A stretch of 64,000 nucleotides of DNA, from positions 806,001-870,000 of the forward strand of contig REGP01000001.1 in NCBI GenBank assembly GCA_004134995.1. Reading direction: 5' to 3'. Source of the DNA: Oxalobacteraceae bacterium CAVE-383. Lineage in GTDB: Bacteria; Pseudomonadota; Gammaproteobacteria; Burkholderiales; Burkholderiaceae_D. Shown in pieces: positions 1-64,000 of this stretch (positions are counted from its first letter, which is position 1; every line of letters starts with the position of its first letter). The position numbers and the translations under genes are program-made. The notes beneath the pieces are model-generated. The model ran no database searches, was not told where the DNA came from, and worked only from the letters and a program-made list of their open reading frames with translations.

Positions 1-24
1 GTGCGCGTTCAAGAATACGCTAAT

Positions 25-1452
25 TTAATCCGATTCGCGCAGGAAACGCATCTTGAAACTCTTGCCTTTGATATTGCTGTTGCTCAGTTTGCGGGCCGCA
101 TCGCGCGCGATATGGCGCTCCAGCGCGACATAAGTCACGAATTCGGATACGTTGATCTTGCCGACTTGCTCCTTGCGCAAGCCGACATCGGCGGTCAGGG
201 CGCCCAGCAGATCGCCGGGACGCAGCTTGTCCTTTTTGCCGCCCATGATGCACAGGGTGACCATCGGCGCCTGCAGGGCGCCATCGCCAGTTTCGGCTTC
301 CGCCGCATCCGGTGCATCGAGCGCATCCAGTTCGTACCACGCCACGGGGCCGTTCTGATACTGCTCGATCAGCTTGACCCATTTCTTTTCGCCCGGCGTG
401 CACAGGTTCAGCGCCAGTCCGGCGGCGCTGCCGCGCCCGGTGCGGCCGATGCGATGGATATGGACCTCGGTATCCTTGGAGACGTCGACGTTGATCACGG
501 TGCCCAGCGTCTGGATGTCCAGGCCGCGCGCGGCGACATCGGTGGCCACCAGCACCGAGCAGCTCTGGTTGACGAACTGGATCAGGATTTCGTCGCGTTC
601 GCGCTGTTCGAGTTCACCGTACAGCGCCAGCGCGCTGAAGCCTTGCGCGCGCAATTCGGCGGCCAGTTCGCGGCAATGAATCTTGGTGTTGCAGAAAGCC
701 AGCGCCGATACCGGGCGATAGTGGCGCAGCAGGCGCGCCACGGCCTGGTTGCGCTGTTCGGGCGCGACCGCGTAGAAACGCTGTTCGATGCGGCCCGCGT
801 CGTGTTGCGCCTCGACCTTGATTTCGACCGGATCGCGCAGGAAGGCGCCGCCGACCTTGCGGATATCGTCCGGATAGGTCGCCGAAAACAGCAGCGTCTG
901 GCGGCGTTCGGGACAGGCCTTGGCGATGCTGGCCATTTCGTCCTGGAAGCCCATGTCGGTCATGCGGTCGGCTTCATCCAGAACCAGGGTCTGCACGGTG
1001 GATAGCTTGATGCTGCCGCGGCCGATGTGATCCAGGATCCGGCCGGGGGTGCCGACCACGATATGCGCGCCATGCTCCAGCGATCCGATCTGCGGCCCCA
1101 TGGGCGAGCCGCCGGTCAGCGTCAAAATCTTGATGTTTTCGGTAAAACGGGCCAGCCGGCGCAATTCCTGCGCCACCTGGTCGGCCAGTTCGCGCGTGGG
1201 GCAAAGCACCAGCCCCTGGATGGCGAACCAGGCGGGATTGAGCTTGTGCAGGATGCCGATGCCGAACGCCGCGGTTTTACCGCTGCCGGTCTTGGCCTGC
1301 GCGATCACGTCGCGCCGCTCCAGGATGGCGGGCAGGCTGCGGGCCTGGATAGGCGTCATGTCGCGATAGCCCAATTGGTCGAGATTGGCCAGCATGGAGG
1401 GCGACAAGGGGAGGTTGGAGAAGGCTGTGGCTGTGGCGGCGGTATCTTGCAT
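25..1452 (-). CDS. dbpA: ATP-dependent RNA helicase DbpA
   Basis: A DEAD-box helicase of 475 residues that probably remodels 23S rRNA during 50S subunit assembly in the cytoplasm. Visible motifs are a Q-motif-like TPIQ near residue 33, the Walker A AKTGSGKT at 53-60, DEAD at 159-162, SAT near 190 and HRIGRTGR near 330. The C-terminal ~75 residues form the DbpA RNA-binding domain, ending in KGKSFKMRFL, which separates DbpA from RhlE and SrmB. The ATG at 1452 lacks a clear Shine-Dalgarno sequence. It is complete: the TAA lies at 25-27. It is transcribed alone; the gene upstream ends 76 nt away on the same strand. Confidence 0.93.
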   Translation of the reverse strand: MQDTAATATAFSNLPLSPSMLANLDQLGYRDMTPIQARSLPAILERRDVIAQAKTGSGKTAAFGIGILHKLNPAWFAIQGLVLCPTRELADQVAQELRRLARFTENIKILTLTGGSPMGPQIGSLEHGAHIVVGTPGRILDHIGRGSIKLSTVQTLVLDEADRMTDMGFQDEMASIAKACPERRQTLLFSATYPDDIRKVGGAFLRDPVEIKVEAQHDAGRIEQRFYAVAPEQRNQAVARLLRHYRPVSALAFCNTKIHCRELAAELRAQGFSALALYGELEQRERDEILIQFVNQSCSVLVATDVAARGLDIQTLGTVINVDVSKDTEVHIHRIGRTGRGSAAGLALNLCTPGEKKWVKLIEQYQNGPVAWYELDALDAPDAAEAETGDGALQAPMVTLCIMGGKKDKLRPGDLLGALTADVGLRKEQVGKINVSEFVTYVALERHIARDAARKLSNSNIKGKSFKMRFLRESD

Positions 1453-1528
1453 GAAAGGAAAAAAGGCAGAGGCGGGATCGAAGTGTAGCAGACACCCGCC
1501 TCCCGGCTCTCTTGATTGCGTGCTTCCG

Positions 1529-2392
1529 TCAGCTGTTGACGACCTCGCCGCCGTTGGGATGCAGTACCTGGCCGCTCATGTAGGAAGCGCCGTCGCTGGC
1601 CAGGAATACATAGGCCGGCGCCACCTCATTGGGCTGGCCGGGCCGTTGCATCGGCACGTTGCTCCCGAAATGCGCGACTTGTTCTTCCGTGAAAGTAGCC
1701 GGAATCAGCGGCGTCCAGATCGGACCGGGGGCCACGGCATTCACGTGGATTTCATCTTTGACAAGTTGCTGCGCCAGGGAGCGGGTGAACGCCACGATGG
1801 CGCCCTTGGTCGCCGAATAATCGAGCAATTGCGGACTGCCTTTGTAGGCCGTCACCGATGCCGTGTTGATGATCCTGGCGCCGGCCACAAGATAAGGCAA
1901 TGCCGCCTTGACCATGAAAAACATCGAAAAAATATTGGTGCGGAAGGTCTTTTCCAATTGCGCTTCGGTCAATTTCTCGATGCTGGGGCAGGGCTGCTGC
2001 CAGCCGGCATTGTTGACCAGGATATCCAGTTTGCCGAAAGCCGCGATGGCGGACGCGACCGCCTGCTTGCAAAACGCTTCCGAACCGACATCGCCGGCGA
2101 GCAAGCGGCATTCGCCGCCGGTTTCCGCCAGCAGGCGCGCGGTTTCCTGCGCATCCTCGTGCTCATCCAGATAGACGATGAAGACCTTCGCGCCTTCCAC
2201 CGCATAGGCCTGCGCCACCGCGCGGCCGATGCCGCTGTCGCCGCCGGTGATCAGCGCGACCTTGTTTTCCAGCTTGCGGCGTCCCTGGGCCGGAGAAGGC
2301 CGCGGTTCGCTGATCGGTTGCGGTTGCATCGCCGCCTCGCTGCCGGGCTGCCGCGCCTGGTGCTGCGGGGGTAAAGTCATGGTATCCGACAT
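1529..2392 (-). CDS. SDR family oxidoreductase (YghA/GsiB-type)
   Basis: A 287-residue NAD(P)-dependent short-chain dehydrogenase with a ~40-residue hydrophilic, Pro/Gln-rich N-terminal extension, as in the YghA-like and general-stress SDRs. The cofactor loop TGGDSGIG is at 49-56, NNAG at 127-130, and the catalytic Ser179, Tyr192 and Lys196 (YSATK) are all present. The ATG at 2392 is chosen because AAGGAG lies just upstream; the open frame continues to 2572, but that part has no protein-like character. The substrate cannot be told from sequence; stress-linked aldehyde or alcohol metabolism is usual for this subgroup. Confidence 0.88.
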   Translation of the reverse strand: MSDTMTLPPQHQARQPGSEAAMQPQPISEPRPSPAQGRRKLENKVALITGGDSGIGRAVAQAYAVEGAKVFIVYLDEHEDAQETARLLAETGGECRLLAGDVGSEAFCKQAVASAIAAFGKLDILVNNAGWQQPCPSIEKLTEAQLEKTFRTNIFSMFFMVKAALPYLVAGARIINTASVTAYKGSPQLLDYSATKGAIVAFTRSLAQQLVKDEIHVNAVAPGPIWTPLIPATFTEEQVAHFGSNVPMQRPGQPNEVAPAYVFLASDGASYMSGQVLHPNGGEVVNS

Positions 2393-2640
2393 GGCGTTCT
2401 CCTTGCTGATTCCGGACTGATTTCTGGTTGATCCTGGTTGATTCCTGGTCGATTCGCACACGATCATGCTAGACCCGGACAGTTGAAGGCGATGCCGGAC
2501 AAGCAACGAAAGCAATGTGGGTGAATTCTGTCGGCGCTCCAATCGCGCCCGCCGGCCTTCCATTGGCCGCAATCGGCAGCCTTATGTTAGGATGCAGACC
2601 TCTCGGCAGAGGTGCCGCAACCACCCATTCAGGAGTGAAA

Positions 2641-2967
2641 ATGAGCGATCGCAGAATTTTTTTGAAGAACCTGACCAATATGGCCATCGTTTCGGCCGCA
2701 GCGGTGACGGCCGGCATGCCGGTCCTGGCCCGCGCCGACATGCCGCTGGTTTCCGACACCGATCCGCAAGCCAAGGCCATGGGTTATGTCAGCGATACCA
2801 GCAAAGCGGATCAGAAGAAATTTCCGAAACATACCGTCGCGCAGAAATGCAATAACTGCCAATTATTCCAAGGCAAGGAAGGCGATGCGCAGGGGCCATG
2901 TCCGCTGTTCGCCGGCAAGGCCGTCGCCGGCAACGGCTGGTGCAGTGCCTACATGAAGAAAGCGTAA
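2641..2967 (+). CDS. High-potential iron-sulfur protein (HiPIP)
   Basis: A 108-residue periplasmic electron carrier with one [4Fe-4S] cluster. The ligands are Cys70, Cys73, Cys87 and Cys101 (C-x2-C-x13-C-x13-C), the HiPIP pattern. An N-terminal twin-arginine-like signal (RR at 4-5, then FLKN and a hydrophobic stretch to ARA near 32) fits Tat export of a folded cluster protein. The ATG at 2641 follows AGGAGTGAAA. Monocistronic, with a strong terminator 85 nt after the stop. In betaproteobacteria HiPIPs carry electrons from quinol-oxidising complexes or dehydrogenases; the partner here is not evident. Confidence 0.93.
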   Translation: MSDRRIFLKNLTNMAIVSAAAVTAGMPVLARADMPLVSDTDPQAKAMGYVSDTSKADQKKFPKHTVAQKCNNCQLFQGKEGDAQGPCPLFAGKAVAGNGWCSAYMKKA

Positions 2968-3051
2968 GGAAACCGAAGCCGTTGCGCCGGATCCTGAAGC
3001 ATGGATCAAGGCGTAAATAATAGGCAATAAGGGCTGCAGCAGCCCGATTTG

Positions 3052-3095
3052 AACGCCGTCCGTTGGCCGCCAGGCAAACGGACGGCGTTTTGCAT
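3052..3095 (+). terminator. Rho-independent-type terminator after HiPIP
   Basis: A perfect 13-bp inverted repeat (AACGCCGTCCGTT at 3052-3064 and its complement at 3077-3089) encloses a 12-nt loop and runs into GTTTTGC. It is the only strong hairpin between the HiPIP gene and cfa. Confidence 0.8.
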
Positions 3096-3349
3096 TTGTA
3101 GGCGTCATCAGCAGGAATTTTTAAATTGGCATATATTTCAGCCACCGTAGCGGGATTGCATCGGGAGGCGCGAATGTCAGGTTCGGCCGCCGGATATTTT
3201 TCGGATAGCCTCGGCACTAATCGCCGCCGTTGCTGTCCGATGCCTGATGCCAGAGCGATTGCGGTCACTGGTGCGCCATTGTCGGCTTTTCTCCGATACC
3301 GCATTTGAATTGCCCGGGCGCTTGATCGATCAAGTTAAAGGAGACAATT
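3096..3349. other. Intergenic region upstream of cfa
   Basis: About 250 nt without a credible gene; short frames here have no family character. The only structure I see is a palindrome just upstream of the cfa ribosome binding site, listed separately. Confidence 0.6.
3321..3334. promoter_or_regulatory. Perfect 14-bp palindrome before cfa
   Basis: CTTGATCGATCAAG is a perfect palindrome ending 4 nt before the AAAGGAG ribosome binding site of cfa. It could be an operator or a small hairpin that limits initiation; no regulator can be assigned. Confidence 0.4.
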
Positions 3350-4588
3350 TTGCTTAACCAAGCTATTGACGCTGGACTTCGTCGTTGGGTCGACAACATC
3401 AAGCAACAGGCCGATTTGCCGGTGCGGCTGGTGCTGTGGAACGGCAGTCAGATCGATCTCGGCGCATTCAGCAAGCCCGAGGTAACGCTGGAAGTGAAAA
3501 GTCCCTCCGCGCTGCCGCTGCTGGTATCGCCCAGCCTGGAAAGCCTGGGCGAAGCCTATATCCAGGAAAAAATCGACATCTGCGGCAAACTGGCCGATAT
3601 CATCAGCACCAGTTACCGCATGGCCGAGCTGTCGGCGCGCAAGACCGGCCCCGGCGCCTGGCGCAAACTCTCCGACATGACCAAGCGCTTCAAGCATACC
3701 AAGGCCGAAGACAAGGAAGCGATTCAATACCATTACGACGTTTCCAACGATTTCTACAAACTCTGGCTGGACCCGAACATGGTCTATTCCTGCGCCTATT
3801 TCGAAAACGGCGACGAGGACCTGGAGACCGCGCAGAACAAGAAAATCGACCATATCCTGACCAAAATCCGGTTGCAGCCCGGCCAGACCCTGCTCGACAT
3901 CGGCTGCGGCTGGGGTGCGCTGGTGATCCGCGCGGCCAGCAAGTTCGGCGCACGCTGCGTCGGCATTACCTTGTCCCAGAACCAGCACGACCTGGCGGTG
4001 GAGCGCGTACGCGCGGCCGGCCTGGAAGGGCAGATTGAAATCAGGCTGCAGGACTATCGCGACGTCAAGGGCACGTTCGACCGCATCACCAGCGTCGGCA
4101 TGTTCGAGCATGTCGGCCGCAATAATCTGACCGCTTACTTCTCGCGCGTCAACGAGCTGCTGGCCGAGGACGGGGTCGCCATGAACCACGGCATTACCTC
4201 GACCGATCCGGACAGCCGCGATTCGCCCATGGGCGGCGGCGATTTCATCGACCGCTACGTGTTTCCGCAAGGGGAACTGCCGCATATTTCGCTGGCGCTC
4301 AATGCATTGCAGCAAGGCGGACTGGAAGCGCTGGATGTGGAAAACCTGCGCCGGCATTACGCCCGCACGCTGGAAATCTGGGCTGCCAGCTATGAGAAAT
4401 ACAGCGAGCAGATCCGTGAAATGGTCGGCGAGAAGCGCTATCGCATCTGGCGCGTTTACCTGGCCGGCTGCGCGCATGCGTTCGAAGTCGACGACGTGGC
4501 GATCTATCAGATCGTCTGCCAGAAGGCCGGCCGCGACGCCGGGGCGATTCCCTGGTCGCGCCGCTATATCTACGACGCCGGAAAATAG
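3350..4588 (+). CDS. cfa: Cyclopropane-fatty-acyl-phospholipid synthase
   Basis: A 412-residue SAM-dependent methyltransferase that adds a methylene bridge across the double bond of unsaturated acyl chains in membrane phospholipids, usually in stationary phase or acid stress. The SAM motif LLDIGCGWGA is at 181-190, preceded by the family-typical QYHYDVSNDFYKLWLDP (126-142) and followed by GMFEHVGRNN. The N-terminal lipid-binding domain is complete. The start is TTG, with an excellent AAAGGAG 7 nt upstream and no nearby ATG that preserves the N-terminal domain. Confidence 0.93.
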   Translation: MLNQAIDAGLRRWVDNIKQQADLPVRLVLWNGSQIDLGAFSKPEVTLEVKSPSALPLLVSPSLESLGEAYIQEKIDICGKLADIISTSYRMAELSARKTGPGAWRKLSDMTKRFKHTKAEDKEAIQYHYDVSNDFYKLWLDPNMVYSCAYFENGDEDLETAQNKKIDHILTKIRLQPGQTLLDIGCGWGALVIRAASKFGARCVGITLSQNQHDLAVERVRAAGLEGQIEIRLQDYRDVKGTFDRITSVGMFEHVGRNNLTAYFSRVNELLAEDGVAMNHGITSTDPDSRDSPMGGGDFIDRYVFPQGELPHISLALNALQQGGLEALDVENLRRHYARTLEIWAASYEKYSEQIREMVGEKRYRIWRVYLAGCAHAFEVDDVAIYQIVCQKAGRDAGAIPWSRRYIYDAGK

Positions 4589-4620
4589 TTTGCTATATTG
4601 GGCCTAGCCCACGGAAAAAC

Positions 4621-4659
4621 GGAAAGCGCGTGCGAAGCCGGACTTCGCGCGCGCTTTCC
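4621..4659 (+). terminator. Strong hairpin after cfa
   Basis: Two 17-nt arms (4621-4637 and 4643-4659) pair almost perfectly around the 5-nt loop CCGGA, with one T-G wobble. No T run follows, so it may stabilise the mRNA 3' end rather than terminate alone. Confidence 0.55.
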
Positions 4660-4733
4660 CGCATTTGCGCGGGAATGATAGAGCGGATAAAAAACATTAA
4701 AAATCAAAACATAAAAATCAACGAGGAGACAGC

Positions 4734-5774
4734 ATGGCGGACATCGATTACAAGCGGCGCAAACTATTGGGCACGGCCGCGGCGGCGGGCGGCATATCGG
4801 CTATCGGCGGTTTGGGGATGGGCCTGGGTGCGCCGGCGCGGGCGCAAGCCGCCGGCCTGACGCCGTTCAAGGTCGGCCTGTCGGCGCTGGCCAATACCTG
4901 CCTGGCGATCTGGATGGCGGACGAGGCCGGCTTCTACAAGGCGCAGGGACTGGACCTGAGCCTGCAGAAAATGGCAGGCGGGGCGCAATCGGGGCCGGAA
5001 CTCAAATCCGGCAATATCCAGGTCATGCACATCGGCTCGTCGTCGGTGGTGCGCGCCAATGCCGGCGGTTACGATCTGCGCACCGTGGCCTCGCTGCGCA
5101 ATACCCTGAGTTTCACCCTGTTCGCCAAGGCCGGCGTGAAAACCCCGGCCGATCTGAAAGGCGGCGCCATCGGCATCAGCACCTTCGGTTCGGAAAGCGA
5201 CGCCACGCTCGGCATGGTGCTGGCTAAGGTCGGCCTGAGCCGGCAGGACGTCACCGTCAAGGAACTCGGCATCGATCCGAACCGGCTGGCGGCGCTGGAA
5301 GCCGGCACGATTACCGCCACCATGCTCAATGAACCGTCGCGCAGCCACGCCCTGGCGATGGGCCTGAATCCGATCGTCGATCCGCTGGCCGACCATACGC
5401 CCTGGGTATTTACCGGACTGGTGGCGGACGAGGCCTATCTGAAAAGCCACCGCGCCCTGTTGACCGCTTTCCTGAAGGCGACGCTGGAAGGCAACTACCT
5501 CTCGCTGAGCGATCCCGCGCGCGGCAAGGCGGTGCTGGCGAAACAATTGAATTTGAGCGATGCGAAAATCATCGATCTGGCCTATGACGATTTCAGGAAG
5601 CTCTCGCCGGCCGATATCGAGGTCAGCCGCGCCGGCACCGAAAACATCATCGCCCAGGTCGCCAAGGGCAACGCCAGCCGCAATCCCGACGACTATATCG
5701 ATACCAGCCTGATGCAATCGATCCACGACGAAGGGTATATCGACGCTTTGCGCAAAAAGTACAAATTTGCCTGA
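4734..5774 (+). CDS. Tat-exported ABC substrate-binding protein (NMT1/SsuA-like)
   Basis: A 346-residue periplasmic binding protein of the NMT1/THI5-SsuA-TauA superfamily. The N-terminus has a twin-arginine signal (KRRKLLG at 7-13, Ala/Gly-rich stretch, ARAQA cleavage near 39). The mature part has the usual two-lobe pattern (WMADEAGFYKAQGLDL, then AALEAGTITATML). It stands alone: no permease or ATPase is directly adjacent, though a full importer of the same superfamily starts ~1.1 kb downstream. The ATG at 4734 follows an ACGAGGAGA ribosome binding site. The ligand (alkylsulfonate, nitrate, pyrimidine-like, aromatic) cannot be read from sequence. Confidence 0.85.
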   Translation: MADIDYKRRKLLGTAAAAGGISAIGGLGMGLGAPARAQAAGLTPFKVGLSALANTCLAIWMADEAGFYKAQGLDLSLQKMAGGAQSGPELKSGNIQVMHIGSSSVVRANAGGYDLRTVASLRNTLSFTLFAKAGVKTPADLKGGAIGISTFGSESDATLGMVLAKVGLSRQDVTVKELGIDPNRLAALEAGTITATMLNEPSRSHALAMGLNPIVDPLADHTPWVFTGLVADEAYLKSHRALLTAFLKATLEGNYLSLSDPARGKAVLAKQLNLSDAKIIDLAYDDFRKLSPADIEVSRAGTENIIAQVAKGNASRNPDDYIDTSLMQSIHDEGYIDALRKKYKFA

Positions 5775-5806
5775 TCCGGCAATCCGGCGGTAAGGCTTCC
5801 TAGAGA

Positions 5807-5934
5807 GAGGCTGCCGGCAAATGCGGCGTGGCGGGGTGTTGTGCGAAGTGAGGTAAAGGAGGAGACGGCCGGAGGCCGGCGGGGGACACGAACGCAGTAC
5901 AACGCCCCGCCGCGCCGCATTTGCCGGCAGTCTC
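5807..5934. repeat. Hairpin repeat element, copy 1
   Basis: Arms at 5807-5842 and 5899-5934 pair over 36 nt; the only three non-Watson-Crick positions are G-U wobbles. They enclose a 56-nt core (GTGAGGTAAAGG...GACACGAACG). The core matches copy 2 at 20968-21099, while the arms differ in sequence. The element fills the gap between the binding-protein gene and the convergent pirin gene and touches the pirin stop codon. Confidence 0.75.
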
Positions 5935-6806
5935 TAAGCCGGTAACGGGATGAATTCGTCGTGGTCCAGATCCGGCAGTTTCATCCGGCCGGCGCGCCAG
6001 TCGGCCTTGGCTTGTTCGATGCGTTGTTTCGACGACGAGACGAAATTCCAGTCGATAAAGCGTTCGCCGATCGGATCGCCGCCCAGCAGCATGACCACCG
6101 ACGGCGTCAGCGCCTTGACCGCGGCCGGCTGCTTCGCGGCAAACACCAGCATGCGGCCGGCGTCGAAGGCCTGGTGTTCGGCCTCGACCGATCCGCTCAC
6201 GACATAGGCGGCGCGCTCGGCGTAATTGGCCGGCAATTGGACCACGGCGCCCGGCTGCAGCACGCAATGGGTGTAAAACAGCGGCGAATGAATCACCACC
6301 GCCGGCTTGACCCCGAAGGCCTCGCCCGCGATGACCCGGCTCCAGACGCCGTCTTCCTCGACCACCGGCAATTCATCCAGCCCGTAATTGACGAAAGACG
6401 GCGCGATTTCCTCCTGCCCGTCGGGCAGCGCAACCCAGCTTTGCAGCCCGTGCATGCGCGCGCCGTCGCCGCTCAACCTGGCTTTTTCGAAGCGTTCGGA
6501 ATGGCTGATGCCGCTGCCGGCCGTCATCCAGTTCATCTCGCCGGGCCTGATCGCCTGTTCCGAGCCGACGCTGTCGCGGTGCATGATCTCGCCTTCCAGC
6601 AGATAGGTCACGGTGGACAGGCCGATATGCGGATGCGGCCGGACGTCGGCGTCGCGCGCCGATTCGCGGTTCAGGGTCAGCGGGCCCATGTGGTCGAAGA
6701 AAATGAATGGGCCGACCATGCGGCGCTTGGCGTAAGGCAGCACGCGGCCGACTTCCATGGCGCCGCCCAGGCTGCGGCGGCGTTGCTCGATGACATCTTC
6801 CAGCAT
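5934..6806 (-). CDS. Pirin family protein
   Basis: A 290-residue bicupin. The metal ligands of the N-terminal cupin are visible as His58, His60, His102 and Glu104 (RPHPHIGL and SHSE). Pirins of this type bind Fe(II) and may act as quercetin 2,3-dioxygenases or redox-sensing cofactors; no activity can be assigned here. The ATG at 6806 is preferred because GGGAG sits 8 nt upstream; the frame extends to 6917 but that part reads as leader sequence. It is divergent from the ABC importer operon, with 139 nt between start codons. Confidence 0.88.
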   Translation of the reverse strand: MLEDVIEQRRRSLGGAMEVGRVLPYAKRRMVGPFIFFDHMGPLTLNRESARDADVRPHPHIGLSTVTYLLEGEIMHRDSVGSEQAIRPGEMNWMTAGSGISHSERFEKARLSGDGARMHGLQSWVALPDGQEEIAPSFVNYGLDELPVVEEDGVWSRVIAGEAFGVKPAVVIHSPLFYTHCVLQPGAVVQLPANYAERAAYVVSGSVEAEHQAFDAGRMLVFAAKQPAAVKALTPSVVMLLGGDPIGERFIDWNFVSSSKQRIEQAKADWRAGRMKLPDLDHDEFIPLPA

Positions 6807-6945
6807 GATGGGACTCCCGTTGGGTTGGATTTGCGCATATTGCCACATTTGCCGCAAGTTCTCGCCATGCAATGTAGTATTCGGTTTGAGTATAGAAACA
6901 AGCATGGAAACAAGCACCGCAATAAATTTGAATCAGGTTGAAAAA

Positions 6946-7938
6946 ATGAAGAAAATCGCTACGCTTGCACGCCTGTCGATACTGCTGCTGACCGGTTTGT
7001 CGGGACTGCTGGCGGCATCCGCACCTGCGCCGGCAAGCGCCGACGAGATATCCGTCACCCAATGGGGCAACAGCCTGTACGGGCTGCCCTACGCGGTGGC
7101 GATGGAGCAGGGGCTGTTCAAGAAGGCCGGCGTCGACATCACCGGCATTCTGAGTTCGGGCGGCGGCGGCACCACGGTGCGCAATATCCTGGCCGGTTCC
7201 ACCCCGTACGGCGAGGTCGCGATCGCGGCGGCGCTGGCGGCGCAGCGGGAAGGGCTGGACGTGGTCATCGTCAATACCGGCACCCGCAGCGTGGCCGAAT
7301 CGTCGCTGGTCACCATGCCGGGATCGCCCATCAAGAGCGTGGCCGACCTGGCCGGCAGGAAAGTGGCGATTACCTCGCCCAAGAGCGTGTCCGAAATGCT
7401 GTTTCTGCTGGTGCTCAAGGACAAGGGCATCGATGCCGCGAAAATCACCCGCGTGGCCTCGGGCGGCTATCCGAACAGCCTGACCATGCTGGAGCAGGGC
7501 GCGGTCTCGGCGGCGGCGCTGATCGAACCGCTTTCGATCATCCGCAAGGACAAGTACCGCACCGTCTACAAGACCGGCGACATCCTCAAGCCGATGACCA
7601 CCTCGGTCGGCATCACCACCCGTAAATTCGCCGAGGAACAGCCGCAAAAACTGCGCGCCATCATCGCCGGCCGCAGGGCCGGGGTCGATGCCCTGTATGC
7701 CGATCCTGCGGCCGGCGCCAAGATACTCGAGCGCGATTTCAAACTGAGCCCGGCAGTCGCCAAGGAAGCGGTCGGCAATATGATCGCCGCGCATATGTGG
7801 AGCCGCGGCGAATTCAACCAGGCCGAACTGGACCGCATGATCGACGGCCTGCGCCTGATCGGCGAAGTCAAGGGCGACGTCGATTGGCATGCACTGGTGA
7901 ATGCCGGCTATCTGCCGGCCGATCTGAAAGGAAAATAG
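6946..7938 (+). CDS. ABC importer substrate-binding protein (NMT1-like)
   Basis: A 330-residue periplasmic binding protein with a Sec signal (KKIATLARLSILLLTGLSG, cleavage after ASA near 33). It has the NMT1/SsuA fold pattern: YAVAMEQGLFKKAGVDI, then KVAITSPKSVSEM. It is the first gene of a four-gene importer operon; its TAG overlaps the GTG of the ATPase gene by one base. The ATG at 6946 gives a clean signal peptide; an in-frame ATG at 6904 is possible but would lengthen the leader. Ligand unknown; the Gly/Ser-rich SSGGGGTT loop near 70 probably contacts it. Confidence 0.86.
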   Translation: MKKIATLARLSILLLTGLSGLLAASAPAPASADEISVTQWGNSLYGLPYAVAMEQGLFKKAGVDITGILSSGGGGTTVRNILAGSTPYGEVAIAAALAAQREGLDVVIVNTGTRSVAESSLVTMPGSPIKSVADLAGRKVAITSPKSVSEMLFLLVLKDKGIDAAKITRVASGGYPNSLTMLEQGAVSAAALIEPLSIIRKDKYRTVYKTGDILKPMTTSVGITTRKFAEEQPQKLRAIIAGRRAGVDALYADPAAGAKILERDFKLSPAVAKEAVGNMIAAHMWSRGEFNQAELDRMIDGLRLIGEVKGDVDWHALVNAGYLPADLKGK

Positions 7939-8813
7939 TGTCCGCTGTCGTGCATGCCCGTTTGCAACAAGTTACCCGCTATTTCCCCCAGCCCGGCCGC
8001 AAGGCCTTGCTGCATGCCCTGGGCCCGGTCGACCTGACCCTGAACCAGGGCGAATTCTTTTCCATTGTCGGTCCTTCCGGCTGCGGCAAGTCGACCCTGC
8101 TCGATCTGCTGGCCGGATTGTCCAAGCCGAGCTCCGGCAGCGTCGAATTCGAAGGCCGCGCTGTCGACGGCGTGCCGGACGGCATCGGCGTGGTGTTTCA
8201 GGAAGACGCGACCTTTCCCTGGCTGACCGTGCGCGAGAACATCGCCTTCGGCCTGCGCTGGAACGGCGTCGACGGCGCCGAAGTGCAGCGGCGCGTCGAT
8301 TACGCGATCGGCTTCATGGGCCTGCGCGATTTCGCCAAGGCCTATCCGTCGCAATTGTCGGGCGGCATGCGCCAGCGCGTCTGCATCGCGCGCACGCTGG
8401 TGACGCGGCCGCGCCTGATCCTGCTGGATGAACCGTTCGGCGCGCTGGATCAGCAGACGCGCCTGCTGATGGGCGACGAATTGCTGCGCCTGTGGCGCGA
8501 AACGTCGGCCACGGTATTGCTGATTACGCACGCGCTGGTGGAAGCGGCGATGTTGTCGGATCGCGTCGGGGTGATGTCGGCGCGGCCCGGCATGTTCATC
8601 GATTTTGTCGAAACCGGATGGGAGCGCGAGCGCGACAGCCGCGTGGTGTCGACGCCGCATTTCGGCGAAATCAACGCGCGCCTGTGGGACAAGCTGCGGA
8701 TCGAATCGATGAAATCGATGCCGGCCGCCGATGCCGGCATGGGCGCGGCCGGCAACAGCAATCCGGAGGCGCGTGCCCATGCCGCCGGCCACGTTCGCGG
8801 GAGCGGCAACTGA
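7938..8813 (+). CDS. ABC transporter ATP-binding protein (SsuB/TauB-like)
   Basis: A 291-residue cytoplasmic ATPase that energises the importer. Walker A GPSGCGKST, the Q-loop FQEDATFPWLTV, the signature LSGGMRQRV, Walker B LILLDEPFGALD and the switch His (ITHA) are all present. It starts at GTG 7938, overlapping the preceding stop, with AAAGGAAAA as ribosome binding site. A ~35-residue Ala/Gly-rich tail after the ATPase core is low complexity. The stop overlaps the next ATG by one base. Confidence 0.92.
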   Translation: MSAVVHARLQQVTRYFPQPGRKALLHALGPVDLTLNQGEFFSIVGPSGCGKSTLLDLLAGLSKPSSGSVEFEGRAVDGVPDGIGVVFQEDATFPWLTVRENIAFGLRWNGVDGAEVQRRVDYAIGFMGLRDFAKAYPSQLSGGMRQRVCIARTLVTRPRLILLDEPFGALDQQTRLLMGDELLRLWRETSATVLLITHALVEAAMLSDRVGVMSARPGMFIDFVETGWERERDSRVVSTPHFGEINARLWDKLRIESMKSMPAADAGMGAAGNSNPEARAHAAGHVRGSGN

Positions 8814-9592
8814 TGCAGGCCGGCGCCAATGCCGGAATCGCCGATTGGCTGCCGAACTTGCTGCGATATGCGGTGGTGGCCTTGCTGGCGCTGGCGCTGG
8901 AATTGTGCTGCCGCGCCGGCGTGATCCCGGCCGCCGTCATGATCGCGCCGTCGCAGATGTTCGCGCATCTGGGCGAAATCCTGGTTTCCGGCAAATTCAA
9001 TGCGGATATCCGCGGCAGCCTCGGCAATATCGCCATCGCGTCGATGCTGGCGGTATTGCTGGGCTTCCTGGCCGGCCTGCTGATCCATGCTCTGCCGTCG
9101 CTGCGGCGCGCGATCGAACCCTTGCTGACCAGTTATTACGCGATTCCGATTTTCATTTTCTATCCGGTCTTCATCGTCATGCTGGGCGTCGGCCCGCTGC
9201 CGATCATCGCCATCGGCGTCTTGCAGGCGATCGTCGCCATGGTCACCTCGACCCTGAACGGCCTGGACCGCATTCCCAACGTCATGCGCAAGAGCGCGCG
9301 CATGCTGCGCATGTCCCGCTGGCGCACTGCCTTGTACATTCATTTGCCGGCCGCGTCGCCGTATTTGTTTACCGGCGTGAAGCTGGCGGTGGCGTATGCG
9401 TTCATCGGCGTGATCGCCTCGGAATTCATCCTGTCCGGCGCCGGCATCGGGTATGCGATCGCCTATGCCTACAATAATTTCGAAAACCGCGACATGTATG
9501 CATTGATGCTGCTCGTGCTGCTGCTGGCGATCGCGGCCAATATGGTCCTGAGCGCCTTCGACAAGCGCTTCCAGGCAAGGCGGCAGCCCTGA
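8813..9592 (+). CDS. ABC transporter permease (SsuC/TauC-like), first
   Basis: A 259-residue inner-membrane protein with about six hydrophobic segments and the BPD_transp_1 EAA-type loop around MRKSARMLRMSRWRTALYIHLPAA. It pairs with the next permease to form a heterodimeric pore, whereas most SsuC/TauC systems use a single permease gene. The ATG at 8813 overlaps the ATPase stop by one base. Confidence 0.88.
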   Translation: MQAGANAGIADWLPNLLRYAVVALLALALELCCRAGVIPAAVMIAPSQMFAHLGEILVSGKFNADIRGSLGNIAIASMLAVLLGFLAGLLIHALPSLRRAIEPLLTSYYAIPIFIFYPVFIVMLGVGPLPIIAIGVLQAIVAMVTSTLNGLDRIPNVMRKSARMLRMSRWRTALYIHLPAASPYLFTGVKLAVAYAFIGVIASEFILSGAGIGYAIAYAYNNFENRDMYALMLLVLLLAIAANMVLSAFDKRFQARRQP

Positions 9593-10371
9593 TGGCGGGC
9601 CCGATGCGCGAATCGCCGGCGTCGCGCTCAGCGGCAAAACTGCGCAAGCTCGGCGGCGTGGGGCTGATGCTGGCCATCCTGATCGCGCTGTGGCAAGCGG
9701 TGCACATGCTGGTCGGCGCCGACGCCCTGAGTTCGCCGTGGTCCACGCTGCTGAAGCTGGCCGGCATGCTGGCCGGCGGCGAACTGACCGCGCATATCGC
9801 CGCCACCGCCGCCGCACTGGCTTACGCGCTGGCGCTGTCGATCGTCGGCGGCGTGGCGCTCGGCCTGCTGCTGGGCGCGCATCGCCTGACCGGCGCGGTG
9901 GCCGAGCCGATTCTGCTCAATCTGTATTCGATTCCCAAAGTCACGCTGTATCCGCTGGTATTGCTGGTGTTCGGCCTCGGGCTGTCGGCCAAGGTGGCGT
10001 TCGGCGTGATGCATGGCCTGGCGCCGATCGCGATCTTCACCATGAACGCCATCCGTCAACTGCGCCCGGTTTACCTGCGCACCGCGAAAACCCTGCATAT
10101 GCCCTGGCCGCAGACATTGCGCCATGTGCTGCTGCCGGCGATCCTGCCGGAGCTGGCGTCGGGCCTGCAACTGGGATTCGCGCTGACGCTGCTGGGCGTG
10201 CTGATCGGCGAGATGTTCGCCTCGCAGCGCGGGCTGGGCTATGTGATCGTCAATGCGATGAACCTGGGCGATACCGCCACCGTGATGGCGGTGGCCCTGC
10301 TGCTGACGCTGTGCGCGGTGTCCTGCAATGCCTTGTTCATCGTCTGGGGGCGGCGTTTGCGGCAGGGCTGA
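9592..10371 (+). CDS. ABC transporter permease (SsuC/TauC-like), second
   Basis: A 259-residue permease, a diverged partner of the preceding one. It has six predicted membrane segments and the EAA-loop RTAKTLHMPWPQTLRHVLLPA. The start overlaps the upstream stop by one base (TGATG). It is the last gene of the importer; a ~100-bp inverted-repeat element follows 9 nt after the stop. Confidence 0.88.
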   Translation: MAGPMRESPASRSAAKLRKLGGVGLMLAILIALWQAVHMLVGADALSSPWSTLLKLAGMLAGGELTAHIAATAAALAYALALSIVGGVALGLLLGAHRLTGAVAEPILLNLYSIPKVTLYPLVLLVFGLGLSAKVAFGVMHGLAPIAIFTMNAIRQLRPVYLRTAKTLHMPWPQTLRHVLLPAILPELASGLQLGFALTLLGVLIGEMFASQRGLGYVIVNAMNLGDTATVMAVALLLTLCAVSCNALFIVWGRRLRQG

Positions 10372-10379
10372 TATATTTA

Positions 10380-10480
10380 GGGGCTGTTGAAAAATTAATC
10401 CGGCGTCGTTGCTGCCGCCTTGCCGTACTGGCGTACTGTCTTCGGCGACGCGCCTAGCCAGCTTAATTTGCAACAGCCTC
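10380..10480. repeat. Short inverted-repeat element (REP/MITE-like)
   Basis: Ends at 10380-10398 and 10463-10480 are near-perfect inverted repeats (GGGGCTGTTG... against ...CAACAGCCTC). The interior is GC-rich and contains the small palindrome GTACTGGCGTAC. No open frame and no obvious target duplication. It resembles the short GCTGTTG-ended repeats I associate with burkholderial intergenic regions. Confidence 0.6.
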
Positions 10481-10528
10481 TTATGAAATCCGTTACGAAT
10501 TTTAGTTAGAACCAGAAAGGCAGAAACC

Positions 10529-11365
10529 ATGTACGACGTATTCCAGACAGACCGCTTGATCGACCAGTGGCTCAGCGAAGATATCGGCTATTGCGACCTG
10601 ACCGCGCAATTGATGATCGAAGCGGACGATACCGGCGCCTTCATCATGAACGCGCGCGAACCGATGATCGCGGCCGGCGTGGAAGTCGCGGCCCGGGTTT
10701 TCAAACGCTACGATCCGACGCTGACGGTCAAGGTGCTGGTCAAGGATGGCGACCGGGTCGAGCCCGGCGCGGTCCTGCTGGAAGTCAGCGGCACCGCGCG
10801 CAGCGTGCTGACCGCGGAACGTACCGCGCTCAATATCGTGCAGCGCCTGTGCGGCATCGCCAACGAAACCGCCAAATACGTCGCCGCCATCAAAGGCACT
10901 TCAGCCCGCCTGATCGACACCCGCAAGACCACGCCCGGCCTGCGCATGCTCGAAAAACATGCGGTGGCCTGCGGCGGCGGCCTGAATCACCGGCTCGGCC
11001 TGGATAACGGCGTGCTGATCAAGGACAACCATATCGCCGTCTGCGGCGGCATCGCCAAGGCCGTCGAACGGGCGCGGCGCCAGCTGCCGGTGCTGACCAA
11101 GCTGGAAGTCGAATGCGAAACGCTGGATCAGGTCGGCGAGGCGCTCAATGCCGGCGTCGACCTGATCATGCTCGACAACATGCCCCTGGCGGAGATGGCG
11201 CAGGCCGTCAAGCTGGTGGGCGGACGCACCAAAATTGAAGCGTCGGGCGGCGTCAAGCTGGCGACCATCGCCGCGATCGCCCAGACCGGCGTCGACTATA
11301 TTTCCACCAGCCGCATCAATCAGGCCTCGGCCAACGTCGATATCGGCCTGGACGAAGCGCCGTAA
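10529..11365 (+). CDS. nadC: Nicotinate-nucleotide pyrophosphorylase (carboxylating)
   Basis: A 278-residue quinolinate phosphoribosyltransferase that makes nicotinate mononucleotide from quinolinate and PRPP in NAD synthesis. Family signatures are DTRKTTPGLR (~130), CGGGLNHRLGL, LIKDNHI, the ELEVE-like KLEVECET and IEASGGV. The molybdenum-associated paralogue ModD was considered, but the intact NHRLGL and KDNHI motifs favour NadC. nadA and nadB are absent from this window. The stop overlaps the kef start by one base, so the two are an operon. Confidence 0.87.
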   Translation: MYDVFQTDRLIDQWLSEDIGYCDLTAQLMIEADDTGAFIMNAREPMIAAGVEVAARVFKRYDPTLTVKVLVKDGDRVEPGAVLLEVSGTARSVLTAERTALNIVQRLCGIANETAKYVAAIKGTSARLIDTRKTTPGLRMLEKHAVACGGGLNHRLGLDNGVLIKDNHIAVCGGIAKAVERARRQLPVLTKLEVECETLDQVGEALNAGVDLIMLDNMPLAEMAQAVKLVGGRTKIEASGGVKLATIAAIAQTGVDYISTSRINQASANVDIGLDEAP

Positions 11366-13209
11366 TGGAAAGCGCCAACACGCTTCTGATGGCGCTGGTC
11401 TACCTCGGCGCCGGCGTGCTGTCGGTGCCGATCGCGCAGCGCCTGGGATTGGGGTCGGTGCTGGGCTACCTGGTGGCCGGCACGCTTATCGGGCCGTCGG
11501 TGCTGGCGCTGGTCGGCGACCAGGGCAGCGTGATGCATTTCGCCGAATTCGGCGTGGTGATCATGCTGTTCCTGATCGGCCTGGAAGTGCAGCCGTCCCT
11601 GCTGTGGAGCATGCGCACCGCATTTTTCGGGCTGGGCGGCGTGCAGGTGCTGCTGACCGGCATCGTGCTGGCCGCGGTCGGCGTTGCCGCCGGCGTCGAC
11701 TGGCATGCGGCGGTGGCGCTGGGATTCATATTGTCGCTCTCGTCGACCGCGGTGGTGCTGCAGACGCTGGAGGAAAAAGGCCTGCGCAAAACCCCGACCG
11801 GCGCCGCGGCGCAGGGCATCCTGCTGTTCCAGGATGTGGCGATCATCCCGATGATCGCGCTGCTGCCCTTGCTGGCGATGCCGGAAGACGGCGCCGCCGT
11901 GGTCCGCAATGCCGGGCTGATGACGGGATATCCGGCGTGGATGCGCACCTGCGCGGTGGCGCTGGCGGTGCTGACCGTGATCGCCGTGGGCCGCTACCTG
12001 ATGCGCCCGGCGTTCCGCTATATCGCGCAGACCCGTTCGCGCGAGATATTCACCGCGATGGCCTTGCTGCTGGTGGTGGCGGTATCGCTGCTGATGGAAG
12101 CGGTCGGGCTGTCGGCCGCATTGGGGGCATTCCTGGCCGGCGTGGTGCTGGCGGACAGTGAATTCCGGCGCGAGATCGAAGGCGATATCGAACCGTTCCG
12201 CGGTTTGCTGCTGGGATTGTTTTTCATGTCGGTCGGCGCCAGCCTGGACCTGGCGCTGGCCGCCGCGCATGCCGGGTTGCTGGCGGCGGTCGTGCTGGGC
12301 CTGATGGTGCTCAAGGCGCTGGTTGTGTACGTGGTGGCGCGGCTGTTCGGCATTCCGGCGCGCACCGCGGCGCAAACCGGCGCGGCGCTGGGGCAGGGCG
12401 GCGAATTTGCCTTCGTGCTGCTCGGGCTGGCGGCGGGCGCCAATGTCGTCGGCGAAGAGATGGCGGCGCTGGCCACGGCGGCGGTGGCGATTTCGATGGC
12501 GCTCACGCCATTCGCGCTGATCGCCTTCGATCGCCTGGCCGCGCGCGGCTTTTCCAGCGAACCGGAACCGGAAAAAGGCGTGCTGGAAGGAAGCCCGGAC
12601 GTGATCGTGGCCGGCTTCGGCCGTTTCGGCCAGATCGCGGCGCGTTTGCTGATCGTCAATCATTTCAAAATTTCGACGCTGGAAGTCAGCGCCGAACAAG
12701 TGGCGCTGGTGCGCCGTTTCGGGCGCCGCGTGTATTACGGCGATGCGACCCGGCTCGATCTGCTGCGCGCCGCGGGCGCGGCCGACGCCAGGCTGCTGAT
12801 CGTCGCCATCGACGACCGCGACCAGGCCGAAGTGCTGGTCGAACTGGCCACGCAATATTTCCCCAACCTCACCATCCTGGCGCGCGCCTACGACCGCCGC
12901 CACGCCTACCGCCTGCTGCAGAAAGGCGCGCATATCATTGAACGGGAAATGTTCGAGGGCGGCCTCGCGATGGGGCAGAAAGCCCTCAAATCGCTGGGCG
13001 TGCCGCATGAACAGGCAGTGCTGGCCGCCACGAGTTTCCGCAAGCACGATGAAGAAATGATTGCGCTGCTGGCGCAATCATGGGGCGATGAAGAACGTTT
13101 CACGGTGGCGTTCCGCGAATCCAATGCGCGCATGGATCAATTGCTGGCGGCCGATGTGGAAGAAGCGGCGCGGGCAGCGGCGGAGCCGGCCAAGGCCGTC
13201 GCCGATTAA
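11365..13209 (+). CDS. CPA2 monovalent cation:proton antiporter (KefB/KefC-like)
   Basis: A 614-residue inner-membrane potassium efflux protein. Residues ~1-390 hold about 12 membrane segments with the Na/H exchanger fold. A TrkA-N Rossmann domain begins near 412 (VIVAGFGRFGQIAARLL), followed by the nucleotide-sensing region. In Kef proteins this domain binds NAD(H) and glutathione adducts to gate K+ efflux; the usual KefF/KefG partner is not adjacent. Co-transcription with nadC is unusual and might couple an NAD(H)-sensing channel to NAD synthesis (inference). Confidence 0.88.
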   Translation: MESANTLLMALVYLGAGVLSVPIAQRLGLGSVLGYLVAGTLIGPSVLALVGDQGSVMHFAEFGVVIMLFLIGLEVQPSLLWSMRTAFFGLGGVQVLLTGIVLAAVGVAAGVDWHAAVALGFILSLSSTAVVLQTLEEKGLRKTPTGAAAQGILLFQDVAIIPMIALLPLLAMPEDGAAVVRNAGLMTGYPAWMRTCAVALAVLTVIAVGRYLMRPAFRYIAQTRSREIFTAMALLLVVAVSLLMEAVGLSAALGAFLAGVVLADSEFRREIEGDIEPFRGLLLGLFFMSVGASLDLALAAAHAGLLAAVVLGLMVLKALVVYVVARLFGIPARTAAQTGAALGQGGEFAFVLLGLAAGANVVGEEMAALATAAVAISMALTPFALIAFDRLAARGFSSEPEPEKGVLEGSPDVIVAGFGRFGQIAARLLIVNHFKISTLEVSAEQVALVRRFGRRVYYGDATRLDLLRAAGAADARLLIVAIDDRDQAEVLVELATQYFPNLTILARAYDRRHAYRLLQKGAHIIEREMFEGGLAMGQKALKSLGVPHEQAVLAATSFRKHDEEMIALLAQSWGDEERFTVAFRESNARMDQLLAADVEEAARAAAEPAKAVAD

Positions 13210-13254
13210 TTATCGGTCCGACGGCCCGGCATCCGCTTTTTCAGAACGGTTTCC

Positions 13255-14985
13255 CTAGAACTGTTCCCACTCGTCGCCCTTGTCCGCCGGCGGCAACACG
13301 TCGCGTTTGGCCATTGGCGCCGGCGCCGGGGCAGCCTGGATCCGCGGGCTTGCCGCCACGCGTGCCGGCGCACTCTTCACCGGCGGCTGGATGCGCGCCT
13401 TGGCTGCATTGGCAGCAATCGGCGCGGCCTGCAATCCCGTGCCGTTGTCGAGCTTGAAAACGCTGACCAGCTGCGCCAGATTGGCGGCCTGGTCCTGCAG
13501 CGATGCGGCGGCGGCCGCGGCCTGCTCCACCAGCGCCGCGTTTTGCTGCGTCACTTCATCCATCTGCGTAATCGCCAGGTTAACCTGGTCGATGCCGGCG
13601 CTCTGTTCCTGGCCGGCCGCGCTGATTTCCGCCACTACATCGCTGACCCGCTTGACGCTGGCCACCACCTCGGCAATCGTGGTGCCGGCCTGCTCGACCA
13701 GCTTGCCGCCGGCGTCGACCTTGCCCACGGAATCGCCGATCAGTTGCTTGATCTCCTTGGCGGCCGCGGCGGAGCGTTGGGCCAGGCTGCGCACTTCGGA
13801 TGCCACCACCGCGAAGCCGCGGCCTTGTTCACCCGCGCGCGCGGCTTCCACGGCCGCATTCAGGGCCAGGATATTGGTCTGGAAGGCGATGCCGTCGATG
13901 ACGCCGATGATATCGACAATCTTGCGCGACGAATCGTTGATCGAGGCCATGGTGTCGACCACCTGGTCGACCGCATGGCCGCCGTCGGTCGCCACGCTGG
14001 AAGCCGATACCGCAAGCTGGTTCGCCTGCCGCGCATTGTCGGCGTTCTGTTTCACGGTCGAGGTGATTTGCTCCATCGCCGCCGCGGTTTCTTCCAGCGA
14101 GCTGGCCTGTTCCTCGGTGCGCGAAGACAAGTCCAGGTTGCCGCTGGCGATTTGCGCCGACGCCGTGGCGATGGTTTCCGTGCCGTGCCGGACTTCGCCG
14201 ACGATCTGGCGCAGATTGTCGTTCATTCCCTTCAGGGCCGCCGTCAATTTTCCTGTCTCGTCGCCGGATACCGGAATGATTTCCTGCGTCAGATCGCCGT
14301 CCGCCACAGCCTGCGCGATCTCCACCGCGCGGTTCAACGGCCGCGTGATCGCGCGCACCAGCCAGAGCCCGACCGCGGCGCTGAACAGCAATGACAGCGC
14401 CACGCCGATCAGGCAGGCGGTCAGCAGCATCTGATAGCGGCTTTGCGAGCCTTCGTATTCGCTCTGGCTGACATCCAATTGCAACTGGATCAGATTATTG
14501 ATGTCCTCCTGCACCGGCTTGTAAAGCGCGGTCATCGGGCCGTTGAGCAGGTCGATTCCGCTCTTGATATCGTTGGCGCGGATGGCCGTGATCGAGGGAC
14601 GCAGGCCTTCGGCCACGAACTTGGTGCGGCTGTCCTGGAATTTTTTCGCCAGCACTTTTTCCTCGGGCGTCAGGTAGGTCGCCATATAGGCGTCCCAGAC
14701 GGTGGTGATTTTCTTCACGCGCGCGTCGACTTCATCCATCATCGCGGGCATTTTCGACGCATCGGCGGTCAACGCCGAAGCGATCGTCAATTGATTGGAA
14801 TTGATCAGCCGCACCACCTGATCGAGCTGCCCGAGGGCGATCACGCGGTCTTCATACAAGGTCTTGACCGAAGCATTGGTGGTCCCCAGATTGACCATGC
14901 CGACGACGGCCCCGGCCGCGAGCTCCACGCACATGAGTGTCATCACGAAAATAAGGCGGGCCTTGATGGAAACGTTCTTTAGCAT
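13255..14985 (-). CDS. Methyl-accepting chemotaxis protein (Tsr/Tar-like)
   Basis: A 576-residue receptor. TM1 is at ~9-32, followed by a four-helix-bundle-type periplasmic domain to ~188, TM2 ~190-212, a HAMP domain, and the signalling hairpin with the conserved tip [20 protein letters not shown]. The C-terminus is Ala/Pro-rich and ends DEWEQF, a CheR/CheB-tethering tail of the WExF type. The ATG at 14985 has GGAG 7 nt upstream; an in-frame TTG two codons earlier is less likely. The ligand is unknown. It converges with kef. Confidence 0.92.
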
Positions 14986-15212
14986 TTTCAACTCCGAATG
15001 TTATGGAATACCCTGGGAGGACCCGTCAACGAGCGGATGCGCGGCAATATCGCCGGGATCGCGGCATTGACTGGATGCTATCAGGGCCGGTTACGGGGTT
15101 ACGGCGGGATTAGCCACGTAAAGCACCGTCAATTAGATGCTTAAGCAAGCCCTGTGCCGAGAGGAGATTTCCGGATGGAAATTGCCGGGAAGATTTTATG
15201 GATGCGGATGCT

Positions 15213-16298
15213 TCAGACCCAGCCCATTTCATACAGCTCGCGCTTGATGTAGGCGTAGTAGATCGGCGCGGCGACCACGCCGGGCAATCCGAACAGGGCT
15301 TCCGCGATCAGCATCGCCAGCAGCAATTCCCAGCTGCGCGCGTTGATCTGGAAACCGACGATGCGGGCATTCAGGAAGTATTCGAATTTGTGGATCAGGA
15401 CCAGGAAGACCAATGCCGCGATGGCCGCGTACAGCGAAACCGAAAGCGCCACGACCACGATCAGGGTATTCGAAATCAGGTTGCCGATGACCGGCAGCAG
15501 TCCTACAACGAAGGTCACCAGGATCAGGGTCTTGGCCAGCGGCAGATGTACGCCGGCCATGCGCATGATGACCAGCAGGAAAATCGCGGTGAACAGGGTA
15601 TTGAGCAGCGATACCTTGATCTGCCCGAATACCACGCGCGCGAAGGAATCCGCCAGCAGGGCGCAGCGCCGCAGCAGCGCGCCGGCCAGCGGCTGGCGCA
15701 ACGGCATCTGCTGCACGGCGGCCAGCGCCGCCATCGCGCCCAGCACCATGCCGATCAGGATATGCGCCGAAATCTGCGCCACCTCGCGGCCGGCCAGTTG
15801 CAGTTCGCCGCGATGCTCGCGCATCCAGTCGCCGGCCAAGGCGCGCAGATCGCCGGAATCCACCGGCAGATATTGCTGCAGCCACGACGGCAATTGGGTC
15901 CGGGCCATATCGATGGCGATGGTGAATTTGGTTTGCAATGCGGCGATGCGCATCGGATCGCGCAGGAATGCCACCGTGCCCAGAATGGCCGCCGTCAGCA
16001 GCGCGATGACCAGCGCCGACAGCAGCAGCACCGAAATCAGGTGCGCGCGCCGGTTGTCGAGGCGGCTATGGATCATCGGCCCCAGCGTGCGCACCAGCTG
16101 ATACACCAGCAGCCCGGCCATCAGCGCCGTCAGCAGATGCGCGGTCATGACCAGCCCCAGCAGCACGATCATCGCCAGCCAGGAACCGATAACGAAGGGC
16201 GATACCTTGGTGATTACCGGCCGCGGCGCGGGCAGATTGACGGGCTGGCCGGAGAGCGCATCCTGCGCCGGGTCGGGAATTTGATCGGATGGGTGCAT
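15213..16298 (-). CDS. AI-2E family transporter (PerM/TqsA-like)
   Basis: An inner-membrane protein of about 361 residues with seven or eight hydrophobic segments (SWLAMIVLLGLVMTAHLLTA, VLLLSALVIALL, and others) and the family region LPVIGNLISNTLIVV. Members export autoinducer-2 or act as Na+/H+ antiporters; the substrate here is not assignable. The start is uncertain: the frame is open to 16442, but the upstream part (PPDFHPAASD) looks non-coding. The ATG at 16298 (MHPSDQIPD) has only a weak ribosome binding site. Confidence 0.83.
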   Translation of the reverse strand: MHPSDQIPDPAQDALSGQPVNLPAPRPVITKVSPFVIGSWLAMIVLLGLVMTAHLLTALMAGLLVYQLVRTLGPMIHSRLDNRRAHLISVLLLSALVIALLTAAILGTVAFLRDPMRIAALQTKFTIAIDMARTQLPSWLQQYLPVDSGDLRALAGDWMREHRGELQLAGREVAQISAHILIGMVLGAMAALAAVQQMPLRQPLAGALLRRCALLADSFARVVFGQIKVSLLNTLFTAIFLLVIMRMAGVHLPLAKTLILVTFVVGLLPVIGNLISNTLIVVVALSVSLYAAIAALVFLVLIHKFEYFLNARIVGFQINARSWELLLAMLIAEALFGLPGVVAAPIYYAYIKRELYEMGWV

Positions 16299-16535
16299 CG
16301 TCGCTTCGATATCGGAGGCAGCCGGATGGAAATCCGGCGGCGGTGAGTGTAATTCGTGATGGCAATTCAGGCAGTTTAACAGCGCCGCCGGGGGAATGCC
16401 CGTGAATGTGAGCGCAGCCCCAAAAATGTAAGCTTTCGGCAAGACTGCTAATAAACCCCCGTTTGCATCGTTTTTTACCCTTTCAATGGGGGCGGCGCTG
16501 ACGTAAGATCGAAGTTTGCTTCAATAAGGTGAACA

Positions 16536-18098
16536 ATGCACGACCGCCAACAGCGTACCGCCACACTTGACCCGGCCGGCCAGTCAGACTGGCGTGAACT
16601 CAGGGAGCAGGGGCATCGTATGCTGGATGACATGTTCGATTATCTGGAAGGCCTGGGCGGCAAGCCGCAGGGTCCGGTCTGGCAGCCGATTCCGGCGTCG
16701 GTGCGGCAGCAGTTCCGCGAGGCCTTGCCGCGCCAGGCCGGTTCGCTGGCGCAGACCCACCAGACCTTCATGCAGAGCATCCTGCCGTACGCGGCCGGCA
16801 ATGCGCATCCGGGCTTCATGGGCTGGGTGCAGGGCGGCGGCACGCCGGTCGGCATGCTGGCCGAAATGCTGGCGGCCGGCCTCAACGCCAACGTCGGCGG
16901 CCGCGACCAGATTCCCCTCGATGTGGAACGCCAGATCACCCACTGGATGCGCGAACTGTTCGGCTTTCCGTCCGAGGCCAGCGGCATCTTCGTCACCGGC
17001 GCTTCAACCGCCAATCTGATCGGCGTGCTGGTGGCGCGGCGCCGCATGCTCGGCGCCGAAGTCCGCAGCCACGGGGTGCAGAACGCCTTGCCGCGCCTGA
17101 CCGCGTATACCTCGACCGCCGCGCACGGCTGCGTCAAGCAGGCCATGGACGTGGCCGGCCTCGGCGAAGACATGCTGCGCCGCATTCCCATCAATCCCGA
17201 CGGCACCATCCATCTGCCCAGCCTGAACGCGCATATCGCCGCCGACCGCGCCGCCGGGCTGCAGCCGTTCGCCGTGATCGGCAATGCCGGCACGGTCGAT
17301 ATGGGCGCCATCGACGACTTGACCGCGCTGGCCGATATCGCGCAGCGCGAGCAGCTTTTCTTTCATATCGACGGCGCATTCGGCGCCATGGCGATGCTGG
17401 CGCCGGATCTTGCGCCGCGCCTGGCGGGCATCGAGCGCGCCGATTCGATCGCCTTCGATTTCCACAAATGGACGCAGGTCCAGTACGACGCCGGTTTCAT
17501 TCTGGTGCGCGACGGCGCATTGCATCTGGACACCTTCGCGGCCCAGGAAAAAACCTACCTGGAACGCGCCGAGCGCGGCATGGCGGCCGGCTCGCCCTGG
17601 CCCTGCGATTACGGTCCGGAACTGTCGCGCGGATTCCGCGCCTTGAAAACCTGGTTCACGTTCAAGGTCTACGGCGCCGAAAAGCTGGGGCGGATGATCA
17701 GCCATACCTGCGCGCTGGCGCGGTATCTGCAGCAACGCGTGGAAGCCGAGCCGGCGCTCGAACTGCTGGCGCCGGCCTCGCTGAACATCGTCTGTTTCCG
17801 GCTGCGGCCGCCGGCGCAGGCGAGCGGGATGCCGGCGCAGGCCACCGCCGATACCGATACCGACGAAATCAACCGCCGGCTGCTGGTGGCGATACAGGAG
17901 TCCGGCATCGCCGCGCCTTCCTCCACCAGGATCAACGGCCACCTGACGATCCGCGCCGCCATATTCAATCACCGCAGCACGCAAGACAATATCGACGCCA
18001 TGCTCGACGCGGCGCTGCGTTTCGGCAGCGCCTTGTCTGTTGCGCCATCCGCCGCTCAATCCGCCGCTCAATCCGCTTCTCCATCCGAAAGCAAATGA
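16536..18098 (+). CDS. PLP-dependent group II decarboxylase (DDC family)
   Basis: A 520-residue fold-type I enzyme. PLP-binding Lys311 lies in DFHKW, Asp279 in HIDGAFG pairs with the pyridine N, and His197 stacks on the ring. The pattern is that of aromatic-L-amino-acid/tyrosine or diaminobutyrate-type decarboxylases; the substrate is not decided by sequence. The C-terminal ~15 residues are Ser/Ala repeats. An AAGGTG ribosome binding site precedes the ATG at 16536. It is the first gene of a three-gene unit; the next ATG lies 1 nt after its stop. A role in making an amine building block is inferred from the ligase next door. Confidence 0.86.
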   Translation: MHDRQQRTATLDPAGQSDWRELREQGHRMLDDMFDYLEGLGGKPQGPVWQPIPASVRQQFREALPRQAGSLAQTHQTFMQSILPYAAGNAHPGFMGWVQGGGTPVGMLAEMLAAGLNANVGGRDQIPLDVERQITHWMRELFGFPSEASGIFVTGASTANLIGVLVARRRMLGAEVRSHGVQNALPRLTAYTSTAAHGCVKQAMDVAGLGEDMLRRIPINPDGTIHLPSLNAHIAADRAAGLQPFAVIGNAGTVDMGAIDDLTALADIAQREQLFFHIDGAFGAMAMLAPDLAPRLAGIERADSIAFDFHKWTQVQYDAGFILVRDGALHLDTFAAQEKTYLERAERGMAAGSPWPCDYGPELSRGFRALKTWFTFKVYGAEKLGRMISHTCALARYLQQRVEAEPALELLAPASLNIVCFRLRPPAQASGMPAQATADTDTDEINRRLLVAIQESGIAAPSSTRINGHLTIRAAIFNHRSTQDNIDAMLDAALRFGSALSVAPSAAQSAAQSASPSESK

Positions 18099-18099
18099 T

Positions 18100-19392
18100 A
18101 TGACCAACCAGACAGGCGCTTCCGCAACTGCCGCCGCAACGACTGCCGTTTCTTTCGCTGCGCCGGTATTCGTCCCGGATTGCGCCCATCAGATCGGCAT
18201 TGCCGCACTGCTGCAGGCAGCCTATATGGGCGCCGATCTGAAGCCGCTCGGAACGCAGCTGATCGCGCATCTCGGCGAGAATCCCGACAATGCGAACGCC
18301 ATGATGGATCTGTCGATCATTCTGCAATTATTGGGCAACGACGATTCCGCCATCGCCACGCAGGCCGAAGCGATCCGCATGCAACAGTTATACCGCTTGC
18401 CGACCGCGCGCGGCGGCGACGTCAAGCTGCGCCTGCTGGCGATCATGACCGCCGGCGATTTCATGGCCAACACGCCGCTGGAATTCATGCTCGGCAATTC
18501 CGATGTGGCGCTGGATATTCTCTACATTTCGGCGGACCGGCCGCTGCCGGCCGCGGCGGAATTGCCGCCGCACGACGTGCTGTTCATCGCGGTGGGCGAA
18601 TCCGATGAAAACCGTCCGGTGCTGCGCAGCCTGGCCGGCTTCGCCAAAAGCTGGAAAGGGCCGCTGGTCAACCAGCCGGAAAAATGCATGCAGCTTTCGC
18701 GCGACCGGGTTGCGATTCTGCTGCAGTCGCAGCCGGGCGTTTGCATGCCGGTGACGGTCCGCGCCGAACGCGCGACGATGATGCAGATCGCCGCCGGTTC
18801 CCGCAACGCGGCCGATCTGCTGGGCGACGGCGATTTTCCGCTGATCGTGCGGCCGGTCGGTTCGCACGCCGGCAAGGGACTGGAAAAAATCGAACGGTTC
18901 GACGCGCTGGCGGCCTATCTGCAGCAGCATGGCGACGATGCCTTTTACATTTCGCGTTTCGTCGATTACCGCAGCGCCGACAGCCAGTTCCGCAAATACC
19001 GCATCGCGCTGATCGAGGGCAAGCCCTATCTGTGCCATATGGCGATTTCGGAAAACTGGATGATCCATTATCTCAACGCCGGCATGGCCGAAAGCGCGGC
19101 CAAGCGCGCCGAGGAGGCCGCCGTCATGGCGCGCTTCGACCAGGATTTCGCGGTGCGCCACCGCGCCGCCTTCGAACTGATCCAGCAACGTTTCGGACTC
19201 GATTACGTGGCCCTGGATTGCAGCGAAACCGCCGACGGCGAACTGCTGATCTTCGAAATCGATACCAGCATGATCGTGCATGCGATCGATCCGGTCGATG
19301 TTTTCCCCTATAAGCAACCGCAGATGCGCAAAGTGTTCGATGCCTTCCGCGCGCTGCTGATGCGCGCGGGCGGGCGCCTGCATGCCCTCTGA
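18100..19392 (+). CDS. TPR-like N-terminus fused to RimK-type ATP-grasp ligase
   Basis: A protein of 430 residues. Residues ~50-95 resemble a tetratricopeptide repeat (NPDNANAMMDLSIILQLLG). Residues ~110-190 form a Rossmann-like pre-ATP-grasp lobe. The ATP-grasp core follows, with RPVGSHAGKGL at 251-261 and the Mg2+-binding LLIFEIDTS at 382-390. ATP-grasp enzymes of this kind join a carboxylate (acyl phosphate) to an amine or thiol. Start ATG 18100 lies 1 nt after the decarboxylase stop, and the 3' end overlaps the next gene by 11 nt, so translation is coupled. Product unknown; amide-bond formation with the amine from the upstream decarboxylase is an inference. Confidence 0.75.
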   Translation: MTNQTGASATAAATTAVSFAAPVFVPDCAHQIGIAALLQAAYMGADLKPLGTQLIAHLGENPDNANAMMDLSIILQLLGNDDSAIATQAEAIRMQQLYRLPTARGGDVKLRLLAIMTAGDFMANTPLEFMLGNSDVALDILYISADRPLPAAAELPPHDVLFIAVGESDENRPVLRSLAGFAKSWKGPLVNQPEKCMQLSRDRVAILLQSQPGVCMPVTVRAERATMMQIAAGSRNAADLLGDGDFPLIVRPVGSHAGKGLEKIERFDALAAYLQQHGDDAFYISRFVDYRSADSQFRKYRIALIEGKPYLCHMAISENWMIHYLNAGMAESAAKRAEEAAVMARFDQDFAVRHRAAFELIQQRFGLDYVALDCSETADGELLIFEIDTSMIVHAIDPVDVFPYKQPQMRKVFDAFRALLMRAGGRLHAL

Positions 19393-20947
19393 CATGCCGC
19401 CTGACTTGCAATCGGCCGCGGCTGTGACGGCGCTGCCGCCGACCGCGTCCCTGCTGGTGCTGGGCGGCGATCAGCGCATCGCCATCCAGCCCGGTTCGCA
19501 AGTCAACAAATACGGCTGCCAGCCGTTTCCCGCGGCCGACCGGATTGCCTTCGGCTCATCGACGGCCTCGCAGATTTCGGCCCAGGCGTTCGACGCCGCG
19601 GACCGTCTGCGCACCCGTATTGCAGGCGCGCTGGCCGACGCCCCGGCCGCCACGGTTTATCGCGCCGAATTGATGCGTCTGCGCGGCGAATTGCTGGATA
19701 TCTGCGGCCTGGCGCCGCCGGTCACATCCGAGGATGCCGCGCCCGACGTCATTTTCGCGGCCTCCGGCACCGATGCCCATCTGCTGGCCTCGCATCTGAC
19801 GGCAGCGCAGGCGCAGGGATCGCAGCGTTCCTTGCGGGTCATCATGGTTAACCCCGAGGAAAGCGGCAGCGGCGTGTCGACCGCCCTGAGCGGCCGCAGT
19901 TTCAGCGCCTATAACGCGCTGGGCGATTGCGGCCCGCACGCCGATGCCAGACATGAAGTCACGCACGTCGCGATCCGCGATCCCGGCGGCGCGCCGCGCT
20001 CCCCGCAATCGGTGGCCGACGATGTCGCCGCCCAGAGCGATGCGGCGCTGCGCGGCGGCAGCGACGTCCTGTTGGTATTGATCGATGTCTCGAAAACCGG
20101 CTGCGTTGCGCCCGAGCCCGTATTTGCGCTGCAATTGCAGCAGCGCGCAGCGGGCCGTGTGCACATCCTGGTGGACGCCTGCCAGTTCCGTATCGAAACG
20201 GCTACCTTGCGCGCTTATCTTGCGCAGGGCTTCATGGTTGCGGTCACCGGTTCCAAGTTTATCGGCGGCCCGTCGTTTTCGGCGGCATTGCTGATTCCGC
20301 CGGCGCTGGCGGCGCGGATGCGGCCGGCCGGCGCGCCACCGCAATTGGAGCGCCATTCCGCGCTGGAAGAATGGCCCGCCGCCTGGCATGCCGAACGGAC
20401 GCTGAGCTCATCGGCCAATCCCGGCCTGCTGTTGCGCTGGGAAGCCGCGCTGCACGAATTGAAAGCATTCAAGGCGCTGCCCGGCGCCGCCGTCCGGAAA
20501 TGCCTGCTGCGCTTCAACGCCGCGGTGCAGGCGCGCCTGCAATCGGACCCGCACTTCGAAGCGCTGCCGGCGCCGGCAATGCCGGGCCGCGCCGCCGGCC
20601 TGGCGCCGGAATGGGACGACCTGGCGTCGATACATCCTTTTACCCTGTATCGTCCACAGGCGCATGGAAGCGAATCGCGCCAGCCCCTGGATACCGCGCA
20701 AGTAGCGCACGTATACCGCCAATTGCAGCAGCAGCGGAACGGCGACGGTTTTATCTACTCGGTCGGCCAGCCCGTGGTTTGCGGCCGGCGCGACGGCGTT
20801 GAATACAGCGTCTTGCGTCTATGCATCGGTGCGGGAATGGTAGTGCAGGCCTGCGGCGACCCGAGCGGCGCCGCAGGCGATGCGCTGATCGCGCATGCGA
20901 TGGCATGCCTGGATGCAATCGCAGGCCTTATTTCAACGACCGCGTAG
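19382..20947 (+). CDS. Putative PLP-dependent class V aminotransferase-like protein
   Basis: A 521-residue protein I do not recognise at family level. It has fold-type I PLP features: SGTDAH at 128-133 (phosphate-binding region), VDACQFR with Asp265 and Gln268, and VTGSKFIGGP with a likely Schiff-base Lys292. The spacing Asp-27-Lys is typical of class V/SufS-like enzymes. The last 90 residues, from QPVVCGRRDGVEYSVLRLCIG onward, look like a small C-terminal lobe. It overlaps the ATP-grasp gene by 11 nt and ends the unit. It could be a lyase, desulfurase or aminotransferase; the name is a fold assignment only. Confidence 0.65.
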   Translation: MPSDMPPDLQSAAAVTALPPTASLLVLGGDQRIAIQPGSQVNKYGCQPFPAADRIAFGSSTASQISAQAFDAADRLRTRIAGALADAPAATVYRAELMRLRGELLDICGLAPPVTSEDAAPDVIFAASGTDAHLLASHLTAAQAQGSQRSLRVIMVNPEESGSGVSTALSGRSFSAYNALGDCGPHADARHEVTHVAIRDPGGAPRSPQSVADDVAAQSDAALRGGSDVLLVLIDVSKTGCVAPEPVFALQLQQRAAGRVHILVDACQFRIETATLRAYLAQGFMVAVTGSKFIGGPSFSAALLIPPALAARMRPAGAPPQLERHSALEEWPAAWHAERTLSSSANPGLLLRWEAALHELKAFKALPGAAVRKCLLRFNAAVQARLQSDPHFEALPAPAMPGRAAGLAPEWDDLASIHPFTLYRPQAHGSESRQPLDTAQVAHVYRQLQQQRNGDGFIYSVGQPVVCGRRDGVEYSVLRLCIGAGMVVQACGDPSGAAGDALIAHAMACLDAIAGLISTTA

Positions 20948-20967
20948 TCAAATCAAATAATCAAATA

Positions 20968-21099
20968 GTCAAGGTTCCGCAAGGCGCGCCGCAATGGGGT
21001 TTTGTGCGCAGTGAGGTAAAGGGGGAGGCGGCCGCAGGCCGCCGGAGGACACGAACGGAGTACAAAGCCCCGTTGCGGCGTGTCTTGCGGAGCCTTGAC
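20968..21099. repeat. Hairpin repeat element, copy 2
   Basis: Arms at 20968-21005 and 21062-21099 pair over 38 nt; all five non-Watson-Crick positions are G-U wobbles. The 56-nt core (21006-21061) is largely identical to that of copy 1 at 5807-5934 and has the same length, but the arms have a different sequence. It lies between convergent genes and fills most of a 177-nt gap. Confidence 0.75.
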
Positions 21100-21124
21100 G
21101 GCAATTCAACAATACAACCGACAA

Positions 21125-21874
21125 TCAACGGCAATCATGATCCAGCCAGACTTCCGCATTGCCGCGTTCCCCGCGCTCGAAATTGACCGGGCTGTCGATC
21201 AGGTAAAAACCTTTGTCGCCGTTATCAAAATACGCCCCCGTCAGCAGCAATGACTGCGCGCCCATGGCGCTGGCCGCGAAAGGGCTGATCGCCGCCGCCA
21301 GTTTGAACGGATTATTTTCCCCCAGCGTGGCGCCCGCCAGACGCATGATCCGGTATTCATGGCCATCCAGCATCAGCGGCTGCCAGCGGCCGGGCGCATC
21401 GGATTGATGCGCGCGCAGCAGTTGCGGCAGGTCGGCGCGGATGCAATCGATATGGATATGCAGTTGCAACTGGCTGCGCGCGGCGGCCGAATTGATCTCC
21501 AGGCCGATTCTGTCGCGCGCCAGCCGGCGGCCCAGCGCCTGGCCCACCAGACGCCGCTGCTCCCAGGCATAGGCCCAGTAATTCGGCGCATCCGGCGCCA
21601 GCAGCTCAGGGCTTTCGATGCCGGTCAGGCGCTGCGTCGGAATCAGCAGGAACTGTCCGGCGCCGACAATATCCTTCAGCATGATGAACCCGCGCGGCAG
21701 ATCCGCCGCCCGGCATGGCGCCGGATTGCCGTGCGCGCGCATGTTCGGCACGCATTCGCCGTTGACGATTTCCCACAGCTTGTCCGGATTGGCGGCAAGC
21801 GATGCTTGCGGGCACAGCAACGCCGCGGCGGCGAAGCCGAGCAATAGGGCGCACCGCGCAACGATAATATTCAT
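21125..21874 (-). CDS. cdh: CDP-diacylglycerol pyrophosphatase
   Basis: A 249-residue protein that hydrolyses CDP-diacylglycerol to CMP and phosphatidate at the membrane. It starts with a signal or anchor (ARCALLLGFAAAALL, ASLAA near 28) and carries the HIT-like catalytic motif LQLHIHIDC with His139 and His141. Length and the CVPNMRAHGNPAPC region fit the Cdh family. The ATG at 21874 is chosen for the signal peptide; the open frame to 22036 has no such feature. Monocistronic; its 3' end faces the hairpin element. Confidence 0.85.
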   Translation of the reverse strand: MNIIVARCALLLGFAAAALLCPQASLAANPDKLWEIVNGECVPNMRAHGNPAPCRAADLPRGFIMLKDIVGAGQFLLIPTQRLTGIESPELLAPDAPNYWAYAWEQRRLVGQALGRRLARDRIGLEINSAAARSQLQLHIHIDCIRADLPQLLRAHQSDAPGRWQPLMLDGHEYRIMRLAGATLGENNPFKLAAAISPFAASAMGAQSLLLTGAYFDNGDKGFYLIDSPVNFERGERGNAEVWLDHDCR

Positions 21875-22123
21875 GAGCCGATGGAATTGCGGATGATTTA
21901 CAGGTGAAAACGCAGGCGAAATACAGCCGGCATCGAGAGAGGGAACCAGCCTAGTGTAGCCCGGAATATAGCCGCCGATTATGTCCGCAATATGACTTTT
22001 GCCGCTTGTCGGAAATTTGCGAAGCGGCGCGTTCAAAGCTTGTGAAAAAAGCTACACTCCAGAAATATTTCAATAAAGTGAGATGCGTTCCACCCGCGAA
22101 CAGCATGTCCGCCAGGGGTAATT

Positions 22124-25093
22124 TTGCTTAAGATCGATCCATCGAAAAAGCTGCCGGTCATCAGACTGCCTGCCATGTCGCTGCAGATGGTATTGTCGAT
22201 CCTGCTGTTCGGCGTGGTGCTGATCGTCGGCAGCGTATTGACGATCCTGAACTATGAACGCGGCCGCGACATGGCCAATAGCGCGTCGACCGTGCTGTTC
22301 GAACACATCGAGAGCGAAATCGCCTTGCAGTTGAGCGGCATGTATACCCCGATCTCGCAATTGGTCGATCTGATGATCGGCCAGCCCCTGGTAAGGGACA
22401 GGAATTTGCAGGCGCGCCTGCTGCATCTGCCTTCGCTGGTAGAGGCCATGCAGCATAGCCCGGCGCTGTCGGCGGTCTACATCGGCTACGCCAACGGCGA
22501 TTTCTTTCAATTGCGCCGCCTCAAGCCGGGCATCCCCACGATTCTCGACATGACAGTGCCGCCCGGCGCCGTGTATCTGGTGCAAAGCGTCAACCGCACG
22601 GCCGGCGCCGGCCATCCCTGGGAAGGCGTTTTCCTGTTCCTGTCGCGCGACCTGCAGGTGCTCGATACCCAGAGCCTGCCCGGCTACGCTTTCGATCCGC
22701 GCCGCCGCGAATGGTACCGGCAGGCGCTGGACTCGGCCAGCCAGGTGCAGACGCCGCCCTATATCTTCTTCAGCACGTCGGAACTGGGAATCAGCATCGC
22801 CCGGCGCAGCGCCGATCAGCGCGCCGTGGTGGGCGCCGATATCTCGCTGGGCGATCTCTCGGACATGCTGCACAGGCAAAGCATATCGCCTTCGGCGGAG
22901 CTGGCGCTGACCGACGGCGATGCCGCCGTGATGGCATACCGGAAGCCCGAAATGATGGGGAAATCGCGCGACGGCCAAGGCCGCATGCGCATGACCATGC
23001 TGCCGGAATTGGGCGGCCGGCAATTCGCGGCGCTGGCTGAAAAAATCCGGGCGCGCCAGTTCAGCAAGGCCTTCGAAACAGAAATCGACGATCGGATCTG
23101 GTCGGGCCGGATCGTGCCGGTGCGGCTCGGCGATGCGCCGTTTTACCTGGCCATTTCGGTGCCCGAAGACGAGCTGCTGGCCGATGCGCGCCGGATGCTC
23201 AATAACGGCCTGCTGGTCACGCTGGTGCTGCTGCTCGGCGCCATACCGGTGGCGGCGGTGGTGGCATGGCGGCTGGGGCTGCCGTTGCGCCGGCTGGCGC
23301 GCGAAGCCAAGGCGATGCAGGATTTCGATTTCAGCAGTCCGGGCCAGGGCAAGTCGCGTATCCACGAAATCGAACAACTGATGTGTTCGATGAACGAAAC
23401 CCGCCTGACCATCCAGCGCTTCACCGAAATTTCGGTCGCCCTGGCCGCCGAGCAGAATTTCGACCGGCTGCTCGAACGCATCGTCACCGAGACCATGTCG
23501 ATCGCGCACGCCGACGCCGGCATTCTGTATCTGCTGGACGACGAGCGCAAAGTGGCGCGGCCGCAATTGGTGAAATGGACCGATCAGGCAGGCCAGGCGC
23601 AGGCGCAGAATCCGCCGGAAGCCGTGGACATTCACATCCCCGGCCACGCGGAACATTTGCTGTGCCGGACCTTGCGAACCGGCGTGCGCCAATTCGTGAA
23701 TATGGATCCGCAGGCGATGCGCAGGGCCGCCTGGCTGGGCGATATTGCCACCCATCTGCCGGAACAGCCGCACATCCTGGCCACCATTCCGCTGAAAAAC
23801 CGGCGCGAAGAAACCATAGGCGCCATTTTATGGATAGGCCCGATCAAGGACGGCGGCGCGCAAAGCCATCTGTTCGCCTTCCTGGAGGCATTGTCCGGCG
23901 CGGCCGCCATTTCGATTGAAAACAAGCAACTGATCAAGGCCCAGGTGGACTTGCTCGAAGGGATGATCCAGGTCATCGCCGGCGCCATTGACGCAAAATC
24001 GCCCTATACCGGCGGACACTGCCAGCGCGTGCCGGAATTGACCAAGATGCTGGCGCAGGCCGCCTGCGACGACGATCGCGGACCGTTCCGCGATTTCAGC
24101 CTGACCGAGGATCAATGGAAAGAAGTGCATGTCGCCAGCTGGCTGCATGACTGCGGCAAGATGACCACGCCCGAATTCGTGGTCGACAAGGCCACCAAGC
24201 TGGAAACCATCTACGACCGCCTGCACGAAATCCGCATGCGCTTCGAGATCATCAAGCGCGACCGGCGCATCAGCGCCCTGGAGTCGGTCGCCGACGGCGC
24301 CGAAGCCGACGCCGTACGGGCCGAACTGGCGCGGCAACTGGCGCAACTGGACGACGACTTCGCTTTCATCGCATCCTGCAACGAAGGATCGGAACGCATG
24401 GCGCCGGAGAGCATGCAGCGCGTGCGGGAGATCGCCGGGCATACCTGGTGGCGCACGCTGGACGACAGGATCGGCATTGCATGGGAGGAACGCGAGCGCA
24501 AGAACCGGCTGCCGGCATCCCCGCTGCCGGCACAGGAGCGCTTGCTCGACGACCGCGTCGATCACCGCATCGAACGCCGCGCGCAGGATTGCCTGGAGCC
24601 CGATAATGTCTGGGGCTTCAAGGTGGAGATGCCGGCTCTGCTCTACAACCGCGGCGAAATCTACAATCTCTGCATCGAGCGCGGCACGCTGACGCCGGAA
24701 GAACGCTACAAGGTCAATGAACACATCATCCAGACCATCATCATGCTGAACCGGCTGCCGTTCCCGCGCCATCTGGCGAATGTGCCGGAAATCGCCGGCG
24801 GCCATCATGAAAAAATGAACGGCAACGGCTATCCGAAACGGCTCAAGCGCGAAGAGATGAGTCCGGTGGCGCGGATGATGGCGGTGGCCGACATCTTCGA
24901 GGCGCTCACCGCCGCCGACCGGCCTTACAAAAAGGGCAAGAAACTGTCCGAAGCCATCGGCATCATGATCCGGATGAAAAACGAAGGCCACATCGACCCG
25001 GATGTATTCAATCTGTTTTTCAACAGCGGCATTTATCTGACGTATGCGAAGAAATACATGGATCCGGAGTTGATCGATACGATTGCGGATTAA
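22124..25093 (+). CDS. Cache-GAF-HD-GYP c-di-GMP phosphodiesterase
   Basis: A 989-residue sensor enzyme. TM1 is near 19-40, followed by a dCACHE-type periplasmic domain to ~355 (WYRQALDSASQVQTPPYI), TM2, a HAMP-like linker, a GAF domain at ~435-610, and an HD-GYP domain that should cleave c-di-GMP to pGpG/GMP. Metal/catalytic motifs are TGGHCQRV (~628), HDCGK (~675), GGHHEK (~893) and NGNGYP (~900). The spacing between HD and GYP (~225 residues) is well above the usual, so the domain carries a long insertion. The start is TTG after CAGGGGTAA. Its last 56 bp are repeated at 31994-32049, marking the insertion site of a mini-island. Confidence 0.88.
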   Translation: MLKIDPSKKLPVIRLPAMSLQMVLSILLFGVVLIVGSVLTILNYERGRDMANSASTVLFEHIESEIALQLSGMYTPISQLVDLMIGQPLVRDRNLQARLLHLPSLVEAMQHSPALSAVYIGYANGDFFQLRRLKPGIPTILDMTVPPGAVYLVQSVNRTAGAGHPWEGVFLFLSRDLQVLDTQSLPGYAFDPRRREWYRQALDSASQVQTPPYIFFSTSELGISIARRSADQRAVVGADISLGDLSDMLHRQSISPSAELALTDGDAAVMAYRKPEMMGKSRDGQGRMRMTMLPELGGRQFAALAEKIRARQFSKAFETEIDDRIWSGRIVPVRLGDAPFYLAISVPEDELLADARRMLNNGLLVTLVLLLGAIPVAAVVAWRLGLPLRRLAREAKAMQDFDFSSPGQGKSRIHEIEQLMCSMNETRLTIQRFTEISVALAAEQNFDRLLERIVTETMSIAHADAGILYLLDDERKVARPQLVKWTDQAGQAQAQNPPEAVDIHIPGHAEHLLCRTLRTGVRQFVNMDPQAMRRAAWLGDIATHLPEQPHILATIPLKNRREETIGAILWIGPIKDGGAQSHLFAFLEALSGAAAISIENKQLIKAQVDLLEGMIQVIAGAIDAKSPYTGGHCQRVPELTKMLAQAACDDDRGPFRDFSLTEDQWKEVHVASWLHDCGKMTTPEFVVDKATKLETIYDRLHEIRMRFEIIKRDRRISALESVADGAEADAVRAELARQLAQLDDDFAFIASCNEGSERMAPESMQRVREIAGHTWWRTLDDRIGIAWEERERKNRLPASPLPAQERLLDDRVDHRIERRAQDCLEPDNVWGFKVEMPALLYNRGEIYNLCIERGTLTPEERYKVNEHIIQTIIMLNRLPFPRHLANVPEIAGGHHEKMNGNGYPKRLKREEMSPVARMMAVADIFEALTAADRPYKKGKKLSEAIGIMIRMKNEGHIDPDVFNLFFNSGIYLTYAKKYMDPELIDTIAD
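25037..25092 (+). repeat. Left direct repeat (att-like), inside HD-GYP 3' end
   Basis: This 56-bp copy forms the last codons of the intact HD-GYP gene. It matches 31994-32049 with three substitutions. Confidence 0.85.
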
Positions 25094-25181
25094 TTTGCAC
25101 GTTCGACGTAAAGTAATCTGCGTGTAAACCATTCTGGAGCAGTTATGCCGGTCCCCCAGGAAACTTGGCATGCGTTCGCTT

Positions 25182-27101
25182 CTAGTGTGTAAACGTAGTT
25201 AGCGCAGCATCGGCGACCGCGCAATACCGAGCGAGTGTTGGTTCGATTTGTATCAGATAGCGAAGCTTGGAAAGGAGCCGGCCTGCTGTATCTTTGGCTG
25301 AGGCTTCGAAAGCAATCTCGGTTATCCACCCACCGAAAAACTTTGCCCAATCCTCAATTTTTTCGAAGGAAGCTGCAGCGATCATTGCAATGCGCAACTC
25401 ATTATCTAGATCGCCTACAAGGACTCTCCGACGACGCAGGACGCGTGCAAGAACGCGTAGTGCATCGGCTAGATCAGTACCGCGTGTCACAGCAGCGACT
25501 ATAGCGAGACCGCTAATTAGGCTAAACGCCGTATTTTCGTCATCCGCTTTCTCAACCGAAAATTTGACCCGATGGAGGGCAGATGCTGCAAGACTAGACT
25601 GCCCCTCAGGTAACTCAAATAGTAATGCGGTGTTGGCTAAAACGGCAAAGGAACTTGCTTCGAGGCGTTCTGCTTCGAGCGCTGCTTTTACAACATTAAG
25701 AGCATTGTCCGGAATTAGCGGTCTGGGCGTAAGTTCTCCTTCTAGTGGGCCTGGAAGATTTGAAAATGGCCAACGAACTGCGTTCTCAAGCTTTGAGGTG
25801 GGTCCAAGAAGAAGCGTCTGCAAAGATTCAAGTTGAATCTTTGTAGCATTCCGATTGACAGCGTTTGCGATACGACCAATGAACTCTGCTCGGAGTTGTT
25901 CGGCACTCACAAAGTCGGGGAGCCACCGCGGTTCTCTTCGGAGGTCAATCAGTCCTTGCAAAAAAAACATATACCCTAATCCGGAGTTTTGAGCCCATTC
26001 TGTAACGCTCATCGGATCAATGTCCGAACCATTAATTGCTCGAATAACGATGGATGCTTGCGCAATTGCAGCTTGCCGTCGATAAAAAGGAGGAGATTTT
26101 CCAAGTATGCGTCTTCTCGATAATTCTGACGCCACCATAATGATCATCGAACTTAACAGAGCAAAGATGCTGCTATCGCTCTCTGGAGAGTCCGCGATAA
26201 AACCTTCAATAATTTGCTCAACAAACGGAGCGAGTTCAGGATGAGTGTCTAGGTGAGAAATCGCAATCTCTACAGCACCGACTTGTGAAATTGGGTCGCC
26301 ATTCTGGGCCAGCCATTGGTAAGTTTGAACTAGCTCCCCGCGGTCAATATTTTCGATTCGAACATTTTCCGTGATTGTTCCCACCGAACACGTTAGTAAC
26401 GAATACAGAAAACCTTCTGTGCCACGCCGACTCTGGAGATCGGCAATCAATGGCTTGGCACCGACCTCTATATACTCTGCGACTGTCGTGGTCGAGCCAA
26501 GGCTGCCAATGAGTTGTTCATAGTAATGAAGTTGATGTGGCACTAGTGTTGTCGGATCAGCACGCCCATGCTCCATGCTCCTCTGAAGCGTGAGATAAAT
26601 GCTCGCAGGAGTTTGCTCAATATCTGTCATCAGTTCCGCAAATTCCTCGTCACTGAGAGGAGCGCCATTCAACCGTTGCAACCAATTTCGGTAAGTAGTA
26701 CCTTCGAAATTTATTTCGTTTGCAGTTTTCTCAAACCAAGCAGTTCTGGTGGCCACGTCTTCTGCCAGAGCGGAATGATCCATGAGTGAATAAACTACAT
26801 CTCCGGAGCGAATAGAGAACGCCAGCACACCATCTTTTAACTGTACGAGCATATCCCACGTGGTGCCATCCTTGTCTTTAATTGGGACTGCAATTCCCTG
26901 AATACTAATGGATCTTCGTATACCGCTATAAAGCTGATCACGGCGGAACGAGGATCCACCCGCTATCAGTTTCACGCTAGTGATAGTTGCAATATCCCAT
27001 TGCTTAAGAAAGGTTTTATCTTCCAGAAGGGTATGGCGGACACTAGGTGGCAAAAAATCAAGAGCTATGTCAACAAATGACTGAGTAATCTTGCTATTCA
27101 T
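25182..27101 (-). CDS. Uncharacterised 639-residue island protein
   Basis: I do not recognise a family. The protein appears soluble, with no signal or membrane segment. The N-terminal ~150 residues alternate strands and polar loops (QGIAVPIKDKDGTTWDMLVQL), while ~150-639 is rich in amphipathic helices, compatible with a helical-repeat scaffold. The ATG at 27101 has GAGG 6 nt upstream, lying across the stop of the preceding gene (10-nt gap), so the two genes are translationally coupled. The 2:1 stoichiometric logic of effector and scaffold is possible but unproven. Base and codon use match its island partner, not the chromosome. Confidence 0.7.
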   Translation of the reverse strand: MNSKITQSFVDIALDFLPPSVRHTLLEDKTFLKQWDIATITSVKLIAGGSSFRRDQLYSGIRRSISIQGIAVPIKDKDGTTWDMLVQLKDGVLAFSIRSGDVVYSLMDHSALAEDVATRTAWFEKTANEINFEGTTYRNWLQRLNGAPLSDEEFAELMTDIEQTPASIYLTLQRSMEHGRADPTTLVPHQLHYYEQLIGSLGSTTTVAEYIEVGAKPLIADLQSRRGTEGFLYSLLTCSVGTITENVRIENIDRGELVQTYQWLAQNGDPISQVGAVEIAISHLDTHPELAPFVEQIIEGFIADSPESDSSIFALLSSMIIMVASELSRRRILGKSPPFYRRQAAIAQASIVIRAINGSDIDPMSVTEWAQNSGLGYMFFLQGLIDLRREPRWLPDFVSAEQLRAEFIGRIANAVNRNATKIQLESLQTLLLGPTSKLENAVRWPFSNLPGPLEGELTPRPLIPDNALNVVKAALEAERLEASSFAVLANTALLFELPEGQSSLAASALHRVKFSVEKADDENTAFSLISGLAIVAAVTRGTDLADALRVLARVLRRRRVLVGDLDNELRIAMIAAASFEKIEDWAKFFGGWITEIAFEASAKDTAGRLLSKLRYLIQIEPTLARYCAVADAALTTFTH

Positions 27102-27110
27102 TAGCAACCT

Positions 27111-30100
27111 CTAGCGCTTTAGAAGAGTTTCTATAACACGCGAAATCAGAGCTTTCGCGTGTTCGATCAAAAATGCATAGGTCTCGCTGTCTTCCTCCTC
27201 GATCGACTCAAGAAAACGTGAATCAAGCCAGTTCCAATAAGCTATTTTTATGGGTTCGGGCTGAATTATAGGTAGCGTCATTAAGAGTGAAAGCCAATTC
27301 CGATACCGTGTCATCAACTGCTGCGCATCTTCGTCTAAGCGGTGCGCCCAGCCTTTAACATCTCCCAAAGCAAGAAGCCAATCCGATCTTGCAATAGCCG
27401 TGTGTTCGTCAAAACCAATCGTCCACTGGGCTTTCAGAGTTGCTAGACAAGCACCGAGCATATTATTTAGCCAGGTGATTTCTTTAGGAGATTGGAGAAC
27501 TTCGCTCATACGGATGCGTAAGATGTTCTCTCTTATTGCCTTCAGCTCCGCTGTTTCTATAAGTTTGCCATCGGCGATGGAAGCAACGGAAATAAGTGCT
27601 GATAGCTCTACATGGTCGAGCGGCATTAAGACGAAATTGGCGCGGCGCAATGCCGTCCTTGCTTCTTGTTTGTGTGGTGCCGAGATGGCACCGCGGCGTT
27701 GCAGAGTATCCAAAATATCTAGCGTCGTCATTAATGGCCTAGCTACAGTTCCTGAGGAAATTGATGCATGCTGGTTGATGTAGCGGTCATCACTGACCCC
27801 CGCTTCTGCCTCATCCATGAGCTTCAGCATAGCAATGGTTGGATGGGTCTTCATATCTCTCATCCCACGTCCATCGGCGACACGAATCATCTTGCCAAGT
27901 CGGACTTTTCCGCTCTCTAGACCTCCCTTCACGCAGATGCGTATCCGTTCGACGATGTTGACGGCATCGGTACCCTTTGCATCGTATGAAATGAGAGCGT
28001 CTGCTTCTTCCATCTCGCCGCGCGACACAATCGCGGTGATATCAGCGCGATGCAGTTTTTGTAAAAGTCCCAGAAAGCCAAAATGTGAGACGGTAAGATC
28101 ATCCAGATAAAGGACAGCTCCATCAACAATTTCAAGCTTAGATGGCCAAGGCCTTTCACGCAATGTGAGTGCTGCGCGCGCTTCTTCGGCTTCCTGCTTC
28201 GTCAACAGTGCTTTTTTTTCAAGCTTGTCGACGACGTCAAAACTGCTGCAGAGATATGATTTATATGCACTTAGATCAGCTTCTTCCTTCATAAAAGTGC
28301 TGGCTTTATAAATGGGGCCTCCGCGAACAACTAATCGCTGGCTCATACTATCTTCATTTTTATTGGACGCTTCGGCTATCAACGCAGCCAATTGTTCGCC
28401 AACCTCGCTAACCAGACTTTCCGGCGGTATTACGCCGCCATCGAAAACATGCAGATGTCTTTCGGTAATCATCTGTCTGAGGTCTCTTGCGACCTTTACT
28501 TGACTGGGCTGATGAAATAATATTCGTGCTTTTTCTTCAAGAAGCCAACTAAGAGTACCGTGAGGAATCACGATTCTCCCGAACGTCGATATATAGAGAT
28601 CGAGAAGACCCAAAAACGCTGCAGTAATAAGAGCAGTCAAGTCCATGGCAATTATCTGCGGATCAACAGTATGCATTTCGCGGACGCCGCTAAAGCCATA
28701 GACCATTGGCCGTCTTCGAACATCCGGTTCGCTCATATTACTGAGTGCCGGCAGTAGAAAAAGACTGAGAAGAGAACGATTTAAAACGTTGCCTGCTGTA
28801 AAAATGGGGATGTCACCTTTGGCTAGCAAGTTCCAAGTCTCAGCCTCGCGCTTCTCCCAACCTGGATTTTGTTCGATCAACTCCTCGATTGACACCCTCT
28901 TAATCGGGCCATCACCGACTTTCTCCGAGAGTTCCGCGGCTCTTTCGAGCCATTGATTGACCTCCGCGTTACTTTCCCAGCCGGCAGCCGAAGCTGCGTG
29001 GTAGCAACTGGCAAGAATTGTAGGATTATCGGGTGCCGATTGCGCCGCTTTAATTACGAGATCTTTTCCTCGTACTGCCCCAATGTGCTGGGCTATTTGA
29101 CCAGCTCGAATTAGCTCAATAGGTGCCCGTTCAGCACGGGCGCTCCATTCGCTTTCCACAAATCCTTGTAATGACTCCCAGTCACCAGAAGCGATAGCAA
29201 GCCTGATCTGCAATTCCCGCGCATCGGGTGAATCGTTTATCTGACGCAGAGTATTTAACGACAAGCGCGCATCTTCAAGATCACCTCGTTCGAACAATGT
29301 CTCTGTATATAGCAGGCGAAGCTCATTGTATCGCCCCGTTAGGATTGGGTATGCCGTAAATACCTCAATTACATCATCGAGGCGTTCCTGGTTATATAGC
29401 GAAATTACATAGCGCCGTGCATCGGCGATGTCGCCAGTCTGGTCCAGCAAAAGCTTTCCGTACGCGGCAGATTTCTCCCAGTTGCGGGCTTCGCCATATG
29501 CAGACACAACGAGGCGCAAATCTATGATCGATTTGCTTTGTTCATACGTCGCAATTCGCTCAACGATAGGATCACTTCCTGCGACTTCTCCTAAAAGGCG
29601 GCGAAGCCTATTCGTTTCGTCGTCGGTTAGGCCGCGGTCTACAGCTTCCTCTAAGCGTGTTTGCGCTTGGGCCTCTTGACTAGAGGTGGCGAGCATTTCA
29701 ATCTCGAAGAAATAAATACCTTTCCATTCCAGATGTTTCAGAAGCTGCGCACGGTGCTGATGAATATAGGAGGCTGCAGTCGCAGGATTCTTTTGCGCGA
29801 ATGCGAGGGCGAACCGGGCTACCGCCGCATCGGAAGAAGTTCCGCCACTCAGAGCTGTTTGGCGATCAACCTCCTTTTCAACCTGCAACAGATCAATCTC
29901 AACATTGAATTGAATTGCCAAATTCAGGCGCCGTAAGAGTATCGCTGGATCTTTGATACTTATGGCCAATTCCTGTCGAGCTTCATCCCCTGTTTCGGGA
30001 TCCATGAGTTGTAGCCAAAGTCTTTTGTCGTCGGCGTTACCAGCTATGCCTAACATACCGAAGGTATATGCAACTGAGCGAAAGCGCTCATATAACTTAG

Positions 30101-31685
30101 CTGCTATACGTCGATAATCAAGACTTTCGGGCTCACTGCGTAGGGGGAAGTTCGATGCGCCTAAAGGTAAATACTGCATTAAGAACATACGCATTTCATC
30201 CGGAACAACCTGCATAAGATATGCATCTGCAGCTGCGTAGAGAATAGCTGGCGAACGTTCGAAATCCTCCTCGGCTATGGATTTTGCTGTATCAAACGCG
30301 CTAGCCCATTCGCCATTTTCTAGTGCGCTTTTGAGATAGAAAAATTTAGCATCGCTATCAATATCTGCAATTGATAGTTCAGACTGCCGAAGCCAATCAT
30401 CAGCAGCTTTAAATCCTTTAATCCTAAGGACACTAATATAGGCGGCACCACGTCCTATTGGTGTATTGACCATGGCCAATTCTCCTAATGCCGCCTCAAT
30501 TTCATCCCGGCCAACCATGATCAATCCATGGGCAACCGTGGTCAGTTCAACATCTGGAATGGTTATCGCGTCAAGTATGAGTTGCGCTTCTTCCGGTGTA
30601 TCCACAGATAAAAATCTTGCGCACCAGACGAAGGCTTCGTCTTTCGCTTTGGTACTCGCTCGCGAAAGACTGCCAATCTGCAGATTGGAAATGAGCCTCT
30701 GCACCTCTTCTTTCGTTTTGAAAGTGGCAAGTAGGCGACATTTACGCACGCGTTCCAATTGCCGCATCACTTCAACATCGATAACGACTGCGTCTGCATT
30801 TGATGCAGACAGATGTCTTGTTATCTGCGTTAAATTTGCGATAGCCGCATTCTGCGCTTGGCTATTTGCCGTCAGTTTTTCAAGTTCGACGGTGCTTCTT
30901 TCGATGGCTTCCACAACCTGCGTCACTTGTGGAGGTTCGCCAAATGGGCTGCTAATGAAATGCTTTATATGAATATAAACGTCGGCATCTCGACTGCCAG
31001 GTTTGCAAATGGTGGTATGACTTTCATCAACGGTTATTGGAAGCTCAGGCAAACTGTCTGAACTTCCAGACCATACAATTTTCCCAATAACTTCGGGAAT
31101 AGAAAATCCCAAAATTTGTTCAGCTCGTCCTTCAACAAGGACTAGGTTTTCAATACCGTTGGTGCGGCAATACTGCCGGTACCAAAAATTAAGGTCTTTG
31201 AGTTGAGTACTTCCGAGGATTAAGTCTCGAGTAGCCGCCGAAGGGCGCATCAAAAGGGAGAGGGCTTTCCCAAAATTGGCGAGCAACGCCCCGCGATGTG
31301 GTGTACCGAGGAAGGCGACTCGTCTGATTCGCGAGAGAAAGTCCTCAGCTTTTCTACTCTGACCAGAATCACGCTCCGCATTGCGCAACAGTTGCTCAAC
31401 GACAAGGCCGCCCAAGCTATGTACAACAAAAATAATATTGCCTTTCTCAAGGCGAGGCTCGGCGAGTAGGCGGGCGAGAAGATTGTCCGCTCTATCAGAT
31501 AACGGTAGGCTATGCCCTTTCCAATTGGTTTTGGCAGCAGGATAGCCGACTAACCAAATCCCAATTCCAGGAATATCATCTGCTAGCCATTTTGGCCAAA
31601 GCACCGGTGGATTAGACCCTTCGACGGCCCAAGTCATTTCAAAATGTCCCGATAGGCCATGGACAAACACGACATGAGTTTTCAC
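27111..31685 (-). CDS. Alpha/beta-hydrolase, helical-repeat, PIN-like conflict protein
   Basis: A protein of 1524 residues as annotated. Residues 1-~245 form an alpha/beta-hydrolase: VFVHGLSGHF (oxyanion strand), VVHSLGGLV with nucleophile Ser in HSLGG, AFLGTPHRGA, and a likely catalytic His in DESHTTICKPGSRD. This version, with the HTTICKP-like ending, is the one found N-terminal in STAND/NACHT-type signalling proteins. Residues ~260-1000 are TPR-like helical repeats. At ~1020-1330 a PIN-nuclease-like region has IIAMDLTAL and LYLDDLTV acidic strands. The start is doubtful: an AAAGGAG stands 6 nt before an in-frame CTG at 31724, which would add 13 residues; GTG 31685 has no good ribosome binding site. 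The architecture recalls TPR-PIN conflict proteins; a lipase or nuclease effector triggered by infection is inferred. Confidence 0.68.
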   Translation of the reverse strand: MKTHVVFVHGLSGHFEMTWAVEGSNPPVLWPKWLADDIPGIGIWLVGYPAAKTNWKGHSLPLSDRADNLLARLLAEPRLEKGNIIFVVHSLGGLVVEQLLRNAERDSGQSRKAEDFLSRIRRVAFLGTPHRGALLANFGKALSLLMRPSAATRDLILGSTQLKDLNFWYRQYCRTNGIENLVLVEGRAEQILGFSIPEVIGKIVWSGSSDSLPELPITVDESHTTICKPGSRDADVYIHIKHFISSPFGEPPQVTQVVEAIERSTVELEKLTANSQAQNAAIANLTQITRHLSASNADAVVIDVEVMRQLERVRKCRLLATFKTKEEVQRLISNLQIGSLSRASTKAKDEAFVWCARFLSVDTPEEAQLILDAITIPDVELTTVAHGLIMVGRDEIEAALGELAMVNTPIGRGAAYISVLRIKGFKAADDWLRQSELSIADIDSDAKFFYLKSALENGEWASAFDTAKSIAEEDFERSPAILYAAADAYLMQVVPDEMRMFLMQYLPLGASNFPLRSEPESLDYRRIAAKLYERFRSVAYTFGMLGIAGNADDKRLWLQLMDPETGDEARQELAISIKDPAILLRRLNLAIQFNVEIDLLQVEKEVDRQTALSGGTSSDAAVARFALAFAQKNPATAASYIHQHRAQLLKHLEWKGIYFFEIEMLATSSQEAQAQTRLEEAVDRGLTDDETNRLRRLLGEVAGSDPIVERIATYEQSKSIIDLRLVVSAYGEARNWEKSAAYGKLLLDQTGDIADARRYVISLYNQERLDDVIEVFTAYPILTGRYNELRLLYTETLFERGDLEDARLSLNTLRQINDSPDARELQIRLAIASGDWESLQGFVESEWSARAERAPIELIRAGQIAQHIGAVRGKDLVIKAAQSAPDNPTILASCYHAASAAGWESNAEVNQWLERAAELSEKVGDGPIKRVSIEELIEQNPGWEKREAETWNLLAKGDIPIFTAGNVLNRSLLSLFLLPALSNMSEPDVRRRPMVYGFSGVREMHTVDPQIIAMDLTALITAAFLGLLDLYISTFGRIVIPHGTLSWLLEEKARILFHQPSQVKVARDLRQMITERHLHVFDGGVIPPESLVSEVGEQLAALIAEASNKNEDSMSQRLVVRGGPIYKASTFMKEEADLSAYKSYLCSSFDVVDKLEKKALLTKQEAEEARAALTLRERPWPSKLEIVDGAVLYLDDLTVSHFGFLGLLQKLHRADITAIVSRGEMEEADALISYDAKGTDAVNIVERIRICVKGGLESGKVRLGKMIRVADGRGMRDMKTHPTIAMLKLMDEAEAGVSDDRYINQHASISSGTVARPLMTTLDILDTLQRRGAISAPHKQEARTALRRANFVLMPLDHVELSALISVASIADGKLIETAELKAIRENILRIRMSEVLQSPKEITWLNNMLGACLATLKAQWTIGFDEHTAIARSDWLLALGDVKGWAHRLDEDAQQLMTRYRNWLSLLMTLPIIQPEPIKIAYWNWLDSRFLESIEEEDSETYAFLIEHAKALISRVIETLLKR

Positions 31686-31737
31686 GTCTTCATAAGTATC
31701 TGAAATAGCATGGAGCTCGGCCAGGGTACTCTCCTTT

Positions 31738-31993
31738 AGTTGCTGATGATGCGATGTTTACAGCTAAAGCTGCGATCAATTTTACGGGAAAATTTTCACG
31801 AATATCCTAGATTATCGTAGGTCGGAGATGATTAAGTCTCATAAACAAGGGCGAATCTTAAAACACGATGCTTTAGGCCAGTATTTATCAATGGATATTC
31901 AGTTAAAGTGAAAAATATCGAAGCAGTAGAACTCCAGTTTGACCGTTGGAAGGACTTTGACTCTGGTTGGCGCACAATTTTTTTGTTTTTGGA
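31738..31993. other. AT-rich intergenic region of the island
   Basis: This stretch upstream of the large island gene contains no credible open frame. It must hold the promoter of the two-gene operon, but I see no convincing -35/-10 pair. A GATAAT-like box lies on the minus strand near 31815. Confidence 0.5.
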
Positions 31994-32049
31994 CTGACGT
32001 ATGCGAAGAAATATATGGATCCGGAGTTGATCGATACCGTTGCGGATTA
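31994..32049 (+). repeat. Right direct repeat (att-like), orphan HD-GYP end
   Basis: A 56-bp fragment of the HD-GYP 3' end (three mismatches to 25037-25092), followed by TAG-like sequence. Similarity stops abruptly at its left edge, as expected for a recombination junction. Confidence 0.85.
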
Positions 32050-32062
32050 GCGGCAGTACGTC

Positions 32063-32371
32063 TCAGTGCGCAATCAAGTCAGCCGAGAGATCGCGCCGCT
32101 CATGCAGCACGCGCAGTACGTCGAGCAATTGACCATCAATGCGGTAGAACAGGAGGAAGGGGAATTGATCCAGTTGCCACATCCGTAGCGATTGATCCGC
32201 AAGGAAATGGGCATAGCGACGCGAACCAATGCCGGGCTGGAAGCCCAGGTCGTGCAAGGTGGTATCAAGTTCATCCACGAAACGCTCAGCCAAAGTCACG
32301 GAGATTTCAGTGTAATAATCAGTAATGTCGAGGATGTCGCGCTTGGCGACAGGTGCAAGCTTAAAACGCAC
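32063..32371 (-). CDS. RelE/ParE superfamily toxin
   Basis: A 102-residue ParE-like toxin with the order expected of the fold: an N-terminal strand (FKLAPVAKRDI), two helices ending ELDTTLHDL, then the beta strands RMWQLDQFPFLLFYRI and LDVLRVLHERRDL. ParE toxins poison DNA gyrase; RelE members cut mRNA; sequence here favours ParE (R-x-H-x-RR-D end). GTG start, 2 nt after the antitoxin stop, in the usual antitoxin-first order. It lies 13 nt from the right island repeat. Confidence 0.85.
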   Translation of the reverse strand: MRFKLAPVAKRDILDITDYYTEISVTLAERFVDELDTTLHDLGFQPGIGSRRYAHFLADQSLRMWQLDQFPFLLFYRIDGQLLDVLRVLHERRDLSADLIAH

Positions 32372-32373
32372 GT

Positions 32374-32568
32374 TTAGCGCTTGCTATGAATACGGGCACG
32401 CAGTTCGTTGGTCAATTCGGTGATGCCTGTTTCCACCGAAGGGCCGCTCTCAATGCTTTCCTTGATCAGCGCATACAGACGACGCTCAGCGTCGTTCTGC
32501 GGACCAACGGCGTCAGCATCGCGTGGCAGCAGGTATTTTTCAGGGAAGGGGCGAGTTGAAGAGGGCAT
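32374..32568 (-). CDS. ParD/CopG-type antitoxin, probably leaderless
   Basis: A 64-residue, acidic-to-neutral antitoxin partner (PRDADAVGPQNDAERRLYALIKESIESGPS), with a C-terminal Arg/Lys tail. ParD-like DNA binding is inferred; its N-terminus lacks an obvious ribbon-helix-helix, so the autorepressor role is uncertain. The frame is open to an ATG at 32628, but a near-consensus promoter (32575-32603) sits immediately before the ATG at 32568. The transcript would start at the start codon itself, so translation from 32568 without a leader is the simplest reading. Confidence 0.72.
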   Translation of the reverse strand: MPSSTRPFPEKYLLPRDADAVGPQNDAERRLYALIKESIESGPSVETGITELTNELRARIHSKR

Positions 32569-32574
32569 TTGCGC

Positions 32575-32603
32575 ATTATAAGCCCACTCTGCGCAGCCTC
32601 CAA
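32575..32603 (-). promoter_or_regulatory. Sigma70 promoter of the toxin-antitoxin pair
   Basis: On the minus strand, TTGGAG (32598-32603), a 17-nt spacer and a perfect TATAAT (32575-32580) precede the antitoxin ATG by only 6 nt. Confidence 0.65.
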
Positions 32604-32716
32604 TCCGAGTGTTTAGTGTGTTGCTCATTTGCTATTTTTCTTTCTGTATTCAATCTTCGGGATGGCATGCGGTGCCTGTCCAAGCTGTTCAGCGGCTTTG
32701 TTCTCCCTTTCGTTCA

Positions 32717-34336
32717 TCAAATTTCCGCCTTCAGCACATCAGCAATGCGCAACGCCAGTGCCGCAATAGTCAGCGTGACATTGACCGTGCCGACCGTGGG
32801 CATGACGGCGCTGCCGGAAATGAACAGATTCTCGTGGTCGAAGCTGCGGCAGTCCTTGTCGACCACCGAGTCGCGCGCATCGCTGCCCATGATGGCGGTG
32901 CCGGTGATGTGGTTGTTGGGCGCAAATTCGTCCAGGAAGCGGATCTGCGCGCCGCCCAGCGCCCGGGCCGCGTCCGCATAGATTTCCCTGGTGTGCAGCG
33001 CGCTGCGTTTGACGTAGTCGTCGATGCGATAGGTGATTTCGGGGCGCGCAATGCCGATGGCATCCACCGCCGTCCGGCTGGGAACGATGCGGTTTTCGGG
33101 CTGCGGCAGGATTTCGTGGAAGCTGTCGAACTGGACGAAGCGGGCGGCGCGGTCGCGGATCGCGGCGTCCAGCCGGGCCGGATCGGGCAGCGCTTCCGCG
33201 TCCAGAAGCTTGCGCGTTTCCTGGTCCACGCGCGACAGGTTCGACAGATGGATTTTCTTGCCTGCCTGCCGCGCCCGGAATGCGCCGTCGCGGAACCCGA
33301 CCAGCGAGGTCATTTCCTGCGGACCGCGGCCGGGCCATAATTTGCGGTCCGCGTAAAACTGCACGCCGGTGCCGGGATGATCCATCAGATTGCGGCCGAC
33401 CATGCCGGAACTGTTGCCGATGCCGTCCGGATAATCGCGGGCCGTCGACATCAGCATGATCTTCGGCGTTTCGATGCCGTTGGCCGCCAATATGAAATAT
33501 TTCGCCTCGATCCGATGTTCCACGCCTTGCGCGTCCTTGTATAAGGCGGCCGTAATGCGTTGGCCAGGCCCGGCTTCCAGTTTGTGCACCACCGCGTTCT
33601 CGATCAGCCGGGCGCCGGCGCGTTCGGCCTTGTCCACATGGACGATGCCGTTGTACATGGCGCCGGTCGGGCAGATCGGCATGCAATTGTTGTTGCCGCA
33701 GCAGGGCGGGCGGCCGTCGTAGGCCAGGCTGTTGCGCGCGGCCGGTTCGGTCACCATGCGCAGCCGCGCATCGCGGGCATTCAACAGGGATTTGATGCTG
33801 GCCTCGTTATGCGACAAGGGCAGCGGCGTCATCGGGTAGGGCGCGCGGCGCGGCGAATCCAGCGATTCCGCTGCCGGTCCCGGGTTCGGCCCCAGGTTTG
33901 GTCCCCAGACGCCCAGCGCTTCCTCGGCCTGCTGGTAGGCGTTTTCCAGATCGCCGTATTGCAGGGGCCAGTCGCGGCCGACGCCGTACAGGCTGCGCAT
34001 GTTGAAATCGTTCGGCAGGAAGCGCCAGGCCGAGCCGGCCCAATGCCAGGTGGTGCCGCCGACCGCCCGGATGTATTGCGAATTGAAGCGGTGCTCGCCT
34101 TTCAGGATCAGGTAGCCGTTGGGCGGATGATATTCCGGATGCGGCGCCCAGGCGCTGGATGGATAGGGCGCCATGAAATCCGTCTTGTCGGCCTGCCCGC
34201 GGAAGTTTTCGACGACCTGCGCGCGCGACAGGCGCGGGCCGGCTTCGAGCATGATGACGGATTTGCCGGCCAGCGCCAGCGCATGCGCTGCCAGCGCGCC
34301 GGCGACGCCGGAGCCGATCACGACGACATCGGCCAT
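32717..34336 (-). CDS. FAD-dependent glucose dehydrogenase, alpha subunit (GMC)
   Basis: A 539-residue GMC flavoprotein that should oxidise glucose (or a similar aldose) at C1 in the periplasm. The Rossmann motif VVVIGSGVAG is at 4-13. The cluster motif CCGNNNCMPIC gives Cys212, 213, 218 and 222, the numbering reported for the [3Fe-4S] cluster of the Burkholderia FAD-GDH alpha subunit, which also has 539 residues. The active-site NNHITGTAIMG and the C-terminal NVTLT region are present. Start ATG 34336 overlaps the stop of the gamma subunit (TAATG). The cytochrome c beta subunit that normally follows is missing here. Confidence 0.87.
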   Translation of the reverse strand: MADVVVIGSGVAGALAAHALALAGKSVIMLEAGPRLSRAQVVENFRGQADKTDFMAPYPSSAWAPHPEYHPPNGYLILKGEHRFNSQYIRAVGGTTWHWAGSAWRFLPNDFNMRSLYGVGRDWPLQYGDLENAYQQAEEALGVWGPNLGPNPGPAAESLDSPRRAPYPMTPLPLSHNEASIKSLLNARDARLRMVTEPAARNSLAYDGRPPCCGNNNCMPICPTGAMYNGIVHVDKAERAGARLIENAVVHKLEAGPGQRITAALYKDAQGVEHRIEAKYFILAANGIETPKIMLMSTARDYPDGIGNSSGMVGRNLMDHPGTGVQFYADRKLWPGRGPQEMTSLVGFRDGAFRARQAGKKIHLSNLSRVDQETRKLLDAEALPDPARLDAAIRDRAARFVQFDSFHEILPQPENRIVPSRTAVDAIGIARPEITYRIDDYVKRSALHTREIYADAARALGGAQIRFLDEFAPNNHITGTAIMGSDARDSVVDKDCRSFDHENLFISGSAVMPTVGTVNVTLTIAALALRIADVLKAEI

Positions 34337-34989
34337 TATGCTTGCCTTTCCGCCGGGTTTTCGGCCCAGAAGCCGGGCGCGCCGCCGCAATAGCCGCGCA
34401 CCGGCAGCACGCCGGCCACCGCCGCATGCATCAGGGCCTGCCGGTCGATCACGGCCGCGCCGTCGACCACGCCCAGATACCAGCCGCGCAGAATGATCGA
34501 CGCCAGCGCCTGCCGCGGGTCCGCGGGCAAGGCGGCGCTATCGGCCGCCGCGAGGGGGAAATCCGCCTGCCCGGCATCCATGGCGGCGGCCAGCTGCTGT
34601 ATGCGCAGCGGGAAATTCGGCACGCTTGCCTGCAGCGCGCCGAAAATGCGGATGCCGGCCTCGCGGTCGAGCGCGGTTTTGCCGGTCAGCGCCTGCGATA
34701 CCTTCATGAAGGCGGCCAGCGGCGCGGCGTTGTCCGCTTTTCTTGCATTGAACAGCCATGCGGCGCTCAATCCGGTGCCGAGCGTGGCGCCGGCGGCAAT
34801 CAGCGGCATTGCGCGCAGCAGCCATTGGCGGCGCGGGGACGAAGGGGACGGCGTGGATGACGTGTCGGAAGGGGATGGCGCCGCCTCGGGCAAGGCGGCG
34901 GATGCTTCGACAGATGCGTCGACGGATGCGTCGGCGGATGCGTCGGCGGATGCGTCGGCGGATGGATTGCGAAGATGTTCCGGTCTCAT
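34336..34989 (-). CDS. FAD-GDH gamma subunit (gluconate 2-dehydrogenase subunit 3 family)
   Basis: A 217-residue small subunit. In this enzyme class it carries the Tat signal and escorts the alpha subunit to the periplasm as a hitch-hiker. A twin-arginine-like motif (SPRRQWLLRAMPLIAAGA at ~50-67) is preceded by an unusual ~45-residue N-terminal stretch rich in ADAS repeats and Ser/Pro. The remainder (AFMKVSQALTGKTALD, LRGWYLGVVDG, GYCGGAPGFWAENP) matches the family. The odd N-terminus could mean the true start is internal, though no ATG lies before the signal. Confidence 0.82.
   Translation of the reverse strand: MRPEHLRNPSADASADASADASVDASVEASAALPEAAPSPSDTSSTPSPSSPRRQWLLRAMPLIAAGATLGTGLSAAWLFNARKADNAAPLAAFMKVSQALTGKTALDREAGIRIFGALQASVPNFPLRIQQLAAAMDAGQADFPLAAADSAALPADPRQALASIILRGWYLGVVDGAAVIDRQALMHAAVAGVLPVRGYCGGAPGFWAENPAERQA
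34911..34964. repeat. 12-bp tandem repeat in the GDH gamma gene
   Basis: About four and a half units of GATGCGTCGGCG-like sequence encode (ADAS)n at the N-terminus of the gamma subunit. Slippage could vary the linker length between strains. Confidence 0.8.
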
Positions 34990-35132
34990 GTCTGCTCCCT
35001 GAATTGGCGAGCGTTGAGACTACTGCTTATGTGTTGAATCCGCCGCTGCAAAGTTCATCAGGGATGAAAAATCCGAAATCCGAAGTCGGATTTAACGGCG
35101 GCCAGTTTAAGTTTTAGCCCATGCGGTTTAAA

Positions 35133-35819
35133 TCAGGTATCGGCCCATTGCCGCAGCAGATTGTGATAGCAGCCGACCAGCGTGCGGCGCGCCTGTTCGT
35201 CGGCATTGGTCTGGTTCAGTTTCTGGATGGCGTTGTCCATGTCGAACAGCATGCTGCGCTGGGTATCGTCGCGCACCAGGCTCTGCACCCAGAAAAAACA
35301 GCCGATGCGCACGCCGCGCGTGATGGCGGCCACCGAATGCAGGCTGGTGGCCGGATACAGCACCATGTCGCCGGCGGCCAGCTTGGCCGCATGCATGCCG
35401 TAAGTGTCTTCGATCTGCAGTTCGCCGCCGTCGTAATCGGCGGGATCGGTCAGGAACAGCGTGGCGGAAATGTCGGTGCGCAGCTTGCGCCCGTCGCGCG
35501 GGTCGATGCGCACGCTGCCGTCGACATGCGCGCCGAAGGCCATGCCCTCGCTGTAGCGATTGAACATCGGCGGGTAGACGGTATTGGGAAGGGCCGCGCT
35601 GATGAAGCGCGGATGGCGCTCCAGCGCCGAAAGAACGATGTGGCCGCATTGCTGCGCGACTTCGGAAGCCTCGTCGATCTGCTGATTGTATTTGACCGGC
35701 GCGCCCTGATAGCCGGCGGTGACGCGCCCGTCCACCCAGGCCGTTCCCGCTTTATCCAACAGGCCGCGCACGGCGCTCAATTGCTGGTCGTTGAGTACTT
35801 TGGGAACGGTGATGAGCAT
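35133..35819 (-). CDS. Fe(II)/2-oxoglutarate PKHD-type hydroxylase (PiuC/YbiX)
   Basis: A 228-residue dioxygenase with the facial triad His98, Asp100 (HVD) and His161, and Arg171 for 2-oxoglutarate. Full family length. PiuC/YbiX genes sit next to TonB-dependent siderophore receptors of the Fiu/PiuA type, as here (27 nt after the receptor stop), and are iron-regulated; the physiological substrate is not known. The start at ATG 35819 keeps the family N-terminus (MLITVPKVL). Confidence 0.92.
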   Translation of the reverse strand: MLITVPKVLNDQQLSAVRGLLDKAGTAWVDGRVTAGYQGAPVKYNQQIDEASEVAQQCGHIVLSALERHPRFISAALPNTVYPPMFNRYSEGMAFGAHVDGSVRIDPRDGRKLRTDISATLFLTDPADYDGGELQIEDTYGMHAAKLAAGDMVLYPATSLHSVAAITRGVRIGCFFWVQSLVRDDTQRSMLFDMDNAIQKLNQTNADEQARRTLVGCYHNLLRQWADT

Positions 35820-35846
35820 GGACGGTCGGGCCTGGCGAAGATGCGG

Positions 35847-38045
35847 TTACATGCGATAGTTGACCGACAGCAGCGCGGTGCGGCCGCTGCCCGGCACCGA
35901 ACGTCCGCCATCGGACTGGATCAGCGCATCGTAATACATTTTGTCGGTCAGGTTGAACAGATTCAGGCGCACGTCGTACTTCGGCTGCGTATAGGCGATC
36001 ATCGCATCCCAGCGGGTATATGCGCCGACCGCCACCGAATTGGCCGGATTGGCATAGCGGCCCGACTGGTAAGTCGGCCCGCCGCCGATTTCCCAGTCCT
36101 TCGTCAGGCGATAAGTGGTCCAGCCGGTGAACGCGTGTTTCGGCACGTTGACCGGCACCTTGCCCAGCGTGGTGTCGCCGGCCGCGGCCTTGGTCACCTG
36201 CGCCATCAGATAAGTGTAGTTGCCGGTGATCTGCCATCTTTTCGACAGACGGCCGGTCGCGCCCAAGGCGGCGCCGCGCACGCGCACGGTGCCGTCGAGC
36301 GAATACACGCCGGTGCTGACCAGGCTGCGCGCATTTTCCTTGGTGATCTGGAAGATGGAGGCATTGGCCGCCAGGTCTTCCGAGATATCCCACTTGCCGC
36401 CCAGTTCATAGGACTTGTTCTTTTCCGGATCGAGGCTGGTCTGGCCGACGGTGCCGGTCAATTGTTCCAGCGACGGGTTGAACGAGGTGCCGTACGACAG
36501 GTAATACGCCTGGGCCGAGGTCGGCTGCCAGATGCCGCCTGCGCGCACGCTGAGGAAATTGATGGTCTGGTTGGCATTGGCCACAACGGTGGCGCTCGGA
36601 ATCGAATTCGAGATGCTGGCGATGTAGCGGTCTTCGCGCAGGCCGCCGACCAGTTTGAACTGATCGTTCAGCGCCACGGTATCGCCGCCGTAGACCGCGA
36701 TGGTGTTGGCGGAACCGCTGGCCAGGTTATATGGCGTGCTCGGCAGGTTGCTGCTGAAGGCGCTGTACGACGGATTGACGAGCGGGGTACAGCCGATGAA
36801 GGACTGGTTGGTGGCCGGTGTGCCGGCGATCGGGCAATCGCCGAAACGGTTGGAGGTCTGGTTGTTATAGCCTTCATGGCCCAGTTCCAGTCCCAGCAAT
36901 GCATCATGCCTGAAGCCGCCGAAATCGAATTTCGAAGTCAGTTCGCTTTGATTCGAAATCGCGTAGTCGGTCAGGATGCGGTCATGGGTCTGGCCGCGCA
37001 CGAACAGGCTGCTCAACGGCAGCGTGGTGGTGGTGACCGGCGTGAAAATACCGCCCGCGATGGTGCCGATCGATTGCGGCGCGGTTTCGCGCGCATCGGT
37101 ATGCACGTAGTTGAACTGCGTCATGTTGCGGAATGTGGTGTTTTCCGACAGCTTGTGCTTGATGGTGCCGTTCAGCGCGACCACATCCGAATTGGTGCGG
37201 TCGCTGTCCAGGCCGTAGGCCGTATTGCGGCCGACGTTGACCGGCGCGCCGTTCAGGGCCGGCAGGCCGTAGTCGGGCTGGTCATGATTGTGCTGGATCA
37301 GCGCCGACAGCGTGATTTCGGTCGGGGTGCCGATGCCGGTCGAGAAGGTCGCCTGCAGGCCGTAATCTTCAACATCGGACTGGTCGCGGGTCGTGGCGGC
37401 GCCTTTTTGCGCCATCGCCGAAATACGCACGGCCGAAGTGTCGTTGAGCGGCTGGTTATAGTCGGCGGTGGTGCGCACCAGGCCGTTGGTGGTCACGGAA
37501 GCCGAGACTTCGGACGACTGCTTCAGGTTGGCCTTCTTGGAAACCTGGTTGATGATGCCGCCGGTCGAGCCGCGGCCGAACAGCATCGACGACGGTCCCA
37601 TCAGGACTTCGACCTGTTCCAGCGCGAAGGTGTCGCGGTAATACTGGCCGCGGTCGCGGAAGCCGTCCAGGTAGATGTCGGTGCGCGCCGAAAAGCCGTT
37701 CAGATTGATGTTGTTGCCGATCTGGCCGCCTTCGGCGCCGCCGATGGTGATGCCGGAGACGTTGCGCAGGGCATCGGTCAGCGAGGTCGCGCCGCGCGAT
37801 TCCAGCAGCGCCTTGTTGACCACGACCACCGATTGCGGGACGTCATGCAGGTCGGCCGGCAACTTGGTGACGCTGACGGTCGGGCTGCTGAAATCTTCGC
37901 GGTTGCCGGTGACGGTGACGTTTTCCATCACGGTCGGCGAGGAGGATGCTGTGGCGGATGCGGATGCGGGAGCGGCTTGTTGCGCATGGACCGGGCTGGC
38001 GAAAACGGCAAGCAGCGCGGCGGCGATCGGTGTCAAACGGTTCAT
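35847..38045 (-). CDS. TonB-dependent siderophore receptor (Fiu/PiuA-like)
   Basis: An outer-membrane receptor of 732 residues with a signal peptide (MNRLTPIAAALLAVFASPVHAQ), a plug domain (VPQSVVVVNKALLESRGATSLTDALRNVSG) and a 22-strand barrel ending in the aromatic-poor tail ALLSVNYRM. The CirA/Fiu class takes up catecholate siderophores or their breakdown products with TonB-ExbBD. ATG 38045 is preferred; a TTG two codons upstream is possible. It forms a unit with the PKHD hydroxylase downstream. A Fur-like palindrome lies ~190 nt upstream. Confidence 0.92.
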   Translation of the reverse strand: MNRLTPIAAALLAVFASPVHAQQAAPASASATASSSPTVMENVTVTGNREDFSSPTVSVTKLPADLHDVPQSVVVVNKALLESRGATSLTDALRNVSGITIGGAEGGQIGNNINLNGFSARTDIYLDGFRDRGQYYRDTFALEQVEVLMGPSSMLFGRGSTGGIINQVSKKANLKQSSEVSASVTTNGLVRTTADYNQPLNDTSAVRISAMAQKGAATTRDQSDVEDYGLQATFSTGIGTPTEITLSALIQHNHDQPDYGLPALNGAPVNVGRNTAYGLDSDRTNSDVVALNGTIKHKLSENTTFRNMTQFNYVHTDARETAPQSIGTIAGGIFTPVTTTTLPLSSLFVRGQTHDRILTDYAISNQSELTSKFDFGGFRHDALLGLELGHEGYNNQTSNRFGDCPIAGTPATNQSFIGCTPLVNPSYSAFSSNLPSTPYNLASGSANTIAVYGGDTVALNDQFKLVGGLREDRYIASISNSIPSATVVANANQTINFLSVRAGGIWQPTSAQAYYLSYGTSFNPSLEQLTGTVGQTSLDPEKNKSYELGGKWDISEDLAANASIFQITKENARSLVSTGVYSLDGTVRVRGAALGATGRLSKRWQITGNYTYLMAQVTKAAAGDTTLGKVPVNVPKHAFTGWTTYRLTKDWEIGGGPTYQSGRYANPANSVAVGAYTRWDAMIAYTQPKYDVRLNLFNLTDKMYYDALIQSDGGRSVPGSGRTALLSVNYRM

Positions 38046-38228
38046 TTTCAATCATCAGCAAAAGTGCCGCGCTGCAGGCTGCGTCCATCGGCAGGCCGAA
38101 TGGGACGCGATTTACCTGGCGAAGCCGGGTCTTTGGCTGGCTATTACGAACGAACTCGTTTTGCTGGCTGTAAAAGGGGTGGGACTGGAGCAGGCGCAAT
38201 CATAAGGCAAAATGTAACTGATTTGTTG

Positions 38229-38259
38229 GCAAATGCGAATAATATTGACTCTCATTTGC
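38229..38259 (-). promoter_or_regulatory. Possible Fur box upstream of the receptor
   Basis: An interrupted palindrome (GCAAATG...CATTTGC) contains GAATAATATTGACTCTCATT, which resembles proteobacterial Fur boxes. It is ~184 nt from the receptor start, so a long leader is implied. Confidence 0.5.
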
Positions 38260-38307
38260 AATATTGGTCCGGCTGATGCAGGCGCGCAACGTTTCGGACT
38301 TCAATAT

Positions 38308-39714
38308 TCAGGCGGCGGGCATCTTGATGACGGGAATGCGGCGCACGGTGAAGCCGATGGTGGTGACGCCTTCGCCGCTGCTGGCGAAGGTGCTGCCGCC
38401 GTGCATGCCGGCCACCGCCTTGACGATCGCCAGGCCGAGGCCGTGGCCATGCAATTCATGATGGTCGTGGCGCGCCGCGTCGATCCGGTAAAAACGGTCG
38501 AACAGGCGCGGCAGATGGCTTTCGTCGATCCGGGCGCCGGGATTGGAGACGGCGATCGCGATCGCATCCTCATGTTGCGTAATCCGTACCTGGATATGCG
38601 CGCCTTCGGGGGAGTGCTGGATGGCGTTCTGCAGCAGATTGGTCAATGCGCGGCGGAACAGGGCGGTTTCGATCGGCGCGCCGGCCTCGGTATCGCCGGC
38701 CACGCCGGCACTGACGGCTTTTTCATCGAGCACGAATTCGAAGAATTCCAGGGTCTTGCGCACTTCGTCGGCAATCCTGGTCTGCTCCAGGCCGGTGGCG
38801 GCTTCGCCCTGGTCGGAGCGCGCCAGGAACAGCATGTCGTTGATGATCGAGCGCAGGCGGTCGAGTTCTTCCAGGTTCGATTGCAGCACGGTCTGGAACT
38901 CCGGCGCGCTGCGTTCGCGCGACAGCGCCACCTGGGTTTCGCCGATCAGGTTGGCCAGCGGCGTGCGCAGTTCGTGGGCGACGTCGGCATTGAAGGCTTC
39001 CAGTTGGGTATAGGCGTTCTGCATGCGGTCCAGCGCGCCGTTGAAGGCGGTCGCCAGATCGGACAGTTCATTCGGCAGCGCCGAAATTTCGAGCCGGTCG
39101 GACAGCGTCTTCGGACTCAGCGTTTGCGCCGTCAACGACATGTGCTGCAGCGGACGCAGCCCGGCGCGCGCGATCCAGTAGCCGAGAAACACCACCATCA
39201 GGGTGCCGGCCAGCGACACCGTGATCATCGCCAGCACGAAGCTGTTGAGCGTCTCGAAATACGGCTCGGTGTCGACGCCGATGGTCAGCCGCACTGTCGG
39301 CCGGTCCTGGAACGCCGGCACGATCTTGGTCAGCGTGTGCATCGGAAATTCCTTGCCGCGGATGCTGACCCGGCCGATATTGCCCTGGTCGTAATCGAAA
39401 TCGTGCAGATCGACCAGGTCCTTGCCGTAGCTGTAGACCGGATCGTCGCTGAATACCCAGAAGCGCACCTTGCCGTCGGTGGGGGTGAGCGAATCCATCT
39501 TGCTGCGCACGCGCTGCCAGCGCTCGGGCGTGCCGATGCGCTCCATCATGTACTGGATATCGTTGAAGGTGGTGACCAGGCCGTCGCGCTCGTGGCGCAG
39601 CAATTCGCGCTTGATGACGCAATACAGGGCGCTGCCGATGATGAAGAACACGATCAGCGCCGCCACCGCGAACATCAGCGTGAGGCGCGCGGCGATGGAC
39701 CGCGATGGCCTCAT
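38308..39714 (-). CDS. Heavy-metal-type sensor histidine kinase (CusS-like)
   Basis: A 468-residue inner-membrane kinase. TM1 is ~11-33, a periplasmic domain runs ~36-155, TM2 ~160-182, then HAMP. The phospho-acceptor is His247 ([13 protein letters not shown]), and the ATPase boxes N ([13 protein letters not shown]), G1 and G2 follow ([20 protein letters not shown]). The periplasmic part lacks an obvious His-rich copper site, so the signal is uncertain. The start ATG overlaps the regulator stop (ATGA). With the regulator it most likely controls the RND operon upstream. Confidence 0.88.
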
Positions 39715-40406
39715 GCGGCGTCCCCGGCGGCATTGTCCTTGCGCAATTCCAGCACATAACCCATGCCGCGTATCGTATGCAGCAGCTTCTGCGGAAACGG
39801 CGCATCGATCTTGCCGCGCAGCCGTTTGATGGCGACCTCGACCACATTCGTGTTGCTGTCGAAATTCATGTCCCACACCAGTTCCGCGATCGCGGTCTTG
39901 GACAGGATTTCGCCCTGGCGCCGGCCCAGCACGGCCAGCAGCGCGAATTCCTTGGCGGTCAGGTCGATGCGGGCGCCGTTGCGGAAGGCCTTGCGGCCGA
40001 TCAGATCGATCTGCAGGTCGCCGATGCGCAGCTGGGTCGGCTCCTGCACCCGGCCGCGCCGGGTCAGCGCCTGCAGCCGCGCCAGCAATTCCAGGAACGA
40101 AAAGGGCTTGATCAGGTAATCGTCGGCGCCGTCGTGCAGGCCCTTGATGCGGTCTTCGACGCGGTCGCGCGCGGTCAGCATGATGACCGGAGTCTGCTTG
40201 TAGCTGCGCAGCGTGCGCAGCACGGCAAAACCGTCCTGGCCCGGCAGCATGACGTCCAGCACGATCACGTCGTAATCGTTTTCGATCGCCAGATGCTGAC
40301 CGTCGATGCCGTTCGCGGCCAGATCGACCGCGCAGCCTTGCTCGGTCAGACCCTTGAACAGGTAATCGGCGGTCTTTTGCTCATCTTCGACGATCAGTAT
40401 TTTCAT
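39711..40406 (-). CDS. OmpR/PhoB-family response regulator (CusR/IrlR-like)
   Basis: A 231-residue regulator with a receiver domain (phospho-acceptor Asp51 in [13 protein letters not shown], Lys ~102) and a winged-helix DNA-binding domain ([42 protein letters not shown]). The ATG at 40406 (MKILIVEDE) is the family start; the frame extends ten codons further. It lies 60 nt downstream of the RND permease, in the order efflux genes, regulator, kinase. Confidence 0.92.
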
Positions 40407-40466
40407 TGCGTCAGTCAGGTCAATCAAGGCTATCAATCAAAATCGGGTGATTCGGCCGCCATCATA

Positions 40467-43400
40467 TCAATGAGACTCCAGTACCGGCGGCGGCAGGCCT
40501 TTTTTGGCCGCTTTACGTTGCGCGCGCGCCTCCTTCTTGCTCATATACCAATAGTGCGCGCGATCCAGGTACAGATACACCACCGGCGTCGTAAACAGCG
40601 TCAGCATCTGCGACAGGATCAGCCCGCCCACCATGGCGTAGCCCAGCGGCCGGCGCATTTCGGAGCCGGCGCCATGGCTGAGCATCAACGGCAAGCCGGA
40701 GAGCAGCGCGCACATGGTGGTCATCATGATGGGGCGGAAGCGCAGCAGGCAGGCCTGGTAAATGGCTTCTTCCGGTTTCATGCCGTGCACGCGTTCGGCG
40801 GTGAGCGCGAAGTCGATCATCATGATGCCGTTTTTCTTGACGATGCCGATCAGCAGGATGATGCCGATCAGCGCGATCACGCTCAAATCGTAGCCGCCGG
40901 CCATCAGGATCAGCAATGCCCCCACGCCGGCCGAGGGCAGCGTCGACAGGATCGTCAGCGGGTGGATGAAGCTTTCATACAGCAGGCCCAGCACGATATA
41001 GACCGCGATCAGGGCCGCTGCGATCAGGTAAGGCTGGGAAGCCAGCGAATCGCCGAAGGCCTTGGCGGTGCCCTGGAAGTCGCCGGAGAGCGTCTGCGGG
41101 ACATTCATTTCGGCCTGCGCCTTGTTGATCGCATCGACCGCTTCGCCCAGCGCCGCGCCCGGGGCCAGGTTGAAAGAGACGGTCACGGCGGGGAATTGGC
41201 TCTGATGGCTGATCGACAGATACGCCGTCTTGGTGGTGTCCACGCTGACGAAAGTCGACAACGGGATCTGCTTGCCGTTGACCGGCGAGGTGATGTACAG
41301 CTTGTCGAACAGGGCGGGATCGGTCTGCAGTTCCGGCGTGATTTCCAGAATCACGTGGTAGCTGTTGATCTGCGTGAAGTACTGCGCAACCTGGCGCTGG
41401 CCGATCGCATCGTACAGCGTGGCGTCGATCATGGCCGGCGTGATGCCGAAGGCCGACGCGCGTTCGCGGTCGATGGTCAGCGAGGCCGTGGCCGCCTGGT
41501 TTTGCTGGTCGGTGGCGACGTCGCGCAGCTCCGGCAACTCCTTGAAGCGCGCCACGATGCGCGGGGCCCAGGCGTTCAGCTCGTCCAGGTTGGAGTCGAT
41601 CAGCGTGTATTGATACTGCGTACGCGAAGAACGGCCGCCGATCCGGATATCCTGGTTGGCCTGCAGGAACAGATTGATGCCTTGCACCTGCGCCAGCTTC
41701 GGACGCAGCCGCGCGATGATCTCATCGGCGCTGGCGGTGCGGCCCTCATCCTTCGGCCGCAGGGCGATGAAGAAAGAGCCGGTATTGAGCGTGTTCTGCC
41801 CCGCGCTCATCCCGAAGGCCGTCACGTCCGGATCCTGGCGCACGATATCGGCCAGCATCAGCATGCGCCGGTTCATGGCGGCGAATGAAGAGTCCTGCGC
41901 GGTTTCGGCAAAGCCGGAAATCGCGCCGTTGTCCTGCTGCGGAAAAAAGCCCTTCGGAATGATGATGAACAGGAACGCCGTGGCCGCCAGCGTCGCGAGG
42001 AAACCCATGAGCGTCAGGAACTGATGGCGCAGCACCACGTGCAGGCCGCGCTTGTAGCCGTTGAGCATGGCGTCGAAGCCGCGCTCGAAGAGTTGATACA
42101 GCTTGCCGTGCTGTTCGGCGTGCGAGTTCTTGAGGAAGCGCGAGCACAGCATCGGCGTCAGCGTCAGCGAAATGATGACCGAGACCCCGATCGTCAGGGT
42201 CACCGTCACGGCGAATTCGCGGAACAGCCGGCCCACAATGCCGCCCATCAGCAGCAGCGGGATGAACACCGCCACCAGCGATACCGAAATCGCGATGATG
42301 GTGAAGCCGATTTCGGCCGATCCCTTATAGGCCGCCTCCATCGGCGACATGCCTTCTTCGACATAGCGGTAGATATTCTCCAGCATCACGATCGCATCGT
42401 CGACCACGAAGCCGACCGCGATCGTCAGCGCCATCAGCGACAGGTTGTCCAGGCTGAAGCCGAGCACGAACATCACGCCGGCGGCGCCCATCAGCGCCAG
42501 CGGCACGGTAATGCTCGGGATCAGCGTGGCGGCGACGTTGCGCAGGAAAACGAAGATGATCATCACCACCAGGCAGATCGTCAGCACCAGCGTGAATTCG
42601 ACGTCGAGCACCGAGGCGCGGATGGTCTGGGTGCGGTCGAGCACGGTATTGACATGCACGCTGGCCGGAATGGCGGCGCGCAGGCGCGGCAGCTTGTCCT
42701 TGATGGCCTGGACGGTGTCGATCACATTGGCGCCGGGCTGCTTGCTGATGGCCAGCAGGACGGAAACGCCGCCGGTCAGCGTGCTGTCGGCGCTTGCCGC
42801 GGCGCCGTTGAAGGCCCAGGCCGAAAGCTGCCGGTTTTCGGGGCCGTCCACGGCCACGCCGATGTCCCTGACGCGGATCGGCGCGCCGTTGCGGTAGGCC
42901 AGCACCACGTCGTTCCACGGGCGGGCATTGAGCAACTGGTCGTTGGTGTACACCGTAAAGGACTGATTCTTGCCGTCGACAGTGCCTTTCGGCTGGTTGA
43001 CGCTGACCGTGGCGACCACGCTGCGGATGTCTTCCAGGCTGAGGCCGAGCGTGGCGATCTTGGCCGGGTCGACCTGAATACGGATCGCAGGTTTCTGCTG
43101 GCCGTTGATCTGCACTTGGCCGACGCCCGAGATTTGCGAAATCTGCTGCGCCAGAATGTTGTCGGCGTAATCGTTGACCTGGATCATCGGCAGCACATCC
43201 GACTGCACCGACAGAATCAGGATAGGCGCATCGGCCGGATTGACCTTGCGGAAAGTCGGCGGATTCGGCAGATTGGCCGGCAACTGGCCGCTGGACGCGT
43301 TGATGGCGGCCTGCACATCCAGCGCGGCGGCGTCGATATTGCGGTTCAGATCGAATTGCAGCGTGATCTGCGTGGTGCCCAGCGAGCTCTGCGAGGTCAT

Positions 43401-43637
43401 CTGCGTCAGGCCCGCGATCAGCGAGAACTGGCGCTCCAGCGGCTGCGCCACGTTGGATGCCATGGTTTCGGGATTGGCCCCGGGCAGTTTGGCCGAGACC
43501 TGGATGGTCGGAAAGTCGACCTGCGGCAGCGGCGCCACCGGCAGCAGCGGCCATACCGCGATGCCGATCAGCAGGATCGCAAAGGCCAGCAGCGTGGTGC
43601 CGATAGGGCGTTTGATGAAGGCGGCGGATACGCTCAC
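40467..43637 (-). CDS. RND multidrug efflux permease (MdtC-like)
   Basis: A 1056-residue inner-membrane proton/drug antiporter of the HAE-1 class, with 12 membrane segments and two large periplasmic loops. Visible features include the N-terminal FIKRPIGTTLLAFAI, the proton-relay region GFVVDDAIVMLENI near 400 and IPKGFFPQQDNG near 560. It resembles MdtB/MdtC more than AcrB, yet only one permease is encoded, so it should act as a homotrimer. Its start overlaps the adaptor stop by 4 nt. Confidence 0.93.
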   Translation of the reverse strand: MSVSAAFIKRPIGTTLLAFAILLIGIAVWPLLPVAPLPQVDFPTIQVSAKLPGANPETMASNVAQPLERQFSLIAGLTQMTSQSSLGTTQITLQFDLNRNIDAAALDVQAAINASSGQLPANLPNPPTFRKVNPADAPILILSVQSDVLPMIQVNDYADNILAQQISQISGVGQVQINGQQKPAIRIQVDPAKIATLGLSLEDIRSVVATVSVNQPKGTVDGKNQSFTVYTNDQLLNARPWNDVVLAYRNGAPIRVRDIGVAVDGPENRQLSAWAFNGAAASADSTLTGGVSVLLAISKQPGANVIDTVQAIKDKLPRLRAAIPASVHVNTVLDRTQTIRASVLDVEFTLVLTICLVVMIIFVFLRNVAATLIPSITVPLALMGAAGVMFVLGFSLDNLSLMALTIAVGFVVDDAIVMLENIYRYVEEGMSPMEAAYKGSAEIGFTIIAISVSLVAVFIPLLLMGGIVGRLFREFAVTVTLTIGVSVIISLTLTPMLCSRFLKNSHAEQHGKLYQLFERGFDAMLNGYKRGLHVVLRHQFLTLMGFLATLAATAFLFIIIPKGFFPQQDNGAISGFAETAQDSSFAAMNRRMLMLADIVRQDPDVTAFGMSAGQNTLNTGSFFIALRPKDEGRTASADEIIARLRPKLAQVQGINLFLQANQDIRIGGRSSRTQYQYTLIDSNLDELNAWAPRIVARFKELPELRDVATDQQNQAATASLTIDRERASAFGITPAMIDATLYDAIGQRQVAQYFTQINSYHVILEITPELQTDPALFDKLYITSPVNGKQIPLSTFVSVDTTKTAYLSISHQSQFPAVTVSFNLAPGAALGEAVDAINKAQAEMNVPQTLSGDFQGTAKAFGDSLASQPYLIAAALIAVYIVLGLLYESFIHPLTILSTLPSAGVGALLILMAGGYDLSVIALIGIILLIGIVKKNGIMMIDFALTAERVHGMKPEEAIYQACLLRFRPIMMTTMCALLSGLPLMLSHGAGSEMRRPLGYAMVGGLILSQMLTLFTTPVVYLYLDRAHYWYMSKKEARAQRKAAKKGLPPPVLESH

Positions 43638-44833
43638 TTGGCGGATCCTTTCTTCGACTTGGCCGGCGCCGCCGCCTGTTCCTTGATATGCACGCCTGGT
43701 TTGAGCTTGTATTGGCCGTCAAGCACGATGCGCTGGCCGGCTTCGACGCCGCTGGTGATGACGGCAATGTCGTCCTGGATGCGCGACAGTTTTACCGGCG
43801 CCATCCTGGTGGTTTCGTCAGGCTCGACGGCGTATACAAAGGTGCCGTCCTGGCTGCGCTGGATGGCCGCGGCCGGCAGGGTCAGCGCCTGTTCCTTGTC
43901 TTTCAGCAGCAGCCTGACATTAACGTACTGGCCCGGCCACAGCTGATGCTGCGGATTGGCGAAGCGCGCCTTCAATTGCACGGTGCCGTTGGCGGTGTCG
44001 ATCTGGTTGTTCAGCAGGACCAGCTTGCCCTGCGCCAGCGACTGGTTGGTATCGCGCGAGGTCGCCACGACATTGAGCGGATTGCCGTTGAGCTGCGCCT
44101 GATTGATCGCCAGCACGTTCTGCTCGGGCAGGGTGAACAGCACGGTGATCGGATCGATCTGGTTGATCACTACCAGGCCGCCGGTATCGGTGGCGTGCAC
44201 GATATTGCCGACATCGACCAGGCGCGCGCCGACGCGGCCGCTGACCGGCGCCGAAATCGTCGTGAAGCCGAGCTGCACCTGGGCGAAATTGATCTGCGCC
44301 TCATCCGATTTCACCGCCGCTTCCAGTTGCGCCACCAGGGTTTTCTGGGTGTCGAGCTGTTGCTGCGTGGCCGCGTCCTGTTGCAGCAGCGTGGTATAGC
44401 GCTGCAGATCGGCGCGCGCATTGCCGAGCTGGGCCAGGTCCTTGCCGCGCTGCGCCTGCACTTGCGACAACTGCGCCTGCAGCGTGCGCGGATCGAGTTC
44501 GGCCAGCATCTGGCCGGCCTTGACGTCCTGGCCTTCGGCAAAGCCGACCTTCACCAATTGGCCGTCGACGCGCGCCTTGACGGTGACGCTCTGGTTCGGC
44601 GTGACGGTGCCGACGCCGCTGACGTACAGCGGCACTTCCTGGCTTTGAACCTGAACCGTGGTCACCGACACGGAAGGCGGTGCGGCAACCGGTTTCTTGC
44701 CGCCTCTATGCATGAAATACCAGCCGGCGGCAATCAGCAGCACGACGACGGCCGTGCCGATCAGCACAGGGTGGGAGGAATGTTTTGCGGGAACGGTATT
44801 GCCGGCGTTGTTAGCGTTATTGGGGATAGTCAT
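43634..44833 (-). CDS. RND periplasmic adaptor protein (MdtA-like)
   Basis: A 399-residue membrane fusion protein with an N-terminal anchor (HPVLIGTAVVVLLIAAGWYF at ~21-40), a lipoyl/barrel-sandwich domain (YVSGVGTVTPNQSVTVKARVDG), a coiled-coil hairpin at ~115-190 rich in Gln and Leu, and beta-barrel domains. It links the RND pump to the outer-membrane channel encoded immediately upstream (19-nt gap). Confidence 0.93.
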   Translation of the reverse strand: MTIPNNANNAGNTVPAKHSSHPVLIGTAVVVLLIAAGWYFMHRGGKKPVAAPPSVSVTTVQVQSQEVPLYVSGVGTVTPNQSVTVKARVDGQLVKVGFAEGQDVKAGQMLAELDPRTLQAQLSQVQAQRGKDLAQLGNARADLQRYTTLLQQDAATQQQLDTQKTLVAQLEAAVKSDEAQINFAQVQLGFTTISAPVSGRVGARLVDVGNIVHATDTGGLVVINQIDPITVLFTLPEQNVLAINQAQLNGNPLNVVATSRDTNQSLAQGKLVLLNNQIDTANGTVQLKARFANPQHQLWPGQYVNVRLLLKDKEQALTLPAAAIQRSQDGTFVYAVEPDETTRMAPVKLSRIQDDIAVITSGVEAGQRIVLDGQYKLKPGVHIKEQAAAPAKSKKGSAK

Positions 44834-44852
44834 CCGTGAACTCTATGTATTG

Positions 44853-46424
44853 TTAGTTTGCAGGGCCGGCGCTGCGGCCGGCTTTATTCGAATCGAGGGC
44901 ATCATCGGCATTGCCATTGCGGGCCAGCGGCACGGTGGCGGAGGCAGGCACGGCATCGCCGACGCGCCAGCCGCCGCCGACGGCCTTGATCAGCGCAACG
45001 CTGGCCACCAGCTGGCGGCCGGCCAGTTGCACCGCGGTGCGCTGGGCGGCCAGCGAAGCGGCCTGGGTCGTGACGACGACCAGATAGGTGGCGGTGCCGG
45101 CGCGATACTGGCTCAGCGCCAGTCGTTCCGCCAGCTGCGCCGCTTCCACCGCCTGCGCCTGCACCACGCTTTCCTGGTCCAGCACGCGCAGGGTGGACAG
45201 ATTGTCTTCAACTTCCTGGAAGCCGCCGAGCACGGTCTGCTTGTATTGCGCGACCGAGGCGTCATAGGCCGCCACCGCCTGCGCGGTGCGCGCAGTGCGC
45301 AGGCCGCCGTCGAACAGCGTGCCGGCCAGCGCCGCGCCGAGCGACCAGACCCGGCTCGGGGTATCGAACATCTGGGCGAACGCCAGATTGCTGTAGCCGC
45401 CGCTGGCGCTCAGGGTCAGGGCAGGAAACAGCGCTGCCTTGGCCACGCCGATATTGGCATTGGCGGCCGCGGCCAGCCGTTCGGCGCTGGCGATGTCGGG
45501 ACGCCGTTCCAGCAGGTCGCTCGGCACGCCGGTCGGGATTTGCGGCAGCGTCGCCTGCAGCGGAGCCGGTGCGAAAGACAAGGTGAATGCCGCCGGCGAC
45601 TGGCCGGTCAGGATCGCGATCGCATGCTCCAGCTGATTGCGGGTCGCGTCCAGGTCGATCAGTTGCGCCTGCGCGGTCAGCAATTGGGTCTGCGCCTGCG
45701 CCACGTCCGAACGCAATGCCACGCCGGCCTTGTACTGATTGGTGGTCAATGCCAGCGAGCGGACATAGCCGGCCACCGTGCGCGCGTACAGTTCCTTGAG
45801 CAGATCGGTGACGCGCAATTGCAGATAATCCTGCGCCAGCGTGGCCTGGATGCTCAGGCGCGCCGCGGCCAGTTGGGCGATGCTGGCCTGGCTGCCGGCA
45901 TCGCCGGCTTCGACCGTGCGCCGCACCCGGCCCCAGACATCGGCTTCCCACGACGCGTTCAGGCCGACGGTATAGGTATCGGCCAGTTTCGGTCCGCTGG
46001 TATTGCTGTTGGTCTGCGCGCGCTGGGCGCCGGCCTGGTAGCCGATGGCCGGCCAGAATGAAGCGCGCGCGGCCTGGGCGGCGGCCTGCGCCTGGCGATA
46101 CTGGGCTTCGGCAAAGCGGATGTTCTGGTTGGCGGCGGCGGCCTGGTCCATCAGATCGTTCAGGATCGGATCGCCGTAGGCTTCCCACCAGCGATGATTG
46201 CTGTCGATCTGGCCCGGTTCGGCGGTTTTCCAGGGGCCTTGCTCTTTAAAGGCGGCCGGGACGTCGATTTTCGGACGGACATAATCCGGACCGACCGCGC
46301 AGCCCGACATGAGGAACGAAAGCGAAATGGTGGAGCAAATAACAGTCTTGCCAACAATCTTGCCAACTGTCTTGCGCGTGCCTGTGCGCGGGGGAGGTAG
46401 GGAAAGTGGATGATCTGGGTGCAT
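44853..46424 (-). CDS. NodT-family outer-membrane efflux lipoprotein (RND operon)
   Basis: A TolC-like channel of about 523 residues with a lipobox (FLMSGC) after a signal at ~20-42, then CAVGPDYVRP, the NodT-family opening. It holds two alpha-barrel repeats (SYSAR-type YLQLRVTDLL and the TYLVVVTTQAASLAAQRT stretch). The start is uncertain: ATG 46424 or the ATG of the open frame at 46541. It is the first gene of the OMF-adaptor-RND-regulator-kinase operon; a 137-nt gap upstream likely holds the promoter. Confidence 0.87.
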   Translation of the reverse strand: MHPDHPLSLPPPRTGTRKTVGKIVGKTVICSTISLSFLMSGCAVGPDYVRPKIDVPAAFKEQGPWKTAEPGQIDSNHRWWEAYGDPILNDLMDQAAAANQNIRFAEAQYRQAQAAAQAARASFWPAIGYQAGAQRAQTNSNTSGPKLADTYTVGLNASWEADVWGRVRRTVEAGDAGSQASIAQLAAARLSIQATLAQDYLQLRVTDLLKELYARTVAGYVRSLALTTNQYKAGVALRSDVAQAQTQLLTAQAQLIDLDATRNQLEHAIAILTGQSPAAFTLSFAPAPLQATLPQIPTGVPSDLLERRPDIASAERLAAAANANIGVAKAALFPALTLSASGGYSNLAFAQMFDTPSRVWSLGAALAGTLFDGGLRTARTAQAVAAYDASVAQYKQTVLGGFQEVEDNLSTLRVLDQESVVQAQAVEAAQLAERLALSQYRAGTATYLVVVTTQAASLAAQRTAVQLAGRQLVASVALIKAVGGGWRVGDAVPASATVPLARNGNADDALDSNKAGRSAGPAN

Positions 46425-46561
46425 TCGGGCTTGCTTCGGTCTGGCGGTCGATAAAAACGGGCCGGCCGCAGCCGTTCCGCATGGATTTCCGACCAAATGT
46501 ACCCCTGTGGACGCAACCGGATGCTGACGGAAATATGACAATTTTGTCAGTTTTCCAATAT

Positions 46562-48121
46562 TTACAACTGTGAATATTTTCCCTCAAGGCAATCTTTACA
46601 ATGCTGCCAGCCCAGCCCCAGGCTTTTTTGCAACGACACGAAGTCCTTGATCAGTTCAGCTTGCCCGGCAACGGCATTTTGCTGCGCCGCCAGGCCGCTG
46701 CGCTGGCTGTCGTAGCGATCGATCAGGCTGATTGCGCCGGCCTGGTAGCGCTGCTCGGCATAGGCCACGCTTTGCGCGGTCATGGTTTGCACTTTCATCA
46801 GGCTTTCCAGATTGGCGCGCTGATGGCCATAGCGCGACAGCGCCGTTTCGGCGTCTTTCAAGGCGTTCAGAACCGTGCTGCGATATTGCGCTTCTGCTTC
46901 GTCGTAACCGGCCTCGGCCTGCTTCACCGCTGAACGGTTGCGGCCGAAATCGAGAAAGTTCCAGCTCAGATAGGGCAGGCCGGCCCAGGTGAAACTGTCC
47001 TTGCGCAGCAGATGGGCCGGATCGGCGGCGCTGTAGCCGATATCGCCGATCAGCGTCAGCTTGGGAAACCGCGCCGCGACCTTGGTGCCGATCTGCGCAT
47101 TGCGCGAAGCCAGCTGGCGCTCGGCGGCGCGGATGTCGGGCCGCTGCCGGATCACATCGGCCGGATTGCCGATCGCCACCGTGGCCGGCAGCGAGGGCAG
47201 CGGACCGCCGCCGCGCAAGGCCGGATCGAGCGCGCCGGGTTCGCGCCCGGTGAGCACCGCCAGCGCGTCCAGCGCCGCGCCGATCTGCGCGTCGAGCGGA
47301 ATCAGCGTGGCCTGGGTGGTTTCAAGTTGCGTGCGCAGGCGTTCGATGTCGGCGTCGGAAGCCGCGCCGCGCGCCCGGCGCTGTTCGGACAGGGCCAGCA
47401 TCTTCTGTTCCAGATCGGCCGATTGCCGTTGCAACGCAAGCCGCAGTTGCAGATCGCGCAGATCGACATAGTTCTGCGCGACTTCGGCCGCCAGCGAGAC
47501 ATGGGCATCGTCCAGATTGGCCTGGCTGGCCTCGGCATCTGCCGAAGCGGCTTCCACCGCGCGTTTGACGCCGCCGAACAGATCGGCCTCCCAGGTCGCA
47601 TCGAAACCGATGTCGTACAGTTGCAGCGGTCCGCGTCCGCTGCTTTGGCTGCCGCCTTGGCCAGCCGAGCCGTTTTGCGCGCCGCCGGACGGTCCCAGCA
47701 GCGCCGAGGTATCCGGCGAACGCATGCGCAATGCCAGCGCGCGCGCCGATGCCTTCGGCAGCGCATTCCGCCGGCTCAATGCCAGGCCGGCGCGGGCCTG
47801 GCGCAAGCGCGCCTGTGCGATCCGGATGCCGGGCGATTTTTCCAATGCGGTTTCGATCAGGGCGTTCAACTGCGGATCGCCGAGGCTGTTCCACCAATCC
47901 GCGACGGCGGGCGCATCGCTGACGCCCTGCGGCGGCGCGCGGTTGAAATGCGCCGCCGATTTGGCATTCGGCGCGGCGTCGGGCGCGCCGCGATAGTCCG
48001 GCCCGACCACGCAGCCGTTGAGCGTCAATGCGGCCAGCGCCACCAAGGCCGCGCCGGCGGCCGGCGCGGCGGCTCGCAATCGAAGGAAGTGGAATTTGCA
48101 CATGTTCTGGTTGCGGCGCAT
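46562..48121 (-). CDS. NodT-family outer-membrane efflux lipoprotein (EmrAB operon)
   Basis: A 519-residue TolC-like protein with a signal peptide and lipobox (LTLNGC at ~34-39, then VVGPDYRG). A second channel gene next to another tripartite system; the two NodT proteins share family but not close sequence. The ATG at 48121 lies 4 nt after the MFS stop, so translation is coupled. It contains a Gly/Ser/Gln-rich loop near 130-150 (SAGQGGSQSSGRG). Confidence 0.87.
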   Translation of the reverse strand: MRRNQNMCKFHFLRLRAAAPAAGAALVALAALTLNGCVVGPDYRGAPDAAPNAKSAAHFNRAPPQGVSDAPAVADWWNSLGDPQLNALIETALEKSPGIRIAQARLRQARAGLALSRRNALPKASARALALRMRSPDTSALLGPSGGAQNGSAGQGGSQSSGRGPLQLYDIGFDATWEADLFGGVKRAVEAASADAEASQANLDDAHVSLAAEVAQNYVDLRDLQLRLALQRQSADLEQKMLALSEQRRARGAASDADIERLRTQLETTQATLIPLDAQIGAALDALAVLTGREPGALDPALRGGGPLPSLPATVAIGNPADVIRQRPDIRAAERQLASRNAQIGTKVAARFPKLTLIGDIGYSAADPAHLLRKDSFTWAGLPYLSWNFLDFGRNRSAVKQAEAGYDEAEAQYRSTVLNALKDAETALSRYGHQRANLESLMKVQTMTAQSVAYAEQRYQAGAISLIDRYDSQRSGLAAQQNAVAGQAELIKDFVSLQKSLGLGWQHCKDCLEGKYSQL

Positions 48122-48125
48122 GGCA

Positions 48126-49715
48126 TCAGTGGGCCATCATGCCGGCGCCCGGTTTCGGTTTTTTCAGGAAAAAGGTCAACGGAATGCAGCACAGCATGAC
48201 CACGCCCAGCGTATAAAACGCTTCGCCATAGGTGATCACGAATCCCTGCCGGACGGTCTGCAGCGCCAATTGGCCGGCCGACTGCAACTGCGCATAGGCC
48301 ATATCGCCGTGGCGCTGGAACAGATTGGCGGCGCCGCCGGCAATGCGTTCCTGCGTCGCCAGCGAATTGGCGGTGATCGCTTCGCGCAGGATCGACGTAT
48401 GCATGTTCGAGCGCCGGTCGATAAAGGTGCCGAGCAGGGCCAGGCCGATCGAGCCGCCGATATTGCGCGCCATGTTGTATAGGCCGGCGGCGTCGCCCGA
48501 TTCCTCGCTGGGGACGGCCGCCATCGAGGCCTGGTTCAGCGGCATCATGCAAAATACCAGGCCGAAGCCGCGCAGTATCTGCGACCAGGTAAAGTCCGGC
48601 CCGGTCGATTGCGCGGTGATTTCGATATTCAGCATGCAGCTGGCCGCGAAGCAGACCAGCCCCAGCATGACCAGCGAGCGCACGCTGAAACGCTGCAGCA
48701 GGCGCGGCAGGAACGGCATCATCAGGAATGCCGGCAAGCCCGACAGCAGCATCACGAAGCCGGACTGTTCGGCGTTGTAGCCGGCGATATTGCTCAGGAA
48801 CTGCGGCAGCAGATACAGCACGCTGTACAGGCTGGCGCCGACCACCACCACAATGAAAATGACGCTCGCATAATTCTTGTTCAGCAGCAGCCGCAATTTG
48901 ATGACCGGATCGGGATTGCGCCACTGCGCCACCGCCAGCAGCACGAAACCGGTTGCGGTCAGCACGCTGAGCACGCTGATATAAGTCGATTCGAACCAGC
49001 GTTCGCGCTGGCCTTCTTCCAGCACGATGGTCAGGCAACTGAGCCCGAGCGCCAGGCCGGCGATGCCGAGCCAGTCGGCGTTCAGGAACAGCGGCCAGCG
49101 CACACGTTCCTTTTCCAGTCCCATCAGCAGCAGGCCCATCAGGGCGGCGCAGACCGGCAGATTCAGGAAGAAGCACCAGGCCCAGCTGATGTTTTCGGCC
49201 AGCCAGCCGCCGATCACCGGCCCCAGCATCGGTCCCAGCAGGATGATGCTGCCGAATGCGGCCATGCCCACCGGCATCTGGTGCCTGGGCAGGCGGGTGG
49301 CGATGATGGTCTGGGCGGTCGGAATCAGGGCGCCGCCGGTGAAGCCCTGGCCGACGCGGCCGATGATCATCTGCGGCAGATTGTCCGCCAGGCCGCAGAT
49401 CATCGAAAAGATGATGAACAGGGCGGCGTTCGACAGCAGGAAATTGCGCAGTCCGAACACCCTTGTCAGCCACGCCGCCAGCGGGATCATCACGACCTCG
49501 GAAACCAGATAGCCGGTCGAGATCCAGGTGCCTTCGGTGCCGGTGGCGCCGATCTCGCCCTGAATTTGCGGCAGGGCGGTATTGGTGATCGAGATATCCA
49601 GCGTCGCCATCAGGGCGCCCAGCGCGCCGGCCGCCACCGCGATCCAGTCGTTGATGCTGGCGTCCGGCGCCTGGCCGGCGCCATTTTTTGTTTCATTGTC
49701 AGTGCGGCCGTTCAT
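48126..49715 (-). CDS. DHA2-family MFS multidrug exporter (EmrB-like)
   Basis: A 529-residue inner-membrane transporter with 14 predicted segments. Motif A-like LTRVFGLRNFLL and motif C (GPMLGPVIGGWLAENISWAW) are visible, as is the N-terminal TLDISITNTALPQIQGE of the DHA2 family. It exports hydrophobic drugs or organic acids through HlyD and the NodT channel. ATG 49715 overlaps the HlyD gene by 17 nt; the longer open frame to 50018 is antisense-like low-complexity sequence. Confidence 0.92.
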   Translation of the reverse strand: MNGRTDNETKNGAGQAPDASINDWIAVAAGALGALMATLDISITNTALPQIQGEIGATGTEGTWISTGYLVSEVVMIPLAAWLTRVFGLRNFLLSNAALFIIFSMICGLADNLPQMIIGRVGQGFTGGALIPTAQTIIATRLPRHQMPVGMAAFGSIILLGPMLGPVIGGWLAENISWAWCFFLNLPVCAALMGLLLMGLEKERVRWPLFLNADWLGIAGLALGLSCLTIVLEEGQRERWFESTYISVLSVLTATGFVLLAVAQWRNPDPVIKLRLLLNKNYASVIFIVVVVGASLYSVLYLLPQFLSNIAGYNAEQSGFVMLLSGLPAFLMMPFLPRLLQRFSVRSLVMLGLVCFAASCMLNIEITAQSTGPDFTWSQILRGFGLVFCMMPLNQASMAAVPSEESGDAAGLYNMARNIGGSIGLALLGTFIDRRSNMHTSILREAITANSLATQERIAGGAANLFQRHGDMAYAQLQSAGQLALQTVRQGFVITYGEAFYTLGVVMLCCIPLTFFLKKPKPGAGMMAH

Positions 49716-50958
49716 CGGATTTTCCGGAATCTTGATTGTCGATGCGCTCACTGTTCTGCCGTTCTTCGCGCTTGATGCGTTGCATCTCGTCCTTGCCGCC
49801 GCGCGTGTCGACTTCCACCGTGACCGACAGCCCCGGCAGCAGCAGGTCGCGGGTCTGGCGGGTGGCGTCAATGGCGATGCGCACCGGCACCCGCTGCACG
49901 ATCTTGGTAAAGTTGCCGGTCGCGTTTTCGGGCGGCAGCAAGGCGAACTGGGAGCCGGTGCCGGGCGCGAAGCTTTCCACCCGGCCATGCAGATCGACGC
50001 CCGACAGCGCATCGACATGAATCGTCGCCGGCTGCCCGGCGCGCATCAGCCCGACCTGGGTTTCCTTGAAGTTGGCGACCAGATAGATGGCCTGTACCGG
50101 CACGATCGACATCATGCGCGTGCCCGGCTGCACGAACTGGCCCACGCGCACCGATTTGTCGCCGACGCTGCCGTCGATGGCGCTGCTGATGACGGTGTCC
50201 TGGGCATCGATATTGGATTGTGTGGCGCCGGCCCGCGCCGATTCCAGTTGCGCTTCGGCCTGCCTGGTCTGGGCCGCGGTGGCCACGATCTGCTGTTCGG
50301 CCGAGCGCACCGCGGCAACCGCCTGCTGCAGCGAAGAGTGCGCCTGCGCCTGTTCGTTCTTGAGCTGCGCCACATGTTCGGGCGCATCGGCCCCGCTGGC
50401 GGCCAGCGGCGCATAGCGCTGCACTTCGATATCCGCGTGCGCGGCGTTGCTCTGCGCCGCGGCCAGTTGCGCCCGGGCCTGCAGCAATGCCGACTGCTGC
50501 TGCGCCGCCTGCGCATTGGCGCGGGCGATATCGGCCTGGCGGCTGTCGATATTGGCGCGCGCCGCATCCAGCGCGGCCTGGTATTGGCGGGCGTCCAGCG
50601 CCACCAGCGGCTGGCCGGCCTTGACCGCCTGATTGTCGGCCACATAGACCTTGCTGACATAGCCGCCCACCTTCGGCGCCACCACCACCGTATCGGCTTT
50701 CAAATAGGCGTCGTTGGTCGATTGAAGATAGCGGCCGGTCAGCCACCAGCGGATGAAAAACAATATGCCCAACACCAGCAGCACGATGCCGGCGATCAGG
50801 AGGATGCGTTTGATCCTGCGTTTTTTGGCCGGGTCGGGTTGCCGCGCCGGTTTTTCCTGCCTGTTTCTTTCGCCGTTTTTTTCGACGTCCTTTCCACCGT
50901 TTTGCCGGCCAGTCTCATTGACGGAGGCGTCGCTTGCCTCTTCTGTGTTTTCTGTCAT
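49699..50958 (-). CDS. HlyD/EmrA-family membrane fusion protein
   Basis: A 419-residue adaptor with a highly charged ~45-residue cytoplasmic N-terminus, one TM segment (RILLIAGIVLLVLGILFFIRWWL), biotinyl-lipoyl halves (LKADTVVVAPKVGGYVSKV and VGQFVQPGTRMMSIV) and an Ala/Gln-rich coiled coil at ~125-225. The ATG at 50958 is preferred (GAAAG upstream). First gene of the EmrAB-NodT operon. Confidence 0.9.
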   Translation of the reverse strand: MTENTEEASDASVNETGRQNGGKDVEKNGERNRQEKPARQPDPAKKRRIKRILLIAGIVLLVLGILFFIRWWLTGRYLQSTNDAYLKADTVVVAPKVGGYVSKVYVADNQAVKAGQPLVALDARQYQAALDAARANIDSRQADIARANAQAAQQQSALLQARAQLAAAQSNAAHADIEVQRYAPLAASGADAPEHVAQLKNEQAQAHSSLQQAVAAVRSAEQQIVATAAQTRQAEAQLESARAGATQSNIDAQDTVISSAIDGSVGDKSVRVGQFVQPGTRMMSIVPVQAIYLVANFKETQVGLMRAGQPATIHVDALSGVDLHGRVESFAPGTGSQFALLPPENATGNFTKIVQRVPVRIAIDATRQTRDLLLPGLSVTVEVDTRGGKDEMQRIKREERQNSERIDNQDSGKSDERPH

Positions 50959-50978
50959 TGCAACTTTCCGATGGATAA

Positions 50979-52331
50979 TCAATAAGGACTGTCGACGGCA
51001 CCCTTGCGGCCGGCGCCGCTTTTGACGACATCCTTGCGCACCGCGGCAACGGTTTCCGCCGACACCGGCGCGGCGCTGTTGCCCCATGCATTGCGGATGT
51101 AATTGACCAGGGCCGCGGTGTCGTCATCATTCAGTTTCCAGCCGAAGGCCGGCATCGCAAGTCCGGTCGGCTTGCTGTGCGGATCGGCCATTTGCCCGCC
51201 GGCCAGCACAATCTGGATCGCGGTATCGGCCTTGGCCGCCTGCACCGAAGCACTGCCTTTGAGAGACGGGAAAGCGCGCGTCTGGCCCTGGCCGCCCGCC
51301 ATGTGGCAGCCCATGCAATTGTCGACATACAGGCCGCGTCCGCGCGCCAGTTCGGCCTGCGGGATATTGCTTGGGGGAGGCGTTGCAGGTGTCGTTGCAG
51401 GGGTTGTCGTTGCAGGATTTGTCGTTGCAGCGGCAGCCGTCCGCGGCGTCTTGTCGTTCGGCAGATCCTGCAGATAAACCGCCATTGCCTGCAGATCGGC
51501 GTCGCTCAGATATTGCGTGGAGTCCATGATGACGTCGCGCATCGGACCGGAGGCGGCCGCCTTGCCGTTGGCGCCGGTCTTGAGATACTCGACGATTTCC
51601 CGAGCGCTCCAGCCGCCGATGCCGTTGCGAAGATCGCGCGACAGGCCCGGCGCGAACCAGGAATCGCCGGCATCGCCGCCCTGCAGATCCTTACCGTTCT
51701 CGACCGCGCCGAACAGGTTCTTGCCGGCATGGCAGGCGGCGCAATGGCCGGCGCCTTCGATCAGATAGGCGCCGCGGTTCCATTCGGCCGATTTGGCCGG
51801 ATCGGCCTGGTATTGCCCCGGCTGGAAAAACAGCAGTTTCCAGCCGCTGCCCGCCAGCCGCCAGTTCAGCGGCCAGATCAGCCTGTTCGGCCGGTTTTGC
51901 TGCCGCGCCGGCGGCACGGTATCGAGATACGCCTTGATCGCATCCACGTCGGCGCGGCTGAGTTTGGTATACCAGGGGAAGGGAAACGCCGGATAGAGCG
52001 CCTTGCCGTCGCGTCCCGCGCCGTCGTGCATGGCGCGGTAAAAATCGTCGCCGCTCCACTTGCCGATGCCGGTCTCCGGGTCCGGGGTAATGTTCGGCGT
52101 ATAGATCGTGCCGAAGGGCGTGGCCAGCGGAAAGCCGCCGGCCAGATCGGCGCCGCCCCTGACCGTATGGCAGGCCGCGCAATCGCCGGCCCTGGCCAGA
52201 TAACGGCCGCGCTCGATCTGGCTGAAACGCATCCCCTGCGCCATCGCGGTAGCCGGGCCCGACAACGCAATGACAAGGCTTGCCAGCAATAGGGCCTGCA
52301 TTTTCCGGACGGGAATCATGAGGGCAGCCAT
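50979..52331 (-). CDS. Triheme cytochrome c subunit of a GMC dehydrogenase
   Basis: A 450-residue periplasmic/membrane-associated cytochrome with three CxxCH sites: Cys51-His55, Cys197-His201 and Cys339-His343. Family: adehydrogenase cytochrome subunit (alcohol, gluconate 2-dehydrogenase, FAD-GDH beta). A signal peptide precedes AQGMRF near 33. A Thr/Pro-rich linker (~300-320) separates the third heme domain. It passes electrons from the flavoprotein to ubiquinone or the oxidase. It lies 3 nt after the flavoprotein gene. Confidence 0.92.
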   Translation of the reverse strand: MAALMIPVRKMQALLLASLVIALSGPATAMAQGMRFSQIERGRYLARAGDCAACHTVRGGADLAGGFPLATPFGTIYTPNITPDPETGIGKWSGDDFYRAMHDGAGRDGKALYPAFPFPWYTKLSRADVDAIKAYLDTVPPARQQNRPNRLIWPLNWRLAGSGWKLLFFQPGQYQADPAKSAEWNRGAYLIEGAGHCAACHAGKNLFGAVENGKDLQGGDAGDSWFAPGLSRDLRNGIGGWSAREIVEYLKTGANGKAAASGPMRDVIMDSTQYLSDADLQAMAVYLQDLPNDKTPRTAAAATTNPATTTPATTPATPPPSNIPQAELARGRGLYVDNCMGCHMAGGQGQTRAFPSLKGSASVQAAKADTAIQIVLAGGQMADPHSKPTGLAMPAFGWKLNDDDTAALVNYIRNAWGNSAAPVSAETVAAVRKDVVKSGAGRKGAVDSPY

Positions 52332-52334
52332 CGC

Positions 52335-54098
52335 CTACGCCTGCACCAGCGGGCCGGGATCGGCAAGATACCGGGTACGGATGGCATGCGCCGCCCAATA
52401 CGTCAATGCGGCGACGGTGCCGGTGGGGTTATAGCCGGCGTTCTGCGGAAAGACGCTGGACCCCATCACGAATACATTGTGCACATCCCAGCATTGCAGA
52501 TAGCGGTTCACGACGCTGGTGCGCGGATCGCTGCCCATGACGGCGCCGCCGGTATTGTGCGTGGTCTGGTAGGGGACGATCGAATAATGGCCTTCGCGCC
52601 GATTGATCTTGACCGAGCGCGGCCCCATGGCCTTGGCGATCAGGAGCGCCTTGTCGGTCAGGAAATTCGACATGTCGTGCTCGTTTTGACTGAAATCGAA
52701 GGTCATGCGCAGCAGCGGGTTGCCGTATATATCGCGATAGGTCGGATCCAGGTCGAGATAGGCGCCGCGATAGCTCATGACGCCGCCGTGCGTTGCAATC
52801 GAGGCGCTTTTCAGATAGTTCTCGGCCAGCGCCTTTTTCCAGCCGGCGCCCCATTTCGGCGTACCGTCCGGCAGCTGATGCTGCAGGATCGGCCGGCCGC
52901 CGGTATTCCACAAGGCAATATAGCCGCCGCCGATAAAGCCATGCGGACCGTGATCGAAATTGTCGCCGTTGAACTCGTCGATGCATTGGCCCAGCGCGCC
53001 GGCGCCCATGAACGGATTCATGATCTCGTCGACAAAGACGTCGACCGAGGACGTGATCTGGTAAGCGTAATTGCGGCCGGTCACGCCGGTATTGCTTTGC
53101 GGATCGTAAGGCTTGCCGATTTTGGAGAGCAGCAGCAAATGCACATTGTGCTGGGCGAAAGCGCAGAGGATCACCAATTGCGCGGGCTGGCTGAATTCGC
53201 GTCCCTCCAGATCGATGTAGGTGACGCCGCTGGCGCGTTTTCCGGACGGATCCAGGTCGACCCGGGTGACGTTGCAGCCGGTGCGATACGAAAAATTTTC
53301 CTTCTTCAACAGTACCGGCAGGATCGTGGTCTGCGGCGACGCCTTTGAATAATTGCCGCAGCCGAACCATTCGCAATAGCCGCAGTAGGTGCATTGGCCC
53401 ATCTGCACGCCGAGCGGATTCAGATAAGGCCGCGATGTATTGGCGGCCGGGGCGGGGAAAGGATTGAAACCGGCTTCGCGCGCCGCCTTGTCGAATTTCA
53501 GCGTGCCCAGGCTGCGTTCCAGCGGCGGCAATGGATAGTCGCGCGAACGCGCGCCCTCGAAAGGATTGCCGCCGGGCTGGATTTTGCCGCCGATATTGCC
53601 GGCCGTGCCCGAGATGCCGCACAGGTATTCGAACTTGTCGTAGTACGGCTCCAGTTCTTCGTAAGTGACGCCCCAGTCCTGGATCGTCATGTCGGCCGGA
53701 ATGAATTTCTTGCCGTAGCGTTGTTCGACGGTGCTGCGCAAGGTGAAATCGGATGGCAGAAAGCGCCAGGTCTGGCCGTTCCAATGCACGCCGCCGCCGC
53801 CCACCCCGGCGCCGGGCAGGAACGAGCCCAGATGCCGCATCGGCAACGCGGTCTGGCCGGCGTTATTCCGGAAGGTCAGGGTTTCGCGCGCTGAATTCTG
53901 GAACATGTCCTGGCGCACGGCATAACGCAATTCGTCCTGGATGCGCGTGGTGGCCAGATCGGGCACGGTGCGCCGGTCGCCGCCGCGTTCGAGCGCCAGC
54001 ACTTCAAGGCCGGCATCCGTGAGTTCCTGCGCCATGATGGACGCGGTCCAGCCGAAACCGACCAGCACCACATCCACCGATTTGAGCCTTGTCGCCAT
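52335..54098 (-). CDS. GMC oxidoreductase, gluconate 2-dehydrogenase-like flavoprotein
   Basis: A 587-residue FAD enzyme with a degenerate Rossmann motif (VVLVGFGWTASIMA at 10-23), GAGVGGGGVHWNGQTWR near 100, four close cysteines (Cys236, 239, 242, 247) that could hold an iron-sulfur cluster, and the C-terminal active-site region HNTGGAVMGSDP and NPTGTVAAL. It is the catalytic subunit of a membrane-bound polyol/sugar-acid dehydrogenase, with subunit 3 upstream and the cytochrome downstream. The substrate (gluconate, sorbitol, 2-ketogluconate) is not decided. Confidence 0.88.
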   Translation of the reverse strand: MATRLKSVDVVLVGFGWTASIMAQELTDAGLEVLALERGGDRRTVPDLATTRIQDELRYAVRQDMFQNSARETLTFRNNAGQTALPMRHLGSFLPGAGVGGGGVHWNGQTWRFLPSDFTLRSTVEQRYGKKFIPADMTIQDWGVTYEELEPYYDKFEYLCGISGTAGNIGGKIQPGGNPFEGARSRDYPLPPLERSLGTLKFDKAAREAGFNPFPAPAANTSRPYLNPLGVQMGQCTYCGYCEWFGCGNYSKASPQTTILPVLLKKENFSYRTGCNVTRVDLDPSGKRASGVTYIDLEGREFSQPAQLVILCAFAQHNVHLLLLSKIGKPYDPQSNTGVTGRNYAYQITSSVDVFVDEIMNPFMGAGALGQCIDEFNGDNFDHGPHGFIGGGYIALWNTGGRPILQHQLPDGTPKWGAGWKKALAENYLKSASIATHGGVMSYRGAYLDLDPTYRDIYGNPLLRMTFDFSQNEHDMSNFLTDKALLIAKAMGPRSVKINRREGHYSIVPYQTTHNTGGAVMGSDPRTSVVNRYLQCWDVHNVFVMGSSVFPQNAGYNPTGTVAALTYWAAHAIRTRYLADPGPLVQA

Positions 54099-54125
54099 GT
54101 TTGTCCTCTGTTTTATCCTTTGCGC

Positions 54126-54854
54126 TTATGCAGTCGCTGGGCTTGCCTGGTCCGGATCGCCCAGGATGCGCGTGCCGTCCCGGCCCAGCAGGCCGGTCAC
54201 CGGCTCCGCATAGCGCTGTCCGTAGCGCTTGATGTCTTCGACATAGTTGTAGCGCGGACCGGGGAAGCCGATCAGCTTCCAGCCCGCGAACGCGCGATTG
54301 CCGCCATACATGGGGTCGGCCAGAAACCCTTCCTGGGTGTTTTGCCAAAGCATGGCGAAGAAGGCGGCGGACGGCAGCGTTGCCAGTGCGATGTCGCCGC
54401 TTTCCAGGCCGTGCAGTACGTTGTCCTGCTGCTCGGCGGGCAGGGCGTGAAACGGCTGTTTCAGGGTGCGCCGGCAATAGTCGTCGATATCGCGGATGGC
54501 CTGGCGATACAGCTGGGCCGGCGTGTAGGAAAGCTGGTAGCTCTGTTCGGGCGTGCCGGTTTGCCATGGCCCTTGCATATACCAGGTCTCGGCCGCGCCG
54601 AAGGGGCCGGCCAGTTGCCGTTCGATAAAAAAAGGCACCGCGGCGGCAATCGCGCCGGCGCTGTCGTCGCTATCCGGAATCAGCCTGGCCGTGGCGGCAT
54701 GGATGAAATTGCGTTCGTCGCCGGTAAAGAATGCCGGCGGGGAACCGTTTTGCGTCGTGGACGGCAATCGGCGCGAGCACGCGAGTAGTGCGCCGCCGGC
54801 CGGCAGCAACAGGCCAATTTGCAGGATTCGTCGGCGGCGCGAAAAAAAATTCAT
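54126..54854 (-). CDS. Gluconate 2-dehydrogenase subunit 3 family protein
   Basis: A 242-residue small subunit with an N-terminal Tat-like signal (SRRRRILQIGLLLPAGGALLAC; a lipobox-like LLAC is at 23-26). The body has FFTGDERNFIHAATARLIP and GWKLIGFPGPRYNY. It probably carries the signal for the signal-less flavoprotein encoded 27 nt downstream. First gene of the three-subunit dehydrogenase operon. Confidence 0.87.
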   Translation of the reverse strand: MNFFSRRRRILQIGLLLPAGGALLACSRRLPSTTQNGSPPAFFTGDERNFIHAATARLIPDSDDSAGAIAAAVPFFIERQLAGPFGAAETWYMQGPWQTGTPEQSYQLSYTPAQLYRQAIRDIDDYCRRTLKQPFHALPAEQQDNVLHGLESGDIALATLPSAAFFAMLWQNTQEGFLADPMYGGNRAFAGWKLIGFPGPRYNYVEDIKRYGQRYAEPVTGLLGRDGTRILGDPDQASPATA

Positions 54855-54975
54855 GGCGGTAAAAGGACCAGATACGAACTTGAAATAAAAGACAGGGATT
54901 CGGGAAATCGGTTCAAATGCCGGTTTGCCGGACCGGTTTCTTTACGTTTCTTTACCGATGAATTTGGCCACCCAT

Positions 54976-55722
54976 CTAGCCATCGATATGCGCAATCAGC
55001 GGCAGGTGATCCGAGGCGATGCGCGCCAGGGCGCTCTTGTGCACTTCAACATGCAGCAGCCGTTGGCGCGGCCGGATCCAGATCCGGTCCAGCGCAAATA
55101 CCGGCCAGCGCGAGGGGAAAGTGCGGGGCGCCGGCGCGGCCTTGAAATGCGACACCAGCCAGCGCAGCGCGCGGCCCCAGACGAACCATTCGTTGACGTC
55201 GCCCATCAGCAGCACCGGCATGCGGTCGGTATCGAAGGCCTGCAGCAGGCGCCGGATCTGCTCGCGGCGCTCGGCCGGCCGCAAGCCCAGGTGCGTGGCC
55301 ACCACCCGCAGCGCGTTGCCGTGGCAATCGATATCGGCATCCAGCGCGCCGCGCGCCTCGCGGCCGCCGAAAGACAGATCGATGGCGCGCGCGGCCATGA
55401 TGGGATAGCGGCTCAGCACCGCGTTGCCGTAGCGTCCCTGCCCGTTGTTGGCGGTCGGTCCTTCGACCACATGAAAACCGGTCGCGTCGCGCAGCAGCGC
55501 CAGCACATCGCCGCTGCCATTGCCGCCGCCCAGCGGCACTTCCTGCAGCGCGATCACATCGGCCTCGATTTCCTGCAGCACCGCGGCGATGCGGTCCGGC
55601 GCAAAGCGGCCGTCGACGCCGACCGCGCCATGGATGTTGTAGGTGGCCACTGTCAGCGGCCAGGGGCTGCGGGCGGGATCGAGCAGGGCGGCGGGCGGAT
55701 TGATTGAATGCATCGGCTTCAT
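54976..55722 (-). CDS. Endonuclease/exonuclease/phosphatase family protein
   Basis: A 248-residue Mg2+-dependent phosphodiesterase fold: TYNIHGAVGVDG, ALQEVPLGG (metal Glu), NAVLSRYP, LLMGDVNEW and the C-terminal SDHLPLIAHI with catalytic Asp-His. Members cleave DNA, inositol phosphates or phospholipid headgroups. The ATG overlaps the stop of the PLD-VTT gene (ATGA), a pairing often seen with cardiolipin-synthase-like genes, so a lipid role is plausible. Confidence 0.87.
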   Translation of the reverse strand: MKPMHSINPPAALLDPARSPWPLTVATYNIHGAVGVDGRFAPDRIAAVLQEIEADVIALQEVPLGGGNGSGDVLALLRDATGFHVVEGPTANNGQGRYGNAVLSRYPIMAARAIDLSFGGREARGALDADIDCHGNALRVVATHLGLRPAERREQIRRLLQAFDTDRMPVLLMGDVNEWFVWGRALRWLVSHFKAAPAPRTFPSRWPVFALDRIWIRPRQRLLHVEVHKSALARIASDHLPLIAHIDG

Positions 55723-57905
55723 CGGACGCCTGCGGTTTTCAGCAGCCGCTGCAGGCCGAGCGCCAATCCGATCAGCAGCAGGGCGACCAGCGCCACCACG
55801 CCGGCCGCCGCCAGGCTGGGATGGCGCACCGCCTCGGCCAGGTTATGCGAAAAGATCACCGTGAGGATAATGCCGGGCGCCATGCCGAGCAGGGTGCCGA
55901 TCAGGTAATCGCGCATCTGCAATTGCGAGGCGCCCGCCATGACATTGACCACGGCAAATGGCGCGATCGGCAGCAATCGCAATACCGTCATGGCCATGAT
56001 GCCGCGCTTGGCGACACGCTGGCTGAGCCGGTTGATGCGGTGCCCCAGCAACTGCCGCAGCGTCTCGCGGCCGAGCCAGGCGCCCAGGAGGAAACCGGAC
56101 GCGGCGCACAGCATGGTGCCGAACAGCGAATAGATTGCGCCGTAGAATGGCCCGAACACGACGCCGCTGACGGCGATCAGCAGCGTCACCGGCACCATCA
56201 GCATGCCGGCGATCACAAACGCCCCGACCACGATCAGCGGCGTGAAAGGCATGGCCTCCAGGCTGCGCGCAAACGACACCAGCGACGCCAGATTGATCCA
56301 ATCATGTAATGGCGTGAAACGCCAGGCCAGCGCGATCGACGCCAGCGCGACCGCCAGCAGGCCGAGCCCGACCAGCCGCCGCGGCGCCGGCTTGCGCGCT
56401 TCGTCCGGCACGATCTGCACGAATTGCGCGACCAGTTCGTCGGCGTCGATCGGGCGCTCGGCGTCGAATACCGTGCGCTCCGGCGCCAGCGTTTCGAATT
56501 CCGGATTCGGTTCCGGATCCAGCGGCTGCAAGGTGCGCCCTGCGCCATGCAAATCCGCCGCGGCCGCGTGCAGGCCGCCGCATTGCGCGATGCGTTCGGC
56601 CACTGCGGCCTGCGTAACGTCCAGATGCTCGGCCAGCAGGCGGTTGCGCATCAGGGCAATGGCCTCCCGGATACGGGCCTGCTGCGCCTCGTCACCCTGG
56701 CCGCGGGCTTCGATCGCCAGGTTGCATTCGGTATCGAAGGCCATCGAGCGGTTGCTCATATTGGCCGAGCCGACGCAAAACAGATCGTCGTCGGCGGCGA
56801 AGACCTTGCTGTGCACGTTCAGGCAGCCTTGCGCCAGATCCGGCAGGTGCGGGCAATACATGCGGTAGCGCCGATGCCGGTCGGCCGCTTTCAGGCGCTG
56901 GTGAATGCGCGCGCGCAGTCCGCCCATGGTGATCTGCTCCAGCCAGCCGCTCTGCGTGCGCGGCGAAATCACCATCACTTCGGGCGCGTCGGCGTCGTGC
57001 AGGCGGGCGCTCAGGGCGTTGCAAAGCACGTTCGAGGTGAAGTACTGGTTCTCGAAAAACAGATGCCGGCGCGCATGGGCGATCGCATCCACATACAACT
57101 GCCGTATTTCATAAATGCCGGAAGCGCCCTGGTAGGCCGGCGCGGTGCGGGCGATGGCGATATCGAAATCGCGCAGATCCGGTTCGCAATCCGGCGGCCA
57201 GGGATGGGAGGAGGCGTCGGCCGACGGCAGCGTATCCGGGGAATCCGGCGGCTCCGACTTGCCGCCGGCGTCGCGCCAGCGGCGTCGCGCCAGTTCGCCG
57301 AGGGCGGCCGCGGCGTCGCCGTCGAGCATGGCGTGCACGTCATGGAACGGCGGATAAAGCGTGCCGAGCGGATCGCGCCGCAGCGGATTGTCGCGGGCAT
57401 GTTCCGGCGTATCCCAGCGCGAACGCGCCAGATCGATGCCGCCGACGAAGGCCAGCGCATCGTCGATCACGACCACCTTCTGATGATGCGATGCGCCCGC
57501 CGGATGCCTGGCGTCCATGCGATAGCTGAGCCGGCGCTGCTTGCGCCATTCCGATTTGTAGACCGGCAGCCATTCGCGCTCCAGCGCGTACAGCATGGCG
57601 AAATCCCAGTTCAGCATATACACATGCAATTGCGGACGCGCCGCGACCACCGCATGCAGGAAATCCCCGAGCGGCGCCGGAAAGCCGTCGCCGCCGCCGT
57701 CCTCGAGGCCGGGCGCGAGCAGCATGCGGCTGTCGATATCCCAGCCCAGGATGAATATGCTGCGCTGCGCGCGGAGAATGGCGCGGCGCAAGGCGCTGAA
57801 ATAGGCATCGGCATCGATCAGCAGCTTGAAGCGCTGCGTGCGTTCAATGCGCCAGCAATTGCGGCCCGGTTCCAGTATTGCGGCCCGGCCTGGTTCTGCC
57901 TGCAT
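55719..57905 (-). CDS. Phospholipase D-like protein fused to a VTT/DedA domain
   Basis: A 728-residue fusion. Two HKD motifs, His141-x-Lys143-x4-Asp148 and His365-x-Lys367-x4-Asp372 followed by GSANMSNRS, make a complete PLD catalytic pair (cardiolipin synthase or phospholipase D activity). The C-terminal ~220 residues hold six hydrophobic segments of the VTT/SNARE-associated (DedA) type, including LRLLPIAPFAVVNVMAG, which may move or bind lipids in the inner membrane. ATG 57905 has GGGAG upstream. Confidence 0.9.
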   Translation of the reverse strand: MQAEPGRAAILEPGRNCWRIERTQRFKLLIDADAYFSALRRAILRAQRSIFILGWDIDSRMLLAPGLEDGGGDGFPAPLGDFLHAVVAARPQLHVYMLNWDFAMLYALEREWLPVYKSEWRKQRRLSYRMDARHPAGASHHQKVVVIDDALAFVGGIDLARSRWDTPEHARDNPLRRDPLGTLYPPFHDVHAMLDGDAAAALGELARRRWRDAGGKSEPPDSPDTLPSADASSHPWPPDCEPDLRDFDIAIARTAPAYQGASGIYEIRQLYVDAIAHARRHLFFENQYFTSNVLCNALSARLHDADAPEVMVISPRTQSGWLEQITMGGLRARIHQRLKAADRHRRYRMYCPHLPDLAQGCLNVHSKVFAADDDLFCVGSANMSNRSMAFDTECNLAIEARGQGDEAQQARIREAIALMRNRLLAEHLDVTQAAVAERIAQCGGLHAAAADLHGAGRTLQPLDPEPNPEFETLAPERTVFDAERPIDADELVAQFVQIVPDEARKPAPRRLVGLGLLAVALASIALAWRFTPLHDWINLASLVSFARSLEAMPFTPLIVVGAFVIAGMLMVPVTLLIAVSGVVFGPFYGAIYSLFGTMLCAASGFLLGAWLGRETLRQLLGHRINRLSQRVAKRGIMAMTVLRLLPIAPFAVVNVMAGASQLQMRDYLIGTLLGMAPGIILTVIFSHNLAEAVRHPSLAAAGVVALVALLLIGLALGLQRLLKTAGVR

Positions 57906-58026
57906 GCGCGGTAACTCCCATGTTGATAGCGTCGAATGCCGTTTCGATGAGGCCGGCCGGCAAAGGTTTCTTCACGGGCGCGGATATGGGCGTCAGTTTT
58001 TCACTGACAAGCATGACGGCGCGGCA

Positions 58027-58070
58027 GGACGCGATAAGGAAGAAATAAGGACGCAATAAGGACGCAATAA
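58027..58070. repeat. Four tandem 11-bp units upstream of chrA
   Basis: GGACGCGATAA, GGAAGAAATAA and two GGACGCAATAA units sit in phase in the 285-nt gap before the chromate transporter genes. Helical-turn spacing would suit repeated protein binding. Confidence 0.7.
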
Positions 58071-58190
58071 ACAAATGGATATATGTCATATGGATATTAG
58101 AGGGGCTGGCCGCCGGAAAACCGCTAAAATGCCGCCTGAAAGCCAGCAGAACAAGACCAAAAGACCACCCGCAGCGACGAGACACGATCC

Positions 58191-58973
58191 ATGAGCCAAT
58201 TTCCCACGCCGCCGGCGCCCGCCGCGCATCCCGAGCGACAGCCGCAGCCACAGTCACAGTCACAGTCACAGCCCCAGGCTTTGAACCAGACCCGCAAGCC
58301 GCCGCTTCCCGCGAAATCCGATGCCGAGATCGAAGCGATCATGGCGGTGGGCGAGGGCAAGAACATCCCCGAGGTCAGCCTCGGCGAGCTGTTCGTTACC
58401 TTCGCGGCATTGGGTTCGGTCACCTTCGGCGGCATGTGGGCGGCATCGCAGAAAATCGAGGAAGTGCTGGTCCGGAACAAGGGCTGGCTGACCGAGGAAG
58501 TGCAGCAGACCCTGATGATCGCCGCCACGGTGATTCCGTCGCCCAAATTCCTGTCCTTCGGCGGCCTGGTCGGCTACCGGCTGCGCGGCTGGGCCGGCAG
58601 CGTGATCGCGGTGCTGGCGCTGGTGACGCCGGGCGCGCTGCTGGTGCTGGCCGGCGCCGCGCTGCTCAATCCGGATACCGTCGGCGGGGCGCTGGTGCCG
58701 ATCAACCGCACGGTTGAAATCGGCGTGATCGGCCTGCTGTTCGGCAATGCCTGGCACCAGATCAAAAGCGCCAAGGTCGACCGGCGCAACAAGACGCTGG
58801 GCGTGATGCTGACCTTGGCGGTGCTGGGCGCTTCGATCGCCGGGGTGCCGATGCTGGCCGCGGCCGGCGTCGGATTGCTGCTCGGCTCGCTGGTGCTGCG
58901 CGGCGAACGCACCAACAGCAGGGCATTGAAGCCGAAGGCCGATATCGATATCGATGCCGGGGCCGCCAAATGA
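58191..58973 (+). CDS. chrA: Chromate transporter, first half (short-chain CHR)
   Basis: A 260-residue inner-membrane protein, one of the two halves of a split ChrA. The CHR motif region FVTFAALGSVTFGGMW and IPSPKFLSFGGLVGYR is present. About 45 N-terminal residues are Pro/Gln-rich, with a QSQSQSQ slippage-prone tract. Short CHR proteins act as pairs to export chromate or exchange it for sulfate. It overlaps the second half by 4 nt (ATGA). Confidence 0.86.
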   Translation: MSQFPTPPAPAAHPERQPQPQSQSQSQPQALNQTRKPPLPAKSDAEIEAIMAVGEGKNIPEVSLGELFVTFAALGSVTFGGMWAASQKIEEVLVRNKGWLTEEVQQTLMIAATVIPSPKFLSFGGLVGYRLRGWAGSVIAVLALVTPGALLVLAGAALLNPDTVGGALVPINRTVEIGVIGLLFGNAWHQIKSAKVDRRNKTLGVMLTLAVLGASIAGVPMLAAAGVGLLLGSLVLRGERTNSRALKPKADIDIDAGAAK

Positions 58974-59554
58974 ATCCCGAATCGATCTGGAACGCAGTCG
59001 CGGCGTCGTTCATCGGCGCCGGCCCGCACGCGGTCAGCCTGACGCAGATTTTTGTCGTCATTTTCCTCAGCAGCCTGTTCGCCGTCGGCGGCGGCAACGG
59101 TTCGGCCGCGGTGATCCAGGACCGCTGGGTCGGTCACGGCCTGCTCGATTCCGGCCTGTTCGCCTGGTCGATCGCGCTGAGTTACCTGAGCCCCGGCCCC
59201 AAATGCGGCTTCCTGGCCGCCGTCGGCTATTACATGTACGGCGTGCCGGGCGCCTGCGCCGCGATGCTGGGCATTATCCTGCCCACCTGCATCGGTTCGG
59301 CCGCGGTTTCGTATGCGTTCAGCAAAATCGAGCCGGTGATCAAATTCATCGCCTTGCCGGCCTGCTTCGTGGTCGCCGGCATGCTCGGCTTCACGGCCTG
59401 GGACATGGGCGCGCCGCTGCATCTGAACGCAATTGAAATTGCCGGCGTGGCGGTGGTCGCGGTGCTGATCGGCTGGCGCAATATGGACCCGCTGATCGTG
59501 ATTCTCGGATCGGCCGCCATCGGGGTGGGGTGGTGGTTTGTGCAGCCGATTTAA
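58970..59554 (+). CDS. chrA: Chromate transporter, second half (short-chain CHR)
   Basis: A 194-residue partner with the second CHR signature (FAVGGGNGSAAVIQDRWV and LSPGPKCGFLAAVGYYMYG). The two proteins would assemble as an antiparallel pair. Its stop overlaps the 3' end of the convergent HepT remnant by 4 nt. Confidence 0.86.
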   Translation: MNPESIWNAVAASFIGAGPHAVSLTQIFVVIFLSSLFAVGGGNGSAAVIQDRWVGHGLLDSGLFAWSIALSYLSPGPKCGFLAAVGYYMYGVPGACAAMLGIILPTCIGSAAVSYAFSKIEPVIKFIALPACFVVAGMLGFTAWDMGAPLHLNAIEIAGVAVVAVLIGWRNMDPLIVILGSAAIGVGWWFVQPI

Positions 59555-59864
59555 GCGGCAGCGGCTTGTTGCACGGCAGGTAATTGCTTTAATAATGCCG
59601 TCAGTGCCGTTTGTACGGTGTCCCACACAACATCGAGATTGATGTCGAAATAGCCATGGGCGATGCGGTTGCGCATGCCGCGCATGCTGCGCCATGGCAC
59701 TTGCGCGTGTGCCTGGGTGAACTCGGCATAGCCATCCATTACCTTCGTGGCGGCTTCGCCGACGATGATGAGGCTCATGATGATGGCCTGCTGCGTGCGT
59801 TTGTCTTTCAGGAAATCGTCTTTGCCCAAGCCGTTCGCGAATCGGGCAGGCGGTTCTCGCTCAT
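59551..59864 (-). pseudogene. hepT: HepT toxin remnant (HEPN, DUF86), internal deletion
   Basis: The HEPN RNase of the HepT/MntA system, with the catalytic R-x4-H motif RNRIAH still present near its C-terminus. The expected start ATG at 59864 overlaps the MntA stop (ATGA) and encodes MSENRLPD, then the frame shifts and stops. The main frame resumes at GLGKDDFLKDKRTQQ, so about 20 codons of the usual N-terminal helix are missing. Translation could only start at a TTG (59829), giving a 92-residue truncation. I judge the toxin inactive. Confidence 0.72.
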
Positions 59865-60151
59865 ACCGGCCGGGCTTCCGCCAGCACTTTGGCCCTGAAC
59901 TTGAGCGGCAAATCGGCCGGCGTCAGCAACTCAACGCGGATACCCAGCAACGATTCCAGCTCATCTTGCAAACCGCCCAGATCGAAGAGGGTAGCGCCGG
60001 GCAGCGCATCAACCAGCAGATCGAGATCGCTGCCGTCCTGGTCGGTGCCGCGCAGCACCGAGCCGAAGACGCGCGGATTCGCCGCGCGAAAGCGGCTTGC
60101 CGCTTCACGGACAGCACTTCGCTTGAGAGCAAGTACGAGTGAGGGTCGCAT
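59861..60151 (-). CDS. mntA: MntA-type nucleotidyltransferase antitoxin
   Basis: A 96-residue minimal nucleotidyltransferase with the motif FGSVLRGTDQDGSDLDLLVD (GSx10 DxD type). MntA AMPylates the HepT toxin to inactivate it. ATG 60151 follows AGGTG; the open frame to 60211 is leader. It is intact, although its partner is broken. Confidence 0.86.
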   Translation of the reverse strand: MRPSLVLALKRSAVREAASRFRAANPRVFGSVLRGTDQDGSDLDLLVDALPGATLFDLGGLQDELESLLGIRVELLTPADLPLKFRAKVLAEARPV

Positions 60152-60457
60152 GGAGCACCTTTCCGATATCGAAACTCGTTGAAATGTATGCGATTGAGAA
60201 TAACACTTCAAGAACTATTTTTGAGATGGATTTAACTCTTGGCACGGCGATCCGCTATTCCATGAAGATGTAATTCCGCATCTTCAATTCCTTGCATACA
60301 CTGCAGTCCTGAAGGCGAGTCACGCCAAAGGAGCTGCAGAATGCCAAAACCTGTTCGGAAAATCGCCATTATTGTTGACGCAGGCGTCGCGCGCTCGCGT
60401 ATTATTGCAGGCAAGCAGTCATGAAATCCAAGAGGACATCCTTGGGGAAGCTTGAAT

Positions 60458-61177
60458 ATGTCCTCAACGAAACGACATTGCCTGGAGCTTGCCGTGATCA
60501 AACCGACACTTCCGATCCTGATGGGCTTCAACGGCGGTTTCGTCGATACCGCCGGTTTCCTGGCGCTGCACGGGCTGTTCACGGCCCATGTCACGGGCAA
60601 CTTCGTCACGCTCGGCGCGGCGCTGGTGCTGGGCACTTCCGGCATCGTCGCCAAGCTGCTGGCGCTGCCGGTGTTTTGCGCGGTCATCGTGGTGACCCGC
60701 ATGATCGGCTTCTCGCTGCCGGGCCTGGGCCTGCCGGTATTGCGCACCATGCTGACAGTGAAATTGCTGCTGCTGATTCTCGGCGCCTTCCTGGCGGTCT
60801 GCTACGGTCCTTTTCCCGAAGGCGATTCCCTGCCGGCGGTCGTCACCGGCATGGTGCTGGTTTCGGCGATGGCCATCCAGAATGCGGCCCAGCGCATCCA
60901 TCTGGGCAACTCGCCGCCGACCACCATCATGACCGGCACCACCACCCAGATCATGATCGACATCGGCGATGTCCTGCATACCCGCGCCACTTCGCCCGAA
61001 GCCAGGGCCGCCGTGCATGCGCGCCTCAAAAAGATGTCCGCCGCCGTTTTTGTTTTTGCGCTGGGCTGCGCCGCCGGCGCGCTGGTGTATTCGCAACTTC
61101 ACATCTGGAGTTTCGTGATTCCGCCGCTGCTCGCGGCGCCCACGCTGTTCATGCAGGAAGCCAGGGACTCGGCCTGA
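60458..61177 (+). CDS. DUF1275 (YoaK) membrane protein
   Basis: A 239-residue inner-membrane protein with six hydrophobic segments. The DUF1275 signatures GFNGGFVDTAGFLALHGLFTAHVTGNF and ATQNAxxR-like AIQNAAQRIHL are visible. Function unknown. ATG 60458 has GGGGAAG upstream; a TTG two codons earlier is possible. Confidence 0.87.
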   Translation: MSSTKRHCLELAVIKPTLPILMGFNGGFVDTAGFLALHGLFTAHVTGNFVTLGAALVLGTSGIVAKLLALPVFCAVIVVTRMIGFSLPGLGLPVLRTMLTVKLLLLILGAFLAVCYGPFPEGDSLPAVVTGMVLVSAMAIQNAAQRIHLGNSPPTTIMTGTTTQIMIDIGDVLHTRATSPEARAAVHARLKKMSAAVFVFALGCAAGALVYSQLHIWSFVIPPLLAAPTLFMQEARDSA

Positions 61178-61266
61178 GAGCACGGCAATCCGGCGTGACG
61201 GCAACGCAGTTTCTCCATTGAACTACCCCATTGAACGACCCCACCCCACCAAAAGGACGAATAATC

Positions 61267-61953
61267 ATGGCTAATCCCAAACTCGAAGTATTGACACCCC
61301 AGAATTGCCAGCTGATCTTCATCGATCACCAGCCGCAAATGGCGTTCGGCGTGCAGTCGATGGACCGCCAGGCAATGAAAAACAATGTGGTCGGCCTGGC
61401 CAAGGCAGCCAGCATTTTCAAGATCCCGACCACCATCACCACGGTGGAAAGCACGGCTTTTTCCGGCTACACCTATCCTGAGCTGCTGAATGTCTTTCCG
61501 GGCCAGAAAGTGCTGGAACGCAGTTCCATGAACTCCTGGGACGACCAGAAGGTACGCGATGCGCTGGCCGCGAACGGACGCAAGAAGGTGGTGGTTGCGG
61601 GGCTCTGGACTGAAGTCTGCAACAACACCTTTTCGCTGTGTGCGATGGACGAGGGCGGCTATGAAATCTATATGGTGGCCGATGCCTCCGGCGGCACGTC
61701 GAAGGAAGCGCACGATTTTGCGATGCAGCGCATGATCCAGGCCGGCGTGGTGCCGGTGACCTGGCAGCAGGTGCTGCTGGAATGGCAGCGCGACTGGGCG
61801 CGCCGGGAAACCTACGATGCGGTGATGGCGCTGGTCAGGGAACATTCCGGCGCCTACGGCATGGGTGTCGATTACGCCTACACCATGGTGCACAAGGCGC
61901 CGCAACGCAACACAACGCCTTACGAAATCGCGCCTGCCGTTCCGGCACGTTAA
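61267..61953 (+). CDS. Isochorismatase-family hydrolase (YcaC-like)
   Basis: A 228-residue cysteine hydrolase with Asp20 (FIDHQPQ) and Cys118 (LWTEVC), the positions used by YcaC-type enzymes; a basic residue at Lys81/Arg85 should complete the triad. The family hydrolyses amides or vinyl ethers; YcaC itself has no firm substrate. ATG 61267 follows AAAGGA. It lies 13 nt upstream of the amidohydrolase gene, so the two probably form an operon. Confidence 0.87.
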   Translation: MANPKLEVLTPQNCQLIFIDHQPQMAFGVQSMDRQAMKNNVVGLAKAASIFKIPTTITTVESTAFSGYTYPELLNVFPGQKVLERSSMNSWDDQKVRDALAANGRKKVVVAGLWTEVCNNTFSLCAMDEGGYEIYMVADASGGTSKEAHDFAMQRMIQAGVVPVTWQQVLLEWQRDWARRETYDAVMALVREHSGAYGMGVDYAYTMVHKAPQRNTTPYEIAPAVPAR

Positions 61954-61966
61954 CAGGAGTTTTGCC

Positions 61967-63871
61967 ATGTCTTCCAGCCTCAAACCCGATCTTATTCTGA
62001 CGAACGGCCGTTTTACCACGCTCGACCGATCCAATCCCGAAGCGGAAGCCGTCGCCGTCGCCGGCGGCAAGTTCATTGCGGTCGGCACGCGGCAGGAAGT
62101 CATGGCGCTGGCCGGGCCCGGCGCGGATGTCGAGGTCATCGATCTGAAGGGGCGGCGCGCCATCCCCGGACTGATCGACAGCCATATGCACATCATCCGC
62201 GGCGGCCTGAACTACAACATGGAATTGCGCTGGGACGGCGTGCGTTCGCTGGCCGACGCGATGCGCATGCTCAAGGAACAGGTGGCGCGCACGCCCGCGC
62301 CGCAATGGGTGCGCGTGGTCGGCGGCTTCACCGAACATCAGTTCGCCGAAAAGCGCCTGCCGACCATCGAGGAACTGAACGCGGCCGCGCCCGATACGCC
62401 GGTGTTCATCCTGCACCTGTACGACCGCGCGCTGCTCAATGCGGCGGCGCTGCGCACCGTCGGCTATACCAGGGACACGCCGAATCCGCCGGGCGGCGAG
62501 ATCATCCGCGACGGGCACGGCAATCCGACCGGCATGCTGCTGGCAAAGCCGAACGCCACGATCCTGTACGCGACGCTGGCCAAAGGCCCCAAGCTGCCGA
62601 TCGAATACCAGAAAAATTCCACGCGGCATTTCATGCGCGAAGTGAACCGGCTCGGCGTGACCGGCGTGATCGACGCGGGCGGCGGTTTCCAGAATTATCC
62701 GGACGACTATCAGATCATCGAAGACCTGCATGCCGAAGGGCAACTCACCATCCGGCTGGCCTACAACCTGTTTACGCAGAAGCCGAAGGAAGAACTCAAC
62801 GATTTCAAATCATGGGCCGGCAAGGTAACGCCGGGACAGGGCGACGATCTGTACCGTCACAACGGCGCGGGCGAAATGCTGGTCTACAGCGCCGCCGATT
62901 TCGAGGACTTCCGGGTCGAGCGGCCGGAGATGCCGCCGAACATGGAAGCCGATCTGGAGCCGGTGATCCGGCTGCTGGTGGAAAAGCGCTGGCCGTGGCG
63001 GCTGCATGCGACTTACGACCAGACCATTTCGCGCGCGCTGGATGTCTATGAGAAGGTGGCGCGCGACATGCCGTTCGAGAACCTGCACTGGTTTTTCGAT
63101 CACGCCGAAACCATCTCCGACCGCAATATCGACCGCATCGCGGCGCTGGGCGGCGGCATCGCGGTCCAGCACCGGATGGCGTTCCAGGGCGAGGATTTTG
63201 TCGAACGCTATGGCGCCGGCGCCGCCGAACGCACGCCGCCGGTCAAGCGCATGCTGGAAAAGGGCGTCAAGGTCGGCGCCGGCACCGATGCGACGCGCGT
63301 GGCTTCCTATAACCCCTGGGTGTCGCTGTCGTGGCTGGTCACCGGCAAGACGCTGGGCGGGCTGGCGCTTTATCCGCAGGCCAATCTGCTCGACCGCGAT
63401 ACCGCATTGCGGCTGTGGACCGAGGCCAATACCTGGTTTTCCAACGAAGAAGGCAAGAAAGGCCAGATCAAGGTAGGGCAATTGGCCGACCTTGCCGTGC
63501 TTTCCAACGATTATTTCAGCGCCCGCGAGGACGAAATCCAGGACATCACATCGGTGCTGACCGTGCTGGGCGGCGAAGTGGTGTACGGCGACGGCGAATA
63601 CGGCAATCTGGCGCCGCCGCTGCCGCCGGCCATGCCGGACTGGTCGCCGGTGCGCAGCTACGGCGGCTACCAGGCGCGTCCGCCCCTGAGCAAAAGCGCC
63701 GCGGCCGCTGCTGATTCTGCCGCCAAGGCGAAAATGGCGGCCTTGTGCAGTTGCGCCACTGCCTGCGGCGTGCACGGCCATGGCCACGCCGCGGCCTGGG
63801 CATCGAAGGCGCCGGTCTCGGATGAAAGCACATTCTGGGGCGCATTGGGATGTTCTTGCTGGGCTTTCTGA
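61967..63871 (+). CDS. Amidohydrolase (YtcJ-like) with Cys/His-rich tail
   Basis: A 634-residue metal-dependent hydrolase of the amidohydrolase superfamily, YtcJ branch. His73-x-His75 (SHMHI), the later catalytic stretch HWFFDHAETIS and GTDATRVASYNPW are visible. The last ~45 residues are unusual: CSC..C (594, 596, 600), HGHGH, and a final CSC near 629-631, a possible metal-binding or maturation tail absent from typical YtcJ proteins. ATG 61967 follows CAGGAG. Confidence 0.87.
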   Translation: MSSSLKPDLILTNGRFTTLDRSNPEAEAVAVAGGKFIAVGTRQEVMALAGPGADVEVIDLKGRRAIPGLIDSHMHIIRGGLNYNMELRWDGVRSLADAMRMLKEQVARTPAPQWVRVVGGFTEHQFAEKRLPTIEELNAAAPDTPVFILHLYDRALLNAAALRTVGYTRDTPNPPGGEIIRDGHGNPTGMLLAKPNATILYATLAKGPKLPIEYQKNSTRHFMREVNRLGVTGVIDAGGGFQNYPDDYQIIEDLHAEGQLTIRLAYNLFTQKPKEELNDFKSWAGKVTPGQGDDLYRHNGAGEMLVYSAADFEDFRVERPEMPPNMEADLEPVIRLLVEKRWPWRLHATYDQTISRALDVYEKVARDMPFENLHWFFDHAETISDRNIDRIAALGGGIAVQHRMAFQGEDFVERYGAGAAERTPPVKRMLEKGVKVGAGTDATRVASYNPWVSLSWLVTGKTLGGLALYPQANLLDRDTALRLWTEANTWFSNEEGKKGQIKVGQLADLAVLSNDYFSAREDEIQDITSVLTVLGGEVVYGDGEYGNLAPPLPPAMPDWSPVRSYGGYQARPPLSKSAAAAADSAAKAKMAALCSCATACGVHGHGHAAAWASKAPVSDESTFWGALGCSCWAF

Positions 63872-63935
63872 ATGGCTTTCTCAAAAGCGCTTCTTGTGGC
63901 TTAATCATTGAATTCAATAAACCCGGGAGAACGCA

Positions 63936-64000
63936 ATGATCGAAGGACTGATGGCAAGCAAGGACAAGCTCAGCGCCATGGCGGCGCGCTTCGCCTCGCC
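63936..64000 (+). CDS. Start of a gene cut by the window edge
   Basis: ATG 63936 follows CCGGGAGAACGCA, a good ribosome binding site, and the frame is open to the end of the window (MIEGLMASKDKLSAMAARF). It is too short for identification. It lies 64 nt after the amidohydrolase stop and may belong to the same operon. Confidence 0.5.
   Translation, partial: MIEGLMASKDKLSAMAARFAS

Follow-up and report, generated by a model that had tools for sequence, protein, structure and literature searches.

Among the described systems closest to the gene set considered here, the sfmABCDE operon of Shewanella oneidensis encodes SfmE, an ATP-grasp protein of 412 aa that is read as a carboxylate-amine ligase; it is required for full flagellin modification, and its loss lowers flagellin mass, according to the accessible part of that study (PMC3765264). 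Methanofuran biosynthesis, as described in the available portion of its report, employs the PLP-dependent tyrosine decarboxylase MfnA, the tyramine:L-glutamate ligase MfnD and the transaminase MfnC (PMC8141765). Likewise, the accessible account of fungal E-64 clusters describes a dedicated PLP decarboxylase and an ATP-grasp ligase that yield amides without a nonribosomal peptide synthetase (NRPS; PMC12568646). We describe a three-gene set, A, B and C, in a stretch of 64,000 nucleotides from Oxalobacteraceae bacterium CAVE-383 (hereafter the window), and we propose that it is an amine-making, amide-ligating cassette that most likely modifies the flagellar surface, a reading to which we assign a probability of roughly 0.45. 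Our search for earlier descriptions of such a gene set covered the open-licence literature, where none was found, and our claim of absence extends to that literature.

ORF calling placed the three genes on one strand and recovered the gap and overlap that the sequence-only reading of this DNA had reported (Table 1). Gene B has an alternative upstream start, a TTG at 18040, that would extend it to 450 aa. The overlap between B and C is identical in length in the closest relative (L005), a metagenome-assembled genome deposited as Herbaspirillum.

Table 1. Coordinates of the cassette genes and of their predicted functional features in the window.
Feature	Position	Strand	Description
Gene A	16536..18098	+	520 aa, ATG start; predicted group II PLP-dependent decarboxylase (Lys311, Asp279, His197)
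Presumed PLP lysine K311 codon of A (FHKW)	17466..17468	+	24/24 family members; aligns with HKW of solved decarboxylases
A-B gap	18099..18099	+	1 nt
Gene B	18100..19392	+	430 aa from ATG; TPR-like N-terminus and putative ATP-grasp-like ligase
TPR-like stretch of B, residues 59-95	18274..18384	+	PF13424, E 0.0053, under gathering score
ATP-grasp-like stretch of B, residues 184-391	18649..19272	+	TIGR00768 match range
Gene C	19382..20947	+	521 aa, ATG start; unnamed, putative class-V-like (fold type I) PLP-type protein
B-C overlap	19382..19392	+	11 nt
D265-A-C-Q268 motif of C	20174..20185	+	Aligns with VDGAQ of SufS-type enzymes (hhalign, non-significant)
Presumed PLP lysine K292 codon of C	20255..20257	+	31/32 family members

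Gene A is predicted to encode a group II PLP decarboxylase. It passed the PF00282 gathering score of 27 with 211.1 bits (E 2.8e-62), its best solved relative is 4obu (E 1.4e-58), and it carries the PLP lysine, aspartate and stacking histidine by which group II decarboxylases are recognized; these residues and R123 are present in all 24 aligned family members. Its score fell under the NCBIfam cut-offs of the DABA (167.5 against 900), MfnA tyrosine (TIGR03812; 67.4 bits against 299.4), PanP aspartate, histidine and enterococcal tyrosine decarboxylase models.

Gene B probably encodes a divergent ligase of the ATP-grasp-like type, whose start is TPR-like. B alone gave no Pfam ATP-grasp match up to E 0.1, and its match to rimK_fam (TIGR00768; E 0.0048) was sub-threshold, with 16.3 bits against a cut-off of 143.4. 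The B family profile reaches the RimK-type structure 3vpd (E 7.2e-5) and also TPR structures, and PF13424 was matched by 12 of 37 family members up to E 1. R251, R301, E339, D373 and E386 are present in 37/37 members and position 388 is Asp or Asn in 35/37; we read D373, E386 and D/N388 as putative acidic metal ligands.

Protein C bears class V-type marks (D265, Q268 and K292) and appears to represent an unnamed family. By sequence it had no significant family or structure match and lay below every library cut-off; PF00266, the class V aminotransferase model, was matched by 3 of 32 C members (best E 0.059, gathering score not reached) and not by the protein of the window. The C profile gave nothing significant against SerC-like, SufS-/IscS-like or gene A alignments, and the hhalign comparison with SufS (E 0.84) was no better than a negative pair (0.64), on a yardstick by which the SufS-SerC pair itself reaches only E 0.0057. 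The presumed PLP lysine, Asp and Gln nevertheless stand in the order of class V families, with D265, Q268 and S128/T130 in 32/32 members and the lysine in all but one. The lack of a PLP pocket in the third protein, which the sequence-only reading had named as a refutation of its proposal, is therefore not borne out as far as sequence tells. Predicted structures were poor (mean pLDDT 44.8 for C and 41.7 for B, from two-row alignments). The low-confidence C model aligned with fold type I PLP enzymes at Z of about 10-11 and fitted class V enzymes and group II decarboxylases at an rmsd of about 4 over some 215 residues, with about 190 further C-terminal residues outside the class V-like fit; among its Foldseek matches, SRP GTPases stand alongside fold type I enzymes.

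Together the three genes form a conserved enzyme cassette, a unit that has been inherited repeatedly. The sequence-only reading had treated the three genes as one unit and had named rarity of this neighbourhood elsewhere as its refutation; instead, the unit is conserved far beyond this genome, with its order and close spacing recurring across genera more often than chance would give and with C present in 46 of the 65 fetched loci that carry both A and B. By our own gene calling, the A-B gap lies between -20 and +172 nt in 57 of 58 pairs and is exactly -4 in 15. Loci without C usually encode an HExxH protein, a putative zinc metallopeptidase: counting any match over its limits, 20 of the 65 loci have it, with four carrying both and three neither. 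An alternative count with a 150-bit limit, which added three more loci and L231, gave 45 with C and 22 with HExxH of 69, four with both and six with neither, some of the six being cut or broken C genes. A PHROGs search returned nothing, and the sole PADLOC match was the HExxH protein (weak, E 0.0031). Three features became visible only through relatives and were absent from the sequence-only reading: the setting among flagellar genes, the HExxH protein as a substitute for C, and C-type proteins that end NRPS operons.

A new observation from these relatives is that A, B and C, jointly or singly, adjoin flagellar genes far above background. At least one of flaG, fliC, fliD and fliS lies in the fetched stretch of 42 of 86 A loci, which are not independent, relative to 0 of 40 random 16-kb stretches from 20 related genomes; 11 genomes with B orthologues, from the low-linkage genera g6 and g19 and one from g40, fall outside the 86, and 42/86 is not a family-wide rate. 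Among the 65 loci with A and B, 31 (seven genera) have one of these genes and 28 (six genera) have flaG, 26 of them within 3 kb. Single genes behave similarly. In 4/4 g24 genomes without B, A has neither B nor C beside it and lies 373-417 nt upstream of fliC, on the same strand, in fliC-flaG-fliD-fliS clusters; in L109, B and a SerC-like enzyme lie inside a flgK-fliD-fliC...flgL-fliS region (Pfam check); and in L069, C alone adjoins fliC, flaG and fliD. The only match outside the family among 350 genomes of the class (G721) has fliD-flaG-fliC followed by A-B-C. Of 72 cassette genomes, 71 proved to have flagellin, and the remaining one is 65% complete.

Judged as a flagellin modification system, then, the cassette shows linkage to flagellar genes in relatives and none in the genus of the window (0/10 loci, nine fetched plus the window itself), whose own genome has flaG and flagellin on another contig than the cassette. 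Upstream of A, 61 loci were examined for a sigma-28-like promoter and none stood out, the best candidates having 8-10 of 13 bases and none being rarer than about 9% of shuffles. Across the whole window, 21 loose sigma-28 matches were found relative to 9.2 expected, none of them upstream of A. Since regulators and chaperones are among the products of flagellar genes, linkage to these genes is no proof of modification.

The chemistry suggested from the sequence, with an amine, a ligation and PLP tailoring, remains the simplest reading, and a diffusible compound, a peptide and a protein modification are all candidate product types. We envisage that A would decarboxylate an amino acid to an amine and that B would use ATP to join this or another amine to a carboxylate via an acyl-phosphate, the route that other ATP-grasp ligases take. 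C, read as a divergent PLP enzyme of fold type I, may tailor a substrate or the product, with the HExxH protein in its place in most relatives that lack it. The product would most likely be destined for the flagellum, where flagellin, its glycan or a flagellar protein, for example the cassette's own FlaG paralogue, would carry an amide-bearing modification; its synthesis would be cytoplasmic, and the TPR part of B would offer a docking surface. The ATP-grasp protein SfmE of Shewanella provides a precedent (PMC3765264). We observe the conserved cassette, its linkage in relatives and the conserved catalytic residues; what we infer is which reactions occur and in what order, that the target is flagellar, and that the scheme is valid in the genome of the window, where the cassette stands away from flagellar genes.

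A rather unlikely alternative is a small diffusible amide as the product of the cassette (a signal, a siderophore part or an inhibitor), for which A gives the amine, B ligates it and the final step falls to C or the HExxH protein, the flagellar neighbourhood reflecting shared regulation or chance insertion sites. In 3/3 rhizobial plasmids examined (Sinorhizobium medicae, Rhizobium leguminosarum and R. jaguaris), a C relative is the last gene of an NRPS operon, directly after the NRPS genes, with no flagellar gene listed nearby. This and the absence of flagellar linkage in the window's genus and in about half of the A loci (44/86 without a flagellar gene in the stretch) favor a diffusible product, as does the pairing of decarboxylase with ATP-grasp ligase, which follows the logic of fungal E-64 clusters as the accessible account presents it (PMC12568646). 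However, no transporter or regulator was a constant neighbor among the loci examined, and neither the linkage of A, B and C as single genes to flagellin genes nor a dedicated FlaG paralogue would be expected.

The cassette is accompanied by a flaG paralogue of its own. FlaG itself is common (343/392 genomes), and at least two FlaG matches occur in 28 of 94 B-bearing genomes versus 21 of 298 without B, six of those 21 having A. In four FastTree runs, 24 distinct cassette-linked FlaGs separated from the other 35 at local support values of 0.968-0.983, on alignments that omitted seven duplicate short loci, rows sharing the same last 85 residues, and the later FlaGs of L211 and L214-L218. The FlaG C-terminus was considered as a ligation tag and rejected, since it ends in alanine in 38/38 linked rows and in 29/31 comparison FlaGs and is not cassette-specific.

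The paralogue also bears on a second alternative, in which B attaches the amine or an amino acid to some protein that is not flagellin, its TPR part choosing the target and FlaG serving as target or regulator; RimK makes a comparable attachment to ribosomal protein S6. We consider this improbable. It would accommodate the RimK-type and TPR structures met by the B profile, the separate clade of the FlaG paralogue, the position of this paralogue next to A also in loci where no B was found (L214-L218), and the HExxH-B fusions of L104 and, partly, L110, which fit protein processing. Against it, the genome of the window has a single FlaG match, situated in the flagellin region, and the C-terminal alanine of FlaG is general; moreover, B cannot be the sole reason for FlaG's presence because five linked loci carry A and FlaG without B.

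It is very unlikely that A, B and C share no pathway and are kept close by joint transfer and frequent insertion near flagellar genes. Each gene does occur without the others, but the adjacency of A and B with its recurrent -4 overlap, the near exclusion of C and HExxH, and the several orders in which the trio is retained (A-B-C, B-C-A in a Rhizobium plasmid, and C divergent from A-B) all argue against mere co-transfer.

Returning to the flagellar surface, its most specific form would be a new type of flagellar modification, in which an amine from a dedicated decarboxylase is amide-joined by a TPR-guided ATP-grasp ligase to flagellin, its glycan or a carrier FlaG paralogue and finished by the new PLP family C or the HExxH protein. 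In this detail we regard the proposal as doubtful. If true, the flagella of many Burkholderiales and some other bacteria would bear an amide-type decoration that comes from enzymes so far without a known connection to flagella and that would be relevant to motility, phage attack and flagellin recognition by plant and animal hosts. It also offers a testable common setting for three unnamed protein groups (the TPR-ATP-grasp B, the class-V-like C and the HExxH partner) and the FlaG paralogue, and the same C family is seen on NRPS operons in rhizobia.

Finally, the statement of the sequence-only reading that no named pathway has such a trio needs correction, because MfnA/MfnD/MfnC of methanofuran (PMC8141765) and, for the pairing of decarboxylase and ligase, the fungal E-64 clusters (PMC12568646) come close in the accessible parts of their reports. 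The methanofuran or methylofuran set likewise consists of a PLP decarboxylase, a ligase joining the amine to glutamate and a transaminase (PMC8141765, available portion), but a formyl-carrier or similar cofactor as the product is most improbable, since A lies far under the MfnA cut-off, B has a TPR-like start, no further methanofuran-type gene was a recurrent neighbor among the loci examined, and the flagellar linkage would be left unexplained. The E-64 clusters differ in being fungal and in having an epoxidase and an amide bond synthetase, with neither a class-V-like protein nor a flagellar context in the part of the account available (PMC12568646). RimK-type ligases (TIGR00768, 3vpd) share profile similarity with the ATP-grasp part of B, which differs in its sub-cut-off score and its TPR-like N-terminus, while C has Asp, Gln, Lys and SGT positions in common with class V PLP enzymes (cysteine desulfurase, selenocysteine lyase and EgtE/Egt2) but no significant sequence relation to them. 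The sfmABCDE operon resembles the trio in having an ATP-grasp protein, a likeness of SfmE to B by description rather than by homology comparison, and in adjoining flagellar functions; its other genes, in the accessible part of the study, are PseI-like, a TPP enzyme, a reductase and a methyltransferase, and the decarboxylase and class-V-like protein set the cassette described here apart (PMC3765264).

Three genes in the window encode a PLP decarboxylase (A), a TPR/ATP-grasp-like ligase (B), and a class-V-like PLP-type protein (C). The sequence-only reading took them for a coupled unit, perhaps for a small amide product or modified peptide, and its coordinates and spacing hold, with a 1-nt gap between A and B and an 11-nt overlap between B and C. 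Because both flanking genes run leftward, we read the trio as its own operon. The genome is a 4.1-Mb draft in genus group g1, shared with genome G312. Elsewhere in the window, a 972-aa Cache/HAMP/GAF protein ends in an HD_5 (HD-GYP-like) domain (22175-25093), and positions 25182-31685 are low in GC (0.46-0.56 vs ~0.63 in the surroundings) and hold a 1524-aa ORF with an alpha/beta hydrolase match at its start and matches to the HTH_upstream_double_PIN and PIN-TPR-GreABC models; this region is possibly an acquired conflict system.

The trio and its flanking genes in the window
Gene	Position	Strand	Description
A, PLP decarboxylase	16536-18098	same as B, C	520-aa ORF
B, TPR/ATP-grasp-like ligase	18100-19392	same as A, C	430-aa ORF
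C, class-V-like PLP-type	19382-20947	same as A, B	521-aa ORF
AI-2E-family permease	15213-16442	leftward	flanks trio
CDP-diacylglycerol pyrophosphatase	21125-22036	leftward	flanks trio

Co-occurrence beyond the window's genome, the check proposed with that reading, is borne out by C at 46 of the 65 fetched A+B loci. Among family genomes, C occurs in 55 of 392, B in 94 of 392 (paralogs counted in), and A in 87 of 353 (at 1e-60); a class-level search for C returned 2 of 350 genomes, one being the window's own. A-B-C is the prevailing order; six g40 loci have a divergent C, separated from A by flaG, and a Rhizobium tumorigenes plasmid has B-C-A. Three g42 genomes and Rhizobium tumorigenes (L059, L060, L063, L134) share a metallo-beta-lactamase-fold gene next to the cassette, which hints at transfer between lineages. 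At 20 of the 65 loci, mostly ones that lack C, there is a gene for a ~310-aa protein that contains HExxH and matches Peptidase_Mx weakly (E 0.0081); both it and C occur at four loci and neither at three (Fisher 5.7e-9, loci not independent), and at L104 it shares a single reading frame with B.

PF00282 places A among group II PLP decarboxylases, with 4obu as best solved relative. Its K311, D279, H197, and R123 are present in all 24 aligned members, and every cut-off of the NCBIfam substrate-specific models was missed. B is too divergent for the Pfam ATP-grasp models to match, while its family profile (37 members) matches RimK-type 3vpd (E 7.2e-5) and TPR structures; the conserved E386, D373, and D/N388 appear to us to fit the expected ATP-grasp metal ligands. 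A SerC-like class V enzyme is paired with B-type genes at L109, L110, L114, and L135, and is the partner of A-less B relatives in the first three of these and in Paraburkholderia FT54. Since the partners differ, B stands as the shared core, and its partners are exchangeable. The window's genome has three more B-like paralogs (L002, L003, L004 at C3:880434, C4:319393, C7:270940), one with a long TPR part (728 aa) and one near a cupin/JmjC gene. The Rhizobium tumorigenes B (L134 11950-13662) carries ~140 additional C-terminal residues that match nothing in Pfam and look to us like a C39-type cysteine peptidase.

C was assigned to no family: Aminotran_5 matches 3 of 32 members (best E 0.059), and the sole PDB profile match is a desulfurase (E 0.29) spanning the VDACQ motif. 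S128, T130, D265, and Q268 are nevertheless kept in 32/32 members and K292 in 31/32. A low-confidence model (pLDDT 44.8) fits fold type I PLP enzymes (Z ~10-11, ~215 residues), and a non-significant profile alignment with SufS sets D265, Q268, and K292 opposite equivalent residues.

The small gene adjoining many cassettes is flaG (PF03646). At the 65 A+B loci, which were fetched before the flagellar link was noticed, flaG is in the stretch at 28 (six genera), within 3 kb at 26, and flaG, fliC, fliD, or fliS is found at 31 (seven genera). Any of these genes occurs at 42 of 86 A loci in an enlarged set (later additions being three picked, four others, and all genomes with orthologue-level A without B), but this is not a family-wide rate, since 11 B-orthologue genomes were left out (four g6, six g19, one g40) and g6 and g19 show little linkage. 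By comparison, none of 40 randomly chosen 16-kb stretches, taken from 20 genomes that are the same or related, has such a gene. Single parts are linked as well: A without B or C lies 373-417 nt from fliC of a same-strand fliC-flaG-fliD-fliS cluster in four g24 genomes and adjoins a lone flaG in five g32 genomes; C without A or B adjoins fliC, flaG, and fliD in G151 (L069); and B with the SerC-like gene sits between flgK, fliD, fliC and flgL, fliS at L109. In G721, of another family, fliD-flaG-fliC is followed by A-B-C. Pfam supports the flagellar names of the L109 set, of fliC, fliD, and fliS at L220, and of flaG at L214 and L209. The L109 flagellin region also has a GT2 gene and a further protein that we read, without Pfam support, as FliB-like. 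Cassette-linked FlaG is a separate paralog, 24 sequences splitting from 35 others (local support 0.968-0.983), and at least two FlaG matches occur in 28 of 94 genomes with B vs 21 of 298 without B, six of these 21 having A.

Against a flagellar link, 0/10 loci in the window's genus are so linked, the trio of the window's genome is on contig C3 and its flaG and flagellin are on C7, half of the A loci have none of the flagellar genes, and no sigma-28 promoter was seen when sought; flagellin is present in 71/72 cassette genomes, yet flagella are common in the family regardless. In the window's genome, the stretch just ahead of the flagellin gene (L210 4731-6698) encodes a TPR protein of 655 aa; it matches glycosyltransferase 9 weakly and is a candidate flagellin glycosyltransferase. 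In the simplest chemistry, A would form an amine, B would ligate, and C would tailor. This chemistry, together with the gene linkage, leads us to rank flagellar modification first, at a probability of about 45%.

A diffusible amide ranks second and seems rather unlikely. In the three rhizobial plasmids examined, NRPS genes directly precede C relatives (PPTase alongside in two), which favors a natural-product role for C. At the rhizobial plasmid loci L133, L137, and L138, the last NRPS gene is overlapped or followed by a C-type gene, and ParB-N-like, SagB-like, and PPTase genes are also there in some.

For flagellar modification and for the underlying chemistry, precedents exist in parts. We found no description of the A+B+C set in the open-licence literature, and none of the three precedents has it: Shewanella sfmE for an ATP-grasp protein in flagellin modification (PMC3765264), methanofuran for decarboxylase-ligase-transaminase logic (PMC8141765), and E-64 for a decarboxylase with an ATP-grasp enzyme (PMC12568646).
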